Source of the DNA: Nocardia fusca NBRC 14340
Lineage (GTDB): Bacteria > Actinomycetota > Actinomycetes > Mycobacteriales > Mycobacteriaceae
Length of the DNA: 64,000 nucleotides
Assembly: GCF_001618425.1 (NCBI RefSeq)
Contig: NZ_BDCU01000016.1
Span: 1-64,000 of the forward strand
Direction of reading: 5' to 3'
The position numbers and the translations under genes were made by a program. Under the pieces are notes generated by a model that ran no database searches, was not told where the DNA came from, and worked only from the letters and a program-made list of their open reading frames with translations. Below are positions 1-64,000 of this stretch, one piece after another. Every line of letters starts with the position of its first letter. Position 1 is the stretch's first letter.

Positions 1-67
1 GCCTCCATCTTGGGTTGTGCGCTGACTGTGCGTCGGTGGCTCCGGGGCTCGTGTGGTCCTCAGCCTG

Positions 68-1804
68 TCAGTCGTGCGTGGCTGTCAGGCTGGTGAAGTC
101 GAGTCGTTCGACAGGTATCTCGTACAGGTCGCCGTCGGCCATCGAGACGAGTTCGTCCCAGGTCAGGGCGGTGTCGGTTCCGGGAATGTGCCATCCGCGG
201 GGCCCGAAAGCCCAGGGGTCGTTGTTGTTGGTGTAGATGTCGTCGCCGTGGCGGATTCGCTCGACATTGGTGGGTTCGGGGTCGCCGGGCAGGAACTGTC
301 GCGGGGGTGGGGTGTAGGTGCGGAAGTGCGCAACGGCTTCGGCGATGCGAGCGATTGCCCGCCGGAACCCGTTGACGCTGCGTGCTGCCTGTTCGGTGTC
401 GTCGGTGGTCGTGGCCTCGGCGAGCCAGTTCCAGTTCTGGTCGAGGGCGCGGAGAAGACTGCGCAGGTGTAGGAGCGGTTCCGGCAACTCGCTGTCGTGC
501 GGCGTGTAATGCAATCGCTCGACCTCGTAGTACTCGTCGGTGCCCCCTCGCCGGGTCGGACGTGCCCGGTCTGTGTTGATGGCCTCTCGCGCGCACACGG
601 TACCGCACACCGCCCAGCGTGCCGCTGTGTTGTAGTGAGGTTTCTGTCCGAGAGTGCGCGAGTATCCTGGCTGCTCGTTGTGCGGGTCGTTGCGGTCGAG
701 CGTTTCACTGCCGCCGATGGTCCAGCGGCGCACGATCTTCTGCGGTGGTTCCCCGCACACGGCGCAGCTCTTCAAACGCAGGTGTTCGAGGCGTCGGGAT
801 TCCCCGATACCGAATTCATCGTCGTCGTCGGGCGCGTAGTCGTCGTCGTAGCGGTCGCTGTGTGCTTCCGGGAGTCCCGGCGGATCCCAGGCCAGAGCCA
901 GAGAGCGCAGGGTCGCCGGCAAGTGGTCTAGGGCGAGGTCGTGTTCGACGGTGGCCTCCATGACGATATTGCGGACCGTGGGATGCGAGAGCCCGACGAG
1001 TTTGGCCAGCGAGCGATAGCTGTCGCCCCCGCCGTCCCACGCCGCGATCCGGCGCAGCAGCTCGTCACGTTCGCTGCGGTCAGCGCTCATCAGCCCTGCC
1101 ACGATCTGCAGGCGATCGCGCACTCGGGCACGCGCGGCATCACGCAACTCGGTCACGTACTCCATGCCGCCGTCGATCACGACCCGGTTCCCGGCCCGGC
1201 GTGGCGTGATCCGCTCCCGCACCTTGTCCACGACCGCGGGCAGGTCCTTGTCCGGCAGGTCGGCATCGACGAGCTGGACGAGTAACCTGTGGTCGGCGTC
1301 GTCGATCTCGTGGATTTCGAGGATTGGCCAGTCGGCCAGCAGCTCGGTCAGCCGACGACCGATCTCGTCGCGGGCGGCCGCGGCGTCGGGCGTGAGACGC
1401 TGGTGCCAGCCGCGTGGGGATTCGGTCACGGTCAACCCGTCCGCGACGTCGGCGGCCAAGGGGTCGATCTGTTCGGCGAGCATGGCGAAGAACTCGTCGT
1501 CGAGGACGACCCTCGGGATGGGCCACCGCACCGTCCGTGCGCGCTCGTCGTGCCGACTTGCCCGCGCCGCGTCCTCACATCGAGCGGTCAGTTCCGGGAG
1601 CTCTCCGGAATCGGGGTCGGGCACGAACAATTCGATGACCGCCGGCGGTGGCCGGTGCTCGCCGGTCTCGGGATCGAACCACTCCGGTGCATGCTCGCGG
1701 TCGGCGAAACGCAGATCCGGCCACAGCGCTTCCGGATCCGCCACACCCACCACACGCCGACCAAACACCCCGTCACGTTGCATGGAAGGAAGTGTTACAT
1801 ACAT
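68..1804 (-). CDS. Unrecognised large protein with helix-turn-helix and Cys pairs
   Basis: I do not recognise this 578-residue protein. The first third is acidic and mixed alpha/beta. A helix-turn-helix-like segment (SLAKLVGLSHPTVRNIV) lies near residues 265-281, so DNA binding is plausible. Two cysteine pairs, Cys347/Cys350 and Cys400/Cys404, flank a basic stretch and could form a zinc ribbon. The open frame continues upstream to 1954, but I chose the ATG at 1804 because the upstream codons read as non-coding and the stretch at 1805-1850 is unusually AT-rich, as expected of a promoter. An in-frame ATG at 1783 is equally possible; neither has a clear ribosome binding site. The gene stands alone. 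A replication, partition or defence-related regulator is conceivable but unproven. Confidence 0.6.
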   Translation of the reverse strand: MYVTLPSMQRDGVFGRRVVGVADPEALWPDLRFADREHAPEWFDPETGEHRPPPAVIELFVPDPDSGELPELTARCEDAARASRHDERARTVRWPIPRVVLDDEFFAMLAEQIDPLAADVADGLTVTESPRGWHQRLTPDAAAARDEIGRRLTELLADWPILEIHEIDDADHRLLVQLVDADLPDKDLPAVVDKVRERITPRRAGNRVVIDGGMEYVTELRDAARARVRDRLQIVAGLMSADRSERDELLRRIAAWDGGGDSYRSLAKLVGLSHPTVRNIVMEATVEHDLALDHLPATLRSLALAWDPPGLPEAHSDRYDDDYAPDDDDEFGIGESRRLEHLRLKSCAVCGEPPQKIVRRWTIGGSETLDRNDPHNEQPGYSRTLGQKPHYNTAARWAVCGTVCAREAINTDRARPTRRGGTDEYYEVERLHYTPHDSELPEPLLHLRSLLRALDQNWNWLAEATTTDDTEQAARSVNGFRRAIARIAEAVAHFRTYTPPPRQFLPGDPEPTNVERIRHGDDIYTNNNDPWAFGPRGWHIPGTDTALTWDELVSMADGDLYEIPVERLDFTSLTATHD

Positions 1805-2077
1805 CAAGCGGTGCTGTGTGCGTCGGAAGAAAATTTTACACCCATGGGATTGGTTGGGTTGCTGTCCTATCGGATGCGGACACGCACCGCCGCGCTGCTG
1901 ATGATCGCACCAGACCCCGACATCGACGCCTGCGCCGGAGCTTGGTGCACCCATTGCTCAGCGGGCGCAATCCCACCTGCGGTTCGGGACACCGCCTCCG
2001 GGACAGGCCATCGCGCACGTCATCGGCCGACCAGCCACACCGAAGAGCGCAGCCCGGGAAGCGACGCGGCCGTTCTT

Positions 2078-3040
2078 TCACTGCGCTGCTGATGCGTCCT
2101 CGGCTCCGCTGGTGATTCCTTCTTCAGAGGTGTTCAGCGGCACCGCGAACCGATGAATGGTCCCGTCATCGCTACGGAAGCGAACGACCGCGCCCCCGAA
2201 CTCAGCGGCAATGGCCTCCTGGTCCATGCCGACGTTCAAGCTCTCGGGATCCGGGAACTCTTCCCCGAGAATCCGTGTAGCACCCGCCAGAATCCCCAGC
2301 ACGTCTTCGTTGATGGCGTCCATCACCACGTCCAATGGGACAAACTTCTCAGGGCTGTCGTTGACCTGCAATGACGGTGAATACTCGAATGTCGGGTGGA
2401 CAGCGAAGTCGGTTGAGTTGGCGGGGCGCCGAAATCTCAGACGCGCTACCACCGATCCATCCGACACTTCGCCCGCGATGCGTTCGTCGTCGATGATCTC
2501 GTACTCGCTGTCGGTGATGATCGGGCCGGCATCGAAGGCTGTCCGACCGACGATATGTACCGCGCGGTGTTTGTCCACGTTGGACAGCCAACGCAGCGAA
2601 TCCAACGGGACTCGGTCGGGTTGATCGGCGTGGAACGGCTGCACTGCCTCGACCAGCTCCCAGAATTCCGGTGCCACCAGGTGCTGAAGGTCCTTGGCTT
2701 TCGACTTGAACTTGTCTTTGTCGCCGTACAGCGGGAACGTGACCAGCTGCGGTCTGGCCGGCATGCCCGTCGCGGTGATAGTGGCAGCCCAGAACGTATG
2801 ATCGAGCGCCGCGCGGAGATTGGTGAGGATGTCGCCCACAAGGACGCTCCACCGTTCCGGATACGGCTGTCGGACCCGGAGCACCCAGTACATCTTCACC
2901 AGCGGATCGGACCGATTGCCAGCGTTGTCGAAGCGGATGTAGTCGTAGGTATCGCCGCGGGAGAACTCCCGCAGCTCGCGGGCCAGGCCTCGCTGGTGCT
3001 CCACACCTCTGGCCCACTTGATCCACGCCGATCGCATCAC
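2078..3040 (-). CDS. Hypothetical protein with ALDH and DKHR motifs
   Basis: This is a 320-residue soluble protein with no signal peptide or membrane segment. It carries LRAALDHTFW near residue 95 and LSNVDKHR near residue 155, two motifs that recur together in a family of actinobacterial proteins of unknown function. The first half looks mostly helical, and the paired His/Asp/Arg motifs resemble those of HEPN-like helical domains, although I do not see a canonical RX4-6H. The second half is beta-rich. The gene lies 273 bp upstream of the large unknown protein on the same strand, too far to assume an operon. Function unknown. Confidence 0.7.
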   Translation of the reverse strand: MMRSAWIKWARGVEHQRGLARELREFSRGDTYDYIRFDNAGNRSDPLVKMYWVLRVRQPYPERWSVLVGDILTNLRAALDHTFWAATITATGMPARPQLVTFPLYGDKDKFKSKAKDLQHLVAPEFWELVEAVQPFHADQPDRVPLDSLRWLSNVDKHRAVHIVGRTAFDAGPIITDSEYEIIDDERIAGEVSDGSVVARLRFRRPANSTDFAVHPTFEYSPSLQVNDSPEKFVPLDVVMDAINEDVLGILAGATRILGEEFPDPESLNVGMDQEAIAAEFGGAVVRFRSDDGTIHRFAVPLNTSEEGITSGAEDASAAQ

Positions 3041-3564
3041 CCCGCGATCCTACGGGCGTCTCGGACAACCTCGAGGCCCAGCTCGGTCGGCGGCTACCGT
3101 GGTTCCGGTCGACTGCGGATCAGCCCTTTGTTGCGAGGTCGTGCAGGCAGTCGGCGGGCCAGGGCTATTGGCGGCTTCGAGCTTTGGCCCCTTGGGCGTC
3201 ATAGTCCCTCTTATTTCAAAGGAACACCTGGACGGCCACCGCGCCCAGTCATCAGGCTCTCCACGTATCGCCACCAAGCAGCTGCACTAGCAAGCTTCCG
3301 CATCACCGGCGGCGTCGGGCCAGTTGGAAGTGCGAAGCGATTCAATTTCATTTTGCTGCATGATTCCGCGATCGGGTTTCAGGCACGCAGTCCGCAATTG
3401 TCGACCAGCGGACCTCAATCACGGAAGCGTCCTGATCGCGTGCCTTTCCACGGCAACAGGAGCAGCAGAAATAGACTCAGCCTGGCCGTCGGGTGTGGGA
3501 GTCAGTGGCCCAGGGATATGCTCACAGAACCCGATCGCACCAACTTCAAAGGGGGATTCCGCCC
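3041..3564. other. Intergenic stretch without a convincing gene
   Basis: About 520 bases between the DKHR-motif protein and the small plus-strand gene. It is locally less GC-rich than its surroundings (around 3200-3380). Open frames on both strands lack a start with a ribosome binding site and read as low-complexity Arg/Ser/Pro. I see no RNA gene or repeat. Confidence 0.4.
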
Positions 3565-3756
3565 GTGCCCGAAAACCTTCAGCCCGCCGCGTCTTCTGGG
3601 CCGGACCCCGCAGGCGGCGCCCAGCTCGAGGATGCGCTCCGCGCCGCTGATCGAGCCGAGCCCTCGAATTTTGAGCGTCTCGTACATCTCGGCCGCTCGG
3701 ACACGATGGCCAACTTCACTGCGGCGCTGATCGAAGCGAAGGGGCAGAGCAACTGA
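3565..3756 (+). CDS. Small hypothetical protein (63 aa)
   Basis: A GTG at 3565 is preceded by a strong GGGGG purine run at 3551-3555, about nine bases upstream, which is the best ribosome binding site in this part of the window. The 63-residue product is acidic to neutral and helical in its second half (LEDALRAADRAEPSNFERL) and ends in KGQSN. There is no signal peptide, membrane segment or Cys. The composition looks like real coding sequence, unlike the overlapping antisense frames. I do not recognise the family; small regulatory proteins have this shape. It is isolated. Confidence 0.5.
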   Translation: MPENLQPAASSGPDPAGGAQLEDALRAADRAEPSNFERLVHLGRSDTMANFTAALIEAKGQSN

Positions 3757-4031
3757 TCGACACCTCCGAGAACAGCGGTCTGCCAATCCGCCAGCCACCC
3801 CGGGTGCGGACCCTCGAATTCCGGCCAGCGCTGCGCGACTGCTTCGTTCAAGGTCGGCAGCTGTTCGGCGCCGGCCCACATCGGATCCGCGGCCAGGAAC
3901 CGGACCCGGCCACATCTGCTGATCATCGCCGCCGCGCACAGCGGGAACGCCAACCATGCGGCCTCGGGTGAGACGGCGATATTCCGTACTGGCGGCCACC
4001 GCCTGGGTCGGTGGGGATGGCAACAACTCCG
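3757..4031 (-). pseudogene. Possible decayed coding stretch
   Basis: On the minus strand about 75 codons read like a genuine protein end (for example FLAADPMWAGAEQLPTLNEA and PGWLADWQTAVLGG). The frame has no convincing start and runs out antisense to the small gene at 3565. The neighbouring upstream gene ends in a different frame. This looks like a remnant of a longer gene broken by indels; the family is not recognisable. Confidence 0.25.
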
Positions 4032-4601
4032 TCAGTGCGGCTGCTGACCCACCGCCGAGTTTTTCTGACCGGAGCGCACTGACACGCAGGCCTGCCACAA
4101 CACGCCCCATACCCCATCGACCATCACCGGAGAGCGGGCGGATTGAGCATGGACGAAAGCCGCCACCGCGCGCGGAGTCAGCGTCCAGACCTGTATGAAT
4201 CGCTGGGCCAGCGGAATGGCCTCAGCAAAGCGCGCGTTTGAAGCTTTGGCGTCTGCCGTCGAGCTGGGGTTGCCGAACCCTGCGCTCGCCGCCCTGTGTA
4301 GCTCGGCGTGGCCGGGTGTTTCGGACCCGGGACCGACCAGCAGAGACATTTGCGGCACACCGCGATCGTCCCGGGCGTCGGGCGGGCATTCCTTGCTCAA
4401 CAGACGTGCGAACGCGAACGCCAGATGGATATTCGCCAGCCCGGGGTGCTGCCGGTCCAGTGTTTGCAGCACCGGCCCAGCCAAGGCATTCGCGGCCAGC
4501 TTCGAAGCCGTCGTCGGATCCTGCCGGTTCGCATGTACGCCGAGTAGTTCCTCGGCGACGGCTCCCACCGCCTGGTCGATCGGACTCGCGTTATCCACCA
4601 C
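4032..4601 (-). CDS. Hypothetical protein (189 aa)
   Basis: A 189-residue frame starting from a GTG GTG pair at 4601. The first 100 residues are helical and Ala/Leu-rich (AVGAVAEELLGVHANRQD; LANIHLAFAFARLL) and look like true coding sequence. The last 20 residues are of poorer quality and may reflect a frameshift into the decayed stretch downstream. No domain is recognised, and there is no signal peptide. It may be the 5' part of a degenerate gene rather than an intact one. Confidence 0.4.
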   Translation of the reverse strand: MVDNASPIDQAVGAVAEELLGVHANRQDPTTASKLAANALAGPVLQTLDRQHPGLANIHLAFAFARLLSKECPPDARDDRGVPQMSLLVGPGSETPGHAELHRAASAGFGNPSSTADAKASNARFAEAIPLAQRFIQVWTLTPRAVAAFVHAQSARSPVMVDGVWGVLWQACVSVRSGQKNSAVGQQPH

Positions 4602-4737
4602 CTCAGGCTACAAGGCATGGTTGAACCCGGAGAATCGATTGGCCGCCGCCGTAGCAGCTGAGTGCTGGGGTCGACCGACTGGCCGCGGGATGCGCGTGGT
4701 GGTCACACCACCGTGTAGGCCGTCACTGGCGTTCGTC

Positions 4738-4995
4738 CGGATCTGCACCCACTACTTCGCGCACGCCGCCTGGCTCGAAGACGGGCAATTGCTGCGTGAC
4801 GCCCACCACCTCGCCGCCATACCGGGGGTACTCATCCACGGCCGCCTCGACCTGTCCGCACCATTGCGCACAGCGTGGGAGCTCGCACGCGCCTGGTCCG
4901 GCGCCGAACTACGGATCATCGAGGACTCGGGGCATACCGGCAGCCCCGAGCTGTCGGTGAGCATCCTCGACGCGATCGCCCGCTTCGCCACCTGA
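4738..4995 (+). pseudogene. C-terminal fragment of prolyl aminopeptidase
   Basis: About 84 codons match the end of proline iminopeptidase, an alpha/beta-hydrolase of peptidase family S33 that removes N-terminal proline. Recognisable elements are THYFAHAAWLED, QLLRDAHHLAAIPGVLIHGR and SGHTG. The fragment keeps the family's acid-loop Asp (GRLDL) and the catalytic His (SGHTG), but the oxyanion and nucleophile-elbow regions (HGGPG and GGSWGS) are absent upstream. The open frame extends to 4195, but that part does not resemble the family. A full-length member is about 310-330 residues, so roughly three quarters is missing. It is a relic. Confidence 0.7.
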
Positions 4996-5387
4996 ATCCG
5001 GCCGTCGACTGCTTCCGCACCGAGCACGGGCCTCGCGTACGCGCCCTCCTGGTCACCGCGCTCAGCAGCGTACTCGCCCGGGCCGATATCGCCGGCCGCT
5101 ACTTCCGACCGGTGAGTAGCCGGCTACGGCCTTTTGTGCAGTGCGGACAAAGACACTTTACCCATTTGTGCCACGTGCCCATATATTCGGTAATTCCTGG
5201 TGAATCCATTGCGCATAAGAATCGAGCCGGAAGGTTTCTTCGACCCGGTCCCGAATTGGTGAACACTCGCACCCGCCGTCGCCACAGGCGTCCCCCACGA
5301 GAAACGTGAACAATCACTCCTGGATGTTCGACAGCCGAGTGCGCCCGAGCCTCCCATGAGGTTCGGGCGCACTACCCGATCCGGTCG
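4996..5387. other. Intergenic stretch, comparatively AT-rich
   Basis: About 390 bases between the aminopeptidase relic and the small secreted protein. The part at 5140-5240 is AT-rich for this genome. Apart from the hairpin at 5338-5373 I see no gene, RNA or repeat. Confidence 0.4.
5338..5373. terminator. Hairpin terminator downstream of small secreted protein
   Basis: Inverted repeat: AGTGCGCCCGA (5338-5348) pairs with TCGGGCGCACT (5363-5373), with an inner CCTC/GAGG stem. It sits 15 bases beyond the stop of the minus-strand gene ending at 5388. There is no T-tract, as is usual in actinobacteria. Confidence 0.6.
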
Positions 5388-5594
5388 TCAGGACTCGAGC
5401 GACGCGACCACACAGGCCAGGAACTGGCTGTAACCAGCGGATTCCATCATGCACTGGTCGGCGACGACATCGAGATCGACACGGGGCGGAGCGGCATCGT
5501 GGCGCTGCGCGGAGGCCGCAGCCGCCGAAATCATGACAGCAGCGGAGGCTGCCACCACGGGGAGACCGACGAATTTCACAACGGTACTGAACAT
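5388..5594 (-). CDS. Small secreted protein (68 aa)
   Basis: This 68-residue protein has a Sec signal peptide: a short basic start (FSTVVK), a hydrophobic core (VGLPVVAASAAVMISAA) and a likely signal peptidase cleavage after ASA near residue 29. The mature peptide of about 40 residues is acidic and holds two cysteines (in ADQCMME and LACVVA), which could form one disulfide. Proteins of this size and layout are common in Nocardia and Mycobacterium and have no known function. A strong hairpin follows the stop. The upstream region (5595-5720) is AT-rich and probably holds its promoter. Confidence 0.7.
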   Translation of the reverse strand: MFSTVVKFVGLPVVAASAAVMISAAAASAQRHDAAPPRVDLDVVADQCMMESAGYSQFLACVVASLES

Positions 5595-5885
5595 GTTATT
5601 TCCCTTCGGGGACGGTCACCGGTGACGGCTGCGCACTCGGTGTCGGCGTGGTTTCCAAGATGCGGCATTGTCGCGCACAATTTGTCCACCGCGGAATATG
5701 TTATACCCGGGGGAATATTTCGGCAGCACGAGAAATTCCCACCGCTGACCGGACCTCCTTTCCGGCCGCCTGTAGGAAGCGGCGGGACACCCCCACGGGC
5801 TGCCGGCCGTGAATCTCCGTCCGTCCAGGAGAGAGCGGAGTCGATGCCCGGCCGGCGCCGGCCGCCCCGGGCCGCCACGAGCCAT

Positions 5886-6539
5886 TCACAGATAGCGGAC
5901 GCCGTGCCATACGGAATCCTTCATGATCCGCTCACCCAGATCGAGCGCATCACCGGTGAGTGCAGCGAGTTCCGCCGGAGTCGGGATGGTCTCGCTGTTC
6001 ACCTGAAGCCGACCGCGATAGTCCTCCAGCAGACTCTTGTCGGCGGCCGAGATCGTCCCGCTGTCGACGACGGCGTCGAGACGGGTCCGGATATTCGCCA
6101 GGGACGCGGCGAGCAGATCGCGGCGCGAATTCCACTGATAGCCTTCCTTCGCCCAGACCAGCCCGCCGTCGTCTTCGGTTTTCACCTCGATACGGGCCAC
6201 TCCGCAACGCCGGTAGTACTCCTCGAGTGACGCAGACAGCGAGCGTGCGAATCCCTGCTTCCGATACCCTTCCTTGAGCCGCATACTTTCGTTGCACACC
6301 ACCAGATCTCCTCGGCTGTCCCGGCGGAAGCTTCGGAACACAGCCCCACATGGGCACCTCTGGCTGTGCACCGACCCCACCATGCACACGTCTGGATCGA
6401 AGATCAGGTAGTGATCCGCATGTTCGCAGGTAGCCGTACGCGGATCGGTCCGTTGTCTCCCGAGGCAGGACCGGCACCGTCTACCGTTGCACCCTGATGA
6501 TCGACCACCGACCCCCCGAACGATACGAATCCGTACCAC
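5886..6539 (-). CDS. GNAT-like acetyltransferase fold protein
   Basis: The central part fits the GNAT N-acetyltransferase fold. LKEGYRKQGFARSLSASLEE resembles the acetyl-CoA-binding motif A (R/Q-x-x-G-x-G/A region), although the second Gly is replaced. It is followed by a beta strand and the WAKEGYQW segment typical of motif B. The C-terminal 70 residues are helical. The N-terminal 50 residues are rich in Cys (CNGRRCRSC, then CEH), which could be a small metal-binding piece or could be non-coding. The frame from 6539 overlaps the divergent gene at 6497, so the ATG at 6383 (165 residues) is a reasonable alternative start. The substrate is unknown. Confidence 0.5.
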   Translation of the reverse strand: MVRIRIVRGVGGRSSGCNGRRCRSCLGRQRTDPRTATCEHADHYLIFDPDVCMVGSVHSQRCPCGAVFRSFRRDSRGDLVVCNESMRLKEGYRKQGFARSLSASLEEYYRRCGVARIEVKTEDDGGLVWAKEGYQWNSRRDLLAASLANIRTRLDAVVDSGTISAADKSLLEDYRGRLQVNSETIPTPAELAALTGDALDLGERIMKDSVWHGVRYL

Positions 6540-7090
6540 AGCGAGTGGTGGACGGTGTCCGCGCCGCGGCGTGGGGTGGAGTGGTGCTACCTCGGACGAG
6601 GATCAGCGACTACTTGGCATTCCCGGTGGTAGAGATCGATACACAGGTCTGGGAGGAGCGCGTCGCCGGAGGACGCGGCCCAGAACTCGATCGATCCACC
6701 CTGGGAATATGGGAATCCTGGACAACCGATATGGGGGCCTCGCCGCCCCGTCCGGCCGTGTCGATCATCGGCTTCGTCTCGGCGACTCATAAACCCGCGG
6801 ACGCATTGAACGCGCTCGACTCACTCGCCGGCTACGGCGCCGGGCTATGGCTCACCTCCGGCGCCCGCGGCCCCACCGCATGGACACTGTCGGAATTCGA
6901 CCTCGCCGAGGTCTGCGTTGTTCGTGAACAGACCGGCGATTTCGATGTTCTCGTAGAAGGACGACGCGGTCCGGTCACCACCGCGCGACGGATGGCATCG
7001 CTGCGGCACAAGGAGGAGCTGCTGTTCGGGTGGGCACTCACCACGGGGTACTCGCCTGCGAATGCGGGGTCGACGACACCCATGCATTGA
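6497..7090 (+). CDS. Hypothetical protein (197 aa)
   Basis: I do not recognise this 197-residue soluble protein. It has alternating hydrophobic strands (VSIIGFVSA; FDVLVEG) and a Trp-rich middle (LGIWESWTTD). There is no signal peptide, membrane segment or metal motif. Its 3' end overlaps the 3' end of the convergent putative TGT-like gene by 53 bases, so the two could influence each other's expression through antisense transcription. No ribosome binding site is visible before the ATG at 6497. Confidence 0.55.
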   Translation: MIDHRPPERYESVPQRVVDGVRAAAWGGVVLPRTRISDYLAFPVVEIDTQVWEERVAGGRGPELDRSTLGIWESWTTDMGASPPRPAVSIIGFVSATHKPADALNALDSLAGYGAGLWLTSGARGPTAWTLSEFDLAEVCVVREQTGDFDVLVEGRRGPVTTARRMASLRHKEELLFGWALTTGYSPANAGSTTPMH

Positions 7091-8153
7091 GTGCCTTCGC
7101 CGGCCTCCACATCCCGCTTTTCCTTCTTGCGATCACCTCGTGGTTCCGCTGAGCGACAGCGCACATCGTTTTCCACTCGCTACCTCGCTCCCCGGCCGGG
7201 TACATCATGAGGCTTTTCGCCAGTTCGGCCTGAGCAGCGAGTGAGTGTTCGAAGGCCGCCTCTTCGGGATCCGTTCGGGACCAGATCCAGTCGAGTGACC
7301 GCCCCAGGCACACGCTACAGTCGCATTTCCACACCTCGAGACCTGGATTTCGGCTGATTCCATCCTCGATCGTGGTGAGCCGCTTGTAGGACAACAACGC
7401 GGGGACATACGCTGCCGGTGGTGGCATGAACCCACCAGCGCTATCTGTCACCGGATATATATGGCGAAATGCAGTTTTGGTACCTACCGATACCGCGACG
7501 GCGCCGTGTGCCAGGGCACCCAGCACGGACGTGTCCGACCGTAGCAGTAGTGCAGGCACCGGGCAGCGCAGCACGGCGATCAAGCCCGAGACCGCGGCTT
7601 CCGTCGCAAGTGGATCTCCTTCGGACTCGAGCATCAGTGCGACAGGTTTACCAGCGGCGGCGAGCTCGGTGATCAACGCTTCGTGATCGATTGTCAGCCA
7701 CTGCATCGCCAGTGGTAGCGCCGTGACCAACTGCGGCGAGTCCGATCCCCAGGCGAGGACCGCACGCAGAGCGGCCAGATCGTGGGCGGGAATATACCCG
7801 GAGTCGGTGAGTGCCCACCGCAACCCGAGTTTCACCTGCAGATTGATCCACCCGGTAGTCATGCAGCGGGCGCCTATCCTGCGGGTCCTGCCGCTATAGC
7901 GATTCGCGTCGAGCAGAACGGCTGCGTGCCGGTTCACATGCCGAATACGGCGAATCGCCGTTCTCGCATCCGTCTCGCTGCGTGTGGTGATCACCGCGCC
8001 CACATTGTCGGATACGGTCAGTGACGCAAGTGCCTCTGCCGCCGACGCGGGTGCGTGCGCCATGAACGGCGGCCCGAAGTTCGGTGGCCTGTCGGATTCG
8101 TCGAAGATCAGCGCATCCTGGAATCCGTTCACGATCTCACACCCCGAGGTCAC
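7038..8153 (-). CDS. Putative TIM-barrel protein with CxCxxC motif, TGT-like
   Basis: A 371-residue protein of alternating strands and helices (VGAVITTRS, AAVLLDANRYSGRTR, WALTDSGYIPAHD, GKPVALMLESEG, PALLLRSDTSVLG, GAVAVSVGT), as in a TIM barrel. Near the C-terminus is KCDCSVCLGRSLDWI followed about 20 residues later by FEHSLAAQ. This spacing resembles the CxCxxC...H zinc site of tRNA-guanine transglycosylases. The catalytic Asp pair of that family is not certain here. I chose the GTG at 8153 because GGGAGAGGG lies about 11 bases upstream; the open frame reaches 8267. It is divergent from the CHAT operon with about 160 bp between. A nucleic-acid base-exchange role would be an inference only. 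Confidence 0.5.
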   Translation of the reverse strand: MTSGCEIVNGFQDALIFDESDRPPNFGPPFMAHAPASAAEALASLTVSDNVGAVITTRSETDARTAIRRIRHVNRHAAVLLDANRYSGRTRRIGARCMTTGWINLQVKLGLRWALTDSGYIPAHDLAALRAVLAWGSDSPQLVTALPLAMQWLTIDHEALITELAAAGKPVALMLESEGDPLATEAAVSGLIAVLRCPVPALLLRSDTSVLGALAHGAVAVSVGTKTAFRHIYPVTDSAGGFMPPPAAYVPALLSYKRLTTIEDGISRNPGLEVWKCDCSVCLGRSLDWIWSRTDPEEAAFEHSLAAQAELAKSLMMYPAGERGSEWKTMCAVAQRNHEVIARRKSGMWRPAKALNAWVSSTPHSQASTPW

Positions 8154-8312
8154 TGCGAAATATGCCCTCTCCCAAAGTAACTCGAGGGAACTACCAATTC
8201 GGGCGATATGCCGGGTTTTGACCTGCGGACGCGGGTGATTCCCAGCGGCCGGCTGCAGATCGGGCACGACGTATCACACCGGGTCGGCATCCTTCTTTGC
8301 CATACTGCCTGT

Positions 8313-11138
8313 ATGCGGTGGCTGAGCGGAGCGATCGTCGCCGGCGGCGCCGGGATGGCCGGGTGGGGATGGTGGCTCGGACAGCGGCAGGGGCTTGTCT
8401 TCAGGTTGAACCCGGAAAGTAGCGCATCGAAGTCACTGACGACCAATGGCACCGGTCAATACCTATACCCCCTGGTGTCATTGGCCATCATGCTGCTGAT
8501 AGCAGGATCGCTCCAGCGGCGCCGGGAGGACATCCGCATCGGCTGGGCGGCCTGGCGGGAGCATCCGGTGGCACTTTCCCTCGGAGCGCTCGTCTGGGCT
8601 GCCGCGCCTTGGTGTTGTTTGCTGCTCGGCCTGCTTCTTCGCGACTGGGCGGGAGGCGTGCCGGCGGGTCGTCATCTGTCCCGTTGGCTGCTGGCCGACC
8701 GGCCGTTCTTCTGGTTCATCGGCGTACTGTGCACGGTTCTGTCCGTTCACCTCATCGCGGCCGGTCCCTGGCTGACGGACTATCTCTGCCGTGTGCTGCG
8801 CTACCAGCGTCGGTTCCGGCGACTGCAGCGACAGGGAAAGCAGGAAACGCTGGCGCGGGAGGTCCTGAAGCTCGGCGAAGAGATCGCCGAGCGGCCGTAT
8901 CGCGAACAGATACTGATCGGCCTGCTGCTGCGCATCGATGCCGGCGGCCCCCACCACGAACTCTGGGACAGCGTGCTACGCACGGTGTCCCGCATGCCGC
9001 GGCTGGACGAGCCGGGCCGGCTGTTCCGGCTCAGCCCACTGTGGAAAGTACAGGTGAGAATGCGTCTGGTCCTTGCCGAGGCTCTGATGAGTGAGTATCA
9101 CCGCACCCAGGCAAGTCCGCACTTGGACACGGCCTTGCGGATCCTGGAGGGGCTCCACCGCTGCCCTCCGGTGCTTGCCGGACGCGCTGCGCGTGCCGGG
9201 ATCGCGCTGACCCTCGCGTGGGCTCTGGGGTTGCGCCACACACGAAACCCCGGCGCCGACGCCGGAGGCCTGGGCCGGGCCCTCGCCCTGGCAGAGCAGG
9301 CCGCCATCGTGCTCCCGGCGGAGGCGGCGGGCGGGGTGGTCGGCCGGCTTCTGGTCAAGCAGTACGAGCGGCAAGCGGACGTGGCCACGCTGTCCCGCGC
9401 AATCGACGCACTCCGGTCGGCCGGCCCGTCATCCGCACTGATCTGGGCACTGGTGCTCCGGCACCGGACAGCTGCGAATGGCAGCGACCTGATGGAGGCC
9501 GGTGCTATCGCCCGGGACTTGGCCGCCGAAGCTCCGGACGGCGAGGAGGGGCTGTTCGTGCTGCTGTTCACGGCGATCCAGTCGCCGGCGTGGCGATTCG
9601 GATCGGAGCGTGCTCTGGTGGTGGACCTGCTGGACGTGCTGGACGCCCTGCCGACGGTCTCCTTTCCGCTGAACGCGGTGACCGCCATGTGCAGAGCCGC
9701 TCTCGCCCTGGACGAAGACCACGAGATGGCCCTCTCCTGGTACGAGCGGGCCCTGATGCTGACCGAACAGTCCGCCTCCCTCGGGCTGAGCCTCCATGAC
9801 CGGAAGGTTGTGCTCGGCACCGGAGTCCTGTCTCCTCCTTCGGTCGCGGATATCGCCCTGTCCATGGGCCAAGCCGGGCGGGCCGTGGAGTTGCTGGAAC
9901 TGAGCCGGACCGTCATCTGGGCGCAGACCCGCCGGTTGCGTCGTATCGGGCCGCCGCTCGGCGTGCCGGCACGGCTGACAGAGCTCCGCAGCGAGCTGGA
10001 CAACCCACGCTATCCCGGGCCGGGAAGCCGCGATCTGCTGTCCGGGCACCGCGCGGCCAGGGCTCGTGCCGAGCTGGCCGCCGAATGGGAGAGTCTGACC
10101 GCCGAGCACGATTCCGGCCGGCGCATGGGCTTCTCCGAGCTCCGGGAGGCGGCCCACGGTGGGCCCGTCGTCATCGTCAACATCAGCGATACTGGCTGCG
10201 CCGCAGTGGTCGTGCTGGCCGATCGTGATCCCGTACACATAGGACTTCCCCTCGCGGACCACGCCGAGCTGGCCGCCCGGGCGGGGGGCCTGCTCGTCGC
10301 CACCATCCGGGGCATGAACGCCCGCGCTCTCGCCCGCCTTCTCTGGGACACCATCGCTGCCCCCGTGTTAGAGGTGGTCGAGCCGTATCTCGGCCCGGAC
10401 CGCCGGGTGTGGTGGTGCCCGACCGGCCCCTTGTCCGCCGTTCCCCTGCATTTGGCCGGTCATCACGATCAGAAGAACGGCCCCGCGCTGATCGACCACG
10501 TCGTCTCCTCTTATACGCCCAGCCTGTGGGCGCTGCGGGACGCCCGCCGGACCGGGCCGGATGTCGTGGTTCCCACCCGGCCCTCGACGATGCTGGTCGC
10601 CTCGCTGCGCGAGACCCCCGGCATGCCCGAACTCGAGCACGCCGAAGAAGAGGCGGCGATCGTCTCGTCCCGATTCCCGGCGGTCAGAGCGTTGGGCGAG
10701 CAAGAGGTCACTGTCGCCGCGATACGAGCCGCGCTGCACGACCACCCGTGGGTACACATCGCCTGCCACGGCGATGAGAACGGGCTTGTTCTGCACGACG
10801 GACATCTCGGCCTGGACGAACTGGCGGATATGAAACCGACCGGTGAGCGGCTGGCGTTCCTGTCGGCCTGTGTCTCGGCGCTCCCGGACGCCCGGGCCGT
10901 GGACGAGGTGCTCCATCCGGCCGCCGCGTTCCACCTGAACGGCTTCTCCCACGTGATCGGGACCATGTGGCAGATCAACAGCGCGGACGGGCCTACAGTC
11001 GCGGACGACTTCTACCGCATGCTGCTGGCCGAGAGATGCGGCCCCGCTCTGGCACTCCACCATGCCCAGCATCGGCTCCGCGAAGGATTCCGGGCCGACC
11101 CCGCGCGCTGGGCCCCGTTCGTGCATATCGGTCCCTGA
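8313..11138 (+). CDS. Membrane-anchored CHAT (caspase-like) protease with helical repeats
   Basis: This 941-residue protein has three parts. Residues 5-22, 50-67, 86-109 and 131-151 are hydrophobic membrane segments. Residues about 170-600 form helical repeats resembling TPRs. The last 300 residues are a CHAT domain, a caspase-like cysteine peptidase. The catalytic dyad is present: His819 in VHIACHG and Cys853 in AFLSACVSA; the conserved IGTMWQI strand and FYRMLLAE helix follow. CHAT domains act in prokaryotic conflict and programmed death, usually cleaving a partner after a sensor is triggered. I place the start at the ATG at 8313 because the earlier in-frame ATG (8208) precedes non-coding-looking codons. 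A CATACT box at 8300-8305 would give a nearly leaderless mRNA. The gene heads a three-gene operon. Confidence 0.85.
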   Translation: MRWLSGAIVAGGAGMAGWGWWLGQRQGLVFRLNPESSASKSLTTNGTGQYLYPLVSLAIMLLIAGSLQRRREDIRIGWAAWREHPVALSLGALVWAAAPWCCLLLGLLLRDWAGGVPAGRHLSRWLLADRPFFWFIGVLCTVLSVHLIAAGPWLTDYLCRVLRYQRRFRRLQRQGKQETLAREVLKLGEEIAERPYREQILIGLLLRIDAGGPHHELWDSVLRTVSRMPRLDEPGRLFRLSPLWKVQVRMRLVLAEALMSEYHRTQASPHLDTALRILEGLHRCPPVLAGRAARAGIALTLAWALGLRHTRNPGADAGGLGRALALAEQAAIVLPAEAAGGVVGRLLVKQYERQADVATLSRAIDALRSAGPSSALIWALVLRHRTAANGSDLMEAGAIARDLAAEAPDGEEGLFVLLFTAIQSPAWRFGSERALVVDLLDVLDALPTVSFPLNAVTAMCRAALALDEDHEMALSWYERALMLTEQSASLGLSLHDRKVVLGTGVLSPPSVADIALSMGQAGRAVELLELSRTVIWAQTRRLRRIGPPLGVPARLTELRSELDNPRYPGPGSRDLLSGHRAARARAELAAEWESLTAEHDSGRRMGFSELREAAHGGPVVIVNISDTGCAAVVVLADRDPVHIGLPLADHAELAARAGGLLVATIRGMNARALARLLWDTIAAPVLEVVEPYLGPDRRVWWCPTGPLSAVPLHLAGHHDQKNGPALIDHVVSSYTPSLWALRDARRTGPDVVVPTRPSTMLVASLRETPGMPELEHAEEEAAIVSSRFPAVRALGEQEVTVAAIRAALHDHPWVHIACHGDENGLVLHDGHLGLDELADMKPTGERLAFLSACVSALPDARAVDEVLHPAAAFHLNGFSHVIGTMWQINSADGPTVADDFYRMLLAERCGPALALHHAQHRLREGFRADPARWAPFVHIGP

Positions 11139-11167
11139 AATGGCCAGTGCTGGTGCACAGTTGGCAC

Positions 11168-11602
11168 ATGCCCTCCTTTTTCCGACGACGTGCCCGCCAG
11201 AACGAAGCCGCTCCGGCTCCGTCGCAGCCTCCGGAATCGAGTGCGCCGCCGCAGGACCCCACGCTGGCTCATGCCTGGTTCTGCGAGCGACTGCCGCACT
11301 TGCGCGCCGAAGCGGACAAGTACGGCTGGCGCCGGGAGCTGGAAGGCCAGGTGACGGCTGTACGGGACGGGCGACCTGCCGACGAGGCGCTCGCGGCACT
11401 GCTGCTGGACTCGTCCGGCACCGTTCGTGGTACCGAAGAGGTGCCCCTCCGAGACGTGTGGGACCCGAATCCGATCGGGCAACGCTTCCATTGCCCGCGT
11501 GTCCTGTGCCCACCACGTGGTCGCGGCCAGGACGCGCGCGAGCCGTGGTGTCACCTCGAAGACCGACCGTTACAGCCCACCACCTACCGACTCGACCCCT
11601 AG
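11168..11602 (+). CDS. Small CHAT-associated protein with C-terminal Cys motif
   Basis: This 144-residue protein starts at the ATG at 11168, 29 bases after the CHAT stop. The N-terminus is basic and Pro/Gln-rich and probably disordered (FFRRRARQNE). The middle is helical (LAHAWFCERLPHLRAEADK). The C-terminus holds FHCPRVLCPPRGRG then PWCHLEDRPL, a Cys-rich knuckle that could bind zinc. It is sandwiched between the CHAT protease and a membrane protein in an evident operon, so it is a candidate adaptor, substrate or effector-associated component. I do not recognise a named family. Confidence 0.65.
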   Translation: MPSFFRRRARQNEAAPAPSQPPESSAPPQDPTLAHAWFCERLPHLRAEADKYGWRRELEGQVTAVRDGRPADEALAALLLDSSGTVRGTEEVPLRDVWDPNPIGQRFHCPRVLCPPRGRGQDAREPWCHLEDRPLQPTTYRLDP

Positions 11603-11607
11603 GTGTA

Positions 11608-12474
11608 ATGACCATGGACGCCCTTCTCACCGGTCTGGGGGCCAAATTCGCCGAGCGGTGGATCACCCTGCTCGCACTACCCGGCCTGCTCTTTGCGCTC
11701 ACGCTGACGCTGTCCTGGTGGCTGCACCCGCTCGGCGCGGCGCATGCCCTCGACCCGGCCCTGCTCAGTGACCGCCTGGACCAGGCGCCGCCACGGTGGC
11801 CGGCAAATACTTCGCACCGGGTGGTGCTCGCCGCGCTGGTGACGCTTAGCGCGGCGGCCTCGGCCGGCGCCGCTGCGGAATTGAGCCGTGCCATCGCACA
11901 ACTGTGGCTGGGACGCGGTGTGCTGAGCGGCAAGATGCTGGGCGTTTTCCGCCGCCGACGCATCCGGCAGGCCCAGAACGCGGCCCCGCCGAACCATCGG
12001 GCCGGTTACCTCCCCGACCGGGCGACCCGCATCGGAGACCACCTGCGACTCGCCGAGAAGCGGGTGGACGCCCAGTACCGGGTGGCGCTGATCCGGATCT
12101 GGCCTCGATTGTGGCAACTGTGCGACGACAGTCAACGCAGCCCCGTCCAGCTTGCCTGGGACCGGTACACCACAGCCTCGGTGCGGGCGGCATGGTCCCT
12201 CGGCTACCTGGCGCTGGGCCTCCTGTGGTGGCCGACCGCCATCGTCGGAGTCACCCTCTACCTTTCGGCCTGGGCCGCCGCCCGCCGCGCGGCCGCCGAA
12301 CTCGGCCTCCTCGTCGAGGCACTGACCGACGTCAAACTTCCGGAACTGGCTTCTGCCCTGGGAGTGCCTCTGCCACACGGCCGGCTCACCCAGGCCGACA
12401 GCCACGCCGTCGAAAGCATCCTGGACAAGGGCACGTACCTCCCCGGGCCCTCGGATACCGGCGATCGTCGATGA
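11608..12474 (+). CDS. Multi-pass membrane protein of the CHAT operon
   Basis: This 288-residue protein starts at the ATG at 11608, five bases after the previous stop. Hydrophobic segments lie near residues 18-38, 68-92 and a long pair at about 190-230 (LGYLALGLLWWPTAIVGVTL). Between them is a cytoplasmic-looking basic loop (VFRRRRIRQAQ; RLAEKRVDAQYRVALIRIWP) and a long helix. No transporter motif is visible. Position and spacing make it part of the CHAT operon, perhaps the membrane partner or the membrane-damaging arm of the system; that role is inference. A downstream hairpin at 12491-12515 may end the operon. Confidence 0.7.
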   Translation: MTMDALLTGLGAKFAERWITLLALPGLLFALTLTLSWWLHPLGAAHALDPALLSDRLDQAPPRWPANTSHRVVLAALVTLSAAASAGAAAELSRAIAQLWLGRGVLSGKMLGVFRRRRIRQAQNAAPPNHRAGYLPDRATRIGDHLRLAEKRVDAQYRVALIRIWPRLWQLCDDSQRSPVQLAWDRYTTASVRAAWSLGYLALGLLWWPTAIVGVTLYLSAWAAARRAAAELGLLVEALTDVKLPELASALGVPLPHGRLTQADSHAVESILDKGTYLPGPSDTGDRR

Positions 12475-12490
12475 GACCGGATAGCGGCGA

Positions 12491-12515
12491 CGGCCGCCGA
12501 CCTGAAAAGCGGCCG
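12491..12515. terminator. Possible hairpin after CHAT operon
   Basis: CGGCCGC (12491-12497) and GCGGCCG (12509-12515) form a 7-bp stem with an 11-base loop containing AAAA, 16 bases past the stop of the membrane protein. It is a modest candidate terminator; there is no T-tract. Confidence 0.35.
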
Positions 12516-12699
12516 CCGACAGCAACCAGGACCACCGGTCGACACCGGTTCGAGGCAGACGGCGTATGCCGCGATTCTGAAACTCACCCACTGGACCTTA
12601 TTCCGCTGTCGGGCCTTCCTGGTGACGCGAGGAATGCTGCGGCGACCGGCCTCGATTCGCCGGGGCAGCTGGTTGCCGATCACCCCCGGGAGACAGCGA

Positions 12700-13626
12700 T
12701 CAGGAAACCGACCGGAGGTCCGACACGGTGGGCACGATCGCCGACAGTTCGCGCCATTCCCGCAACGGCACACTGGCCGGATCGGTGCCCACGACCTGCA
12801 GGCAGACATGGTCGGCGCCCGCCGACAGATGTCGGCGCACCCGTTCCTCGATCGCATTCAGATCGCCATATGCCATGATCGCGTCGACCAGCCGGCCGCT
12901 GGGACCGGCGATATCGTCGTCACCGAAACCCAGCCTGCGCAGATTCGCCGCCTGATGCGGGGCGCCGGACGCGTATGCGGCGACATAGGATCGGGCACGC
13001 TCACGAGCGCGACCGATATCGGGGTCGAATACGATCGGTTGCTCCACGCCGAGAAACGACTCCGGGCCCATCACCGCCCTGGCATGAGCCGTATGTTCGA
13101 CCGGAACGAAGTAGGGGTGCGCTCCCCAGGTCCGTTGCGCCGCCAGTGCCAGCATCTTCGGCCCCAGAGCTCCTACCACCCGCCGAACCGGAAGAGCCGG
13201 GACCGGCCCATGCGAGGGCACCGCATCCATCGCGTCCAGATACCCGCCCATCAAAGCCAAGGGCCGGCCACCGGCGGGGATCGTGAATCCACCGGCCGTG
13301 ATCGGCCGGCCCCCGACACGATGTCCTCCGAGCCCCAGGAGATAACGACCGGGGAATGCTTCACCGAGCGCCCGCTCAGCCGTGGCCATCGAGATCGGGT
13401 CCCGCAGTGCGACATTGGCGATTCCCGATGCCACCACGATCCTTCGGGTGGCCGACAGCAACAGCCAGGCCTGCCCGATGGCGTCCCGGCCGAGCCCTTC
13501 GCCATACCAGAGCGCGCCGAAACCCAACTCCTCGATCTCCGCGGCGGCATCGCGCACCGCTGCCGCCGGCTGCCGATCGAAGGCCCACGTCCATACCCCG
13601 ACGACACCGGGGTCCTGTTGATTCAT
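12700..13626 (-). CDS. F420-dependent LLM-class oxidoreductase
   Basis: This 308-residue luciferase-like TIM-barrel enzyme resembles the TIGR03620 subfamily of predicted F420-dependent oxidoreductases. Features are the N-terminal strand GVWTWAF, the ELGFGALWYGEG segment, TRRIVVASGIANVALRDP, the RYLLGLGGHRVGG loop typical of cofactor binding and the C-terminal RHLSAGADHVCLQVVG barrel end. It would transfer a hydride to or from an unknown substrate in the cytoplasm using F420H2 (FMN is the alternative). I start at the ATG at 13626; the open frame extends five codons further. It is divergent from a TetR regulator, with two operator-like palindromes between them, so it is probably the regulator's target. 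Confidence 0.85.
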   Translation of the reverse strand: MNQQDPGVVGVWTWAFDRQPAAAVRDAAAEIEELGFGALWYGEGLGRDAIGQAWLLLSATRRIVVASGIANVALRDPISMATAERALGEAFPGRYLLGLGGHRVGGRPITAGGFTIPAGGRPLALMGGYLDAMDAVPSHGPVPALPVRRVVGALGPKMLALAAQRTWGAHPYFVPVEHTAHARAVMGPESFLGVEQPIVFDPDIGRARERARSYVAAYASGAPHQAANLRRLGFGDDDIAGPSGRLVDAIMAYGDLNAIEERVRRHLSAGADHVCLQVVGTDPASVPLREWRELSAIVPTVSDLRSVS

Positions 13627-13648
13627 CCGATCCTCCAGCACTCGTAAC

Positions 13649-13697
13649 GGAGAGGTTCTCCGGTACTACCCGGATACAATATGGAGAACTTCTCCGG
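13649..13697. promoter_or_regulatory. Duplicated TetR-type operator
   Basis: Two near-identical palindromes, GGAGAGGTTCTCCGG (13649-13663) and GGAGAACTTCTCCGG (13683-13697), are spaced 34 bp apart start to start, about three helical turns. They fill the divergent promoter region of the oxidoreductase and TetR genes. The second overlaps an in-frame ATG at 13681 that could otherwise be taken as the TetR start. This suggests cooperative binding and autoregulation. Confidence 0.75.
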
Positions 13698-13713
13698 TTC
13701 ACAAGAGGTATTG

Positions 13714-14340
13714 ATGAGATCGCACGCGCGGCGCAACTACGACCAGATCTTGCAGGCAGCGACCGTGGTGTTCGCCGACTCCGGCCCCGACGCATCCCTC
13801 AACGAGATCGCCCGCCGGGCGGGTGTGGGGCCGGGAACTCTGTACCGGCACTTCCCGAATCGCCAGTCTCTGCAGGCTGCCGTGTTGCGAGAACGCGTCG
13901 AGAATCTGTGCGGGGAGGGCGCCGATCTCCTGCGCCTGCCCGACGCCGGCATCGCCCTGGTGCGGTGGTTGTATTTGCTACTACTGCACGCCCGTAGCGA
14001 TAAAGGGCTCGGAGCGGCGGCACTCACCGGCAGCACCGATCAGAGCGCGCAGTGCCGGACAGCCATCGTGGAAACAGCCGCCCACTTGGTCGCGCGCGCA
14101 AAGGACAGCGGCACAGTCCGAAGTGACACCTCCGCCGACGACCTCGTACACCTGGTAGCCGGCATAGGCCTGGCCACCGAGTACCAGCCCGACTCCGCCC
14201 GGGCCGAACGGCTCCTCGACACCGTGCTCAGAGGAATCGGCATGGTGGAGATACCGGGCCAGGGAATCGGGTCTCGACGGCAGGCAGGAGCGGCTATCGA
14301 GCCGCCTGCATGCGGCTCAGCGCCGCGAGTGCCGCGGTGA
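13714..14340 (+). CDS. TetR family transcriptional regulator
   Basis: A 208-residue repressor with an N-terminal TetR helix-turn-helix (YDQILQAATVVFADSG; LNEIARRAGVGPGTLYRHF) and an all-helical ligand domain resembling those paired with redox enzymes. The start is the ATG at 13714, which has AGAGG five bases upstream; the upstream ATG at 13681 lies inside an operator palindrome and lacks a binding site. The likely target is the divergent F420-type oxidoreductase gene, and itself. The C-terminal 30 residues are Gly/Arg/Pro-rich and overlap, on the opposite strand, the 3' end of the DUF4259 gene by 47 bases, suggesting read-through into an added tail. Confidence 0.9.
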   Translation: MRSHARRNYDQILQAATVVFADSGPDASLNEIARRAGVGPGTLYRHFPNRQSLQAAVLRERVENLCGEGADLLRLPDAGIALVRWLYLLLLHARSDKGLGAAALTGSTDQSAQCRTAIVETAAHLVARAKDSGTVRSDTSADDLVHLVAGIGLATEYQPDSARAERLLDTVLRGIGMVEIPGQGIGSRRQAGAAIEPPACGSAPRVPR

Positions 14341-14722
14341 GGTGCTCGATGTGGCGTGGGTCGCTCGACCGCAACTCCAGGAACTCGCGATCCTCGCCCG
14401 CATCACGCAGCTGTGTCAGCCACGTGACCAGCGCGGCAGTGCCCGCGGGGGTCGGGACGAAGAGGGTCCCGCCGCACGCCGGGTCCGCGAGCTGTGCGGT
14501 GTCTCCGGTGAGGATCTCGGCGAGCGCCAGGGCCGTCACGTCGTACAAATACTCGTCTTCGGTGGGATCGCCGCCGAGCAACCCCGCCGTGCGGGCGGCG
14601 TTCACCAGTTCGTCGGCCGTGACCTGATCCCGGCCCTCGGACATCTCCTCGACCAGGGCCAGCACTTCCAGACCCTCGTCGCTCTGCAGCGCCTTGACGC
14701 CCCATGCACCCACAGCCCTCAC
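14294..14722 (-). CDS. DUF4259 domain protein
   Basis: This 142-residue protein begins with GAWGVKALQSDEGLEVL, the hallmark start of DUF4259 proteins, whose usual form is GAWGxGxFxNDxALD. Helices rich in Ala and Leu follow (LTADELVNAAR-like and ALALAEILTG) and the C-terminus ends in a helix LTAALAALSRMQ. The function of the family is unknown; members are often found near toxin or immunity genes, though no polymorphic toxin is visible here. It is convergent with, and overlaps, the TetR gene. Two extra residues precede the canonical Gly-Ala-Trp, so the start is slightly uncertain. Confidence 0.75.
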   Translation of the reverse strand: MRAVGAWGVKALQSDEGLEVLALVEEMSEGRDQVTADELVNAARTAGLLGGDPTEDEYLYDVTALALAEILTGDTAQLADPACGGTLFVPTPAGTAALVTWLTQLRDAGEDREFLELRSSDPRHIEHLTAALAALSRMQAAR

Positions 14723-14877
14723 TCCAGCGACGGCCTCGGGCGGTCATCGCCCGCTCACACCGCCGACACCCGGCACGACGCCCACGCAGGTTTTCCTCCC
14801 GGCGAACGCCGCCGGCCCCGCGCCATGGCCGGGCCGCAGACGGCCCGGATCGGGCAGCAGCGGCGAACTGTCGGCGG

Positions 14878-16401
14878 TCACTGCGACGCGGGCGGGATAC
14901 TCTGCTCGTACCGGAAGACGTTGCCGGGGTCGTACTTCGCCTTGATCCTCCGCAGCCGCTCGAAACGCTGCCTCCCCCAGTAGGCGGTCTCCCACTGCTG
15001 CATTCCGACGTTCGGCACGTTGACGTAGGCGCCATCCACGTAGGGCCGTAGTGCCTGGCTGAACTCAGCTGTCCAGGCCTGGGCCTGCGAGGTCAGCGGG
15101 TTGCCGACGCCTGGTTGCGCCGAACGGGTGCCCCAGCCTGCGCCGATCTCGCCGTAGAACAGCGCGTCGCGATGCGCGAACGCCGTGCCGCCGGGGGGCT
15201 CCCTCCGGATCGCCCCACCGAAGGCATCGACGAAGTAGTTGCTCTGCTCGGTGGGAGCGTTTCGCATGAAGTCGCCGATGATGTCGATCGCCTTCTCCGG
15301 GAAAAGCTCTTTGACGAACTGCGAGAAGAACTTCCAGTTCGCGGGCTCTTGTTCGAGCGGGAGCTGGGCTCCCGCGAAGATATCGCCCCAGTTACCGACC
15401 TGCACCGTGACATCGGGCGTGCCGGCCGACAGGATCGGAGCCAGCATCTCTGTGGCCTGTGCCGCCGCCCCCTCCACAAGCCACGCGGACAGCAGGATCT
15501 GAGATTTGCGGACCTCGAGCTCCGATCCCAGACGGCTGTCGGCGGCCGGTACCGTGCGCTGCCATCCCTCGAAGATCCGGTGCAGGTCACCGAGTCCGTC
15601 CCATGTCGCCTGCACATAGGCGAGAGACGCGAGCGGATACACCTGGTAGGTGAGTTGTGTGACGATCCCGAAGTTGCCGTTTCCCGCCCCGCGCAGCGCC
15701 CAGAGCAGGTCCGAGTGGTGCTCCGAGTCCGCGTTGATCACCTCGGCGCAGTCGTGACCCGCCGGAACGACGATTTCGGCTGCCATCAGGCTGTCGCAGG
15801 CCATGCCGAGCCGGCGATTGAGGGGCCCGAGGCCACCACCGAGTGTCGCACCGCACACGCTGACGCTGCCCTCACTTCCGGTCGTGACCGCAAGGTCGTG
15901 CTTCGCGAGCGTCGTCACCGCTTCCAGCTGGGTCAGCCCGGCGCCGACCGTCACGAGGCGAGCGCCGGGGTCGATCCGGACCGACTTCAACCGGCTGACG
16001 TCGATCACGATGCCGTTGTCGACGTTCGACCAGCCTTCGAGGGCGTGGCGGCCGCTGCGCACCCGCAGCGCGACGTTGTGCTGCCGCGCCCACGTGAGTG
16101 CGTTCACCACGTCCTGGGTTTGCTGTGCGAAGACGATGGCCAGCGGATAGTGGGAAAAGAGCTGGTCCCAGCCGAGTCGCGCCTCCGTGTACGCCGCGTC
16201 ACCGGGGCGGACGATGTGGCCGGTCAGCGTCGCGGGCGGACACCCCGAGCTGTTACCCGAGTGGCCCGCGGACACAACTCCCGGGGCGCTCGTGCTCGTG
16301 GTCTCCGGGGCGTCCGCGGCCGTGAGGCCCGCAACACCGATCGCTCCGACGCCGACGGTGGCCGATGTCCTGAGCAGGTCACGGCGAGAAAGTTCGTTCA
16401 A
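14878..16401 (-). CDS. Tat-exported FAD-linked oxidase (BBE family)
   Basis: This 507-residue oxidoreductase has an N-terminal twin-arginine signal (SRRDLLRTS, then a hydrophobic Ala/Gly stretch) and is therefore probably exported folded. A PCMH-type FAD-binding domain covers roughly residues 60-260, with SGRHALEGWSN providing His119, the usual 8-alpha-histidyl FAD attachment, and CGATLGGGLGPL in the pyrophosphate loop. The C-terminus (YWGRQRFERLRRIKAKYDPGNVFRYEQSI) is the berberine-bridge-enzyme domain. The second covalent Cys of bicovalent members is not in its usual position, so a mono-covalent flavin is likely. Substrates in the family include sugars and secondary metabolites; this one is unknown. 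It may serve the nearby terpene locus, but it is separated by 500 bp and lies on the other strand. Confidence 0.88.
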   Translation of the reverse strand: MNELSRRDLLRTSATVGVGAIGVAGLTAADAPETTSTSAPGVVSAGHSGNSSGCPPATLTGHIVRPGDAAYTEARLGWDQLFSHYPLAIVFAQQTQDVVNALTWARQHNVALRVRSGRHALEGWSNVDNGIVIDVSRLKSVRIDPGARLVTVGAGLTQLEAVTTLAKHDLAVTTGSEGSVSVCGATLGGGLGPLNRRLGMACDSLMAAEIVVPAGHDCAEVINADSEHHSDLLWALRGAGNGNFGIVTQLTYQVYPLASLAYVQATWDGLGDLHRIFEGWQRTVPAADSRLGSELEVRKSQILLSAWLVEGAAAQATEMLAPILSAGTPDVTVQVGNWGDIFAGAQLPLEQEPANWKFFSQFVKELFPEKAIDIIGDFMRNAPTEQSNYFVDAFGGAIRREPPGGTAFAHRDALFYGEIGAGWGTRSAQPGVGNPLTSQAQAWTAEFSQALRPYVDGAYVNVPNVGMQQWETAYWGRQRFERLRRIKAKYDPGNVFRYEQSIPPASQ

Positions 16402-16905
16402 GTTCGAATCCTCTCGATCGGGCTACGCAGTGCCCGGCTGCCGAGAGAACTCTTACCCGCCGGCCACCGGGCAGTCCTTTGTGGTCGATCCCCGCACGGT
16501 AACGGGGTGATGTGGCGGGGCCTATCACTTGGGCGGCGGGGCGTCGCCGGTCAGGCCGAGTCGAGGTCGAAGGCTGGATCAGGCACGCGCCGCGCTGGAG
16601 ACGCTTCGTAGTACCCGCGCCGACGTCGACCTGCCGATGTGTCTTTTCTACCTATCCGGCGATCCTCGATTCGTCGGTGGTCAGCGGCTCCGACGTAGCG
16701 GGATCGAGGGGTTCTCGCCGCGTGCGGTCGCGAACCGCGCCACGGAACGCGTGGCGAGCCGACGAGACCCCGGCCGGCCTCCGGCCGGGACTCGGAAGAT
16801 CTAAGACCGGCCTCCGCGCGGTAGGGAGGTCGGTGGAAAGGGTTGCCGTCGGTCGCGGCAGAAACTTTTCTGAGCCGGCCGACACGAACAGAAACGGTGT
16901 CTGCG
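16402..16905. other. Intergenic stretch with GC hairpin
   Basis: About 500 bases between the divergent FAD oxidase and terpene locus. Open frames here read as Arg/Ser-rich non-coding sequence. A perfect inverted repeat CCCGGCCGG/CCGGCCGGG with a three-base loop lies at 16769-16789. Promoters for both flanking genes are expected here; I cannot fix their boxes. Confidence 0.4.
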
Positions 16906-17220
16906 ATGACCGAAGTACTGCCACTGGCCTACGGGTACCTGCGCGACGATCTACTCAGCGAACGCGGCTCGGCGGAAGGCATGCTCCAAGCTGCTGCGAA
17001 CGCGCTCGGCTACGAGCTGGGCACAGTGTTCCACGAACCGCGGCCGTGGCGCGAGGGGCTTCCCCCCGCGTTCGTCGATCTGCTCCTGGAATGCCGGCGG
17101 GCTGCCGCGAACGCGGTGATCACACCGCACGGCCATCTGTCCGAGACGGTATCCCGACCCGTCCTGCGGACGGCCCTGGAAGCGCATGGCGAATTGGTCG
17201 TGCACGAGGTCGGTTCCTGA
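16906..17220 (+). CDS. Small resolvase-fold protein, probably non-catalytic
   Basis: This 104-residue protein starts at the ATG at 16906. It opens with LAYGYLR, the first strand of serine recombinase N-terminal domains, and continues with an LLSERGSAEGMLQAAANALG helix, a GTVFHE strand and a DLLLECRRAAANAVITP segment, matching the resolvase fold. The nucleophilic Ser that should follow YGYLR is absent (the next residues are DD) and there is no DNA-binding C-terminal domain. It is therefore not a recombinase. Similar short proteins are found in actinomycetes near regulatory genes. It ends 15 bases before the P450 start, so it may be translated from the same mRNA and have a regulatory role. Confidence 0.6.
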   Translation: MTEVLPLAYGYLRDDLLSERGSAEGMLQAAANALGYELGTVFHEPRPWREGLPPAFVDLLLECRRAAANAVITPHGHLSETVSRPVLRTALEAHGELVVHEVGS

Positions 17221-17235
17221 TGCCGGGCGCCTGCA

Positions 17236-18627
17236 ATGGCTGAGTCACCGGTCCCACCGGCTTCGGGTGCGGTCTGGCCGGTCGGGCATGCTGTGACATT
17301 GCTGAGAGATCCGCTGGCATTTTTGTCGTCCCTGGCGAATGACGGCAGTGAGCTCGTGAAGATACGGATCGGCCCCGGGGCCGCTGTCGTGGTGTGCGAC
17401 CCGGACCTCACCGATCGAGTCCTTCGTGATGATCGCACTTTCGACAAGGGCGGCCCGCTGTTCGACACAGCGCGGAAGGTGGTGGGTGACAACGTGATCA
17501 CCTGTCCGCACCGTATGCATCGTCGGCAGCGATCGTTGATCCAGCCGACGTTCGCCCGCGCACGACTCGCGAATTACGGCCGAGCGATGACGGCCGAGGC
17601 CGATGCCATGACCGCCGCCTGGAACGACGGTGAGGTCGTGGATATGCTGGCCGAGACATTGCGCCTGGCCACACAAACTGTGATGGCGACCATGTTCTCC
17701 GGCGCACTGGCACCGCACGTCCGCGATCGAGCGTTGGCCGATGTCACGGTGGTTGTCACCGGGTTGTACCGGCAGATGCTGGCGCCGCCGCTGGTGAATC
17801 GGTTACCCACGCCCGGCAATCGCCGGTATGGGCGAGCGCACGCACGCCTTCGCGAGTTGATGGCGCACATTGTCGCTGAGCGGCGGATCGACGGCACCGA
17901 CCACGGGGACCTGGTTTCGGCCATGCTCTCGGCCCGACTCCCCGCCGAAACAGCCGCGCCCATCGACAGCGGCGGCGGCATGACCGACAGCCAGATCTGC
18001 GATCAGCTCCTGGCTTTCTTCATCGCCGGGTCGGAGACCACCGCGAGCGCGCTCGCTTGGGCGTTGCATCTGCTCGTGGCCCATCCCGAGATAGAGGAAC
18101 GGCTGCATCAGGAGACGGCCCGAGTCCTCGCCGGCGCTCCCGCCCGCTGCCGGGACCTGCCCGACCTGCCGCTGACGGGGCACATCATCACCGAAGCACT
18201 GCGGCTCTATCCACCCGGCTGGCTGTTCACCAGAACAGTCACCACCGATACTCGACTGGGCGGCTACGACCTGCCCGCCGGAACCTCTGTGGTGTACAGC
18301 CCCTATATCCTGCATCGTCGCAACGATCTCTATCGGAACCCGAATCGCTTCGATCCCGACCGATGGGACACCCCGCAACCGCCGATTCGGCGGAAGGAGT
18401 TCGTGGCATTCGGCGCCGGCCCGCGGCGCTGCCCGGGCGAGGCCTTCGCTCTCACCGAACTGTCACTGGCGCTGGCCACGATCGCCGGCCGGTGGCGGAT
18501 TCGCCATCGAGTCGGCACCCGCGCCCGTCCTGCGGTGGCGATGGCACTGCACCCCCGCGACCTGCGCATCCGCGTCCATTCCGCCAGGTGTGGCGGTGCT
18601 CTACCGTCGGCGGGAGGCCACCGATGA
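17236..18627 (+). CDS. Cytochrome P450 (terpene hydroxylase type)
   Basis: A 463-residue cytochrome P450. The oxygen-binding I-helix motif AGSETT is at 264-269, the ExxR motif at Glu320-Arg323 and the heme-thiolate loop FGAGPRRCPGE has Cys399 as the axial ligand. The sequence layout resembles actinobacterial terpene oxygenases such as pentalenene oxygenase more than the short soluble CYP105 type. It would hydroxylate or oxidise a substrate in the cytoplasm with electrons from ferredoxin partners not encoded nearby. Its stop overlaps the start of the terpene synthase (ATGA at 18624-18627), so translation is coupled and the terpene made by the next gene is the likely substrate. Confidence 0.92.
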   Translation: MAESPVPPASGAVWPVGHAVTLLRDPLAFLSSLANDGSELVKIRIGPGAAVVVCDPDLTDRVLRDDRTFDKGGPLFDTARKVVGDNVITCPHRMHRRQRSLIQPTFARARLANYGRAMTAEADAMTAAWNDGEVVDMLAETLRLATQTVMATMFSGALAPHVRDRALADVTVVVTGLYRQMLAPPLVNRLPTPGNRRYGRAHARLRELMAHIVAERRIDGTDHGDLVSAMLSARLPAETAAPIDSGGGMTDSQICDQLLAFFIAGSETTASALAWALHLLVAHPEIEERLHQETARVLAGAPARCRDLPDLPLTGHIITEALRLYPPGWLFTRTVTTDTRLGGYDLPAGTSVVYSPYILHRRNDLYRNPNRFDPDRWDTPQPPIRRKEFVAFGAGPRRCPGEAFALTELSLALATIAGRWRIRHRVGTRARPAVAMALHPRDLRIRVHSARCGGALPSAGGHR

Positions 18628-19664
18628 CGGTTTTCGAACAGCCTGCTCTGCCGGGGATCTTCTGCCCTATCGAATCCGACATTCATCCTGCGGTCGAGAC
18701 GATCGAAAACCGGTCGATCGAGTGGTTGAGGGCCGGCAAGTTCCTCGAGGATCGCCACCAGGGGCGCGCCCTGATCGCGACCAAGTCGGCCGAGTTCATG
18801 GCGAGAATGGCACCTCACGGCTGTGCCGATCGACTGCAGATCGCTTCCGATTGGGCCTATTGGGGATTCGCATTCGACGATCGCTTCGACCGTGGCCCGC
18901 TGTCGAAGGATCTCGGTGGGTTCGTGTCCTATGCCACCAGGATCGTACGCGTGCTGGAGGCGCCGGGATCGGCGTTGCTGGAGCCCGATCCGCTGGTGAG
19001 CGGCCTCCTCGATATCTCGGCACGATTCGCCGAATGTGTGACGCCGGTTCAGCACCGTCGATGGGTTCAGGCCCACCGTGCCTGGTTGTTCGGGGTCTGC
19101 GCCGAGATGAGTGCGACGACGACGCCGAGCGTGGACGAGTACCTCGCCATCCGGATCAACAACGCCGCGGGCGAGATCGTCACCGTCATCACCGAACTGG
19201 TGAACGAATACGAACCTCCGGCGGCGGAGTTGGAGCTGCCTCGGGTCCGGGCACTCACCGAGATGGCACGGGTGCTCGCGGCCCTGGACAACGACTTGCA
19301 CTCCCATCCCAAGACAGTGGCGTTGAACGAGACCAACCAACACAATCTGCTGACGGTGATCGCAGCGCGCCATGCCTGTGGGCCGGACGAGGCCATCGCA
19401 CGAGCGGTGTGGTTGCGTGACCGGATCATGTGCCGGTTTCTCGTCGCGGGCGCACAGACGAGCGGGCTGAGCACCGACACCCGTCGCTATCTCCAGGGCC
19501 TGCGCCATGTGGTCCGCGGCAATCTCGATTGGGCGCTCGACGTCGAACGTTACAGAGTCGACGGTCGATCCGTGGCCGACTGTTTCACCATCAACGACTC
19601 CCCTACCGATTCCTCACCCGATCCCCCGGGGATTTCGTCGATCAACTGGTGGTGGCAGGTATGA
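18624..19664 (+). CDS. Class I terpene synthase with altered NSE motif
   Basis: A 346-residue class I terpene cyclase, the usual bacterial size. The Asp-rich motif is DDRFD (Asp85, Asp86, Asp89). The second metal-binding motif reads NDLHSHPKT: Asn223 and Ser227 are present, but the position normally held by Glu is Thr231. The RY pair near the C-terminus is Arg309-Tyr310. It would ionise a prenyl diphosphate, probably farnesyl or geranylgeranyl diphosphate, and cyclise it. The start ATG at 18624 has GGGAGG ten bases upstream and overlaps the P450 stop. The missing Glu could weaken Mg binding or indicate a divergent clade; the product cannot be predicted. Confidence 0.9.
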   Translation: MTVFEQPALPGIFCPIESDIHPAVETIENRSIEWLRAGKFLEDRHQGRALIATKSAEFMARMAPHGCADRLQIASDWAYWGFAFDDRFDRGPLSKDLGGFVSYATRIVRVLEAPGSALLEPDPLVSGLLDISARFAECVTPVQHRRWVQAHRAWLFGVCAEMSATTTPSVDEYLAIRINNAAGEIVTVITELVNEYEPPAAELELPRVRALTEMARVLAALDNDLHSHPKTVALNETNQHNLLTVIAARHACGPDEAIARAVWLRDRIMCRFLVAGAQTSGLSTDTRRYLQGLRHVVRGNLDWALDVERYRVDGRSVADCFTINDSPTDSSPDPPGISSINWWWQV

Positions 19665-19766
19665 CGCGCGACCGGCCGGACAACGGCTCGCGGCAGGTGG
19701 TCCGGTACCGGCGACCACCGCGTTCTTTCGGCTATGTCCGGGACCTTGCTCCGCTAGGCTACCCGT

Positions 19767-22334
19767 GTGTCGGCAGGAGGAAGGTCTGTCAGCGGATTTC
19801 CGCCCGCGGCTGCCAGCGATTTCGTGGGCCGCGATCGGGAGCTGGAAAAAATCGGGATGGCGTTGCTGGGCAGTACTCGCCTGGTGACATTGATCGGTGC
19901 GGGTGGCATCGGAAAGACCCGATTGGCGACCGAGGCCGCACAGCGCTTCCAACGGGCACGGCGCGTCCCGGTGCACTGGGTGCGGCTGGCGGTACTGCCG
20001 CGGGGCGCGGAGGCGACAGCGGTGGAGGAACAGGTCGCGGGCTCGGTGATCGAGGCCGATTTCTCCGGGAGATCGGCATGGGACGCGGTACTGGGCACGC
20101 TGCGCCGCCGCGACGCGGCCGGGCGTGATGCGCAGACGATCCTGGTCATGGACAACTGTGAACATGTGCTCGACGGTGCGGGCGCAGTGATCGCCGGCCT
20201 ACTCGACGCGGCACCCGGGCTCACCGTACTGGCCACCAGCCGCGAGGCGATCGGGTGGGTCGACGAACAGCTGGTGCCGGTGCCCGCGCTTTCGCATGAG
20301 CAGGCGCTGGCCCTGTTCCGTGCCCGCGCCGACCTCGTCGGGCATACCCTCGCCGATGAGGAAAGCGACCTGGCCGCCGCGATCTGCCGGCGTGTACACA
20401 ATCACCCGCTCTATATCCGGCTGGCGGCCGCACGACTGTCGCGTCAGCCGCTGCCGATGATCCTGCGTGATCTCAGCGGTGAGGCGGGCGACCGGCGATT
20501 GCAGTGGCAGAACGGACCCAGAGTCGGAGCGGACGTCCGGCACCGGGGCATCCGCGATGTCATCGCGTGGTCCTACGATCTCTGCCGGGACAAAGAAAAG
20601 CTGTTGTTCGATCGCCTGTCGGTGTTCGCGGCCGGGTACGACATCGGCACCGACAGCGCCGACGCGGCCGGACAGGACGTCGGCGCCGAACTGGAAGCCA
20701 TCGAAGCCGTCTGCGCCGACGACGACACCGGCCGCGCGGACGGATTGGTCCGTGCCGAGATCGAAGACCTGCTGCTGCGGTTGGTGGATCAGTCCCTGGT
20801 GTCGATCCACCTGACCGAGACCACGGTGCGTTTTTCGATGGCCGAAACCATTCGGCTCTTCGCCCAGCAACGCCTGCAAGACCACGGTGCGGAGGCCGAC
20901 CGGCTGGCGCGCAGGCACCGCCGCTACTACCGCGACAAGGTGGCTGCGGCCCGAGCCGGCTGGTTCGGGCCCGACGAGCAGGCGCTGCTCGAGTGGGCCC
21001 GGGTGGCCTGGGACAATCTGCAGTTGGCCCTGGAGAGCAGTATCGCCACGCCGGGCGAGGCGGCGGTCGGACTCGAGATCGCCGCCGGGATCATCGCCTT
21101 ACGCATTCCGTTCTTCACCGGCTCGCTGCGGGAACCACGCCGGTGGGCCGAGCGCGCACTCGCGGCAACCCGGGACCTCGACCCCGAGCCGGTGCCGCTG
21201 CAGGTCGTGGCGATGTCACTGATCGCCTGGATCAGCATGTGCCAGGGGGTGCACCGCGAGGCCGAACGGATGCTCGACGAATGCGTCGCCCGCTGCGTGC
21301 CCGGCGCCGCGGACCGAGCGCGCTGGCGCGCGGAACCCGAGGTGGATCTCGGGCTCCCCGCCGCGGTCGAATTCGCCCGAGGCGCCGAGCTGATGCTGAT
21401 CCGCCGCGATACGCGGGCGATCACCGTGCTGGCCCGGTCGCGGGCGCGTTTCACCGCCGAGGGAGACGAGGGCGGTGCCGCGATGAGCGAACTGTTCGAA
21501 GCGCTGGCCGCCGCATTCTTCGGCACCGCCGAACAAGCGCTGGAAACCTGCCGCGCCCACCTCCGCAACGCCGAGAGCTCCGGTGCCCGGTGGGCGATCT
21601 GCTGGGCGAGGCTGGCATGGGCGATCGCGGCGAGTAAACACGGCGACGCGGGCGAGGCGCTCGCCGTGGGGCGCGCGACATTGTCCGATCAGCTCGCGAT
21701 GCGCGACCGGTGGGGCGCGGTGTGGGCCGTGCACATCCAGGCGTGGACGCTGGCCCGCCTGGTCGTCGCCGCCGGCGATGAGCCCTCCGCGGCCGTGACG
21801 GCCCGGGCACGCGATATCGCCCGCCTGCTCGGCGGCGGGGCCACGCTCCGCGAAGGGCTCGGCGTGGATATCGCCCACCTCGGCCCGTTCGCCACCGAAA
21901 CCGAATTCGCCGCGGACACCGCCCGGACAATACTGAACGACGACGCCTTCGCGGAGGCGGAGCGGGAAGGTGCGCTGTTGCGGCCGGAATTCGGCGAAGT
22001 GGCGCAGCTGGCACTGGGCAACCTGTCCATGGACCGTTTGCCCGTCGAACATCCGGTCCGGCGCAGCCGCCCCTCACCGTGGCAGCAACTGTCGACGGCC
22101 GAGCAGGAGGTCGCCGTACTCGCCGCGGCGGGATGGACCAATACGGCCATCGCGGTCCGGCGTGGCAGCTCCTCCAAGACTGTCGACGCGCAAATGGCCG
22201 CCGTACTCCACAAATTGATGATCGGCTCCCGAGCAGCTATCCGCTCCCTCGTCCCGGCCGATCGACAGGAGCAGGTGAACGAGGAAGCCGCACGCAGGCC
22301 ACAGCGCGGCCGCCCGAATCCTCGTCTTCGCTGA
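19767..22334 (+). CDS. Large ATPase-type LuxR family regulator
   Basis: This 855-residue signal-transduction ATPase regulator has an NB-ARC/STAND-type nucleotide-binding domain near residues 20-300, with Walker A GAGGIGKT and Walker B ILVMDNCEH followed by TSRE. A winged-helix region and a long helical, TPR-like part occupy about 300-770. A LuxR-type helix-turn-helix closes it (LSTAEQEVAVLAAAGWTNTA; SKTVDAQMAAVLHKL), although the canonical EIA of the recognition region is altered to TAI. Such proteins activate pathway genes when a ligand is sensed. The GTG start at 19767 lacks a ribosome binding site, but TAGGCT lies seven bases upstream, suggesting a leaderless mRNA. It lies directly after the terpene synthase and probably controls the locus. 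Confidence 0.88.
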   Translation: MSAGGRSVSGFPPAAASDFVGRDRELEKIGMALLGSTRLVTLIGAGGIGKTRLATEAAQRFQRARRVPVHWVRLAVLPRGAEATAVEEQVAGSVIEADFSGRSAWDAVLGTLRRRDAAGRDAQTILVMDNCEHVLDGAGAVIAGLLDAAPGLTVLATSREAIGWVDEQLVPVPALSHEQALALFRARADLVGHTLADEESDLAAAICRRVHNHPLYIRLAAARLSRQPLPMILRDLSGEAGDRRLQWQNGPRVGADVRHRGIRDVIAWSYDLCRDKEKLLFDRLSVFAAGYDIGTDSADAAGQDVGAELEAIEAVCADDDTGRADGLVRAEIEDLLLRLVDQSLVSIHLTETTVRFSMAETIRLFAQQRLQDHGAEADRLARRHRRYYRDKVAAARAGWFGPDEQALLEWARVAWDNLQLALESSIATPGEAAVGLEIAAGIIALRIPFFTGSLREPRRWAERALAATRDLDPEPVPLQVVAMSLIAWISMCQGVHREAERMLDECVARCVPGAADRARWRAEPEVDLGLPAAVEFARGAELMLIRRDTRAITVLARSRARFTAEGDEGGAAMSELFEALAAAFFGTAEQALETCRAHLRNAESSGARWAICWARLAWAIAASKHGDAGEALAVGRATLSDQLAMRDRWGAVWAVHIQAWTLARLVVAAGDEPSAAVTARARDIARLLGGGATLREGLGVDIAHLGPFATETEFAADTARTILNDDAFAEAEREGALLRPEFGEVAQLALGNLSMDRLPVEHPVRRSRPSPWQQLSTAEQEVAVLAAAGWTNTAIAVRRGSSSKTVDAQMAAVLHKLMIGSRAAIRSLVPADRQEQVNEEAARRPQRGRPNPRLR

Positions 22335-22546
22335 CCGGAGGTGGAAGGCCGCTCTGTCAGGCGGGATTGCGCCCGGGCGCCGAGTGTCGTGAATATGCTC
22401 CGATTCCGTCGCAAGCCGCGCCGCCCCCGACCGGTTCGGTCGCATATGCCTTGCGCGGACGATGATTTCGCCTTCCTACTACCGGTTCGTTGGTAACATG
22501 CGTGCGGCGAACCGGCCACTACGTCGGCGGAAGACAAGGGGCGTTG

Positions 22547-23152
22547 ATGGAAGTGGAGGACGTCCACCATGCGTACGGCAGGCGGTCGGTGTTGCGCGGT
22601 ATCGACATCGTGTTGCCCGCCGGGGCGCTGGTAGGAATCGTCGGCGAGAACGGCGTCGGCAAGTCGACGTTGTTGAAGGTGCTCTCCGGAGAGTTGCGAC
22701 CGGACCGCGGGGTGGTCCGGCACCGTGGACGGTTCGGTTACTGCCCCCAACAGGTGGTTCTGAACGATGCGTTCACAGTTCGCCAGCACCTGGAATTCTT
22801 CGCCGCGGCCTACGCCGTCCCGGACCTGCGGCGGGCCGAGCGAACCATGGAAATCCTGCGCTTCTCCGAGTATGCCGGTGAGCGAGTCGCCACGCTGAGC
22901 GGCGGCACCCGGCAGAAGCTCAACCTCACGCTCGCGGTGATGCACGATCCGCAGGTCCTGTTACTCGACGAGCCGTATCAGGGTTTCGACTGGGAAACGT
23001 ATCTGCGTTTCTGGGATCTGGTCGCGGAATTCCGTGACACCGGCCGATCGGTGCTGGTCGTCTCGCATCTGGCACACGACACCGACAGGCTGGATCAAGT
23101 GTGGCGGTTGCACGAGGGCGTTCTCCGGAGCAGACAGGAGACAGCCGGATGA
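22547..23152 (+). CDS. ABC transporter ATP-binding protein
   Basis: A 201-residue ABC ATPase with Walker A GENGVGKST, signature LSGGTRQKL, Walker B VLLLDEPYQG and a switch His in VVSHLAHDTD. It is short and resembles the ATPases of two-component drug or metabolite exporters. The ATG at 22547 precedes the family's MEVEDVHHAYG start; the open frame extends 19 codons upstream without homology. Its stop overlaps the permease start (ATGA at 23149-23152). Placed between the terpene regulator and the prenyltransferase-cyclase gene, it probably energises export of the terpene product or provides self-resistance. Confidence 0.9.
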   Translation: MEVEDVHHAYGRRSVLRGIDIVLPAGALVGIVGENGVGKSTLLKVLSGELRPDRGVVRHRGRFGYCPQQVVLNDAFTVRQHLEFFAAAYAVPDLRRAERTMEILRFSEYAGERVATLSGGTRQKLNLTLAVMHDPQVLLLDEPYQGFDWETYLRFWDLVAEFRDTGRSVLVVSHLAHDTDRLDQVWRLHEGVLRSRQETAG

Positions 23153-23982
23153 GCGACGGTGTGCGACTTTTCCTGATCGCTACGCGCTACGGCCTCGTCG
23201 AGCACGCGCGTAACCGGTTCGCCATGGTGTTGGTGGCCGTCTTCGTTCCCGTTCTGATCACTCTGGTGCATCTGGCCGTCACGGATATCGAGGTCCCGTT
23301 CCGGCTTCGGGACACCGGTCTCGTGCTGCGCGCCGATGGGAATGAGCTCGCCCAGATCAGCGGCGCCCTCACCGCGGTCTCGCTGATCATCGGCTTCATG
23401 ATGTTCGCGGCGACTTTCAGCAGCGGAGCTTTCGACCGGCGTCTGTCGATGGCCGGATTTCCCCGGGTGGCACTGGCTCTCGCGAAAATCGCCTGCCTGG
23501 TGGTGGCCTCGTTGGTGGTCTGCGCCTACGCCACCGCTGTCATCTGCTACTACTGGTCGCCGCAACGGCCGGTCCAACTCGCTGCGGCGCTGTTCTGCGC
23601 GGCGATGACCTACGGGGCGCTCGGTGTCGCCCTCGGCGCACTGCTGCGCCGCGAAGTGGAGGGCATGTTCGCCATAGCGATGATCAGCTGTTTCGACATG
23701 GCTGTGCAGAACCCCATCGCCAGCAGCGGCGCGGACAGCGAATTCGTACGCTTGCTGCCTTCCTACGGTGCGATGCAGGCCTCGACCGCCGCCGGTTTCG
23801 CCGACACCACGCCCCTCGCGGGTTTCGCCGTGCAACTGGTCTGGTTCACCGCGAGCGCCCTCGCCGGACTGGTCGCTTTCCATCTGCGCACCCGCTCGTC
23901 CCTCGGACCCACGAGGTGGATTCACGTATCCGGATTCCGTCTCGTCGGGCCGGCGAGGTCCGGTCGGCCGGCGAAACACTGA
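23149..23982 (+). CDS. ABC transporter permease
   Basis: A 277-residue ABC-2-like membrane protein starting at the ATG at 23149, coupled to the ATPase. Hydrophobic segments are at about residues 25-45, 80-100, 112-135, 140-165, 175-195 and 225-250 (for example FAMVLVAVFVPVLITLVHLA; LAKIACLVVASLVVCAYATA; AVQLVWFTASALAGLVAF as adjacent hydrophobic runs). This gives six helices, typical of export-type half transporters. With the preceding ATPase it forms one exporter. A strong hairpin follows the stop. Confidence 0.85.
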   Translation: MSDGVRLFLIATRYGLVEHARNRFAMVLVAVFVPVLITLVHLAVTDIEVPFRLRDTGLVLRADGNELAQISGALTAVSLIIGFMMFAATFSSGAFDRRLSMAGFPRVALALAKIACLVVASLVVCAYATAVICYYWSPQRPVQLAAALFCAAMTYGALGVALGALLRREVEGMFAIAMISCFDMAVQNPIASSGADSEFVRLLPSYGAMQASTAAGFADTTPLAGFAVQLVWFTASALAGLVAFHLRTRSSLGPTRWIHVSGFRLVGPARSGRPAKH

Positions 23983-23985
23983 GTC

Positions 23986-24023
23986 CTGTCCCGGACTGTC
24001 CAGTGGTGGACAGCCCGGGACAG
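23986..24023. terminator. Bidirectional hairpin terminator
   Basis: CTGTCCCGG-A-CTGTCCA (23986-24002) pairs with TGGACAG-C-CCGGGACAG (24007-24023): 16 of 17 positions pair around a four-base loop. It lies between the convergent stops of the permease (23982) and the fusion enzyme (24053) and could end transcription from both sides. Confidence 0.75.
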
Positions 24024-24052
24024 ACGCGCTCTTGCTGTGCCGGCTGCGGGAA

Positions 24053-26071
24053 CTACAGCACGGCAGGAGCCGGCTCGGCGGCCCGGTAGTAGACCTCACG
24101 GCGCAAGCGTTCCAGGTCGGGCGTCGCAGAAGTCGCGGAATTCGACGTCGGCGTGTACCTATCGCTCTCGCGCCCCCACAGCCCCATTCTCGCCATACTC
24201 CCGTACATCTCCGCGTAGTCCTTCCCCCGGCCCGACAGGCCGGGCAGCACGCGGAAGAGGGTGGGGAGGTAGCGGATCGCTGCCTCGAACTGGGCGCGAT
24301 GCTCGGCGACCTGCCGACGCACCTGCTCGACGGCTTCGGCGCGGGTGCAGCCCGTCTCGTGACGGACCGCCCTGACCAGGTTGTAGGGGACTCGATCGGC
24401 CTCGTCCTGCGCCAACCCGACCAGGTCGTTCTCCACGAAGGTCACCCAGAAGCCGAGTTCCTCGAGACGGCGGATGACGGGGTGGTTGCGAAGTTTCGCG
24501 GGCAGTTCCCGGTCGTGATACATCTCCATGACGGCGATGGCGGTTTCCAGCCCACTGGTCGACATCCGCAGTGGCAGGTAGTCGGCCGTGGAAGGAACAT
24601 AGCCGTTGATGCGATGGTGGGCTTCGCGTTCGGCGGCTTCGAACCACTCCTCGATGCCGTCGAGGAACCGCTCCTGCCAGCGGGCGGTCCGGCCCTCGCG
24701 CAGGCGCGGCCACAAGCTGGCCCACGCCGTCGGAATCGCGCCCGGCCGCCACGGTGCCTCCGGATCCTGGCGCAGTGTCGCCACCATGCCACGCCTCAGC
24801 GCGGTCACATCTTCCGGATCGGTCAGCTGCGGATCCTCGAAGAGGTCGTCCCACATGAGGACCAGCACGGCCATGCCGTAGGCGGTCTGTTCGCGGGACA
24901 CGTCCGCCGCCGGCGCCAGAATTCGTGCCCGGCTCCGGATCGCTCCGGTCCACCGGTGGTAGTCGGCCTCGGCCGCAGAGGTAGCGAGGCCGGTATCGAC
25001 CAACCAGCTGGTCAACCATTCCGCGACCCGCGGTGGAAGGTCGCCGACCGGAGCCTCGGGTACCCGCGTGAGGGGTTGGGAGACCGCGAGGTGAGAAGGG
25101 CGCCGGTCGAGAATCGACCGGATGTAAGCGGTCATCGCCCGGCGGGCGTCCGAGGCAACGGACAGCTCGGCGAGCCCACCGGCGGCCTTGTCCAGGAATT
25201 CGTCGGCCACCGCCCGGGCTTCGTCGACCGCGCCGGAGGCGATGACCAGCTCCCGGGCCTGTGCGGCTTGCTCCCCCGTCATTCTGCCGCGCAGCAGGCG
25301 GGCCAGGTCCCCGTCGTGGGCGGCCGCGCGGATCACCGGAAGTGTGTAGATGCCCTCGGGCAGATCCGCATTGACGGGCTTGCCCATTTCCTCGGCGGTC
25401 GAGGTCAGGTCGAGGATGTCGTCATACAGCTGGTAGGCCAGTCCGAAGTGTCGGCCGAACAGCGCCAACGCCTCTTCTTCGTCCGCGGAGCGGCCGGCCT
25501 GCATCGCGCCCACCCGGCACGCCAGCGACAACACCGCCGCCGTCTTACCGTCGATCGTGTCCAGGTAGGACTGCTCGCTGCGGGAGGGCACGTAGAGGTC
25601 GGCGGCCTCGATCACCATGCCCGCGCACATCTGCTCGCCCGCGATCGTCGCCGCGAGAACCTCGCGCGGGCCGAGTTCGGCCAGCATGCGCAGGCCCGAG
25701 AACGTCACCGCGTCCCCACCCAATACGGCCATATGCGATCCCCACACCGCGTTGGCGCTGGGGCGACCTCGGCGCTGGTCCGCGTGGTCGACGACATCGT
25801 CGTGGTAGAGCGACCCCAGATGCATCATCTCCACGGCGGCAGCGGCGCGCACCGCCCGGTCGGCCGCCGGCGTCTCGGGATCGGTGAGCAGGTAGTACGA
25901 CAGTAGGGTCAGAGTCGGGCGGACCAGACGGCGCGAGGTGCCCGGCCCTTCGTCTGTGAGTGCGGTCAGTTCCGGTCTGTTCTCCAGTCGAACAGGTCCG
26001 AGAACGTCGCGGACGCGGTCCAGGTCCGCCTCCAGATGCGGGAAGACAGCCGAGTCGATTTCACGTGGCAC
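24053..26071 (-). CDS. Prenyltransferase-terpene cyclase fusion enzyme
   Basis: A 672-residue fusion of two class I isoprenoid domains. Residues 1-330 are a trans-polyprenyl diphosphate synthase with both Asp motifs, DDVVD (91-95) and DDILD (217-221), plus RRGRPSANAVWG and DGKTAAVLSLACRVGA. Residues about 345-645 are a class I terpene cyclase: DDLFED (408-413), the sensor Arg502 in LPLRMSTSGLE, the NSE-type NDLVGLAQD (Asn548, Gly552, Asp556) and the Arg638-Tyr639 pair. The residues before the first DDxxD are small (Gly86, Ser87), which favours long products of C20 or more. The protein could build its own prenyl diphosphate and cyclise it. The GTG start at 26071 has AGGAG eight bases upstream. 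Fungal fusions have the opposite domain order. Confidence 0.93.
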   Translation of the reverse strand: MPREIDSAVFPHLEADLDRVRDVLGPVRLENRPELTALTDEGPGTSRRLVRPTLTLLSYYLLTDPETPAADRAVRAAAAVEMMHLGSLYHDDVVDHADQRRGRPSANAVWGSHMAVLGGDAVTFSGLRMLAELGPREVLAATIAGEQMCAGMVIEAADLYVPSRSEQSYLDTIDGKTAAVLSLACRVGAMQAGRSADEEEALALFGRHFGLAYQLYDDILDLTSTAEEMGKPVNADLPEGIYTLPVIRAAAHDGDLARLLRGRMTGEQAAQARELVIASGAVDEARAVADEFLDKAAGGLAELSVASDARRAMTAYIRSILDRRPSHLAVSQPLTRVPEAPVGDLPPRVAEWLTSWLVDTGLATSAAEADYHRWTGAIRSRARILAPAADVSREQTAYGMAVLVLMWDDLFEDPQLTDPEDVTALRRGMVATLRQDPEAPWRPGAIPTAWASLWPRLREGRTARWQERFLDGIEEWFEAAEREAHHRINGYVPSTADYLPLRMSTSGLETAIAVMEMYHDRELPAKLRNHPVIRRLEELGFWVTFVENDLVGLAQDEADRVPYNLVRAVRHETGCTRAEAVEQVRRQVAEHRAQFEAAIRYLPTLFRVLPGLSGRGKDYAEMYGSMARMGLWGRESDRYTPTSNSATSATPDLERLRREVYYRAAEPAPAVL

Positions 26072-26393
26072 GAGGGCACTCCTGACTTGCTGGATCGGTC
26101 ATCTACGAACACCGCCGGTCAGTCTGTCACCACCCGCGCGCAAAAATGTTGGTATCGAACGACTTCGACGTTCCCCACAACGGTCCGGCGACCGCCACAG
26201 GGTGGTGGTGCCCGCCGCGCCCCGAACGCCGGCTGCGGGAGGGTCGTGACGCCGACGGCCGGTTGCGGGTGTCCCGCGGTGATTTCGCACTGGACCGGAA
26301 CCCGCAGCCGGCGTGGTGGGTGCAGGCCCGACCCTCGGAATTCCGAATCGCTCGGTCACCGAGTGGCCGAGGAGGCCGCCCGGCGGCGAGCCG
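26072..26393. other. Intergenic stretch upstream of the fusion gene
   Basis: About 320 bases between the fusion enzyme start and the LacI regulator stop, both on the minus strand. It must hold the fusion gene's promoter. A plus-strand frame from 26146 has no ribosome binding site and reads as low-complexity Arg/Pro. I see no gene or RNA here. Confidence 0.4.
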
Positions 26394-26395
26394 GC

Positions 26396-27394
26396 TCAGC
26401 CGGCAGTGGAGGCGCGCTCGACCAGATATGGGCGGAAACAGATGTGCTCCGGTCGCGCTGCCCCCTCTGCCGCCGCGGCGACCAGCAGGTCGACGGCGAC
26501 GGAGCCGATCTCGGCCCGAGGTTGACGAATCGAGGTGAGCGGGACGACCGCGGACTGAGCGAAGTCGATATCGTCGTAGCCGACCAGCGCGACGTCGCCG
26601 GGTACCTCGACGCCGTGCAGTGTGAGGGCCTGCAGCACACCGATCGCGAGCAGGTCGTTGACGCAGAACACGGCGTCGGGCCGGTCACCGGGGGGCCGGG
26701 CGGCGATACGCTCGCCGGCGGCGCGACCGGCGAGCACGGTCATGGCCGGGGTGTCGACGACAGTGAGCGTGACGCCCGGATGTTCGGCCGCGGCGCGTCG
26801 GGCGCCGGCCCGGCGATCCGCCACCTGCGTCAGCGAGGCCGGACCTCCGATCACTGCGATGTGCCGGCGGCCGCCGGCACAGAGGTGTCGCACGGCCAGC
26901 TCGCCGCCGGCGATATCGTCCACGGCGACCGAGGAGAACGGCGTGCCCTGCCCGTCACGGTCCACCAGCACCACCGGCACACCGCGGTTGTGCAAGGCGA
27001 CGAGCCGGCGCTGATCCTCCCCGGACGGCGAGATGAGGAGCCCGAAAACCCGCTGTTCGTCGAAAGTTTCGAGGTAGCGACGTTCGCGGTGCGGATCGTC
27101 GTCGCTGGAGCCCAGCAGCACGACGAGGTCGTGTTCGGCGGCGCGCTGCTGAGCGGCGCGGGCCACGTCGGAGAAGAAGGGGTTGCCGATATCGAGCACC
27201 ACCAGGCCGACGCACCGGGAGCGGCCCGCCTTGAGCTGACGAGCCGCATCGTTGCGGACGAAACCCAGCCGATCGATGGCGGCGAGAACCCGGTCGACGG
27301 TGGCGGGTGCGACCTTGTCGGGCGCGTTAAGCACATTGGAGACGGTGCCGACCGAGACCGACGCCGCAGCGGCGACCTCCCGCATGCTCACCAC
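26396..27394 (-). CDS. LacI family regulator of rhamnose operon
   Basis: A 332-residue LacI/GalR repressor. The N-terminal helix-turn-helix reads REVAAAASVSVGTVSNVLN with the hinge helix APATVDRVLAAIDRLGF; the sugar-binding periplasmic-protein-like domain follows (GLVVLDIGNPFFSD; VVLVDRDGQG; DAVFCVNDLLAIGV). I prefer the GTG at 27394, which has AGGAGG eleven bases upstream, over the in-frame ATG at 27385. The gene is last in the rhamnose operon, 46 bases after the lactate-oxidising enzyme. The perfect LacI-type palindrome at 35183-35196, ahead of the first operon gene, is the obvious target, with L-rhamnose or a derivative as inducer (inference). Confidence 0.9.
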   Translation of the reverse strand: MVSMREVAAAASVSVGTVSNVLNAPDKVAPATVDRVLAAIDRLGFVRNDAARQLKAGRSRCVGLVVLDIGNPFFSDVARAAQQRAAEHDLVVLLGSSDDDPHRERRYLETFDEQRVFGLLISPSGEDQRRLVALHNRGVPVVLVDRDGQGTPFSSVAVDDIAGGELAVRHLCAGGRRHIAVIGGPASLTQVADRRAGARRAAAEHPGVTLTVVDTPAMTVLAGRAAGERIAARPPGDRPDAVFCVNDLLAIGVLQALTLHGVEVPGDVALVGYDDIDFAQSAVVPLTSIRQPRAEIGSVAVDLLVAAAAEGAARPEHICFRPYLVERASTAG

Positions 27395-27440
27395 CGGCGC
27401 CGGCACCTCCTCTGTCCGCGCAGGCCTCGCCGCGGCCTGC

Positions 27441-28688
27441 TCACACTCGATCTTGGCCGGGTATCGGGCGCGGGGCAAGCCTGGTCAGCTGGGTCACGTG
27501 CTGTGGGGTCAGTTCCTCCAGGCAGGTGACGCCGAGCAACCGCATGGTGCGCTCGACCTGTCCGGTGAGAATTTCCACCGCTCGGTTCACCCCGGCTTCG
27601 CCGCCGGCCATCAGGCCGTAGAGGTAGGCGCGGCCGATGAGGGTGAAGCGGGCGCCGAGCGCTATCGAGGCCACGATATCGGCGCCGGACATGATGCCGG
27701 TGTCGAGGATGATCTCGGTGTCACGCCCGAGTTCCCGGGCGACCTCGGGCAGCAGGTGGAACGGTACGGGTGCCCGGTCGAGTTGGCGGCCGCCGTGGTT
27801 GGAGAGCACGAGTCCGTCGACGCCGGTGTCCACCACCGCCCGGGCGTCGGTGAGGGTCTGGATGCCCTTGACGACCACCTTGCCGGGCCACTGGTCGCGG
27901 ATCCACGCCAGGTCCTCGAAATTCACCGTCGGGTCGAACATGGAGTCGAGCAGCTCTGCCACGGTCCCCGACCAGCGATCCAGCGAGGCGAAGGCCAACG
28001 GTTCGGTGGTGAGGAAGTCGATCCACCAGCGCGGCCGGGGCAGCGCGTCGAGCACGGTGGAGGGGGTGAGTGCGGGTGGGATCGACATTCCGTTGCGGGT
28101 GTCGCGCAGCCGGGCGCCGGCCACCGGGACGTCCACCGTCACCAGCAGGGTGTCGAAGCCCGCGGCGGCGGCGCGCTCGACCAGCGCCATGGAGCGGTCC
28201 CGGTCCTTCCACATGTAGAGCTGGAACCAGTTACGGCCGTGCGGGTTCGCCGCGGCCACATCCTCGATGGAAGCGGTGCCCATGGTGGAGAGCGAGAACG
28301 GGATGCCGGTGCGGCCCGCCACCCGGGCGCCGGCGTATTCGCCCTCCGTCTGCATCATCCGGGTGAAGCCGGTGGGGGCGATACCGAACGGTAGCGAAAC
28401 CGGTGCGCCGAGGACTTCCCAGCCGGTGGTGACCTTGGAGACGTCGCGCAGGATCGCCGGGTGGAATTCGATATCGCGGAACGCCTGCCGCGCGCGGTCC
28501 AGGGAGATCTCACCTTCCGCGGCGCCGTCGGTGTAGTCGAAGGCGGCACGCGGGGTACGCCGTTTGGCGATACGGCGTAGGTCCTCGATGGTGAGCGCCG
28601 CGTCCAGCCGCCGCGCAACGCCGACGCGCGGCTTCTTGAACTGCATCAGCGGCGCGAGATCACGAGGTTTGGGTAGCTGTCGTTTCAT
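27441..28688 (-). CDS. lldD: FMN-dependent L-lactate dehydrogenase/oxidase
   Basis: A 415-residue FMN-dependent alpha-hydroxy-acid oxidising enzyme, the family of L-lactate dehydrogenase, glycolate oxidase and lactate monooxygenase. Seen motifs are [11 protein letters not shown] near the N-terminus, the [18 protein letters not shown] loop, [18 protein letters not shown] and the active-site [10 protein letters not shown] with the catalytic His, then GRAYLYGL. It would oxidise L-lactate to pyruvate. Its ATG overlaps the kinase stop (ATGA), so it is translationally coupled to the rhamnose genes. That fits the pathway: the aldolase/dehydrogenase upstream should release L-lactate from L-rhamnose, which this enzyme feeds into central metabolism. 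Confidence 0.88.
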
Positions 28689-30139
28689 CAGCCTGCTTTC
28701 CTCACGGGTTCGGTGCGCGGCTCGTAGCGCCGCGGCGGGAATGCGGCGGTCACCTCGGCGCGCAGCGCGTCCACATCGCCGTGCAGCAGGCCGTGGGTGC
28801 GGGCCTGCACCAGTATGTTTCCGAGCGAGGTCGCCTCGACGGGGCCGGCCAGTACCGGCACACCGGCGTGCTCGGCCAGCAACCGGCACAGCAGCCGGTT
28901 GCGGGCGCCACCGCCCACCAGGTGGATCGTGCGCACCGGGATACCGGTCAACTCCTGAGCGGTCCGCACTCCGGCGGCGAAGGCGGCGGCGAGGCTCTCC
29001 ACAATGGCACGCACCATCGGGACGGGGCCGTCCGGCGCCGGCAGTGCCCGGACCGTGTACCAGTCGGCGATCCGGGCGGGCATATCGCCGGGGGTGAGGA
29101 ACACCGGGTCGTCCACGTCGAATACGGCCGCCGGAGCGGGAGCATCGGCGGCCGCGGCCAGCAATCGGGCGAGGTCCACTGTGTTGTCGGTGCGCTGCCA
29201 GTGCCGCACCGACTCACTGAGCAGCCACAAACCCATGACATTGCGCAGGTAGCGGGTGCGCCCGTCGAGTCCGGCCTCGTTGGTGAAGTTGGCCTCCCGA
29301 CCTGCCGCCGAAACCAGCGGCGCGGGCAGTTCCACTCCGGCCAGCCCCCAGGTGCCGCAGGAGATATAGGCGGCGGTGTCCGGCGCCATCGGTACCGCGG
29401 CCACGGCGGACGCCGTGTCGTGCGAGGCGACGGTGCTCAATGTCAACGCCCGGTCCAGCCCGAAAGCCGCCGCTACTCCGGGTAGTACCGGGCCCAGCGT
29501 CGTGCCGGGTTCGACCACGTCCGGGAACAGGTTCGGCAGACTCAGCCGGGTCCGCACCTCGTCGTCCCAGCGGCCGTCCAGCCCGAGCAATCCGGTGGTG
29601 GAGGCGTTGGTGCGCTCGGTGACCCGGACACCGGTCAGCCAGTAGCCGAGCAGGTCCGGGATCAGCAACGCCTCGTCCGCGGGTTCCAGTGCGCCCGAGA
29701 GTTTCTCGGTGGCGAGCTGGTAGATCGTGGTGAAGGGCAGGAATTGCAGGCCGTTCCGCCGGTACAGCTCGTCCGGGTCCACGACCGCGTGCACTGCCGC
29801 CACACCGGCGGCCGAACGGGTGTCGCGGTAGTGGTGGGGCAGTCCGAGCGGCGCGCCGTGCCGGAGCAGACCGTAATCTATTGCCCACGAGTCGATCCCG
29901 GCGCCCAGCAGGCCCGGTTCCAACCGGGCGGCCTCGGCCAGGCCGCGTCCGATATGCCGGTACAGACCGGGAAGATCCCAGTGCAGGGCCTCTCGATCGC
30001 CGTGCCACAGCGGCAGTGGGTCGTTGGCGAACCGGGCGACCTGCCGCATGGCGATGCGGCCGGGACCGACCCGGGCCAGCATGACCCGGCCGCTGGTGGC
30101 ACCGAGATCGACAGCGGCGACCGCGCCGGTGGCGCTCAT
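28688..30139 (-). CDS. rhaB: Rhamnulokinase
   Basis: A 483-residue FGGY-type sugar kinase that phosphorylates L-rhamnulose to L-rhamnulose 1-phosphate. Visible motifs are the phosphate loop [14 protein letters not shown], the [10 protein letters not shown] substrate segment, the [12 protein letters not shown] and [11 protein letters not shown] loops of the second domain, and [17 protein letters not shown] with [12 protein letters not shown] near the end. The length fits the family. The ATG at 30139 overlaps the stop of the preceding aldolase/dehydrogenase gene by four bases, and its own stop overlaps the next start, so the three genes are tightly coupled. Confidence 0.92.
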
Positions 30140-32172
30140 CGCAGGAACGCCGCGGCGACCCCGGCGTCGACCGGCACGTGCAGCCCGGTGGTGTGCGAGA
30201 AATCCGGACTGCACAGCGCGAACGCGGCATTGGCGATGTGTTCGGGCAGCACCTCCCGCTTGAGCAGGGTGCGCTGGGCGTAGAAGGCGCCCAGTTCGGA
30301 CTCCTCCACGCCGTACACGGCCGCGCGCTGCGCACCCCAGCCGCCGGCGAAGATTCCGGAGCCGCGCACCACACCGTCGGGGTTGATGCCGTTCACCTTC
30401 ACGCCGTGCTCACCGAGTTCGGCGGCCAGCAGCCGCACCTGGTGCGCCTGATCGGCCTTGGCGGCGGAGTAGGCGATATTGTTCGGCCCGGCGAAGACCG
30501 AGTTCTTCGACGAGATGTAGAGGATGTCGCCACCCATGCGCTGATCGATCAGCGCCCGCGCCGCCGCCTTGGACACCAGGAACGAACCCTTGGCCATGAC
30601 GTCGTGCTGCAGGTCCCAGTCCGCCTCGGTGGTCTCCAGCAGCGATTTCGACAACGAGAGACCGGCGTTGTTGACCACCAGGTCCAGGCCGCCGAACGCG
30701 AGCACCGCCGCGTCCACGGCGGCACGGACCTGTCCCGCATCGGTGACATCGGCGCCGATACCGACCGCCACGTCGGCCGAGCCGATCTCGGCGGCGACCT
30801 CGGCGGCCTTCGCTCCGTCGCGGTCCGCGACCACCACGCAGGCGCCCTCGGCGGCCAGCCGCTGCGCGATGGCCTTGCCGATACCGGAAGCCGCACCAGT
30901 GACCAGTGCGATCCGGGTGGCGAGCGGCTTGGGCTTCGGGCGCCGCGCCAGCTTGGCCTCCTCCAGTGCCCAGTACTCGATGCGGAATTTCTCCGACTCG
31001 TCGATCGGCTGGTACCGGGACACCGACTCGGCGCCTCGCATGACATTGATCGCGTTCAGGTAGAACTCACCGGCCACCCGCGCGGTCTGCTTGTCCGCAC
31101 CGTAGCTGAACATGCCGACGCCCGGGATCAACACAATGGCCGGGTCGGCGCCACGCATCGCCGGCGAGTCCGGGGCGGCGTGCCGCTCGTAGTAGGCCCG
31201 GTACTCCGCCCGGTAGGTCTCGTGCAGCTCGGTGAGCCGCTGCGTGCACTGCTCGATCGAGGCGTCGGCGGGCAGGTCCAGCACCAGCGGCGCCACCTTG
31301 GTGCGCAGGAAGTGGTCCGGACAGCTGGTGCCCAGTGCGGCCAGTCGCGGATGCTCGGCGCGGGAAAGGAACTCGAGCACCGGCGCGGTATCGGTGAAAT
31401 GCCCGACCTGGCGGCGGTCGGTGGAGGCCAGACCGCGCAGGAACGGCGCCAGCGCCGCCGCCTTCGCCCGGCGCTGCGACTCCGGCAGCGCCTCGTATCC
31501 GGGCAGTACCGGTCCGAACGGTTCCGGCTTCCCGTTCGCCGCCAGGTATTGCTCGATGGTGTCGATGATCTCCCGCGAGTGCGCCTCGGCCTCGTCGGAG
31601 GTATCGCCCCACGCGGTGATGCCGTGCCCGCCGAGGATCGTGCCGACGGCCTGCGGGTTACGTCGCCGGATCTCGGCGATATCGAGGCCGAGCTGGAAAC
31701 CGGGGCGCCGCCAGGGCACCCACACCACCCGGTCGCCGAAGATCTTCTCGGTCAACTCCGGGCCGTCGACGGCGGTGGCCAGCGCGATCCCGGAGTCGGG
31801 GTGCAGATGGTCCACGTGCGCGGCCTCCACCAGACCGTGCATGGCGGTGTCGATGGAGGGGGCGGCGCCGCCGCGGCCGTGCAGGGTGTAGTCGAACGCG
31901 GCGACCATCTCGTCTTCACGGTCCACACCCGGGTAGACGCCGGTCAGGGCGCGCAGGCGGTCCAGCCGCAGCACCGCCAGGCCCGCCTCGGTGAGTGTGC
32001 CGAGGTCGCCGCCGGAGCCCTTGACCCACATCAGCTCGACGGGCTCGCCGGTCACCGGGTCGGTGTCGGTGCCCTTGGCGGAGGTGTTGCCGCCCGCGTA
32101 GTTGGTGTTCTTCGGGTCGGCGCCGAGCCGGTTGGAGCGGGCGACGAGTTCCGCGACCGTGGGGTGGGTCAT
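30136..32172 (-). CDS. rhaD: Bifunctional rhamnulose-1-phosphate aldolase/lactaldehyde dehydrogenase
   Basis: A 678-residue fusion. Residues 1-420 are a class II aldolase domain with the metal-binding HVDHLHPDSG motif and LGGHGITAWGD; it would split L-rhamnulose 1-phosphate into dihydroxyacetone phosphate and L-lactaldehyde. Residues about 430-678 are a short-chain dehydrogenase with VTGAASGIGKAIA and the catalytic YSAAK; it would oxidise lactaldehyde to L-lactate using NAD. This is the RhaDE-type architecture known from actinobacteria, rhizobia and Bacillus. The ATG at 32172 is preceded by a purine-rich AAAGAGGAAA. The fusion, instead of separate RhaD and AldA, explains why a lactate-oxidising gene is in the operon. 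Confidence 0.92.
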   Translation of the reverse strand: MTHPTVAELVARSNRLGADPKNTNYAGGNTSAKGTDTDPVTGEPVELMWVKGSGGDLGTLTEAGLAVLRLDRLRALTGVYPGVDREDEMVAAFDYTLHGRGGAAPSIDTAMHGLVEAAHVDHLHPDSGIALATAVDGPELTEKIFGDRVVWVPWRRPGFQLGLDIAEIRRRNPQAVGTILGGHGITAWGDTSDEAEAHSREIIDTIEQYLAANGKPEPFGPVLPGYEALPESQRRAKAAALAPFLRGLASTDRRQVGHFTDTAPVLEFLSRAEHPRLAALGTSCPDHFLRTKVAPLVLDLPADASIEQCTQRLTELHETYRAEYRAYYERHAAPDSPAMRGADPAIVLIPGVGMFSYGADKQTARVAGEFYLNAINVMRGAESVSRYQPIDESEKFRIEYWALEEAKLARRPKPKPLATRIALVTGAASGIGKAIAQRLAAEGACVVVADRDGAKAAEVAAEIGSADVAVGIGADVTDAGQVRAAVDAAVLAFGGLDLVVNNAGLSLSKSLLETTEADWDLQHDVMAKGSFLVSKAAARALIDQRMGGDILYISSKNSVFAGPNNIAYSAAKADQAHQVRLLAAELGEHGVKVNGINPDGVVRGSGIFAGGWGAQRAAVYGVEESELGAFYAQRTLLKREVLPEHIANAAFALCSPDFSHTTGLHVPVDAGVAAAFLR

Positions 32173-32206
32173 GACAGATATTTCCTCTTTCTGGTGGTCG
32201 GTGTGG

Positions 32207-33394
32207 TCAGGCGCCCCAGGAGGCGGCGGGCCCGGTGCGTTCGGCGGCGAGCCGCTGCTGCTGTCCGGAGCGGGCGTAGGCGGCCATCGGGTCCTCCGGC
32301 AGGCCGCGCTCGGCGCGCCGCGCCGCCAGTCGCGGCCGGACATCGGTGTAGAAGGCGTCCATGAACACGGCGTGGGCGCCGAGCACATCCCCGGACTCCT
32401 GCGCGGCAGTAAGTGCGTCGAGATCGACCAGCGCGGCCCGCGCCGTCATCTCCTCGACATTGAGCACCGAGCGGAGCTGGCCGGGGATCTTGTCCTCGAT
32501 GTTGTGGCACTGGTCCAGCATCAGGGCCACCCCGTTCTCCGGCGCCAGCCCGCCGCCGCGCAGCACCTCGAACAGGATGCGGAACAGCTGGAACGGGTCC
32601 GCGGCGCCGACGATGAGATCGTCGTCGGCGTAGAAACGGGAGTTGAAGTCGAAGGACCCCAGCTTCCGCAGCCGCAGCAACTGCGCCACGATGAACTCGA
32701 TATTGGTGCCCGGCGCGTGATGGCCGGTGTCCAGGCAGACCACCGCCCGCTCCCCCAGCGCGCTGACCTGGGCGTAGGCGGTACCCCAGTCCGGCACATC
32801 GGTCATGTACATGGCCGGTTCGAAGAATTTGTACTCGAGCACCAGCCGCTGGTTCGGGCCGACGTGTTCGTAGATGGCCGACAGCGATTCCGCGAGCCGG
32901 TCCTGACGGCCCCGGATATCGCCCTGCCCCGGATAGTTGGTGCCGTCGGCGAGCCAGATCTTCAGATCCCGGGAGCCGGTCTGCGCCATGACCTCCAGGC
33001 AGGCCAGGTGATGGTCGATCGCCTTCTGGCGGATTCGCTTGTCGGTGTGGGTCAGGCTGCCGAACTTGTAGTCGTCGTCCTGGAAGGTGTTGGAGTTGAT
33101 CGTGCCCAGCCGCACGCCGAGGTCTGCGGCGTATCGGCCGAGTGCGGCATAGTCGTCGACCGTGTCCCACGGGATGTGCAACGCCACGGCCGGCGCGAGA
33201 CCGGTGAGCCGGTGCACGGTGGCCGCGTCGGCGATCTTCTCCTGCACCGTGCGGGCCGTCCCCGGGGTCCCGAACACTTTGAACCGGGTACCGGAATTAC
33301 CGAAGGCCCAGGAAGGCAGTTCGATGGCGAGGGATTCCAGGGCGGTGTCGAGGGACACGGGCGATATTCCTTTCGCAACGGACAGGTTCGACAT
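32207..33394 (-). CDS. rhaI: L-rhamnose isomerase (RhaI type)
   Basis: A 395-residue TIM-barrel sugar isomerase converting L-rhamnose to L-rhamnulose. It resembles the shorter RhaI class seen in Pseudomonas stutzeri, actinobacteria and rhizobia, rather than E. coli RhaA. Conserved elements are ALHIPWDTVDD, GTINSNTFQDDDYKFGSLTH, KIWLADGTNYPGQGD, the metal-ligand segments LEYKFFEPAMY, CLDTGHHAPGTNIE and FDFNSRFYADDDL. It begins one base after the permease stop and ends 34 bases before the aldolase gene, so it is in the middle of the operon. Confidence 0.92.
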   Translation of the reverse strand: MSNLSVAKGISPVSLDTALESLAIELPSWAFGNSGTRFKVFGTPGTARTVQEKIADAATVHRLTGLAPAVALHIPWDTVDDYAALGRYAADLGVRLGTINSNTFQDDDYKFGSLTHTDKRIRQKAIDHHLACLEVMAQTGSRDLKIWLADGTNYPGQGDIRGRQDRLAESLSAIYEHVGPNQRLVLEYKFFEPAMYMTDVPDWGTAYAQVSALGERAVVCLDTGHHAPGTNIEFIVAQLLRLRKLGSFDFNSRFYADDDLIVGAADPFQLFRILFEVLRGGGLAPENGVALMLDQCHNIEDKIPGQLRSVLNVEEMTARAALVDLDALTAAQESGDVLGAHAVFMDAFYTDVRPRLAARRAERGLPEDPMAAYARSGQQQRLAAERTGPAASWGA

Positions 33395-33395
33395 C

Positions 33396-34760
33396 TCAGT
33401 GGCCTCCCACCGGAGCGCCCTCGAGACCGCGGCCGAGCCCCGTATCGGGAAGCACCCCGGCGCCCTCGGATCCGGTGACCGGGCTGCCGTAGCGTTCCTC
33501 CTCGATCTCGCGCAGCGTCTTGCCCTGCGTGCGCGGGGCGAAGACCGCGCCGATCGCCAGGGCCACGGTGAGCAGGCCGATCAGCAGCAGACCGACCACG
33601 GTGAGCCCGGTGGCGGCCAGCATGGTGGGGAAGAAGTAACTCAGCAGGCCGGTCGCCGAGCGCACCACGAAGAACATGAAACCCTGCGCACTGGCGCGGT
33701 AGGGAGTGGCGAAGAGTTCGCTGGTCCACAGGCTGTAGAAAGCCTGCGCACCGATACCGCTGGAGACGCCCCACAACACCGCGAAGATCAGCAGCGTCGG
33801 CATCCCGGCGTCGGTGAAGAACACCAGTACGCACCAGGCCAGCACACCGAGCGCCGCGCCGATCACATACAGCAGTCGCTGGGAGATCCGGTCGGCGTAG
33901 GCCATGAACCCGAAGTAGGTCGCCGCGACGGTGCAGCCCCACACCAGCACCTGCAGCAGATTCTGCGCAACCGCGCTGTGTACCCCCGCGCTGTCGTAGA
34001 CCCGCGGCATGAAGATACCGGCCTGACCGGCGACGGTGTTCCAGAAACCGTAGATGCCCATCAGCACGAGCAACGCGGTGATATTGATCCGGCGGGAGAA
34101 GAGCCCACGCAACCCCTGCCCGCCGGTGGCCGACCGCACCGGCGCCGCCGCATCGGATCCCGCTTCGTCCTGCCAGATCTTGGATTCGGCCAGACCCTGC
34201 CGGATCCACCAGACCACCGCCGCCACCACGAACAGGTGCAGGAAGATCAGTCTCGACCCGAGCAACCCCATCGGCGCCAGCACGGCGGCCAGCGCGAAAC
34301 CGACCAACGGCCCGACCGACCAGGCCAGTTGCGCAGTGCCGACATGGCGGGCACGGTCGGTGGTGGGCGCCTGCTCGGCGATATAGGTCCAGGAGGCCGG
34401 CACCCCCGCACCCACCGCGATACCGGTGATCACGAACGCGGCCAGCAGCATCCCGAAGTTCATCGCGAACGTCGCGAGCAGCACGCCCGCCATGTACACC
34501 AGCAGGTCGTAGGTGTAGATCGCCTTACGTCCGAAGCGGTCGCACAGCGGCCCGCCGATACCTGCGCCGATCGCCGCACCGAAGGCGTTGGCACTCAACG
34601 CGGCCAGCAATCCGACGGCGAAATTGCTGATGCCGAACGCGTCCTGCCAGAAGGTCAGGCTCGTGGCGATGGCGATGATGGAACCCGCCTCGATGTAATT
34701 GGACATCGCGACGGATATCGTCGCTTTCCACCCGGTGGTGGTTCGTGCGCCTACCTTCAT
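33396..34760 (-). CDS. MFS sugar transporter, probable rhamnose permease
   Basis: A 454-residue major facilitator protein with 12 predicted membrane helices. The signature loop between helices 2 and 3 reads GGPLCDRFGRKAIY (the DRxGRK motif) and the sugar-porter-like PASWTYIAEQAP follows helix 4. A central cytoplasmic loop is near residue 210 (ESKIWQDEAGSDAAAP). It is the only transporter in the rhamnose operon and therefore the likely L-rhamnose importer; substrate specificity is inferred from context. The ATG at 34760 has AACCCCGAGGAAG just upstream. Confidence 0.9.
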   Translation of the reverse strand: MKVGARTTTGWKATISVAMSNYIEAGSIIAIATSLTFWQDAFGISNFAVGLLAALSANAFGAAIGAGIGGPLCDRFGRKAIYTYDLLVYMAGVLLATFAMNFGMLLAAFVITGIAVGAGVPASWTYIAEQAPTTDRARHVGTAQLAWSVGPLVGFALAAVLAPMGLLGSRLIFLHLFVVAAVVWWIRQGLAESKIWQDEAGSDAAAPVRSATGGQGLRGLFSRRINITALLVLMGIYGFWNTVAGQAGIFMPRVYDSAGVHSAVAQNLLQVLVWGCTVAATYFGFMAYADRISQRLLYVIGAALGVLAWCVLVFFTDAGMPTLLIFAVLWGVSSGIGAQAFYSLWTSELFATPYRASAQGFMFFVVRSATGLLSYFFPTMLAATGLTVVGLLLIGLLTVALAIGAVFAPRTQGKTLREIEEERYGSPVTGSEGAGVLPDTGLGRGLEGAPVGGH

Positions 34761-34816
34761 GGTCTTCCTCGGGGTTTAGCAGGGTTCTCAGGGGGAAGTC
34801 GGGGCGAGCCGTCGGC

Positions 34817-35164
34817 TCAGTCCAGGTGGAAGTACTCGGTGAGGCGGTGCATCGTCTCGTCCGGCCGCGCACCCGGCTCCCCCGGCGCGGGCGCCTGGAA
34901 GTACTCGGCCATCGTCGCCTGCCAGCGCGTATTGACCTCGGTGGCCGCCATCGCGGCCTGGGCCCGGGCGAAGTCCGGCGTCTCCAGGTAGCCCACGACC
35001 AGGCCGTCTTCCGGCCGGAGGAACAGCGAGTAGTTCGTCCAGCCCGCCGCTCGCAGCGCATCCAGCATGTCCGGCCACACCGTGGCGTGGGCGGCCAGAT
35101 AGTCGTCGGTCCGTTCCGGGCGCAAGGTCAGCAGGAAACAGACTCGTTCGATGGTATCGGGCAT
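34817..35164 (-). CDS. rhaM: L-rhamnose mutarotase
   Basis: This 115-residue protein matches the RhaM family, which interconverts the alpha and beta anomers of L-rhamnose. Characteristic features are RVCFLLTLRPERTDDYLAAH at the start, WPDMLDALRAAGWTNYSLFL in the middle and a C-terminal LTEYFHLD, with the His of AAHATVWP likely catalytic. It is the first gene of the rhamnose operon, immediately downstream of the LacI operator, and ends 56 bases before the permease. Confidence 0.93.
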   Translation of the reverse strand: MPDTIERVCFLLTLRPERTDDYLAAHATVWPDMLDALRAAGWTNYSLFLRPEDGLVVGYLETPDFARAQAAMAATEVNTRWQATMAEYFQAPAPGEPGARPDETMHRLTEYFHLD

Positions 35165-35182
35165 CGGGGTTCCGCCTCATCG

Positions 35183-35196
35183 TTGAAACGTTTCAA
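35183..35196. promoter_or_regulatory. LacI-type operator ahead of rhamnose operon
   Basis: TTGAAACGTTTCAA is a perfect 14-bp palindrome with the central CG typical of LacI/GalR operators. It lies 19 bases upstream of the mutarotase start, where a bound repressor would block transcription. The LacI gene at the operon's far end is the natural partner. Confidence 0.85.
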
Positions 35197-35211
35197 TATG
35201 TGATCGGAGCC

Positions 35212-35241
35212 ACCGTACGGCCTGGATGGTGACGCAGTCAA
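35212..35241 (-). promoter_or_regulatory. Candidate promoter of rhamnose operon
   Basis: On the minus strand a TTGACT box (35236-35241) and a TACGGT box (35212-35217) are separated by 18 bases, a plausible sigma-70-like pair. Transcription would start just ahead of the LacI palindrome at 35183-35196. Inference from sequence only. Confidence 0.45.
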
Positions 35242-35490
35242 CCCCCGCCGGTAGCCGACCGCGGATCGGGTACCGGCTGCGCCCACACACCGCCGGTGCG
35301 CTTCCGTGCCCCCGGACCCGGACGGCCTACGGTCGACTGCGGTGAGATCGCCGATGCGGCGGTCACCGCCGGTGATCGGCAACCCGGCCACACTCCACGG
35401 TCACTCCCCCGGCTTCCGCCCGAGCGAGAAACCCAGGGGAACCGCGGTTGGGAGTCGTCGCGGCGGCGATCGGTTCCCTACGCGCCGGCC

Positions 35491-36246
35491 TCAGCGCAGG
35501 ACGCCCGCGATCTCACGGGCGGTGACTTTGGCGAGGTCGACGAAGAACGGAACCCGCTCATCGATCATCAGCTCGACCGGCCCGCGCAGCCCGAGTGCGA
35601 ACCGGACCTGTCCCGACTCGTCGCATATCGGCACACCGATGGTCCGGAATCCGTGCACGAGCTCTTCGTCGTTGAACGCGTAGCCGCGTTCCCGGGTATG
35701 AGCGAGTTCCTTGCCGAGCTCCACCGGCCCGGAAATCGACCGCGCGGTGCCACGGTCGTACGGCAACCGGGTCAACTCGTCCTCGCCGGTCTGCGCCCAG
35801 GCCAAGAGCACCTTGCCGAGTGCGCTGGCATGGAGTGGAAGCCGGAGACCTTGCAGTTCATGGCCGTCCGCTTCGCGCCAGCTGCTGGTTCCCAGCAGCA
35901 CCGCGTCGTTACCGTGCCGCGCGGCGATGGAGGCTTTTGCGCCCGTGATCCTCGCCAGCTCCTCGAGGTGCGGTTCCGCGAGGTGGATGCGGTGCTGCCG
36001 ATAGGCGATCTGACCGTATTCGGCCAGCGCGGTCCCCAATCGGTACCGGCTGGGTGAGTCCATCTTGTCCAGGAAGCCCGCCTCGACGAGTGCGGAGAGC
36101 AGGCGATGGGTAGTGCTCACCGGCAGGTCCAGCCGCCGCGCGATTTCGGAGACACCGAGGTCTTCGCCGTTACGGAAGCAGGCGAGGACGGCCAGAGCGC
36201 GTGTGACGGACTGGAGTTGGCCGTGGGCGGGGGATCTGGACTCCAC
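35491..36246 (-). CDS. IclR family transcriptional regulator
   Basis: A 251-residue IclR-type regulator. The N-terminal winged helix contains AVLACFRNGEDLGVSEIARRLDLP-like segments (SEIARRLDLPVSTTHRLLSA) and the C-terminal effector domain has LPLHASALGKVLLAW, RERGYAFNDEELVHGF and VPICDESGQVRFALG, all family landmarks. The GTG at 36246 fits the expected length. It is divergent from the organosulfur operon (267 bp between starts) and also lies upstream of the rhamnose operon, from which it is separated by 326 bp. The divergent arrangement favours control of the sulfur genes; the palindrome at the rhamnose promoter is LacI-type. Confidence 0.88.
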   Translation of the reverse strand: MESRSPAHGQLQSVTRALAVLACFRNGEDLGVSEIARRLDLPVSTTHRLLSALVEAGFLDKMDSPSRYRLGTALAEYGQIAYRQHRIHLAEPHLEELARITGAKASIAARHGNDAVLLGTSSWREADGHELQGLRLPLHASALGKVLLAWAQTGEDELTRLPYDRGTARSISGPVELGKELAHTRERGYAFNDEELVHGFRTIGVPICDESGQVRFALGLRGPVELMIDERVPFFVDLAKVTAREIAGVLR

Positions 36247-36513
36247 ATGGTGAAGCTAGCACGGAAGGCGAGCGATTCGGGCACCATATTTTCCGGATTG
36301 TGGAAAGACATAACTCGACCGCAACAATTTCCGGCTGCTGGTCGTGGCTCGTATCCGAGTATTTTCGCTGTTTCCGCGCACTGTGGCGAACAAACATACA
36401 TCCGGTTCTCGCGTCAAGCTTTCCGGTCAACGGAATGGTAAGGGTGGGCACCCGCATGACTGCCGCATAGCTTCCTCGAGTACCAGCCCTCGCCCGACCA
36501 GGAGCCGATTCCG
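36247..36513. promoter_or_regulatory. Divergent promoter region, IclR / organosulfur operon
   Basis: The 267 bases between two divergent starts. The IclR-proximal half (36280-36420) is AT-rich and must hold promoters for both sides. I see no clear palindrome and no cysteine-rich leader peptide; the short frame at 36436-36471 has none. Confidence 0.4.
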
Positions 36514-37575
36514 ATGCGTCCCTACCGCCGACCACCTCGAGTGCGCGCCGCTCTCGCGATCCTCCCCGTCGTTGCGCTGGTTGCCGCCGCGTGTGGCTCC
36601 GGCGGAGCCGACTCGGACGATTCCGCAGCGGGCGGTGCACCCACCTTCGTCCTCAAGGTCACCGACGAAGGCAATTCCGGTCCGCTCGCCGTCGCCAAGC
36701 GAGACGGCACTTTCGACGAAGCGCTCGCTCCGCTGGGTGCGAAGGTCGAGTGGGTCAACGCGCCGCCTTCGTTCAGCGCCAACCTCAAGTTGTTCAACGC
36801 CGGCGAGCTCGATGTCTCCGGTGGCGCCTACAGCCCGGTCGTCGGCGCGCTCTCGAAGGATGTCGGCGTGCGGATCATCGCGGTCGCCGACCCGGTGGAT
36901 CAGGATCAGGCGGGCATCATCGCCTCGCCGGACTCGGGGATCCGGAAGGTAGAAGACCTCGTCGGTAAGCGAATCGCGGTCAATCCGGCGGGTAAGGGTG
37001 AGTACATCACGCTGAAGGCATTGGAGCAGGCCGGGATTCCGTTCGACCGGGTCGAACGGGTGCCGCTGCAGATATCGGACGCCGCCTCCGCCTTCTCCAC
37101 CGGACAGGTCGACGCGTGGGCATCGTTCAACGATCCGTACGCGGAAGCCAAGGCCCGCGGGGCCGTCGAGATCGCGACCGAGGCCACCGTCGGCTCGACG
37201 GACAATACGATCGTCGCGTTCCGCACCGAGGTGCTCGACAAGCGGCCGGACGTCGCCGCGAAGTATCTCGAGACGTTGCAGCACCTGGTCGAACGTCAGC
37301 GGGCCAACCCCGAGGACTTCGAGAACGTGTTCGAGAAGGCCGGGCCGCGAGCCCTGTCCGGTGAACGGCTCGAGCGTGCGATCGACCTCGGCCGGCGGGC
37401 GTCGGTGCCGCACTACCCGACCGCTGAGGACGCAGCCGACCTGCAGGGAGTGGCGGATCTGTTCTACGAGAACGGTGTGATCACCCGGCCCGTCACCGCG
37501 GCGGACGTCTTCTACCCGCTCGCGGAAAAACTCGCCGCCGCCGGAAACCGGCCCGCACCGACCACGGGGAAATGA
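36514..37575 (+). CDS. ssuA: ABC transporter substrate-binding lipoprotein (sulfonate type)
   Basis: This 353-residue extracellular binding protein has a lipoprotein signal: basic start, hydrophobic core and lipobox VAAAC with Cys27 as the acylated residue. The rest is an SsuA/NMT1-type two-lobe fold (DEGNSGPLAVAKRDGTFDEA; LKLFNAGELDVSGGAY; VGKRIAVNPAGKGEY; STGQVDAWASFNDPYAEA), the family that binds sulfonates, taurine or nitrate. It heads an operon with permease, ATPase, a desulfinase and two flavin monooxygenases, so the ligand is most likely an organosulfur compound. The ATG at 36514 has AGGAG eleven bases upstream. Confidence 0.88.
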   Translation: MRPYRRPPRVRAALAILPVVALVAAACGSGGADSDDSAAGGAPTFVLKVTDEGNSGPLAVAKRDGTFDEALAPLGAKVEWVNAPPSFSANLKLFNAGELDVSGGAYSPVVGALSKDVGVRIIAVADPVDQDQAGIIASPDSGIRKVEDLVGKRIAVNPAGKGEYITLKALEQAGIPFDRVERVPLQISDAASAFSTGQVDAWASFNDPYAEAKARGAVEIATEATVGSTDNTIVAFRTEVLDKRPDVAAKYLETLQHLVERQRANPEDFENVFEKAGPRALSGERLERAIDLGRRASVPHYPTAEDAADLQGVADLFYENGVITRPVTAADVFYPLAEKLAAAGNRPAPTTGK

Positions 37576-37576
37576 G

Positions 37577-38440
37577 ATGGCCGTCGTAACGACACCGCGC
37601 GCGAAAGGAGAACCCGGTCGGAGCCGCGGGGAACCCGGCCTCGAGGTGCCGCGATACCGGGCCGGCCGGCGCCGACCCCGATGGGTATCGATCCCGCTGC
37701 GTTTTCTCGTGCCCGCCCTGCTCGTCGCGGTGTGGTGGATCGGTTCGGCGACCGGAGTGATCCCCGAGGAGATCCTGGCCGGTCCACCGAAGGTGTGGAC
37801 GGCTTTCGCGGAGTTGTACGAAACGGGACAGCTCGTCGACTTCTCGATCGCGTCGTTCAATCGTGCCGCTCTCGGGGTGTTGTTCGGGGTCGCGGCCGGG
37901 TTGATTCTCGGTGTCCTCTCCGGGTTGTCGAGCCTCGGTGAGGAACTCGTGGATTCGACCATGCAGATCAACCGAGCGGTTCCGTTCCTCGCGTTGGTTC
38001 CCCTTTTCATCGCCTGGTTCGGTATCGACGAGACCTTCAAGGTGCTCTTGATCGCGTTCGCCACGGTCGGGCCCATGTACGCCTACACCTATCTCGGCGT
38101 CCGCAATGTCGATCGCAAGATGGTCGAAGCGGCGCGGAGCTTCGGATCGAGGGGCCCGCGTCTGGTGTTCGAGGTGATCCTGCCGTCGGCGCTTCCCGGG
38201 GTGCTGATGGCACTGCGGATATGCCTGTCCATCGCGATCACCGGCCTGATCGCGGCAGAGCAGGTGGGAACCCGGGAAGGGATCGGCTATCTGGTGACCC
38301 TCGCACAGGAGTACAACCGCACCGACTACATGGTGCTCTGCGTAGTGCTGTACGCGGTGCTGGGCCTGATCTTCGACGGAGTGGTCCGGATCATCGAACG
38401 GTTCGCGATGCCGTGGCGCGGACAGGTGGCTACCCGATGA
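37577..38440 (+). CDS. ssuC: ABC transporter permease (sulfonate type)
   Basis: A 287-residue SsuC-like inner membrane protein. After a 40-residue basic cytoplasmic tail come about six helices (ALLVAVWWIGSATGVIP; LGVLFGVAAGLILGVLSGL; FLALVPLFIAWFGI; LLIAFATVGPMYAYTYLG; SIAITGLIAAEQ; LVCVVLYAVLGLI-like end). The EAA loop that contacts the ATPase reads EVILPSALPGVLMALR. It starts one base after the binding-protein stop and its TGA overlaps the ATPase ATG, so all three importer parts are coupled. Confidence 0.9.
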   Translation: MAVVTTPRAKGEPGRSRGEPGLEVPRYRAGRRRPRWVSIPLRFLVPALLVAVWWIGSATGVIPEEILAGPPKVWTAFAELYETGQLVDFSIASFNRAALGVLFGVAAGLILGVLSGLSSLGEELVDSTMQINRAVPFLALVPLFIAWFGIDETFKVLLIAFATVGPMYAYTYLGVRNVDRKMVEAARSFGSRGPRLVFEVILPSALPGVLMALRICLSIAITGLIAAEQVGTREGIGYLVTLAQEYNRTDYMVLCVVLYAVLGLIFDGVVRIIERFAMPWRGQVATR

Positions 38441-39249
38441 GCCCCGAAGCACCCTTGCCTCCGCTGTCCACCCGGACCCGGAGCCCGGCGTCGGCCACCG
38501 CCCGCAGGGCAGGTGAGCCGGTGGCGGTGTCGATCGCGGGCCTGCGCAAGAAGTTCGGTGCCACAACCGTTCTCGACGGGATAGACCTGGAGATCCGCCG
38601 GGGTGAGTTCGTCGTCCTGCTCGGTCCGTCCGGAACCGGGAAGACCACCCTGCTGCGGCTGCTGACGGGTCTCGAGAAACCGGATGGAGGAGAGATCCTC
38701 GTCCCGGCACGCCGGACGACCGTCTACCAGGAGCCGCGACTGATCCCGTCGAAACGGGTTCTCGGCAACGTCACCATCGGTCAGCGCCGCACCACCGAGA
38801 CCAGGGAGCGCGCCACCCGCGCGCTGGCCGAGGTCAACCTCGAGGGCAAGGCGCGCCAGTCGCCGGCGACTCTGTCGGGCGGCGAGGCACAGCGGGTGGC
38901 GCTGGCCCGGGCTCTGGTTCGCGAACCGGAACTGCTGCTGCTCGACGAGCCGTTCGCGGCGCTCGACGCGCTGACCCGGCTCCAGATGCAGGATCTGGTG
39001 GGCGACCTCGTCGCGCGGCACCGGCCGGCGGTGCTCCTGGTGACCCACGATGTCGACGAAGCGGTCCGGCTGGCCGACCGGGTACTGATCCTCAACGAGG
39101 GCCGGTTCGCGGTCGATATCGATATCGACCTCGCCCGCCCCCGGGACCGCACCGATCCCGAGTCCCTGCGCTACCGCGCGGCATTCCTGGCCGAGCTGGG
39201 TGTCGGCCGCACCTCTTCCCCCACGACCTTTTCAAGGAGCACGCGATGA
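38437..39249 (+). CDS. ssuB: ABC transporter ATP-binding protein (sulfonate type)
   Basis: A 270-residue importer ATPase. Walker A GPSGTGKTT, Q-loop YQEPRL, signature LSGGEAQRVALARAL, Walker B LLLLDEPFAAL and switch VTHDVDEAV are all intact. The family energises uptake of sulfonates or nitrate-like ligands. The ATG at 38437 overlaps the permease stop (ATGA) and the gene's stop overlaps the desulfinase ATG by four bases (39246-39249). The 30 N-terminal residues before the ABC core are Pro/Thr/Arg-rich and probably disordered. Confidence 0.92.
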   Translation: MSPEAPLPPLSTRTRSPASATARRAGEPVAVSIAGLRKKFGATTVLDGIDLEIRRGEFVVLLGPSGTGKTTLLRLLTGLEKPDGGEILVPARRTTVYQEPRLIPSKRVLGNVTIGQRRTTETRERATRALAEVNLEGKARQSPATLSGGEAQRVALARALVREPELLLLDEPFAALDALTRLQMQDLVGDLVARHRPAVLLVTHDVDEAVRLADRVLILNEGRFAVDIDIDLARPRDRTDPESLRYRAAFLAELGVGRTSSPTTFSRSTR

Positions 39250-40295
39250 CCGCTGCCGCCGACCCTGTTCTCGACACTCTCTGGTACACGCGGTGCCCCG
39301 TGCCCACCGCGAGCGGCTTGGCCCACAGTCTCGGCTGGCTGGGCGAGACCGCCGCCGCGGCCGGGATCGGCCTGGGAGTGTTGCAGGATGCCGGTCCCGA
39401 ACTGGCGCCGCGACACTTCGACCATCAGCTGCCGGGCCTGATCCGCGAGGGCGGCAATGTGCCCGCCCTCGCGGCGCGGGCCGCGGGTTCACCCACCCGG
39501 CTGATCGGCCTGACCTGGATCGACGAGGCACAAGCGATCCTGGTGGCACCCGATTCGCCTGCTTCCGGACCGGGTGATCTGGCCGGGCTGCGGATCGCGG
39601 TACCCGCCTGGGCGCAGGACCGGGCACGCAGTTTCCCCCGGGCGATGGCTCTCCACGGATTCGCGAGTGCGCTCGCACTCGGTGGGCTCACCTTCGCCGA
39701 CGTCCGGCCCGTCGAGGTCGCGGTCGAGCGCGACCCGCAGGTACGGGGCGAGAAAGCAACGGGTCGCAGAATCACCACCTGGGGTGTGGAGGCGCTGCTC
39801 GCCGGTGACGTCGATGCGATCTATGTCAAGGGCGCCCGCGCTCAGGAGGTCGCGCGCGAACACGGCCTGCGTACCGCGGTCGATCTCGATACCACCGAAT
39901 CGAAGCGCTCGCGCGTCAACAATGGCACCCCGCGCCCGATCACCGTGCACGCGGACCTGCTGGAGTCGCGCCCCGATCTGGTGGTCGGGTTCCTCACACA
40001 GACGCTGCGGGCCGCGAACTGGGCCGCCGGCAACCTCGACGAGGTCCGCGCCGTACTGGCCGGGGAGACCTTCTCCGGCGCGGCGGGCGTCCAGGCCGCG
40101 TACGGCGACACATTCCACCGTGGCCTGCACCCGACGCTGTCCGACGAGCGGATCGAACTGCTCGACGTGCAGAAACAGTTCCTCTACACCCACGGCTTCC
40201 TCGCCACGGACTTCGATCTCGCCTCGTGGGTCGCCCCCGAACCGCTGCGGCAGGCGAGCGCGCGGCTCGCCGCCGAAAAAGAGGCATCGTCGTGA
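39246..40295 (+). CDS. DszB-like sulfinate desulfinase
   Basis: This 349-residue protein resembles DszB (2'-hydroxybiphenyl-2-sulfinate desulfinase). DszB begins with DTL-Y-x-x-CPVPNA; here it is DTLWYTRCPVPTA, with Cys17 matching the DszB catalytic Cys27. GGNVPALAARAAG, PASGPGDLAGLRIAVPA, LLAGDVDAIYVKGA and the C-terminal LDVQKQFLYTHGFL also align with DszB landmarks. There is no signal peptide, so it is a cytoplasmic enzyme built on the periplasmic-binding-protein fold rather than a second transport protein. It would hydrolyse an aryl or alkyl sulfinate to sulfite. It sits between the importer and two monooxygenases, so sulfinate is presumably made by one of them. The exact substrate is unknown. 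Confidence 0.8.
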   Translation: MTAAADPVLDTLWYTRCPVPTASGLAHSLGWLGETAAAAGIGLGVLQDAGPELAPRHFDHQLPGLIREGGNVPALAARAAGSPTRLIGLTWIDEAQAILVAPDSPASGPGDLAGLRIAVPAWAQDRARSFPRAMALHGFASALALGGLTFADVRPVEVAVERDPQVRGEKATGRRITTWGVEALLAGDVDAIYVKGARAQEVAREHGLRTAVDLDTTESKRSRVNNGTPRPITVHADLLESRPDLVVGFLTQTLRAANWAAGNLDEVRAVLAGETFSGAAGVQAAYGDTFHRGLHPTLSDERIELLDVQKQFLYTHGFLATDFDLASWVAPEPLRQASARLAAEKEASS

Positions 40296-41338
40296 CCGAG
40301 TTCCTGTGGGAGCTTCCGGTTCGCGGGGACGGCCGCCACGTCGGCTCCGTCTCCGCGCACCGCGGCGGATTCGATTTCCTCGACCAGGTCGTGCTCGCCG
40401 CCGAACTGTCCGGACTCGACGGTGTCGTCGCTCCCTACGACCCGGAGGGTGAGGAATCGTGGGTGGTCGCCGGCTCCGCCCTGCGGCAGACTCGGCACCT
40501 GCGGGTCGGCGTCGAATTCCATCCCGCGTTCGGGACACCCGTGTACGCGGCCAAGTTGTCGGCCACCCTGCAACGACTCTCGAACGGCCGGCTCGACTGG
40601 CGGTTGCGCGTCGAAACCGACGCCGGCGACGCCGCGGCTCGCGGTGACCGGGTCACCGGCGCCGATCGTTACCGACGGGCGGCCGAATTCCTCACCGTCG
40701 CACGGGGCGTGTGGAACGAGGAGCAGGTGTTGCCCGGACGGTTCGGGGGTACCGGCTTCGAGTTCGCCGGCGAATACTACGACGTCATCGATGGCGGATT
40801 TCGTGGCATCCTGTCGGGTCTGCCATTTCCCCGTGTCCATCTGTCCGGCAATTCGACCGAGGCGATCGAACTGTCGGCCGGGCACGGCGACGTGCACGTG
40901 TTCACCGAGACCGCGGACGGCGTCGACGACGCGGTGGCGTCCTTGCGGGATGCGGCGAGCAGATCCGGGCGCACCGTGCGTGCGGGACTCGCCTTGCCTG
41001 TCATCGCCCGGGAGACCGAGGACGAGGCGTGGGCGCGCGTCCTGCGCCAGTGGCGCGAGGTTCATCCGGAGGCGGATGACGCCGAGGTCCGGGCACTCGC
41101 ACTCGACGACTTCCGCTGGCCGGGCTTCGACCGCATCGGTTACACCCGGTCGATCGGCCTGGTCGGCAGTTACGAACAAGTGGCGCAGGCACTCGCGGAC
41201 TACCGCACGCGCGGCATCGAGACAGTCGAACTGACCGGGCACCCACACATCGAGGAACTGCACCGGGCCGGAGAACACCTGCTCCACCTCGCCGACCCGG
41301 CCGGCCGCACTCTCGCAGGACAGGAGAACCACGCGTGA
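40292..41338 (+). CDS. Flavin-dependent monooxygenase, sulfonate/sulfone type (first copy)
   Basis: A 348-residue luciferase-like flavin monooxygenase of the SsuD/SfnG group. It has the N-terminal barrel strand, LRVGVEFHPAFGTPVYAAKL, RLSNGRLDWRLRVETDAGD (the substrate loop that usually reads NVVTGG), RYRRAAEFLTVARGVW, FRGILSGLPFPRVHLSGNS and SIGLVGSYEQVAQAL. Such enzymes use FMNH2 and O2 to cleave C-S bonds of sulfonates or oxidise sulfones. It starts with a GTG inside the desulfinase stop (GTGA at 40292-40295) and ends in the same way at the next gene, so translation is coupled. No NAD(P)H:FMN reductase is in the operon and one must be supplied from elsewhere. Confidence 0.85.
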   Translation: MTEFLWELPVRGDGRHVGSVSAHRGGFDFLDQVVLAAELSGLDGVVAPYDPEGEESWVVAGSALRQTRHLRVGVEFHPAFGTPVYAAKLSATLQRLSNGRLDWRLRVETDAGDAAARGDRVTGADRYRRAAEFLTVARGVWNEEQVLPGRFGGTGFEFAGEYYDVIDGGFRGILSGLPFPRVHLSGNSTEAIELSAGHGDVHVFTETADGVDDAVASLRDAASRSGRTVRAGLALPVIARETEDEAWARVLRQWREVHPEADDAEVRALALDDFRWPGFDRIGYTRSIGLVGSYEQVAQALADYRTRGIETVELTGHPHIEELHRAGEHLLHLADPAGRTLAGQENHA

Positions 41339-42492
41339 GCACGGACTTCTATTGGCGCATCGGAATGGAGGGCGACCATGCGTCGTTGCGCACGCCACGT
41401 CGCTACAACCGGGGGCATGCCGGCGGCCACGGGCCGGGCAATATCGCACCCGCCATCCGGGGCGGCAGGTTGGACGGATACAGCTATATCGACCATATGG
41501 CCGCGGTGGTGAAGGCTTCGGAGTCCGCGGGATTCGTCGGTGGACTGTTGCCCTCCTTTCCGATCACCGAGGACCCGTGGGCCACCGCGTCCGCACTCGC
41601 CCGGGAAACCGATACCTACCGCTTCATGGTGGCGTTCCAGCCCGGCTTCCTGCACCCGCTGCAGGCCGCCCGGATGTCGGCGAGCCTGCAACGTGCCACC
41701 GGGGGACGCCTGGTCTACAACATCATCAGCGGCGGCGGTGGGGCACCGCAGTTGTGGTGGGGCGACAAGGTGGCGCACGACGACCGCTATGCGCGCACCT
41801 CGGAGTTCCTCGATGTGCTGCGCGGAGTGTGGGACGGCACACCCTTCGACTACACGGGGCGGTTCTTCCGGACCGAGGGCGCGGCACTGCCACCTCTGCT
41901 GGCGGGCCGGCCGTTCCCCGAGGTGTACTTCTCCGGGTCGTCCGGGGCCGCGGTCGACGCCGCGGGCCGGCACGCCGACTACTACCTGTCGTGGCTCGAA
42001 CCGTTCGACGACCTGCGGGCGAAGTTCGACGGGGTCCGCGCACATTCCGAGAAATCCGGCCGCGCACCGAAGTTCGCGGTCCGCATCGACATCGTTGCCC
42101 GGCATACCGAAGAGGCCGCGTGGACGGAGATCGAGAAGGGGTGGGCATCCGTCGACCGTGCGGCAGCCGACCGGGCCGCCCAGGGCGACTCCGTCGGTGC
42201 CGCCCGGATCAAAGGCTGGGTGCCGCAGCACATCACCGGTTACCGCGACCTCGAAGTCCAGCCCAATGTGTGGTGCGGGTTCAGCCTCATCCGCGGCGGG
42301 CCGGCATTCGGGCTCGTGGGCAGCTACGAGCAGATCGCCGAACGCCTCGACCAATTGATCGATCTCGGCGTGGACGCGTTCATCCTCGCCGGCAATCCCC
42401 ACCTCGAAGAGGCCTACCGCGTGGGCGAAGAAGTGCTGCCACTCCTCCGGCGCACCACTCCCACCCCGGTTCGCGCTCTTTCCACCCGATAG
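41335..42492 (+). CDS. ssuD: Flavin-dependent alkanesulfonate-type monooxygenase (second copy)
   Basis: A 385-residue SsuD-like monooxygenase, closer to the classical alkanesulfonate enzyme than the first copy. Landmarks are DFYWRIGMEGDH, GLLPSFPITEDPW, YRFMVAFQPGFLHPLQAARM, the substrate loop RLVYNIISGGGG, RYARTSEFLDVLRGVWDG, VYFSGSSGAAVDAAGRHADYY-like segments and GLVGSYEQIAERLDQ. It would release sulfite and an aldehyde from a sulfonate, or act as a sulfone monooxygenase upstream of the desulfinase. Two different monooxygenases in one operon suggest a two-step oxidation. The GTG start at 41335 overlaps the preceding stop. Confidence 0.87.
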   Translation: MSTDFYWRIGMEGDHASLRTPRRYNRGHAGGHGPGNIAPAIRGGRLDGYSYIDHMAAVVKASESAGFVGGLLPSFPITEDPWATASALARETDTYRFMVAFQPGFLHPLQAARMSASLQRATGGRLVYNIISGGGGAPQLWWGDKVAHDDRYARTSEFLDVLRGVWDGTPFDYTGRFFRTEGAALPPLLAGRPFPEVYFSGSSGAAVDAAGRHADYYLSWLEPFDDLRAKFDGVRAHSEKSGRAPKFAVRIDIVARHTEEAAWTEIEKGWASVDRAAADRAAQGDSVGAARIKGWVPQHITGYRDLEVQPNVWCGFSLIRGGPAFGLVGSYEQIAERLDQLIDLGVDAFILAGNPHLEEAYRVGEEVLPLLRRTTPTPVRALSTR

Positions 42493-42502
42493 GAGAAACA
42501 AT

Positions 42503-43210
42503 ATGACCGGCACCGAAACCCGGGTCACCCCCGCGGTCGAGGCTTTCGTCGACGACGCGCGCCGCGCCGCCGACACCGCTTTCCGCGTTTTCCGCGAGAC
42601 CGGGACCGTTTCCGCCAACGGCACCGTGAACTTCGTCGAGCGGGTCCCCGGCGAAGAACTGGCGGTCGCGCTCAACGAGCCCGGACCGTGGGCGCAGGAC
42701 CGGAGCGCGAAGCCGATCCTCGCGTCGTTCGACGGAGAGGTGCTGGCCGGTGACGGTCCCGCCGGGTTCGTCACCGGTTACGCCAGGGTGTTCCGCGCAC
42801 ACCCCGAGATCACCTCGATCGTGCACGTGCACACGCCCTGGCTGGGCGGATGGGCCCAGACCCACCGGACCCTGCGCATCAAGTACGCGGCCTCGCAGCG
42901 GCTGACCCTTTCCCGCGATATCCCCGCACATATCGACCGCAGCCAGGCCCCCGGCGACTTCATTCTCGACCGCCTCGTCGACGATCCGGACCTCGTCGCG
43001 ATCTTCGAGGCCAACGGCGGGGTCAACGTGATCGGCCGGTCGGGTCTGCTGGACCTCGCCAAATTCGTGGTCCTGCTCGAAGAGGGCGCCCGGTACCAGG
43101 CGCTCGGTGAACTCGTCGGCGGAGCTGTCGACTTCGACCCGACGAACCTCGTGGCCCAGTGGGGTCGCAGTGGATTACTCGACGAGGCCCGCCGCCGCGG
43201 TCTCGTCTGA
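42503..43210 (+). CDS. Class II aldolase/adducin-like protein
   Basis: A 235-residue protein with the class II aldolase/adducin fold. The metal-binding pair is His108/His110 in SIVHVHTPW, and GTVNFVERVPGEELAVALNEPG resembles the phosphate-loop region of fuculose and ribulose phosphate aldolases. The third His of the zinc site is not obvious, so catalysis is uncertain. GGAGAAACAA precedes the ATG at 42503. Membership in this operon is unusual for an aldolase; a role in handling the aldehyde or carbon skeleton left after desulfonation is a reasonable inference. Confidence 0.8.
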   Translation: MTGTETRVTPAVEAFVDDARRAADTAFRVFRETGTVSANGTVNFVERVPGEELAVALNEPGPWAQDRSAKPILASFDGEVLAGDGPAGFVTGYARVFRAHPEITSIVHVHTPWLGGWAQTHRTLRIKYAASQRLTLSRDIPAHIDRSQAPGDFILDRLVDDPDLVAIFEANGGVNVIGRSGLLDLAKFVVLLEEGARYQALGELVGGAVDFDPTNLVAQWGRSGLLDEARRRGLV

Positions 43211-43235
43211 CATACAGCCGAAAAGGAGCTCTCCC

Positions 43236-44183
43236 ATGACTATTCGTATCGGCTACTTCCCGAACAACAACTCGTTGTTCGTGCTGCGCCACAACGGCCT
43301 GCTCGAACCTCACCTTCGCGACGTCGAGTGGGTGGACCTACGCGAACTCCCGGCCCCGACTCGGGCCGATCCCCGCACCGGGCTGCCGACACTGCACTCG
43401 GACTGGTTGTTCGAGGAAGGCGGGTACGACTTCATCGGCACCGGGTTCACCCCGCCGATCACCGGCCTGGGCCAGGGACGCGACCTGGTGTATGTCGGAA
43501 TCTCCGGCCCGCGCGTCGAGAACGGGCGGTTGGTGAGCCTGGCGAACTCCGGTATCCGCACCGTCGCCGATCTGCCCGGTAAGCGGGTCGGCATCGCACA
43601 CGGTTCGTGGCAGACCACCCTGGCCTTGCTCGCTCTCGACCGCGCGGGCAAGCGCTGGTCCGATATCGTCCCGGTCGATATCGACGTGAACGACGGGGGC
43701 CCGGCCCTGGTGCGCGGCGATATCGACGCGTGGGCCGGTGCCTACCCGGCGCTGGCGGAGGTCGAGGCCACCGCGCAGCTACACACGCTCGTCGACACCG
43801 ACGGTCTCTTCAGCCACCCGTCGTTGTGGTTCGTCCGACGCGAGTTCGCCGAGAATCATCGCCCGGAACTCGAAGCCATCGTCACGGCCCTGCGGGAATC
43901 GGATGCGTGGATCGTCGCCAACCCGCGCGAGGCGGCGCGTTTCTTCGTCGACGATGCGCAGCGGCGCGGCGGCACCGCTGATCTCGATCGCTGGGAGGCG
44001 GCGTTGCGCGGACGCCCCTTCGGGATCGGCCCGGTCACCGATGAATTCCTCGATGAGCAGCAGCGTTCGGCAGACCTGTTGCACGCCAACGGCCTTCTGC
44101 CCCGAACGGTCGATGTCCGCGCCGCGGTCCTGCCCTGGATCGGAGAGGTCGTCGCGGCCGGTCGTCCGGTCACAGCGGCCTGA
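43236..44183 (+). CDS. Cytoplasmic substrate-binding-protein-like protein
   Basis: A 315-residue protein of the SsuA/NMT1/DszB fold starting MTIRIGYFPNNNSLF, with AAAAGGAGCT before the ATG at 43236. Landmarks include YDFIGTGFTPPITGLGQGRDLVYVGIS, LPGKRVGIAHGSWQTTLALLALD and LVRGDIDAWAGAYPALAEVE. It has no signal peptide or lipobox, so it cannot act as an external binding protein unless exported otherwise. The Cys of DszB-type desulfinases is not present at the start (the corresponding region reads YFPNNNSL). It may be a second enzyme, a sensor or a soluble carrier. It is last in the organosulfur operon. Confidence 0.7.
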   Translation: MTIRIGYFPNNNSLFVLRHNGLLEPHLRDVEWVDLRELPAPTRADPRTGLPTLHSDWLFEEGGYDFIGTGFTPPITGLGQGRDLVYVGISGPRVENGRLVSLANSGIRTVADLPGKRVGIAHGSWQTTLALLALDRAGKRWSDIVPVDIDVNDGGPALVRGDIDAWAGAYPALAEVEATAQLHTLVDTDGLFSHPSLWFVRREFAENHRPELEAIVTALRESDAWIVANPREAARFFVDDAQRRGGTADLDRWEAALRGRPFGIGPVTDEFLDEQQRSADLLHANGLLPRTVDVRAAVLPWIGEVVAAGRPVTAA

Positions 44184-44187
44184 ATAT

Positions 44188-44598
44188 CTAGTAGCCCTTC
44201 GGCGACCGGTTGGTCGCTGCCCGGCGTTCGGCCTCCTTGGCCTGGACCCGTTCGTCCTCGGCGCGCACGGCGGCATAGCTTTCGCGTTCGCGGATCAGCC
44301 ACTCCGGCGGGTCCGCGAGAAACGCGGCGATCTCGTCGGCGGTGAGCGAATCGGATACTCCGGCCCGGGTCAGGCCACTATTGGAGATACCGAGCTTACG
44401 GGCCACGATATCGCGCGGGAACGGTCCGGTGCGGCGCAGCTCGGTGAGCCACTGCGGCGGGTTCGCCCGGAGCTCGTCCAGCTCGGCCCGGGAAATCGGG
44501 TTGTTCCGGAAATCTTCGGGAGCCGCCGGAAGATAGATGCCGAGCTTGTTCGCCGCGGTCAGCGGCTTCATCCTCTGCGGTTTCTGTTCCAGGCTCAC
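44188..44598 (-). CDS. DUF5997 family protein
   Basis: This 136-residue protein matches DUF5997: KPQRMKPLTAANKLGIYLPAAPEDFRNN at the start (read in pieces), then NPPQWLTELRRTGPFPRDIVARKLGISNSGLTRAG, which resembles a helix-turn-helix, and ADPPEWLIRERESYAAVRAEDERV, ending in a charged tail. The GTG at 44598 gives the family start. DUF5997 genes are typically divergent from a LysR regulator in actinobacteria, exactly as here with 61 bp between. Function unknown; a DNA-binding accessory role is possible. Its stop is only a few bases from the convergent end of the organosulfur operon. Confidence 0.85.
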   Translation of the reverse strand: MSLEQKPQRMKPLTAANKLGIYLPAAPEDFRNNPISRAELDELRANPPQWLTELRRTGPFPRDIVARKLGISNSGLTRAGVSDSLTADEIAAFLADPPEWLIRERESYAAVRAEDERVQAKEAERRAATNRSPKGY

Positions 44599-44659
44599 CG
44601 GAACAGGGTATCGGGCCGCCGAGCCGGTCCGGACTCCGCGGTGCCATACGCTTGCCGGT

Positions 44660-45595
44660 ATGAGCCGGTTCCCCTCGATCGATGTGCAGCGCCTGCGCTG
44701 GTTTGCCGCAGTCGCGGAGGAACTGCACTTCGCACGCGCCGCGAAGGCGTTGCACATCTCCCGCCAGAAGCTCAGCCACACGGTCATCGATCTGGAGACC
44801 GAGCTCGGCACGAAGCTGTTCGTACCGGGAGCGCAGCCGACCCGGCTGACCGATGCGGGACGAGAGCTGCTGCGGGAGGCGCGTGACCTCATTGCGCGTA
44901 CCGAGAACGAGGCGGGCACCGCGGCGGTCGCTGCCCCGGCCACGCTGCGGGTCGGCTTCGTGCCCGGCGTCACCGTCAGCAAATGGGAGCGGATCTGGGG
45001 GCGGCGGTTCCCGGATACCCCGCTCGAGCTGGTCGCTGTGGCCCAGGCCGACCAGGAGCCGGCACTGCGCGAGGGCCGGGTCGACATGTGCTTCGTCCGC
45101 TTGCCGATCGACCGCGGCGATATGAACGCGATCCCGCTCTACCGTGAGTTGCCCGTCGTCGTGATACCCAAGGACCACGAGATTTCACTGTTCGACCAGG
45201 TCGGCATGGCCGATCTCGCGAACGAGCGCCTGCAGGACACCGCTGATATCGACGCCGCCGGAGCCACCATCGAACTGGTCGCCGCCGGAGTAGGCGTCGC
45301 CATCGTGCCGCATTCGATCGCCCGCCTGCACCACCGGCGCGACGTCGTCTACCGCACGGTGACCGATACCGACGACACCGAAATCGCCCTGGTCTGGCCG
45401 TCGGCCCGGACCACCGAGCTGGTCGAGGAGTTCATCGGGGTCGTACGCGGCCGCTCGGAACACAGCTCCCGGTCCCCCGCCGGAAAAGGCACCGAACCAG
45501 ACCCGCGGAAGTCGCACGCTCCGGCGAAACGACCGCGCCCCGCGAGGAAACCGATCCCCTCCAGGAAGAAGCCGGCGCGGGGGCGCAAACGCTAG
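44660..45595 (+). CDS. LysR family transcriptional regulator
   Basis: A 311-residue LysR-type regulator. The N-terminal helix-turn-helix is LRWFAAVAEELHFARAAKALHISRQKLSHTVIDLE in consecutive segments; a periplasmic-binding-like effector domain follows (RVGFVPGVTVSKWERIW; GRVDMCFVRLPIDRGDM; LVAAGVGVAIVPHSIARL). The last 45 residues are a Lys/Arg/Pro-rich tail (RKPIPSRKKPARGRKR), as often seen in the actinobacterial LysR paired with DUF5997. The ATG at 44660 is chosen by family alignment. It may regulate DUF5997 or the adjacent sulfur operon; LysR proteins are the usual sulfur regulators, but this is inference. Confidence 0.88.
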   Translation: MSRFPSIDVQRLRWFAAVAEELHFARAAKALHISRQKLSHTVIDLETELGTKLFVPGAQPTRLTDAGRELLREARDLIARTENEAGTAAVAAPATLRVGFVPGVTVSKWERIWGRRFPDTPLELVAVAQADQEPALREGRVDMCFVRLPIDRGDMNAIPLYRELPVVVIPKDHEISLFDQVGMADLANERLQDTADIDAAGATIELVAAGVGVAIVPHSIARLHHRRDVVYRTVTDTDDTEIALVWPSARTTELVEEFIGVVRGRSEHSSRSPAGKGTEPDPRKSHAPAKRPRPARKPIPSRKKPARGRKR

Positions 45596-45684
45596 CGCCC
45601 CGCTCCACAGACCGGACAACCAGACCAGGAAAGCCGCCGTACGAGATCGGATCGACTCACCCGCCCGAAACCGCGCAACGGTGA

Positions 45685-46548
45685 CTACGCCGAACCTGCG
45701 GGGGCATGATCCGGGAAATCGGCACTGCGGCCGACCGCGGCCCAGCGCCGGGCTTCTGCGTCACGTTCGGCACCGGCGGCCAACGCCTGTTCCACCGCGC
45801 CGCCGCCCAGCAGCAGCCGTCGCGGCGGCTCGGCAGCGCCGACCACATCGACGATGATCTCCGCTGCCCGGGCGGGGTCGCCGGGCTGCTTCCCGTCGGT
45901 CGCGCGACGCATGTCGTGTATCCGTCCCACGGTCTCGCGATAGTCCGGGCCCGGCTCACGCATCCGCATGGACGAACCCTGCCAGTCGGTGCGGAACGCA
46001 CCGGGTTCCACGATGATCACCTGCACACCGAACGGTTGCACTTCGGCGGCCAGCACCTCGGAGAAACCCTCCACCGCGAACTTCGCTGTTTGATACGCCC
46101 CCATGCCCGGCGTTCCGCCGACCCGGCCGCCGACGGACGAGAACTGGACGAAGACACCGGAGCGCTGGGCCCGCAGTATCGGCAGGGCCGCGCGGGTCAC
46201 GTTGACGACCCCGAACAGGTTGGCCTCGATCTGGGCGCGGAAATCGTCGAGGTCCATCTCCTCGATCGCGGCACTGTCGGCGTAGCCGGCGTTGTTGACG
46301 ACCACATCGATCCGCCCGAATTCGGCGACGGCGAATTCTACGGCGGCCGCGGCCGCGGCCGCATCGGTGACGTCGAGCGGGAAAGCCCGGGCTCGACCGT
46401 CACTGCGGTCGACGACTGCCCGCAGTTGTTCCGGCTGTCGTGCCGTCGCCACGACCCGGTCCCCGTGGGCGAGCGCCGCGCGAACCAGTTCCGCGCCGAA
46501 CCCCCGTGAACTACCGGTCACGAACCAGACCTTCGAAGTATCGGACAT
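45685..46548 (-). CDS. Short-chain dehydrogenase/reductase
   Basis: A 287-residue classical SDR. The cofactor loop is VTGSSRGFGAEL (TGxxxGxG), followed by NNAGYADS (the NAG motif), SSVGGRVGG with the catalytic Ser and YQTAK with the Tyr-Lys pair, then EPGAFRTDW. The Arg after the second strand (TARQPEQ) suggests NADP preference. The ATG at 46548 is preceded by GGAGCACAGGAA. It is one of a large group of uncharacterised reductases and the substrate is unknown. No operon partner is evident. Confidence 0.9.
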   Translation of the reverse strand: MSDTSKVWFVTGSSRGFGAELVRAALAHGDRVVATARQPEQLRAVVDRSDGRARAFPLDVTDAAAAAAAVEFAVAEFGRIDVVVNNAGYADSAAIEEMDLDDFRAQIEANLFGVVNVTRAALPILRAQRSGVFVQFSSVGGRVGGTPGMGAYQTAKFAVEGFSEVLAAEVQPFGVQVIIVEPGAFRTDWQGSSMRMREPGPDYRETVGRIHDMRRATDGKQPGDPARAAEIIVDVVGAAEPPRRLLLGGGAVEQALAAGAERDAEARRWAAVGRSADFPDHAPAGSA

Positions 46549-46756
46549 TTCCTGTGCTCCTTCCGGGCGGAATTGCGTGTCATGAGGCCGGTCCGCGTTC
46601 GGACGGCGTCGCTGATGTTCCCGGCACAGGACGAGGGGGAGGTCGATCCATCCGATCCGGTGCCGGGTTGTCGGGTGTCTTCGATGTGCTGCTGATGGGG
46701 CAGGTCCTCGCCACCCATGGGCCGATCGGTCCCGGACGAGGCGGCGGCACAGGTGT

Positions 46757-48208
46757 TCATCGGCGCCGATCGCGATAGGTCTCGAGCAGGCGCAGCCAGA
46801 TCTCGCTGATGCTCGGGAACGACGGGACGGCGTGCCAGAGACGATCGATCGGTATCTCGCCGATGATCGCGACAGTCGCCGAGTGTAGTAGCTCGGCCAC
46901 ACCCGGCCCGGCGAACGTCGCACCGACGATCACGCGACGGTCCGGATCGACCAGGATCCGCGCCTGCCCTCGGTAGTCCGGGAGGTACTGCAGGGCGCCC
47001 GCGACGCGGCCGATGTCGTAGTCGACCACGTCGACCGGCCGCCCCGCCCGTTCCGCTTCCTCGGTCGTGAGGCCGACGGCGGCAACCTCCGGGTCCGTGA
47101 ACACCACCTGCGGGACCGCCATCAGATCGGCGGTGCCCAGATGCCTGCCCCACGGTTCGCGATCCAGCGCGCTACCGCGAGCTCGGTCGGCGATGACGGC
47201 GCCCGCGATCCGCGCCTGATATTTGCCCTGGTGGGTGAGCAATCCCCGGCGGTTGACGTCGCCCACCGCGTACAGCCATTCGCCGGCGACCGCCGGCACG
47301 GTGAAGGTGTCGTCGGTGTGGAGCCACTGCCCCGGAATCAGACCGACGCTCTCCAGTCCGATGTCCTCGGTGCGGGGGCCGCGCCCGGTCGCGAGCAGTA
47401 GTTCGTCGGCGATGATCCGGCCGCCGTCGGCGAGGGTGAGATGCACGGTGTCGTCCGGGCCGCCCGCACGTTCGGCGTGCGTGACGGTGGTGCCGAACCG
47501 GAGCTCGGCGCCCGCCCCACGCAGCCGCTCGGCGACCAGTTCGGCGGCGAACGGTTCGACGCGCGGAAGCAGCCTGCTCTCCCGCGCGATGAGCGTGACC
47601 CGGGATCCGAGCGCCTGCCATGCCGTGGCCATCTCGGTGGCGACCACCCCCGCGCCGAGCACGGCCAGTCGGGATGGCACGGCGCGGGCGCTGGTGGCTT
47701 CCCGGCTCGGCCAGGGGCGCAGCGAGTCCAGCCCCGGCAGCGGCGGCAGCGCTGCGCGGCTGCCGGTGCATACGACCACCGCGTACCGGGCGGTCAGCTG
47801 CACGGCCGGTCCGTCGGGTGTTTCCACCGTGACCCGCCGCTCGCCGGTGATCCGGCCGTGCCCACGGAGCAGGGTGATACCCGCGGACTTCAACCAGGCG
47901 ACCTGATCGTGATCGTCCCAGTCGGCGGACATCCGATCCCGGTATGCCAGGACAGCCCCGGCGTCGATCGGCCGGGCGAGTGCGGCGCCGACCCCGGGCA
48001 TCCGCGCGGCTTCGGCGTAGAGCAGAGCCGGTCGCAGCAGCGCCTTGCTGGGTTCGCAGGCCCAGTAGGAACATTCGCCGCCGACCAGTTCGGATTCGAC
48101 GATCACCGTACGCAGTCCGGCGGCGCTCGTCCGGTCGGCGACGTTTTCACCCGCCGGCCCCGCCCCGAGAACCACGACGTCGTAGATCCGGGAAAGGTTG
48201 TCGCTCAT
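46757..48208 (-). CDS. FAD-dependent pyridine nucleotide-disulfide oxidoreductase
   Basis: A 483-residue flavoprotein of the dihydrolipoamide dehydrogenase/mercuric reductase family. The FAD loop is VVLGAGPAGENVA, the redox-active cysteines sit in GGECSYWACEPSK (a Cys-x4-Cys pair), the NAD(P) loop is LAVLGAGVVATEMA, and the second FAD motif is LYAVGDVNRRG. The C-terminal dimer motif that usually reads HAHPTLSE is HAVPSFPSISE here, so the active-site His-Glu pair is displaced and the partner substrate may differ. I chose the ATG at 48208; an in-frame ATG at 48238 is possible. It may be a generic NAD(P)H-dependent disulfide or quinone reductase. Confidence 0.85.
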   Translation of the reverse strand: MSDNLSRIYDVVVLGAGPAGENVADRTSAAGLRTVIVESELVGGECSYWACEPSKALLRPALLYAEAARMPGVGAALARPIDAGAVLAYRDRMSADWDDHDQVAWLKSAGITLLRGHGRITGERRVTVETPDGPAVQLTARYAVVVCTGSRAALPPLPGLDSLRPWPSREATSARAVPSRLAVLGAGVVATEMATAWQALGSRVTLIARESRLLPRVEPFAAELVAERLRGAGAELRFGTTVTHAERAGGPDDTVHLTLADGGRIIADELLLATGRGPRTEDIGLESVGLIPGQWLHTDDTFTVPAVAGEWLYAVGDVNRRGLLTHQGKYQARIAGAVIADRARGSALDREPWGRHLGTADLMAVPQVVFTDPEVAAVGLTTEEAERAGRPVDVVDYDIGRVAGALQYLPDYRGQARILVDPDRRVIVGATFAGPGVAELLHSATVAIIGEIPIDRLWHAVPSFPSISEIWLRLLETYRDRRR

Positions 48209-48258
48209 CGTGGTTTCGTCTCTCGCAGTGTCGAACATGATGGCTGTCGAATCGGTGG

Positions 48259-48576
48259 TCAGCGGCCGGGGAGCCGCTGGGTGACTTCCTGCAGGAACCA
48301 GCTGTTGCCGTCGGGGTCGGCGAAGGCGGCGAACGAGCCGTAACTGGCACGCTGCGGATGCACACCGGCCGAGCGGTGCGCGGTGCCCGCGTGATGGAAC
48401 ACGCCGGAATCATCGTGGAACGGGCCTTGCACCTCGACGCCGCGCTCGCGCAGTTCGGCTACCGCCCGCTCGATATCGGCGACGACCAGATGCAACCCCT
48501 GCAGTGATCCCGGCGCCGCGGTGGTCACGCCGGTGCCGAAGAGGATCGAGCAACCCGAACCGCCGCCGGGGGTCAC
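48259..48576 (-). pseudogene. Truncated VOC family protein
   Basis: About 105 codons match the C-terminal two thirds of a VOC/glyoxalase-superfamily protein: SGCSILFGTGVTTAAPGSLQ, LVVADIERAVAELRERGVE, RASYGSFAAFADPDGNSWFL and the closing LQEVTQRLPGR. The first beta-alpha-beta unit, about 45-50 residues that carry the first metal ligand, is absent. Instead the frame runs straight into the 3' end of the SRPBCC gene, sharing GTGTGA at 48573-48578. A GTG at 48576 could start a short product, but half the fold would be missing. A deletion fused the end of one gene to the middle of the other. Confidence 0.75.
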
Positions 48577-49001
48577 ACGGCGCGCAACGGGCCGGCGAAG
48601 GATTTGCGTAGCGAGGACGGGCCGACCAGGGGCAGCAGCGCGGCCAGGATCCGGCTCTTCAGCGTTCTCGGGGTCCGGGTCAGTTCGACCTCGACGCGGG
48701 AGCCCGCTCCCGCCGGGACGGCGCGGAAGATCCAGCCGCCGCCCGCGCCGAAGAGCTTGGAGTCCAGGGTGCGGATGGTGACGGTGGTGCCCGCCGGATC
48801 CCATTCGTAGCGGGCGCGCTCCCAAGCGGCCGCGGTGCCTTCGGTGACTTCGGCCCAGGTCTGGCCGCGGTCGTGCACCGTGAAGTGTTCGGTATCGATG
48901 GTCGGCCACGCGGCGGGGCGGGTGGGCCCGAAGTCGGTGAGGACTCCCAGCACCTCGGCGGGGCTCAGGGTGGACTGCAGATGGAAACGGATCGTGGTCA
49001 C
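48573..49001 (-). CDS. SRPBCC family protein
   Basis: A 142-residue START/Bet v 1-like lipid- or polyketide-binding fold protein. It begins with MTTIRFHLQSTLSPAEVLGV, has TEHFTVHDRGQTWAEVTEG and the alternating strand pattern VTIRTLDSKLFGAGGGW and GSRVEVELTRTPRTL, and ends with a helix near LRKSFAGPLRAV. The GTG at 49001 is preceded by GAGGAGTAGCACC, a good binding site. Its C-terminus may be slightly shortened because the gene runs directly into the truncated VOC fragment. No specific ligand can be assigned. Confidence 0.8.
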   Translation of the reverse strand: MTTIRFHLQSTLSPAEVLGVLTDFGPTRPAAWPTIDTEHFTVHDRGQTWAEVTEGTAAAWERARYEWDPAGTTVTIRTLDSKLFGAGGGWIFRAVPAGAGSRVEVELTRTPRTLKSRILAALLPLVGPSSLRKSFAGPLRAV

Positions 49002-49211
49002 GGTGCTACTCCTCGATATCTGATGCGGGGACCGGGCCGGTCGTCGGTGGTGCGGCGGTTCCGTCTCGGCGGTTTCCGGCTACCTGTCGAGCATTGCCGG
49101 GCGGGGTGGTGCGGCGAATCCGTCGGATGACGCCGCGGTGACGTACCTCGTGCGCATCCTGCGCACCGGGACCGGCCGCGCAGAGCGTCGCCGGTGTGCG
49201 CCGCGGAGCTC

Positions 49212-50259
49212 TCAGAGGTGGCCGGCGTCGATGATCGCCCGGGCGAAGGGCCGCGGCGCCTCCTGCGGCACGTTGTGCCCGATCCCGTCGAGCACTCGGT
49301 GCTCGTATCGGCCGGTGAACCTGGCCCGATAGGCTGCCCCGTCCTTGGTGGCGCCGTCGAAATCGCTGGCGACGGTGACAGTGGGCACGGTGATCGCCGG
49401 GGCGGCGGCGAGCTGCAGTTCGTAGCCGTCGTACTGTGGCTCACCCGGCGCCAGGCCCAGGCGCCAGCGGTAGTTGTGGACGACGATGTCGACGTGGTCC
49501 GGGTTGTCGAACGCGGTGGCGCTGCGATCGTAGGTGGCGTCGTCGAAATCCCATGCGGGGGACGCGGTGCGCCAGATCAGCTTGTTGAACTCGTGCCGGT
49601 TGCGGAGGTAGCCGAGCCGACCGCGTTCGGTGGCGAAGTAGTACTGGTACCACCAACCGAGTTCGGCCTGTGGCGGCAGCGGCTGCTGGTTGCCGGTCAG
49701 CGAGGTGACCAGGTATCCGCTCACCGACACCAGCGCCTGGCAGCGGTGCGGCCACAGGGCGGCGACGATGTCGGCGGTGCGGGAGCCCCAGTCGAAACCA
49801 CCGAGAATCGCCGCGTCGATATGCAACGCGTCCATGAGATCGACGACGTCACGGGCGATCGCCGACTGCTGGCCGTTGCGGACGGTGCGGTCGGAGAGGA
49901 ATGTGGTCGGCCCGTAGCCGCGCAGGTAGGGCACGATCACCCGGTACCCCTCGGCCGCCAGCAGGGGGCCCACGTCGGCGTAGCTGTGCGGGTCGTAGGG
50001 CCAACCGTGCAGCAACAGCACGGGAACGCCGGTGGCGGGTCCGTACTCGACATATCCGACGTTCAGTAGCCCGGCCCCGGACCTGTTGCACCGCGGGCAG
50101 GCCGGTAACGGCCCCCGATCCGACCCGCAGCGCAGCACCCGGCGCGGTGGCCGGTGGCACGAACTCCTCGGCCGAGCAGGCGCCGAGCGAGGTCACCGCG
50201 ACCCCGGCCGCGCCCACCGCGAGGGCTCCGCCGAACAGTCGTCGTCTGCTGATGGCCAT
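49212..50259 (-). pseudogene. Tat-exported alpha/beta hydrolase broken by one-base insertion
   Basis: Two frames make one gene. From the ATG at 50259 the protein starts AISRRRLFGGALAVGAAGVA, a twin-arginine signal, then SLGACSAEEF (a possible lipobox). Near 50075 the frame shifts. The rest, ending at 49212, is a haloalkane-dehalogenase/epoxide-hydrolase-type protein: LLLHGWPYDP, the nucleophile GGFDWGSRTA with Asp, a lid domain (WWYQYYFATERGRLG) and the catalytic His in GIGHNVPQE. The shift is caused by a run of four C (50075-50078, plus strand) where three would keep both halves in frame. It is either a true pseudogene or a sequencing error. Confidence 0.8.
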
Positions 50260-50404
50260 CACAACTCCCTCGTCGAACACACGATTCGTGACCGCATCGG
50301 GCCACATCGATGACGCTAGGGAGCACAGGGGCGGCGCCGCGTCCGTCGGATGACGTAATCGGTGACGGTATGCCCGGCGACGACCCGGTCACCGTCGCGC
50401 GAAC

Positions 50405-53107
50405 TCACTCGGTGCCGGGTGCGGCCGGCAGCACGGCGGCGAGTTCGGTGCGGGAGCTGACGCCGAGTTTGGGGAAAATACGGTGCAGGTGGGTACTGAC
50501 GGTGCGATGCGAGAGGTAGAGCCGCTGCCCGATCTCCCGATTGGTCAGCCCCTGGGCGGCCAGCCGGGCGATGGCCAGTTCGTGCGGGGTGAGCCGTTCG
50601 CCGATATCGGGGCCCCGCTCCGGGCTCGCCTCGCCGGCGCCCCGCAACTCCAGGCGCGCCCGTTCGCTCCACGCGGTGAAGCCGAGCGCGTCGAAGGTTT
50701 CCCTGGCGGTGCGCAGCGGGTTCCGGGAGTCGACCACGCGCCGCTGCCGGCGCAGCCATTCGCCGTAGGCCAGGTGCGCTCGCGCACGTTCGGCCGGCCA
50801 CCCGGTGAGGTCGGCCGCCAGCACCTCGGCGAACCGGTCGCCGGCGGTCTCGCCGGCGAGCAGGGCGCGGGCGTAGCGCAGTCCGATGTGCAGGGCCGGT
50901 GAGCCGGTGCGTGCCGCGGCAGGCGTCACGGTGTCCAGCAGGTTCCGCAGCGCCTCGGTGCGGCCGGAACGGACCGCCGCGTCCGCGAGGTCGGCGAGGA
51001 AGTACGCGCGCAGCGCCGGGGTGTGGGCCGGATCGGCGGGATCGTGCATGCGGGCGAGGTCGGTGTAGGCGTCGTCGGCGCGGCCCTCGCCGAGCGCTGC
51101 CAGTCCGCGTGCCAGCGCGACCGTCGCCAGCACCGGCCGCGCGCCGGAGGCCAGCCCGATCCGCTCCGCGTCCGTGGCCAGCGTCGCGGCCCGCTCGCGG
51201 TTCCCGCGCAGGGCGGCGATCTCGGCCCGCACGGCGACGGCCAGCCCACCCATGAACGGTTGGCCGGTCTCGTCGGCGAGGGCCTCGGCCTCGGCCGCTA
51301 TCGGCTCGGCGGTGATCACATCGCCGAGCCGGGTCAGGCACCATGCCTGGACCGCCAGCGCGCGGGGCAGCAGCCCCAATCGCCCGGTGGCGCGCAGCCC
51401 GGGAGCGGCCGCGGCGGCATAGCGGGCGGCCAGATCGAAGGCACCGACCTGGAGTGCGGCGCTACCGAGGAACCGGTCGACCTCGGGGTCGCGCCCGGTG
51501 GCCGAGATCTGTCCACGCAGGTACCCGAGAACGGTCGTACCGCATTCGACCGGCGCGACGTAGGCGGTGATCGCGACCCGGCGCGGATCGTCCTTGGCCA
51601 CCGGCAGACCCTCCACGACAGCGAGCAGGGCTCGCCGGACCTCGGGGCCCGGTTCGGACCAGAAACACCGCATGGCCGCGCCCCACAGGATGCGCAGCGC
51701 CGCGTCGTCGTGACCGTCGGCGGCGACCCGCGCCGCCAGCTCCGCCAAGTCGCCGATGCGGGAAGGGTCTTCGCGTACGCCGTCGTCGAATCCGCTGAGC
51801 AGCCGATGCGCCGTGGCGTCCTGGGGCGGGGTCAGTTCGAGGGTGCGCGCGGTGCGCACCAAACGTTCGGCGGTATCTCTGCTCCCGGAATCCACCGCCA
51901 GTTCGGCGGCGCGCAGCAGCCGGTCCGCGCGGTGCCCGGCGGAGCCGACGACAGCGGCCCGTTCCAGTGCTGCGGCCGCGGCGCCCCGGTGCCGGGCGCG
52001 GCCCGCCACCTCTTCCAGCTCTCGAGCGACCTCCTCGTCGTGACCGGCCACACCCGCCGCACGCTGCCAGGCGCGGCGGTCCGGGGCGTCGCGCAGAATC
52101 TCGGCGAGCGCCCGGTGCGCGCGCCCGCGCTCTTCGGCGGTCGCCGTGGCGGCGAGCGCGGACCGGATGAGCGGATGCCGGAATACCACCGTCCCGGAAA
52201 CGAGGGCGATCAGCCGCGCCTCGACCGCCGGCGCCAGGACATCGGGCGAGAGGTCGCGGCCCAGCAGCAGCCCGGCCGCGGCAAGGATCTCGCTGCGGGC
52301 ACCGCCGTCGTCGAGCGCCGCGACGAGCAGCGCTGTCGCGGCGGGCCCGGGCAGGGCCTGTGCCCTGGCCGCGAAGGCACGGCGCAGCCGGTCGGTCATC
52401 GGGAGGGTCGCCGGGAGCTCGGCGAGGTCGGCCGCCGACGTCGCCAGTTCGATCAGGGCGAGGGGGTTGCCGTCCGCTTCCGCCAGTACCCGTTCGCGTA
52501 CCGGCGCGGACAGCCGCGGCGCGGCCACGCCGAGCAGCGCGGTCGCGTGTGCGGCCGACAGCGCGGTGAGGCGCATCGGAGTCAGTCCGGCGGCGGCGAG
52601 CGGTGACGTGGCACCGTCGCGTACGGTCGCCAGCACAGTGATCGGTTCGGTGTGAATGCGACGGGCGAGGAAGGCGAGGACCTGGGCGCTCGCGGAGTCC
52701 AGCCAGTGCACATCCTCGGCGACGACGAGCAGGGCCTGCTCGGCGGCGGCGTCGGACAGCAGGGTGAGCGCGGCCAATCCGACCAGGTGCACGCTCGGCT
52801 CACCCTCGGCGTCGGACAGACCGAAAGCGCATGCGAGCGCGTCGTATTGGCGGGCGGGCAGCCCCGCGAACGCGGCGCGCAGCGGATACAACAGCCGGTG
52901 CAGCCCGGCATAGCCGAAGTGCCGCTCGGCTTCGGTTCCCGCGGTCCGCAGCACCCGCACCGACGCCGCCGCCGCGACCGTCTCCTCGACCAGCGCCGAC
53001 TTTCCGATTCCGGGTTCGCCCTCGATCAGCACGCCGGTGCGGTCCCGCGGATCGAAGAGGAGCGCGTCCAGCTCCTTGCGCTCGGTATCCCGGCCGAACA
53101 GCGACAT
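50405..53107 (-). CDS. Large LuxR family regulator with AAA-type ATPase
   Basis: A 900-residue LAL-type regulator (LuxR with ATPase). The N-terminal ATPase domain has Walker A GEPGIGKSA and a Walker B-like ALLVVAEDVHWLDSAS. A long helical TPR-like middle carries AWCLTRLGDVITAEPIAAEA and similar repeats. The C-terminal LuxR helix-turn-helix is LTPHELAIARLAAQGLTNREI followed by YLSHRTVSTHLHRIFPKLGV, in family-standard form. The ATG at 53107 has AGGAG eight bases upstream, better than the GTG at 53116. The broken hydrolase lies 145 bases downstream on the same strand, and could be a regulatory target. Confidence 0.92.
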   Translation of the reverse strand: MSLFGRDTERKELDALLFDPRDRTGVLIEGEPGIGKSALVEETVAAAASVRVLRTAGTEAERHFGYAGLHRLLYPLRAAFAGLPARQYDALACAFGLSDAEGEPSVHLVGLAALTLLSDAAAEQALLVVAEDVHWLDSASAQVLAFLARRIHTEPITVLATVRDGATSPLAAAGLTPMRLTALSAAHATALLGVAAPRLSAPVRERVLAEADGNPLALIELATSAADLAELPATLPMTDRLRRAFAARAQALPGPAATALLVAALDDGGARSEILAAAGLLLGRDLSPDVLAPAVEARLIALVSGTVVFRHPLIRSALAATATAEERGRAHRALAEILRDAPDRRAWQRAAGVAGHDEEVARELEEVAGRARHRGAAAAALERAAVVGSAGHRADRLLRAAELAVDSGSRDTAERLVRTARTLELTPPQDATAHRLLSGFDDGVREDPSRIGDLAELAARVAADGHDDAALRILWGAAMRCFWSEPGPEVRRALLAVVEGLPVAKDDPRRVAITAYVAPVECGTTVLGYLRGQISATGRDPEVDRFLGSAALQVGAFDLAARYAAAAAPGLRATGRLGLLPRALAVQAWCLTRLGDVITAEPIAAEAEALADETGQPFMGGLAVAVRAEIAALRGNRERAATLATDAERIGLASGARPVLATVALARGLAALGEGRADDAYTDLARMHDPADPAHTPALRAYFLADLADAAVRSGRTEALRNLLDTVTPAAARTGSPALHIGLRYARALLAGETAGDRFAEVLAADLTGWPAERARAHLAYGEWLRRQRRVVDSRNPLRTARETFDALGFTAWSERARLELRGAGEASPERGPDIGERLTPHELAIARLAAQGLTNREIGQRLYLSHRTVSTHLHRIFPKLGVSSRTELAAVLPAAPGTE

Positions 53108-53322
53108 CGTGGGCACTCCTGTTCCGGTCCGCGCCCGGCGGACCCGTCCGCGACCCTACTCGAGCGAACCGGTCACCCGGGGCGGCATACAGCGTGTCCG
53201 CCGGTAGTCTTCCGCGTCACCCGCCTGCTCGGGTCGGACAGGACACCGTCCGGAACCACGGCCGGGGCAGCCATGGCCGCTGTGCCGGGACAACGGTTTC
53301 CGGACTGCACGGGTCGCCCCGA

Positions 53323-53520
53323 GTGATTCGCTTCGCCATCGGCGCGGCTGCCCTCGGAATCATCGCGAGCGCGACGATCCGGGCAGCGCCACCGGCCTCG
53401 GCCACGGTCACCGGCATCACACCCTCGTTCACCCGCGGCACCCACAGCTACGAAACGACCTGTACCTACACCGGGAGCGTGACGGTCGACGACCGGCCGC
53501 AGTATCCGCGTGCCGAACAC
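53323..53520 (+). pseudogene. Possible truncated small secreted protein
   Basis: From a GTG at 53323 the frame reads as a Sec signal peptide (RFAIGAAALGIIASATIRAA, cleavage near PASA) followed by a short Ig-like beta stretch VTGITPSFTRGTHSYETTCTY and TGSVTVDD. Secreted Nocardia proteins with such N-termini continue for a further 80-100 residues. Here the frame runs on, antisense, into the membrane-protein gene at 53523, and the similarity ends at about 53500. It is probably a 5' fragment of a gene truncated by rearrangement. Confidence 0.4.
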
Positions 53521-53522
53521 CG

Positions 53523-54170
53523 CTATCGAGCCAGCAGGGTGATGCTGGCGGCAACGATCCACGCGATCCAGCCGAGCCATCCCACCAGGCCGATCAGCGC
53601 GAGGCGGCTGGTCCCTTCGGCATTGTGCGAACTCGCCGAGGATGCGAGGAAGAGCAGCGTGGCGGCGGCGAAGCCGAGCCACTGCTGCCATGGCGGCAGG
53701 AAACCGGTCTCGGCGGCGGCGAGACCGAATCCCAGCAGCGCGATCGCCAGGAAGACCTGATTGAAGCCGAACAGCACATTGTGCAGGGCCCACAGGCCGG
53801 AAGTCGACGCGTGGTCACGTGCGGTCGCGGCGAGCCCGAACCGCAACGCCTCCACACAGCTGAAGGCGACGTTCTGCATCAGAACACCACCGAATCCCAG
53901 CAGCAGCCACATGGTGGGCGCCGCCGGAGATTCCCACATCGCCGACGCCATACCCGCAGCGAAAAGCGTGGTGCACAGCCAGGTCAGCGGGGCGAGCACC
54001 GAGGGGCGTTTCAACGCGTCACCGACCGCGGCCAGCGCGTCCACCACTTCGTCCATGCCCTGCCCCGACATCGGTAGCGGCAGCCGGGCGCGCACGTAGA
54101 CGAGATTGACCACCACGGCCGTGAGCACGAATCCGATTCCGCCCAGGCCCGCTGCGCTCGACTCGATCAC
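53523..54170 (-). CDS. Multi-pass membrane protein
   Basis: A 215-residue protein with six likely membrane helices (GIGFVLTAVVVNLVYVRA; LTWLCTTLFAAGMASAM; MWLLLGFGGVLMQNVAF; LFGFNQVFLAIALLGFGLA; WLGFAAATLLFLASSA; LIGLVGWLGWIAWIVAASI). The GTG at 54170 has GGGAGG seven bases upstream; earlier in-frame codons overlap the operator region. It is divergent from a TetR gene with 70 bp between, so the TetR is likely its regulator. The family is not recognised. A transport or stress role is possible, but no transporter signature is seen. Confidence 0.75.
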   Translation of the reverse strand: MIESSAAGLGGIGFVLTAVVVNLVYVRARLPLPMSGQGMDEVVDALAAVGDALKRPSVLAPLTWLCTTLFAAGMASAMWESPAAPTMWLLLGFGGVLMQNVAFSCVEALRFGLAATARDHASTSGLWALHNVLFGFNQVFLAIALLGFGLAAAETGFLPPWQQWLGFAAATLLFLASSASSHNAEGTSRLALIGLVGWLGWIAWIVAASITLLAR

Positions 54171-54240
54171 GGTACCGGCCTCCCATATTGGTTTTACGAA
54201 TGTTATTTTGAATATAGGTAGCGGAAGATCGGAGGCGCAA
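54171..54240. promoter_or_regulatory. Divergent promoter between membrane protein and TetR
   Basis: These 70 bases separate two divergent GTG starts and are markedly AT-rich (TTTTACGAATGTTATTTTG at 54191-54209, then AATATAGG). The AT-rich part probably holds both -10 boxes and the TetR operator. No perfect palindrome was found. Confidence 0.5.
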
Positions 54241-54867
54241 GTGACCACTTCACCACCTCGCCGCAGCTACGACTCGCTGCGGCGGCAAGCGCAAGCCCAA
54301 CGCACACGGGCGGAGATCGCCGAGGCGGCTCGCCGCCTGTTCGTCACGCGGGGCTGGGGGCCCACGACCGTGCGGGAAGTGGCCCAGGAGGCCGGGGTGT
54401 CGGTACCGACGGTCTATGCCGCGTACGGGAACAAGACCGGACTGGTGTGGGCCCTGGTGGAGGCGGCCGACCTACCGGCCGATCCGGCCCGGCTGCTGGG
54501 CGAGCTGGAGTCGGCGGCGGATCCGGCGCGGCAACTCGCCGCAATGGCCGGCTACGACCGCAGGCTCTTCGAACGCTCCGGTGACCTCATCGGCCTGATC
54601 CGCGAGGCCGGGCGCACCGAGCCCGACCTGGCCACCCTCTACACGCAGGTCCGCCGGGCCGCCGACCGCATCCGCGAGGAGGTGTTCTCGAGCTGGCCGG
54701 CGGGCACACTTCGCGCCGAGGTGGACCTGACCACCGCCGTCGACACCTACGCCGCACTGTGCAATATCGACGCCTACACCGTGCTCACCGGCGAACGCGG
54801 CTGGTCCCCGGAACGGGTCGAGCAGTGGTGGGGTCACGTACTCACCCGCCAGCTACTCGACCGATGA
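54241..54867 (+). CDS. TetR family transcriptional regulator
   Basis: A 208-residue repressor with the N-terminal TetR helix-turn-helix (RAEIAEAARRLFVTRGWG; VREVAQEAGVSVPTVYAAYG) and a helical effector domain (LAAMAGYDRRLFERSGDLIG; YTQVRRAADRIREEV; VDTYAALCNIDAYTVLTGE). The GTG at 54241 has GGAGG nine bases upstream and is preferred over the upstream ATG at 54106, which would read through the divergent promoter region. The likely target is the divergent membrane-protein gene. Confidence 0.9.
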   Translation: MTTSPPRRSYDSLRRQAQAQRTRAEIAEAARRLFVTRGWGPTTVREVAQEAGVSVPTVYAAYGNKTGLVWALVEAADLPADPARLLGELESAADPARQLAAMAGYDRRLFERSGDLIGLIREAGRTEPDLATLYTQVRRAADRIREEVFSSWPAGTLRAEVDLTTAVDTYAALCNIDAYTVLTGERGWSPERVEQWWGHVLTRQLLDR

Positions 54868-54980
54868 CCGCGGACTGCGCCACGGGGCACCCGGCCCCCG
54901 CGATCACCACCTCGGCCGCCACCGCGCAGACGATCGCCGACGCGAACCCCGCGGCCTGTACCCGGTCGTCGCCGAGTACA

Positions 54981-55838
54981 TCAGGTGACCGACGACTGCT
55001 CCCCGGTGAAGAAATCACCCAGGGCGCGAGCGATCGGGCCGGGCGCACTCTCGGTAGGGATATGATCGGCTCCGGGAATGCGGACCAGCCCGGTATTCGG
55101 AATCTCCGCGGCGAACTTCTCGGCATAGTGGATGCCTTCGAACCTGTCGTCCGCACCCCAGATCAGCAATTTGGGTGTCCGGCAACGCCGTAGCAGGGGC
55201 ACGAGATCGAGGGTGTAGCGGTTGTCGGCCGCGCCCGCCAGTGCGAGCCAGGAGCGGCGGACCCGCGCGTCGGCCCACGGGTCCACATACTCGGTGATCA
55301 GTTCTTCGGTGGCGGCATTCGCGAGCGCCGACGCCACGGCCTTCCGGCGGGCATCCAGCAACTCTTCGGCCGTCGTGGCGGCGGCCACCACCGGGTCGCG
55401 GAATCGTGCGACATGTGGTGCGGGCCAGGAGTCGTAGAGGACCGAGTTGACCAGCGCGAGCCGGGACACCTCCAGCCCGTCGTGGACCAGGAGATGCTGG
55501 GCGACGGCGCCGCCGATGTCGTGGCCGCCCAGGGCGATCGGGCCGGTGATCCCCATCGCGGAGACGAACCGCCGCACCCATCCGGCCAGCGCGGGCACCG
55601 TGGCGGTCGCCGTGGTGAGTTCGCCTCCCGATCGCCCCAGTCCGGGGAGGTCGACCGCGAGGGGCCGCAGGCCCGCCGCCGCGAGGCCGTCCAGTATCGG
55701 AAGCCACACGCGACTCCAGTACGTTCCGTGGAGCAGCAGCACCGCGGGCCCGTCCTGCTCCACGGTCAGGTAGCCGGCCGCGGCGCCGTCGACCTGAACT
55801 GCGGTCCGCCGTACGCGCGGTGGAATGGTTGCACACAT
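54981..55838 (-). CDS. Alpha/beta hydrolase, epoxide hydrolase/dehalogenase-like
   Basis: A 285-residue alpha/beta hydrolase. The oxyanion region is LLLHGTYWSRVW, the nucleophile elbow GGHDIGGAVA has Asp instead of Ser (as in haloalkane dehalogenases and epoxide hydrolases), the acid is in GADDRFEGI and the catalytic His in GADHIPTE. A four-helix lid lies between them. The ATG at 55838 has GGAG four bases upstream. The substrate is unknown; an Asp nucleophile argues for hydrolysis of epoxides or C-halogen bonds rather than esters. The gene has no operon partner. Confidence 0.87.
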   Translation of the reverse strand: MCATIPPRVRRTAVQVDGAAAGYLTVEQDGPAVLLLHGTYWSRVWLPILDGLAAAGLRPLAVDLPGLGRSGGELTTATATVPALAGWVRRFVSAMGITGPIALGGHDIGGAVAQHLLVHDGLEVSRLALVNSVLYDSWPAPHVARFRDPVVAAATTAEELLDARRKAVASALANAATEELITEYVDPWADARVRRSWLALAGAADNRYTLDLVPLLRRCRTPKLLIWGADDRFEGIHYAEKFAAEIPNTGLVRIPGADHIPTESAPGPIARALGDFFTGEQSSVT

Positions 55839-56006
55839 GGCTCCAGCGTGACCCGGCGGGCGTCCGCCGGACGAGAGTCCGGAAAGACATCATCGGGTAC
55901 ATTCCTGCCATTGCGCCGACGGCGCCGGAAAGATCACCGATTGAAAGCGCGACCTCCGGGTACGTCGCAGATATCCACCAGGACCGAACATTCGGAGGTA
56001 GATATC

Positions 56007-56249
56007 GTGGCCGAGAAGCAGACTGGCCCGCGGGAAGGACTGGAAGGCGTCGTCGAGGGCGTGAAGGGCAAGGCCAAGGAAGTAGGCGGCACCCTCCTCG
56101 ACAACAAGGACCTGCGCGACGAGGGCATCGCCCAGCAGGACAAGGCCGAAGCACAGCGTGAGGTCGCGGAGAAGGAAGCCGAAGCCGAGAAGGCACGCTC
56201 CGAGGCCGACGTTCAGGAAGCACGGCAGCGGTCACATCAGGGGCGGTAG
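56007..56249 (+). CDS. CsbD family stress protein
   Basis: An 80-residue highly charged protein matching CsbD, a small stress-response family. It contains EGVVEGVKGKAKEVGGTLLDN and the Lys/Glu/Ala repeats of a long amphipathic helix (EKEAEAEKARSEADVQEA). It has no cysteines or membrane segment. GGAGGT at 55994-55999 precedes the GTG at 56007. In other bacteria CsbD is induced by general stress; regulation cannot be read here. A strong hairpin follows downstream. Confidence 0.9.
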   Translation: MAEKQTGPREGLEGVVEGVKGKAKEVGGTLLDNKDLRDEGIAQQDKAEAQREVAEKEAEAEKARSEADVQEARQRSHQGR

Positions 56250-56311
56250 CAGCGATTCCGCCGACGGTGTCCCGAGCGCCTTCCACACGGCGCGCCGGCC
56301 ACCGAACGCCT

Positions 56312-56349
56312 GACGGCGGCCGCCCGGAGAAGTCCGGGCGGCCGCCGTC
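56312..56349. terminator. Strong bidirectional hairpin terminator
   Basis: GACGGCGGCCGCCCGG (56312-56327) and CCGGGCGGCCGCCGTC (56334-56349) form a perfect 16-bp GC-rich stem with a six-base loop AGAAGT. It lies between the convergent CsbD gene (ends 56249) and the small membrane protein (ends 56383) and probably terminates both. Confidence 0.8.
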
Positions 56350-56382
56350 GTCCTGTACGCGGGAATCCCGGCCCGAGCCGGC

Positions 56383-56586
56383 TCAGCGGCGGACGCGACG
56401 CCAGTTCCAGGAGCGGCCTCCGGCCCCGGCGCGCGCACCGGTACCGAAGCCCGCGAGATGCAGGGCGAGAAGCAACAGTCCGACGGTGACGAGGGTGCCG
56501 CCGGTGATGGAGTCACCGAGGCTGGCATCCGTCAGATCGAATAGGAGCGCGAGACCGAACGCGACGGCGGCGGCAATGGCGAGCAT
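56383..56586 (-). CDS. Small membrane protein (67 aa)
   Basis: A 67-residue protein with two predicted membrane helices (MLAIAAAVAFGLALLFDL; GTLVTVGLLLLALHLAGFG) and a basic C-terminus RSWNWRRVRR that should be cytoplasmic. The ATG at 56586 has CAGGAGG seven bases upstream. Small proteins of this layout are widespread in actinobacteria and lack a known function. It is convergent with CsbD across a shared terminator. Confidence 0.8.
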   Translation of the reverse strand: MLAIAAAVAFGLALLFDLTDASLGDSITGGTLVTVGLLLLALHLAGFGTGARAGAGGRSWNWRRVRR

Positions 56587-56710
56587 GAGAACCTCCTGAT
56601 GTTCCACCGGAACCGACGACACCCGAGCGGGTTCGTCGACTTCCTATGTCGCACATACCCGCAAAACGCCCCGGCACACGGTGGGCGCCGGAATCGCCGG
56701 GCGCCGCCTG

Positions 56711-57445
56711 CTACGCGGTGGGCTCGTCCACGCCGAAGCGGGCGGCCAGGTCGTCCCGCTGCCGCCGGAGGAATTCCGCGTCCACCACCGCTCCGTGTCC
56801 GGGCACGTATACCCCGTCCGCACCACCCAGCTCGAGCAACCGGTCGAGCGCGGCGGGCCACTGCGTCCCGACGGCGTCGGGACCGGCCTGCGGCTCGCCC
56901 GATTCCTCGACGAGGTCACCGCAGAACACCACGGTGGGGACGCCGGGCACCACGACCGCGAGATCGTGCCCGGTATGTCCGGGGCCGATACGGACCAGCA
57001 GAATATCGCGACCGGCGCCGCGCCCCAGCGCGGTCACGTCCCGGACGTACTCGCCGGGCCGGACGAGCGCGTCGGCGGCCGCCCGGGCCGCCGCCGGGTC
57101 GAGTCCGTTGTGCACGGCGTCGGCGTACAGCTCCGCGCGCCCTTCCCGGTACAGCGCCTGCGCACCGTCGGCGGCGAAGATCGGCGCGGGCCCGAATGCC
57201 GCCGCACCGAAGACATGGTCGAAGTGATGATGGGTCAGCGCGACACCGGTGACGGCCCGGCCCGCCAGCTGCTGCACCCGGTCCCGCACCCGGGCGCCCT
57301 CCTCGAGACTCGACCCGGTATCGACCACGAACGCGAAGTCCTCCCCCACGATCAACCCGGCCGTACAGTCCCATACCGGCAACCGGCATCGGCCCACTCC
57401 CTCCGCGAGCCGCTCCCAACCCAACTCTTCCCATGTCACCGTCAT
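56711..57445 (-). CDS. MBL fold metallo-hydrolase
   Basis: A 244-residue metallo-beta-lactamase-fold hydrolase. The metal-binding motif is LTHHHFDHVFG (HxHxDH), with a further His in GPGHTGHD, the Asp in FCGDLVE and a C-terminal His in VPGHGAVV. All expected zinc ligands are present. Members hydrolyse thioesters, lactones or lactams, or act on small molecules, and the specific substrate is unknown. No signal peptide is seen, so it is cytoplasmic. The ATG at 57445 begins MTVTWEELGWERL. Confidence 0.9.
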   Translation of the reverse strand: MTVTWEELGWERLAEGVGRCRLPVWDCTAGLIVGEDFAFVVDTGSSLEEGARVRDRVQQLAGRAVTGVALTHHHFDHVFGAAAFGPAPIFAADGAQALYREGRAELYADAVHNGLDPAAARAAADALVRPGEYVRDVTALGRGAGRDILLVRIGPGHTGHDLAVVVPGVPTVVFCGDLVEESGEPQAGPDAVGTQWPAALDRLLELGGADGVYVPGHGAVVDAEFLRRQRDDLAARFGVDEPTA

Positions 57446-57547
57446 AGCGAAACGCTAGCGGGCGGCCCCGCCGCGGAGAACGCGACCAGCGGGTACCGAG
57501 CGGCGGAGAGCGATCCCGAGTGAGCGTGACCGAGCGCTCATCCTAAA

Positions 57548-57582
57548 AGTCCATTCAGTTTCTATAACATTCCATATGGACT
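57548..57582. promoter_or_regulatory. Operator region of MFS/TetR operon
   Basis: AGTCCAT (57548-57554) and ATGGACT (57576-57582) are inverted half-sites, and the 10-bp palindrome TCCATATGGA lies at 57571-57580. A TATAAC box at 57563-57568 sits between them. All lie 16-50 bases upstream of the MFS start, the expected place for the operator of the downstream TetR repressor. Confidence 0.7.
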
Positions 57583-57597
57583 GTTAGTGTGGGAGGA

Positions 57598-59133
57598 ATG
57601 AGCGAAGTAGTGGAAACCGCGACCGGCCGGGCGGGCCGCCGTGAATGGGCGGCGCTGGCCGCCCTGGTCAGCGTGGTGCTGTTGCTCGCCATCGACGGAA
57701 CCGTGCTCTATCTCGCGGTACCGGCGCTGACCGCCGATATCCGGCCGAGCGCGACGCAACTCCTGTGGATCGGCGACATCTACGGATTCGTGCTGGCCGG
57801 ACTGCTCATCACCATGGGCAATCTCGCTGACCGGATCGGGCGCAAACGTCTCCTGCTGATCGGCGCGGGCGCGTTCGGCGCCGCCTCCGTCCTCGCCGCA
57901 CTGGCGCCGAACGCCGAAACCCTCATCGCCGCGCGGGCGCTGCTCGGGGTGGCCGGGGCAACGCTGATGCCGTCGACCCTGTCCATCGTGCGTGCCGTGT
58001 TCACCGATCCGCGGCAACGGACGACGGCGATCGCCGTATGGTCGGCCGGTGCCACCGCCGGCGCGGCGGCCGGGCCGTTGGTCGGCGGTCTGCTGCTCGA
58101 ACATTTCTGGTGGGGTTCGGTGTTCCTCATCAATGTGCCGGTCATGGCCGTCGTCCTGGTGGCGGGCGCGCTGTTGTTACCGGAATCCCGCGGCACCGGC
58201 GCACATGCGGTGGACTGGCTGTCCTCGGTGCTGTCCATCGTCGCCATGGTGCCGCTGGTCTACGCGGTGAAACACTGGGCCGGCACCGGCCTCGACCCGA
58301 CGGTTGCGGTGGCGGCGCTGATCGGGGTGGCCGGTGGCCTGCTCTTCCTGCGCAGACAGTCGCGGTTGGCCCTTCCGCTGGTGGATATCTCACTGTTCCG
58401 GATGCCCGCGTTCAGCGGTGCGGTGCTCTCCACCGCACTGTCGATCTTCGCGTTTCTCGGGCTGCTGTTCTTCTTCTCCCAGTACCTGCAACTCGTCCGC
58501 GGGTACGGCCCGCTGCAGGCCGGGCTGGCCGAACTGCCGACCACGCTGGCTTCCCTGGCCGTGATCGCCGTGGTCGGCGTACTGGTGGCCCGGTTCGGGG
58601 CCGGGCGGACGATCGGCGGCGCGTTGCTGGTGGCCGCCGTCGGTCTCGCCGGGATCGGCTGGGCCGCCACCTCGGCCGGTTTCTGGGGTCTCGGTATCGC
58701 GCTGGCGGTCCTGGGCCTCGGTGTCGGCGTGGCCATGACGCTGTCGACGGACGCGGTGGTCACCGCGGTGCCGCAGGAGCGGGCGGGCGCCGCCTCGTCC
58801 ATTGCCGAGACCGCTTACGAAATGGGCGGCGCACTGGGTATCGCGGTGCTGGGTTCGATCCAGCTGGCGCGGTACCGCGCGAACCTGGAGCTGGGACCAG
58901 GCACCGATCCGGGTGCGGCCGCCGCGGCCCGGGATTCGCTCGCGGGCGCGGCGGGGGTCGCGGGCGATTCCGATATCTTCACCCGTGCGGCACACGCCTT
59001 CACCACCGCGCTGCAGTCCACGTCGTATCTCGCGGCGGCCCTGCTCGTGGTCGCGGGCGTAGTGGCCTGGCGCGTCATCCCGTCGCACCGGCGGGCCGCG
59101 GATAAGGAGCAGAGGCAGCATGAGCCGGTCTGA
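57598..59133 (+). CDS. MFS drug efflux transporter (DHA2/EmrB-QacA type)
   Basis: A 511-residue MFS protein with 14 predicted membrane helices, typical of the DHA2 drug:proton antiporter family. Helix 1 reads VLLLAIDGTVLYLAVPAL, and the loop after helix 2 is GNLADRIGRKRLLL. Helix 5 ends in VGGLLLEHFWWGSVFLINVP, the motif-C and D1 area of this family. The ATG at 57598 has GGGAGGA directly upstream. The TetR gene overlaps the MFS 3' end by 14 bases, so the pair forms a self-regulated efflux operon. The substrate is unknown; antibiotics or quaternary compounds are usual for the family. Confidence 0.9.
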   Translation: MSEVVETATGRAGRREWAALAALVSVVLLLAIDGTVLYLAVPALTADIRPSATQLLWIGDIYGFVLAGLLITMGNLADRIGRKRLLLIGAGAFGAASVLAALAPNAETLIAARALLGVAGATLMPSTLSIVRAVFTDPRQRTTAIAVWSAGATAGAAAGPLVGGLLLEHFWWGSVFLINVPVMAVVLVAGALLLPESRGTGAHAVDWLSSVLSIVAMVPLVYAVKHWAGTGLDPTVAVAALIGVAGGLLFLRRQSRLALPLVDISLFRMPAFSGAVLSTALSIFAFLGLLFFFSQYLQLVRGYGPLQAGLAELPTTLASLAVIAVVGVLVARFGAGRTIGGALLVAAVGLAGIGWAATSAGFWGLGIALAVLGLGVGVAMTLSTDAVVTAVPQERAGAASSIAETAYEMGGALGIAVLGSIQLARYRANLELGPGTDPGAAAAARDSLAGAAGVAGDSDIFTRAAHAFTTALQSTSYLAAALLVVAGVVAWRVIPSHRRAADKEQRQHEPV

Positions 59134-59698
59134 CCAGGGGCTCACCCGAGACAAGGAACGCACCCGGCTGGCCGTGCTCGAGGCCGCGGAACGGATGTTC
59201 GCCGAACGCGGCGGCCGGGTGAGCCTGAGTGATATCGCCGCGGCGGCCGGCGTGACGAAGGGGGGTCTCATGCACCACTTCCCGAACCGGGACGCGCTGC
59301 TGGCCGGGGTCACCGAACATCTGATCGAGAAAGTGTGGGCCGAGGTACACGAGCGCATCGACCTGTCCGAGAACCGGCCGGGGAAATTCACCCGCGGTTA
59401 TGTCCGCGCCCTGACCAACGGTAGCGAGTCCGTCGAGCGGGCGTTCAGCCCGACCGGCCTGATCGTCACCCTGGGCACCGCCCCCCACCTCGAGAAACTG
59501 TACGCCGACGACGCGCGGCGGCTGGACGAGGCATTCGCCGCCGACGGCCTCGCCCCCGGGACGACGTCGGTGATCCGCTACGCGGCCGAGGGGCTGGCCA
59601 CCGCAGCCAACAGTCCCTATCTCACCGCCGCCCAGCTCGAATCGGCACGCGCGGAACTGCTCGCCATGACCGAAACCGCAGCGCCGGACAACGGGTGA
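59120..59698 (+). CDS. TetR family transcriptional regulator of MFS operon
   Basis: A 192-residue repressor: the DNA-binding part is RLAVLEAAERMFAERGGRV and LSDIAAAAGVTKGGLMHHF, and the effector domain is helical (TEHLIEKVWAEVHERIDL; VIRYAAEGLATAANS). The ATG at 59120 overlaps the MFS stop by 14 bases, so translation is coupled. The likely operator is the inverted repeat at 57548-57582 ahead of the MFS gene. This gene-pair design is common for drug efflux in Actinobacteria. Confidence 0.9.
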   Translation: MSRSDQGLTRDKERTRLAVLEAAERMFAERGGRVSLSDIAAAAGVTKGGLMHHFPNRDALLAGVTEHLIEKVWAEVHERIDLSENRPGKFTRGYVRALTNGSESVERAFSPTGLIVTLGTAPHLEKLYADDARRLDEAFAADGLAPGTTSVIRYAAEGLATAANSPYLTAAQLESARAELLAMTETAAPDNG

Positions 59699-59797
59699 GC
59701 CCGCGAATTCGCGTGCCGGTCACCGGTAGCGGCGCAGCGGTGGGTTCGCCCGCCCTCGGCCGCCCGAGCGCGGAATCGGGGTCGTAACGTGCCGGGT

Positions 59798-60985
59798 ATG
59801 ACTGATCTGCGGGCCGCTGAGCGCAGCGGCGGGACGGCACTGCGCGGACGGGCTGTAGGGATCGCCGCGGCGGCCGGGCTCGCCGCGGCGATGGGCGTGG
59901 GGCGCTTCGTGTTCACACCGTTGCTGCCCATCATGACCGCCTCGGCCGGGATCAGTGCCGGCGACGGCGCGGTGATCGCGACCGGCAACTATGCCGGCTA
60001 CCTGTTCGGCGCGGTATTGCTCACTCGGCGACCGCGATTGAGCATGCGCTCGACGTTCCTGGCGTGGTCGGTGGTGCTCGTCGCCAGTGAGGCCGGGATG
60101 GCGGCTACCGCGCAGGTGGCAGTGGCGACCGGGCTCCGGTTCGTGGCGGGGGCGGCCAGCGCGGCGATCTTCATCGCCTGCGCGGCCACGGTGGCACACC
60201 ACCGCCAAGAGGGTGCTTCGCCTGCCGTGGCGTTCGCGGGGGTCGGTCTCGGGATCGCGATCTCCGGTGTCTACACCCTGCTCGCCGCCCCGCTCTTGTC
60301 ATGGCAGGGTCTGTGGCTCGATTCGGCGGTGCTGACCGCGCTGCTGCTCGCGCCGGCGTGGTTACTGGATATCCGCTCCGAATCCGGGCCGGCCGACAGC
60401 GCGGGCGATACCGCGATCGACACCGGGCGTACCGGTGCCGGGCAGGCGCCGCGGGCGTGGCGGCTGCTCCTGGGGTCGTACTTCGCCGAAGGAGTCGGCT
60501 ACATCATCATCGGCACCTTCCTGGTGGCCGCGGTGGCCGGAACCGGGAGTTCGTCGGCGGGCGCGCTGGTGTGGACGCTCGTCGGGCTGGCCGCGGCGCC
60601 CGCCACTCTGGCCTGGCACCGCATCGCGGGCCGGATCGGGACCGGGCCCGCGCTGGTCACGGCTCTCGCGGTGCAGGCCGCGGGCGCCGCGGTCGCGGCG
60701 GCCTCGGGCAGCGTCGCCGCCGCGGCGGTCGCCGCGGTCGCGTTCGGGGCCACATTCATGGGCGTGGTGGTACTCACCCTCGACTACGCCCGCCGGCTGC
60801 ACGTCCCGCGCGCCGCAGCGACGCTGACCGCGGTCTACGCGATCGGGCAGGTGCTCGGTCCGCTGCTCGTGATCCCGGTCGTCGGCCACTCCTTCGCCAC
60901 CGCGTTCACCGTCGCGGCGGTGGTCATCGCGATGTCGGCGATACTGGCGTTTGCCGCCGCCCGGGCCCGGCCCGCTCCTCGATAG
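59798..60985 (+). CDS. MFS transporter, YbfB/YjiJ family
   Basis: A 395-residue MFS protein with about 12 membrane helices. The N-terminal GIAAAAGLAAAMGVGRFVFTPLLP followed by the GNYAGYLFGAV segment is the hallmark of the YbfB/YjiJ family, whose substrates are unknown. It lacks the classical DRxGRK loop. The charged central loop is near residue 195-220. I chose the ATG at 59798 over an ATG at 59789. It is not in an operon with the preceding TetR (99 bp gap) and is convergent with the DUF3072 gene. Confidence 0.85.
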   Translation: MTDLRAAERSGGTALRGRAVGIAAAAGLAAAMGVGRFVFTPLLPIMTASAGISAGDGAVIATGNYAGYLFGAVLLTRRPRLSMRSTFLAWSVVLVASEAGMAATAQVAVATGLRFVAGAASAAIFIACAATVAHHRQEGASPAVAFAGVGLGIAISGVYTLLAAPLLSWQGLWLDSAVLTALLLAPAWLLDIRSESGPADSAGDTAIDTGRTGAGQAPRAWRLLLGSYFAEGVGYIIIGTFLVAAVAGTGSSSAGALVWTLVGLAAAPATLAWHRIAGRIGTGPALVTALAVQAAGAAVAAASGSVAAAAVAAVAFGATFMGVVVLTLDYARRLHVPRAAATLTAVYAIGQVLGPLLVIPVVGHSFATAFTVAAVVIAMSAILAFAAARARPAPR

Positions 60986-61032
60986 GACGCCGGCCGGTCG
61001 GCGGCACTACGGCGTGCGTTGTCGTCTCGCGA

Positions 61033-61227
61033 TCAGACCCCCCGGCCGGTGCGCTGCTGGAGTTCGTCGATCAGCTGTGACGCCTGTGCCTTGGTCAGCC
61101 CCTCCGGCACCTGCTGCCCGGCTTCCTGGGCCAGGGTGTGCAGATAGGACTCCTGCGGGCCGGTCATCGGTTCGTCGCCGGTGGTCCACTGGTCCCGGTC
61201 CTTTTCCGGCTGCTGCTGCACCATCAC
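61033..61227 (-). CDS. DUF3072 family small protein
   Basis: A 64-residue protein matching DUF3072: WTTGDEPMTGPQESYLHTLA followed by GLTKAQASQLIDELQQRTGRG, a short helix-turn-helix-like or SWIB-like charged segment. The family is common in Actinobacteria and proteobacteria and has no known function. No Cys, signal or membrane segment. It is convergent with the MFS gene with 47 bases between them. Confidence 0.85.
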   Translation of the reverse strand: MMVQQQPEKDRDQWTTGDEPMTGPQESYLHTLAQEAGQQVPEGLTKAQASQLIDELQQRTGRGV

Positions 61228-61550
61228 CGCTCCTCTCCACGGCAGAACGAGTGTTCGAAACCCGCGTACCCGGATCGCCCGGCTTCAACCACACCTCCAC
61301 CGCGTTGCGTCCGCGAGCGGACGGCGGCAGCCACGGCCGCGACGGTGCGGGCGCTCGTCCGGAGCCGAACACACCGGTCCGGTGTGATCCGGCCGGATTG
61401 CGGGACGCACGTCGGCGGCCCCCGCACCGAGCATTCGCGGGCCGGGGCACCGGCACTGGGAACATCGCCGGTCGCCACCGGCCGCTGTTCCGGTAGTGTC
61501 CGCGCTTCCCGTCGTTGCCCGAACCGCCGAATGTGAGGTTGCTCTTCCAG
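61228..61550. other. Intergenic stretch without a convincing gene
   Basis: About 320 bases between divergent genes (DUF3072 minus, the next protein plus). It probably holds both promoters. Reading frames here are Arg/Thr-rich and lack starts with ribosome binding sites. I see no RNA or repeat. Confidence 0.4.
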
Positions 61551-62711
61551 ATGACGAATACCGACGACGATCGGGCACGGCGCGAATTCGCATTGCAGGT
61601 GTTCGGGCATATGCGCGCGGCAGGTATCACCGATGTCTCCTACGACACCGACGAATTCGCCGTCCGATACCACGACGGCGACGCTGTCCTGTATCTCGCG
61701 AACCTCTTCACGGAGGCGCGCGACCGATCGCCGGAGGAAACGCGGGAGTGGTTGGCCCGGATCGTGCCCGCGCTGGTGACGCCCGCGACGCCACCCGAGA
61801 GCTGGGCGGAGGTACGCCCGCTGCTGCGACCGGTACTGCGGCCTTCGACCTACGCACTGGAGGACGAGGGTTCGCGGATACGACGCCCGCTGTTCCCGTT
61901 CGTGGACGAGTTGCTGGCCATCGACTACCCGGATGTCATCGGTTTCCCCGACGAGACGAAGCTCGCCGAATGGGGGGTGACGGCGGAAGAAGCGTTGACG
62001 GTGGCCCGGGAGAACCTGGCCGCGGTGGTGCCGGTGGCGGAACTACCCGGCGACGGCATCGTGAAGATAGCGGTCGACGAGGCCGATTACCTGTCATCCT
62101 GGATCCTGGTGCCGGATTGGCTGCTCGTCTCGACGACGAACTTCGAGTATCCGCCGGTCGCCTTCGTTCCGGATCAGCGGAGCCTGCTGATCGTTCCCGG
62201 CCATCCGGAGCTGTTGTCCGAGGCCTTCGAAGCGGTCGAACAGGAGTACCGGGAGGCGGCACGGCCGCTCTCGCCCCAGGGCTACACCCTCGACGAATCC
62301 GGCCTGGTGATTCCCCTGGACCGGATGACCACCGCGAACGACGCCGAAGTCGCCCGGGCCCGCGCGGTGCTGGCCGGGGCGGAATACCAAGCCCAGCAGC
62401 AATGGCTCGAGGAGCACTATCGGGACGAGCTGGAGGTGATCTACGTGAGCAGTCTGATGGTGGCCGAACGCGAAGACGGTATCCATACCGTCACGGTCTG
62501 GGGCGAGGGTGTCGACGCCGCCCTGCCGGTAGCCGATTTCCTCGCGTTCGCCACCGACGACGAACGGACCATCATGGTGCCGTTCGACACCGCCGTCGAT
62601 CTCACCGGAATCACCCCGATGCCCGGTATCCACCCGCCACGCTTCCGCACCGGCGGATGGCCCGATCCCGCGGTGTTCGAACGTCTCACGGAGGCCGCGG
62701 TCGCGTTCTGA
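61551..62711 (+). CDS. Hypothetical protein (386 aa), DUF1444-like
   Basis: A 386-residue acidic soluble protein starting at the ATG at 61551. The second half has LVPDWLLVSTTNFEYPPV, VAFVPDQRSLLIVPG and a QEYREAARPLSPQGYTLDE segment, a layout resembling DUF1444 proteins, in which an acidic repeat-like region precedes a beta-rich domain. The function is unknown. Start choice is uncertain because a GAGG lies 12 bases upstream of the ATG and an in-frame GTG is six codons earlier. Confidence 0.6.
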   Translation: MTNTDDDRARREFALQVFGHMRAAGITDVSYDTDEFAVRYHDGDAVLYLANLFTEARDRSPEETREWLARIVPALVTPATPPESWAEVRPLLRPVLRPSTYALEDEGSRIRRPLFPFVDELLAIDYPDVIGFPDETKLAEWGVTAEEALTVARENLAAVVPVAELPGDGIVKIAVDEADYLSSWILVPDWLLVSTTNFEYPPVAFVPDQRSLLIVPGHPELLSEAFEAVEQEYREAARPLSPQGYTLDESGLVIPLDRMTTANDAEVARARAVLAGAEYQAQQQWLEEHYRDELEVIYVSSLMVAEREDGIHTVTVWGEGVDAALPVADFLAFATDDERTIMVPFDTAVDLTGITPMPGIHPPRFRTGGWPDPAVFERLTEAAVAF

Positions 62712-62765
62712 CAGCAGCGAAACGAGGGCGGTGGCCGCGGGATCGGTCCGGCGGCGCCCGCTCAC

Positions 62766-64000
62766 TCATTCCCGGAGTTCGGAACGGATCACGTTCTTCA
62801 ATACCTTGCCGACTTTCGAGCGCGGTAGATCCGGCCAGATCTCCACCTGCTTGGGAGCTTTCACGCTGCCGATACGCTGCTTGACGAACGAGATCAGCTC
62901 GTCGGTGGTCACCGTATGCCCCGGCCGCAGGCGCACCACCGCGGTGACTCGTTCACCCCACTTCTCGTCGGGGAGGCCTACCACCGCGCTCTCGGCCACC
63001 GCCGCGTGCGCGAGGACGGCCTGCTCGACTTCGGCGGAGTAGACATTGAATCCACCGGTGATGATCATGTCCTTGGCGCGGTCGACGACAAAAAGGAAAT
63101 TGTCCTCGTCCAGATAACCGATATCACCGGTATGGTGCCAGCCGTACGCGCTGACTTCCGCTGTCGCGGCAGGGTTCTCGTGGTAGCCGTCCATAACCAG
63201 CGGGCCCCGCACCACGATCTCACCGCGCTCGCCGGGCGGCAGGAGCGTGCCCCGCTCGTCCATGATGGCGACCGTCGTCAGTGGCGTGGGCCGACCGGCC
63301 GAGGCGAGACGCTCGGTGGCGACCGAGCCGTCGGGCCGGAAATGATCGGCCGGTGCGAGGGTGGCGATCATATTCGGTGCTTCGGTCTGGCCGAACAACT
63401 GTCCGAGGACCGGGCCGATACGCGCCAAGGCCTCTTCGAGCCGGGTCGGCGACATCGGTGCGGCGCCGTACCACAGGCAGCGCAGCGACGACAGATCGGT
63501 GCGATCGAGATCGGGATGATCGAGCAGGCCGTAGATCACCGTCGGGGGCAGGAACGCGTGGGTGATCCGGTGTCGCGCGGCGAGGGCGAGGAACTGCCCG
63601 ATATCGGGCGCGGGCATGATGACGATCTCACCGCCGAGGCCGAGGATCGGGAAGGTGAGAACGCCCGCCGAATGGGTGAGCGGCGCGAGGGCGAGGTAGC
63701 GTGGACGGTCGCCGAACGGATAGCTCATCAGCGCCAGCGCGGTCGAGGTCATCATATTGAGCTCGGTCAGCCGCACCCCCTTCGGTCGGCCGGTGGTCCC
63801 GCCGGTTCCGGCGAGCATGCACAGCCCGTCCGCCGGGCGCCGGCGCATGTCGGGTTCGGCACGGTGCGCGGCCAGCCACGTATCGAACGCGATCGCGCCC
63901 TCGGTGTCGCCGTCCAGGCAGACCAGCCACTCCAGCCGAGGTAGCCGGTCGCGGATACGGGCCACCAGGCCGGCGAAGCTCTTCTGGAAGAAGAGCAGCC
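62766..64000 (-). CDS. Acyl-CoA synthetase, AMP-binding (5' end outside window)
   Basis: The 3' 411 codons of an ANL-superfamily adenylating enzyme; the gene continues past the right edge. The adenylation P-loop is MLAGTGGTTGRPKGV, then a YHENPAATAEVSAYGWHHTGD segment with the TGD motif, FLFVVDRAKDMIITGGFNVYS with the hinge, and the C-terminal Lys in PRSKVGKVLKN, which is catalytic for adenylation. It probably activates a fatty or aromatic acid to its CoA ester. The frame stays open to base 64000, with no start within the window, so the true start is outside. Confidence 0.93.
   Translation of the reverse strand, partial: LLFFQKSFAGLVARIRDRLPRLEWLVCLDGDTEGAIAFDTWLAAHRAEPDMRRRPADGLCMLAGTGGTTGRPKGVRLTELNMMTSTALALMSYPFGDRPRYLALAPLTHSAGVLTFPILGLGGEIVIMPAPDIGQFLALAARHRITHAFLPPTVIYGLLDHPDLDRTDLSSLRCLWYGAAPMSPTRLEEALARIGPVLGQLFGQTEAPNMIATLAPADHFRPDGSVATERLASAGRPTPLTTVAIMDERGTLLPPGERGEIVVRGPLVMDGYHENPAATAEVSAYGWHHTGDIGYLDEDNFLFVVDRAKDMIITGGFNVYSAEVEQAVLAHAAVAESAVVGLPDEKWGERVTAVVRLRPGHTVTTDELISFVKQRIGSVKAPKQVEIWPDLPRSKVGKVLKNVIRSELRE

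Follow-up and report, generated by a model that had tools for sequence, protein, structure and literature searches.

Fungal chimeric terpene synthases carry the cyclase in the N-terminal end and the prenyl synthase in the C-terminal end. The fungal PTTS, for instance the fusicoccadiene synthase PaFS and macrophomene synthase, are like the protein described here in that a prenyl synthase and a class I cyclase are joined in one polypeptide. Parts of an article in PNAS 2021 (PMC8307374) describe chimeric prenyl synthase-cyclases as "occurring only in fungi", and the bifunctional kind is also described for fungi in excerpts of PMC10509563, where a tree of over 4000 sequences served to choose fifteen actinobacterial enzymes; these excerpts show no fused bacterial prenyl synthase-cyclase. 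A bacterial fusion of this kind did not come up in a search of open-access papers, and a prior mention in the subscription literature, which lay largely outside the search, is possible.

We analysed a stretch of 64,000 nucleotides from Nocardia fusca NBRC 14340 (NZ_BDCU01000016.1), here called the window. It contains a gene for a prenyl synthase-cyclase in which the synthase comes first, and an ABC-2 transporter is its neighbour. It is likely that the protein is a bifunctional enzyme, where the synthase half builds a polyprenyl diphosphate and the cyclase half closes it, and that the ABC-2 pair exports the product.

The fused gene and its domains

The gene and its parts are the following.

24053..26071, minus strand: fused prenyl synthase-cyclase gene, a single intact ORF that starts with GTG and encodes 672 aa
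25289..25927, minus strand: trans-prenyl diphosphate synthase domain, PF00348, residues 49-261, with DDVVD at 91-95 and DDILD at 217-221
25043..25099, minus strand: linker, residues 325-343, pLDDT below 50, among the least conserved parts and fast-evolving
24296..24871, minus strand: class I terpene cyclase domain, PF19086, residues 401-592, with DDLFED at 408-413, R502 and NDxxGxxxD at 548-556

An AGGAG sequence is found seven bases 5' of the GTG start. The match to PF00348 (E 2.2e-50, 171.6 bits against a Pfam cut-off of 27) and the two DDxxD motifs place the protein in the trans-prenyl diphosphate synthase family, and the match to PF19086 (E 8e-36, 124.1 bits against 23.7), together with the DDxx(x)D motif, the Arg sensor and the RY pair, places it in the class I terpene cyclase family as well. 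The AlphaFold2 model, with an alignment of 31 chosen rows as input, has a mean pLDDT of 81 and a pTM of 0.74 and consists of two all-helical domains.

The initial annotation had described one reading frame with the synthase before the cyclase, which is borne out by the 672-aa ORF and both Pfam domains, and the motifs it listed (DDVVD, DDILD, DDLFED, Arg502, NDLVGLAQD 548-556, Arg638-Tyr639, Gly86, Ser87 and RRGRPSANA) are all where it had put them. The alternative of two separate genes fails, the orthologues in named Nocardia assemblies being single ORFs too. Its main claim, a complete prenyl synthase ahead of a complete class I cyclase in a bacterium, in reverse of the fungal order, is supported. 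The cyclase-first arrangement of the fungal PTTS is reversed in the window protein, which suggests a fusion separate from the fungal one; apparently the fungal and bacterial fusions are two separate inventions.

The best NCBIfam model of the synthase half was f2_encap_cargo4, a family 2 encapsulin cargo. According to parts of PMC8346489, this cargo includes prenyltransferases and terpene cyclases, and the cargo proteins have large unannotated terminal regions, which are absent from the fusion. We rejected the assignment to family 2 encapsulin cargo (NF041169), where the score was 179.2 bits against a cut-off of 450, and none of the 25 NCBIfam models listed for the fusion reached its cut-off.

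Distribution and origin of the fusion

A search of the protein database for the same fused architecture, as the initial annotation had proposed, gave 178 homologues. The 120 listed all have both Pfam domains, so the fusion is neither a chance event nor a frame artefact, and they align over 86-100% of the window protein, which means that the domain order is the same. A second search, with a distant member as query, gave 96 matches, 88 with both domains and 8 with the synthase but without the cyclase domain. Instead of the few bacterial cases that had been supposed, there is a family of well over 100 database proteins.

The fusion was found at 50 places in 34 of 148 sampled Nocardia genomes, with up to four copies per genome (E 1e-60), in 10 of 15 Microbispora-type genomes and in 2 of 295 Streptomyces genomes. 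Microtetraspora proteins also appear among the Microbispora-type matches. A class-wide sample of 394 genomes had it only in the window's genome and in three Microbispora-type genomes. The window's genome has 8 PF00348 matches, and 3 of them are fusions: the window gene, a further intact copy that is 69% identical (C62) and a third one that is damaged (C53).

Quick trees were made for both halves, with long branches outside the fusion clade. The cyclase halves of 30 chosen fusions formed one clade against 15 other cyclases (SH-aLRT 100), and so did the synthase halves against 20 stand-alone synthases, with two apparently truncated copies omitted (SH-aLRT 100). An earlier synthase tree with 38 stand-alone synthases seemed to need 3 changes, but it contained the apparently truncated database copies P0151 and P0152; without them the fusions form one clade. 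Judging from the trees, both halves trace back to one fusion clade. No stand-alone close relative of the synthase half was found at E 1e-45 outside the fusions in the 394 genomes of the class. A stand-alone synthase in the window's own genome (L060, C47) falls in the branch adjacent to the fusions, and it is flanked by an M48 peptidase. This resembles the mycobacterial grcC1, which adjoins htpX.

A conserved ABC-2 transporter beside the fusion

Downstream of the fusion, and convergent with it, is a transporter pair that was absent from the initial annotation.

22490..23152, plus strand: ABC transporter ATPase, conserved partner, PF00005 (93.4 against a cut-off of 25)
23101..23982, plus strand: ABC-2 type permease, conserved partner, PF12698/PF01061, both below cut-off
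23986..24023, no strand: inverted repeat with a stem of 9 bp + 7 bp, in the gap between the stop codons of the convergent permease and fusion genes

The permease scored 25.7 for PF12698 and 22.7 for PF01061, both under the Pfam cut-offs of 31.6 and 26.9, and the ATPase is similar to many families, including drrA. In the window, 70 bases separate the end of the permease from the end of the fusion.

The adjacent ABC transporter is the strongest functional clue. We compared 50 loci including the window, some of them from the same genome and 48 with a called fusion, using a simple GC-frame gene caller which missed the stand-alone cyclase of the window. Clustering of the neighbours within 9 kb gave the ATPase in 34 loci and the permease in 33, and besides these and second fusions (7), no cluster within this distance occurred in more than 4 of the 50 loci.

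Genome counts were taken from the searches of the 148 Nocardia genomes and not from the 50 loci. The permease was present in 34 genomes, the fusion in 34 and both in 33; G068 has a fusion without a permease match, and G100 has a permease without a fusion. Every one of the 33 genomes with both has at least one fusion within 3 kb of a permease match. The Fisher p value for the co-occurrence, uncorrected for kinship, is 1e-30, closely related Nocardia genomes not being independent. Counted by match (50 of 51 fusion rows and 37 of 38 permease rows, with the second pieces of C53 and of G085:C20 omitted), a permease is found within 3 kb of 38 of the 50 fusions, 32 times convergent, 5 times co-directional and once divergent, and one of the 38 (G052:C19) adjoins a permease fragment only. 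The other 12, including C62 and the damaged C53 of the window's genome, have no permease within 3 kb.

Kinship accounts less easily for the pairing in the other two groups. In all 10 Microbispora-type genomes with a fusion, ATPase, permease and fusion stand in a row and are co-directional, with a permease 40-43% identical to that of the window and 57-87 bases between the permease and fusion matches. In both Streptomyces genomes with a fusion, the permease-fusion order is convergent and the permease is 67-68% identical. In four genomes (L075-L078) there are two fusions, the one co-directional with the transporter pair and the other facing it, and the ORFs called for fusion and ATPase in L077 share four bases. 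The divergence of the permease follows that of the fusion (r 0.74, Mantel p 0.0005, 29 loci), as vertical descent would also give.

The junction hairpin in the window was calculated to have -44.8 kcal/mol for 86 nt (z -3.75), and 1 of 200 shuffles was as good. Folding gives one hairpin with 10 or more pairs in 26 of 27 distinct junctions, the exception (L012) being shortened by the ORF call. In the alignment of the 26 junctions, with L012 omitted, 7 pairs are kept, and in 3 of these both bases vary, but the covariation term is small (-0.05). The window has no T run after the hairpin. It is probably a shared two-way terminator of permease and fusion.

Other neighbours were considered as partners and rejected. 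An FAD oxidase (14878-16401) is not a conserved partner among 70 loci compared: its matches in the Microbispora-type loci (10 of 10) have an identity of about 30%, and among the Nocardia loci it is strong only in L021 (86%) and weak in L028, L029 and L078. A LacI regulator and the next downstream cluster are shared only with L006-L008 and are local neighbours.

The transporter without the fusion

The permease family exceeds the fusion family, with 418 matches, and among the 120 listed the named sources are for the most part Nocardia and Streptomyces. The Nocardia genome with permease but no fusion (G100) has a transporter with 80% identity in the permease and 88% in the ATPase, next to genes for a cis-prenyltransferase (PF01255) and, separately, for a class I cyclase (PF19086). 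This non-fusion prenyl-synthase/cyclase set is at locus L130, with six bases between the L130 genes. The cyclase of the G100 type is found in 3 of the 148 Nocardia genomes, each time behind a cis-prenyltransferase, which is 89% identical in the other two. In one of these (G039, L131) the cis-prenyltransferase and cyclase face the permease, and the transporter has a fusion on its opposite flank. In the other (G088) they are far from the full transporter, and just upstream of the pair is a 138-residue ATPase match (55%) without a permease in the 4 kb examined.

The permease family was found in 8 of 51 Streptomyces genomes. All 8 non-fusion Streptomyces transporter loci were examined, and terpene genes adjoin 4 of them. 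L159 and L160 have, adjoining the transporter, one ORF in which a squalene/phytoene-synthase-like domain precedes a cis-prenyltransferase domain. At L163 the upstream genes encode a trans-prenyl synthase and a UbiA protein, and a gene for a squalene-hopene-cyclase-like protein faces them. L164 has the same synthase match and layout, with UbiA- and hopene-cyclase-like ORFs judged only by their likeness to L163, and as the two loci are close relatives they are counted as one event. Eight tblastn queries detected no prenyl synthase or cyclase at L158, L161, L162 and L165, where L161 and L162 are short contigs. At L161 a P450 adjoins the transporter pair. Since the non-fusion copies are often beside such sets, the comparison supports the view that the transporter may handle the products of a dedicated prenyl synthase and cyclase, whatever their fold.

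It is also conceivable, if somewhat unlikely, that the transporter is a general or immunity pump which hitch-hikes with the locus and does not export the terpene of the fusion. The 12 Nocardia fusions with no permease nearby, the 4 of 8 non-fusion Streptomyces copies with no detected prenyl synthase or cyclase, and the resemblance of the ATPase to many families including drrA would all fit such a pump. Against it speak the adjacency in 33 of 33 Nocardia genomes with both genes, a pairing conserved in three genera and in two main orientations, and the presence of the same family beside unrelated prenyl-synthase/cyclase sets. We prefer the reading of the pair as a likely exporter of the fusion's product.

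The two halves and the length of the prenyl chain

HepT, Rv0562/GrcC1 and other medium- to long-chain enzymes are closest to the synthase half by sequence and by fold, though these synthases stand alone without a cyclase. The top five PDB matches of the model in Foldseek were heptaprenyl synthases, solanesyl synthases and another polyprenyl synthase, and chains titled GGPP or farnesyl synthase were also among the matches of this half.

For comparisons of single residues we used an alignment of 151 fusions, the window gene and 150 database proteins, with 112 from the Nocardia group, 14 from the Streptomyces group, 24 of Microbispora type and 1 other. Position -5 before the first DDxxD is Gly in 125, Ala in 24 and Ser in 2, and position -4 is Ser in 140, Ala in 10 and Thr in 1. 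A long-chain product had been proposed from Gly86, Ser87 and an IspB-like RRGRPSANA loop. The loop does not hold as an IspB signature: RRGxPSAN is common to the fusion and Rv0562. Nor are the two small residues sufficient alone, because in assays reported in parts of PMC6214179 Rv0562, with Ala at -5, yielded GGPP only and Rv0989c, with Gly at -5, yielded GPP; its authors state that another chain-length determinant must exist. The PDB titles for Rv0562 differ, one giving a C45 synthase and the other a GGPP synthase.

The "three floors" model of chain length requires a template alignment. According to parts of PMC9409350 it was right for 80% of bacterial cases and failed on long-chain enzymes, and for this reason we only give the product of the synthase half as likely C20 or longer. 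The nearest named relatives of the cyclase half, mostly C15 enzymes, would speak for a shorter chain.

These relatives are bacterial sesquiterpene cyclases. The best PDB sequence match of the cyclase half is pentalenene synthase (E 1.5e-22), avermitilol synthase was also matched, and in NCBIfam isoafricanol synthase (82.7 bits) and pentalenene synthase (67.3 bits) were the models matched, both far below their cut-offs. The half matches these cyclases over most of its length. They differ from the fusion in that they stand alone and in that the Glu of their NSE motif is replaced by Asp in the fusion.

The window contains one more cyclase.

18525-19661, plus strand: stand-alone class I cyclase, spiroviolene-type, PF19086, adjoining a P450

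This cyclase shares the class I domain PF19086 with the fusion but is a separate gene. Its best PDB match is "SVS" variants, which we take to be spiroviolene synthase, and its orthologues in N. testacea and N. rhamnosiphila are 88-91% identical. Phomopsene synthases are known from these two species, according to parts of PMC7065159, and because of the orthologues that activity probably belongs to the stand-alone cyclase and not to the fusion. The identity of the fusion with the phomopsene synthase of the related species is unlikely; what these species have in common is the stand-alone cyclase and P450.

A further possibility, which we regard as unlikely, is that the two domains are tethered but uncoupled, with the synthase half feeding the pool and the cyclase half using an ordinary C15 or C20 substrate to make a plain sesqui- or diterpene. 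This would agree with the sesquiterpene synthases as nearest named relatives of the cyclase half and with the other prenyl synthases of the genome (8 PF00348 matches, 3 of them fusions). Against it speak the synthase half, which is kept in 151 of 151 fusions with DDxxD intact except for one Gly at D95, and the transporter family, which elsewhere also adjoins dedicated prenyl synthases. Coupled activity of the two halves is the reading that we keep.

Catalytic residues and selection

D91, D92, D217, D218, D221, D408, D409, N548, D549 and D556 are invariant in the 151 fusions. D95 and R502 are each kept in 150, with one Gly and one Lys respectively, R638 in 149 with two gaps, and Y639 in 123. 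Position 413 is Asp in 132 and Glu in 19. In the canonical motif NDxx(S/T)xxxE, the N and D are invariant and the place of the Glu is Asp in 151 of 151. The place of the Ser, position 552, is variable, with Gly in 96, Thr in 28 and Ser in 27; it is Gly in the window protein. The departure from the NSE motif that the initial annotation had noticed (Asp556, Gly552) is real, but it is a trait of the family.

The dN/dS of the whole fusion gene is 0.17-0.20 against four close orthologues, with a fast-evolving linker, and that of the cyclase half is 0.11-0.18 against L006-L009. As far as can be judged from the sequences, the fusion family is under purifying selection, with a metal motif that is unusual but fixed, and both domains are probably catalytically active. 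That the cyclase half has lost its cyclase chemistry, leaving a prenyl synthase whose second domain serves for regulation or as a scaffold, is very improbable: Asp556 in place of Glu in all aligned members and Gly552 in 96 of 151 could be taken that way, but the remaining metal and diphosphate ligands are kept, the low dN/dS covers the cyclase half, and Asp556 is invariant, as expected of a ligand.

Proposed function and implications

The sequences establish the two domains and their metal-binding motifs, the single fusion clade and the conservation of both fusion and neighbouring transporter in three genera, and the activities are predicted. The synthase half would extend DMAPP with IPP to an all-trans prenyl diphosphate, likely C20 or longer, which would go from the synthase half to the cyclase half and not come from the pool of the cell. 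The cyclase half would then ionise the prenyl diphosphate and close the chain, and the ABC-2 transporter may carry the cyclic terpene across the membrane, export being the presumed direction and the terpene the presumed cargo.

A wider reading, which we put forward only tentatively, is that actinobacteria have a modular terpene export, with one ABC-2 family and interchangeable, self-sufficient synthase/cyclase sets. The sets would be the trans-synthase-class I cyclase fusion, the cis-prenyltransferase with a class I cyclase, the phytoene-synthase-like-cis-prenyltransferase fusion, and the trans-synthase with UbiA and a hopene-cyclase-like protein. The reverse-order fusion would then be the Nocardia form, making and exporting a cyclic terpene of C20 or larger, of a kind unseen in bacteria.

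The fusion is real, well conserved and biologically coherent, and its family is larger than was assumed at first. With a large bacterial family of the opposite domain order, the domain order, substrate transfer and chain-length control can be compared across fungal and bacterial fusions. By following the transporter, three further prenyl-synthase/cyclase architectures were found, one of them another type of fusion, and the transporter can serve as a search key for further terpene pathways. To our knowledge, little is known about the export of lipophilic terpenes from bacterial cells, and the conserved transporter gives a handle on it.

Prenyl-synthase and cyclase genes beside the transporter

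The transporter genes that neighbour the fusion, an ATPase and an ABC-2 permease, also occur with prenyl-synthase and cyclase genes that are not fused. In three Nocardia genomes a cis-prenyltransferase is followed by a class I terpene cyclase, and this set adjoins the ABC pair in two of them and an ATPase piece in the third. Six bases separate the two genes in L130. In a Streptomyces locus, L163, a trans-prenyl synthase, a UbiA-family protein, the ATPase and the permease are co-directional, and a squalene-hopene-cyclase-like gene is oriented against them.

Unfused sets
L130, 11718-13520 (+), cis-prenyltransferase, then class I terpene cyclase
L131, 5872-7669 (+), the same
L142, 729-2526 (+), the same
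L163, 5862-11357, the five genes named

Two further Streptomyces loci have a second fused synthase-cyclase-like architecture, which is unrelated to the fusion of trans-synthase and class I cyclase.

Squalene/phytoene-synthase-like and cis-prenyltransferase fused ORFs
L159, 9781-11610 (-), ~610 aa
L160, 9544-11370 (+), ~610 aa

Both ORFs adjoin the same ABC pair family as the fusion.

Genes around the fusion and its relatives

Window and rest of the genome (G000)
14878-16401 (-), berberine-bridge-type FAD oxidase, near the fusion
17236-19661 (+), P450 and stand-alone spiroviolene-type cyclase
26396-34760 (-), LacI regulator, FMN-dependent dehydrogenase and rhamnose-catabolism-like genes, adjoining the fusion
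C16:69974-70585 (-), further PF19086 cyclase, just beyond the window
C53:84446-86125 (L005, L069), third fusion copy, cyclase half damaged

An FAD oxidase with ~30% identity to that of the window lies near the fusion in all ten Microbispora-type loci (L100-L102, L147-L153), in which ATPase, permease and fusion are co-directional. By eye, the oxidase of the window has a twin-arginine-like start. The spiroviolene-type cyclase is probably an orthologue of known Nocardia phomopsene synthases, and the top NCBIfam match of the adjacent P450 is pentalenene oxygenase, with a score under the cut-off. The further PF19086 cyclase and the fusion share a contig and lie ~44 kb apart. Of the genes at 26396-34760, those that were clustered recur only in the fusion's nearest relatives, L006-L008; the likeness to rhamnose catabolism was judged by eye.

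In the synthase-half tree, with 20 stand-alone synthases, the closest non-fusion row to the fusions is P0153, a single protein with a UPF0047 domain followed by a prenyl synthase. The damaged copy on C53 suggests that fusion copies have been both gained and lost.
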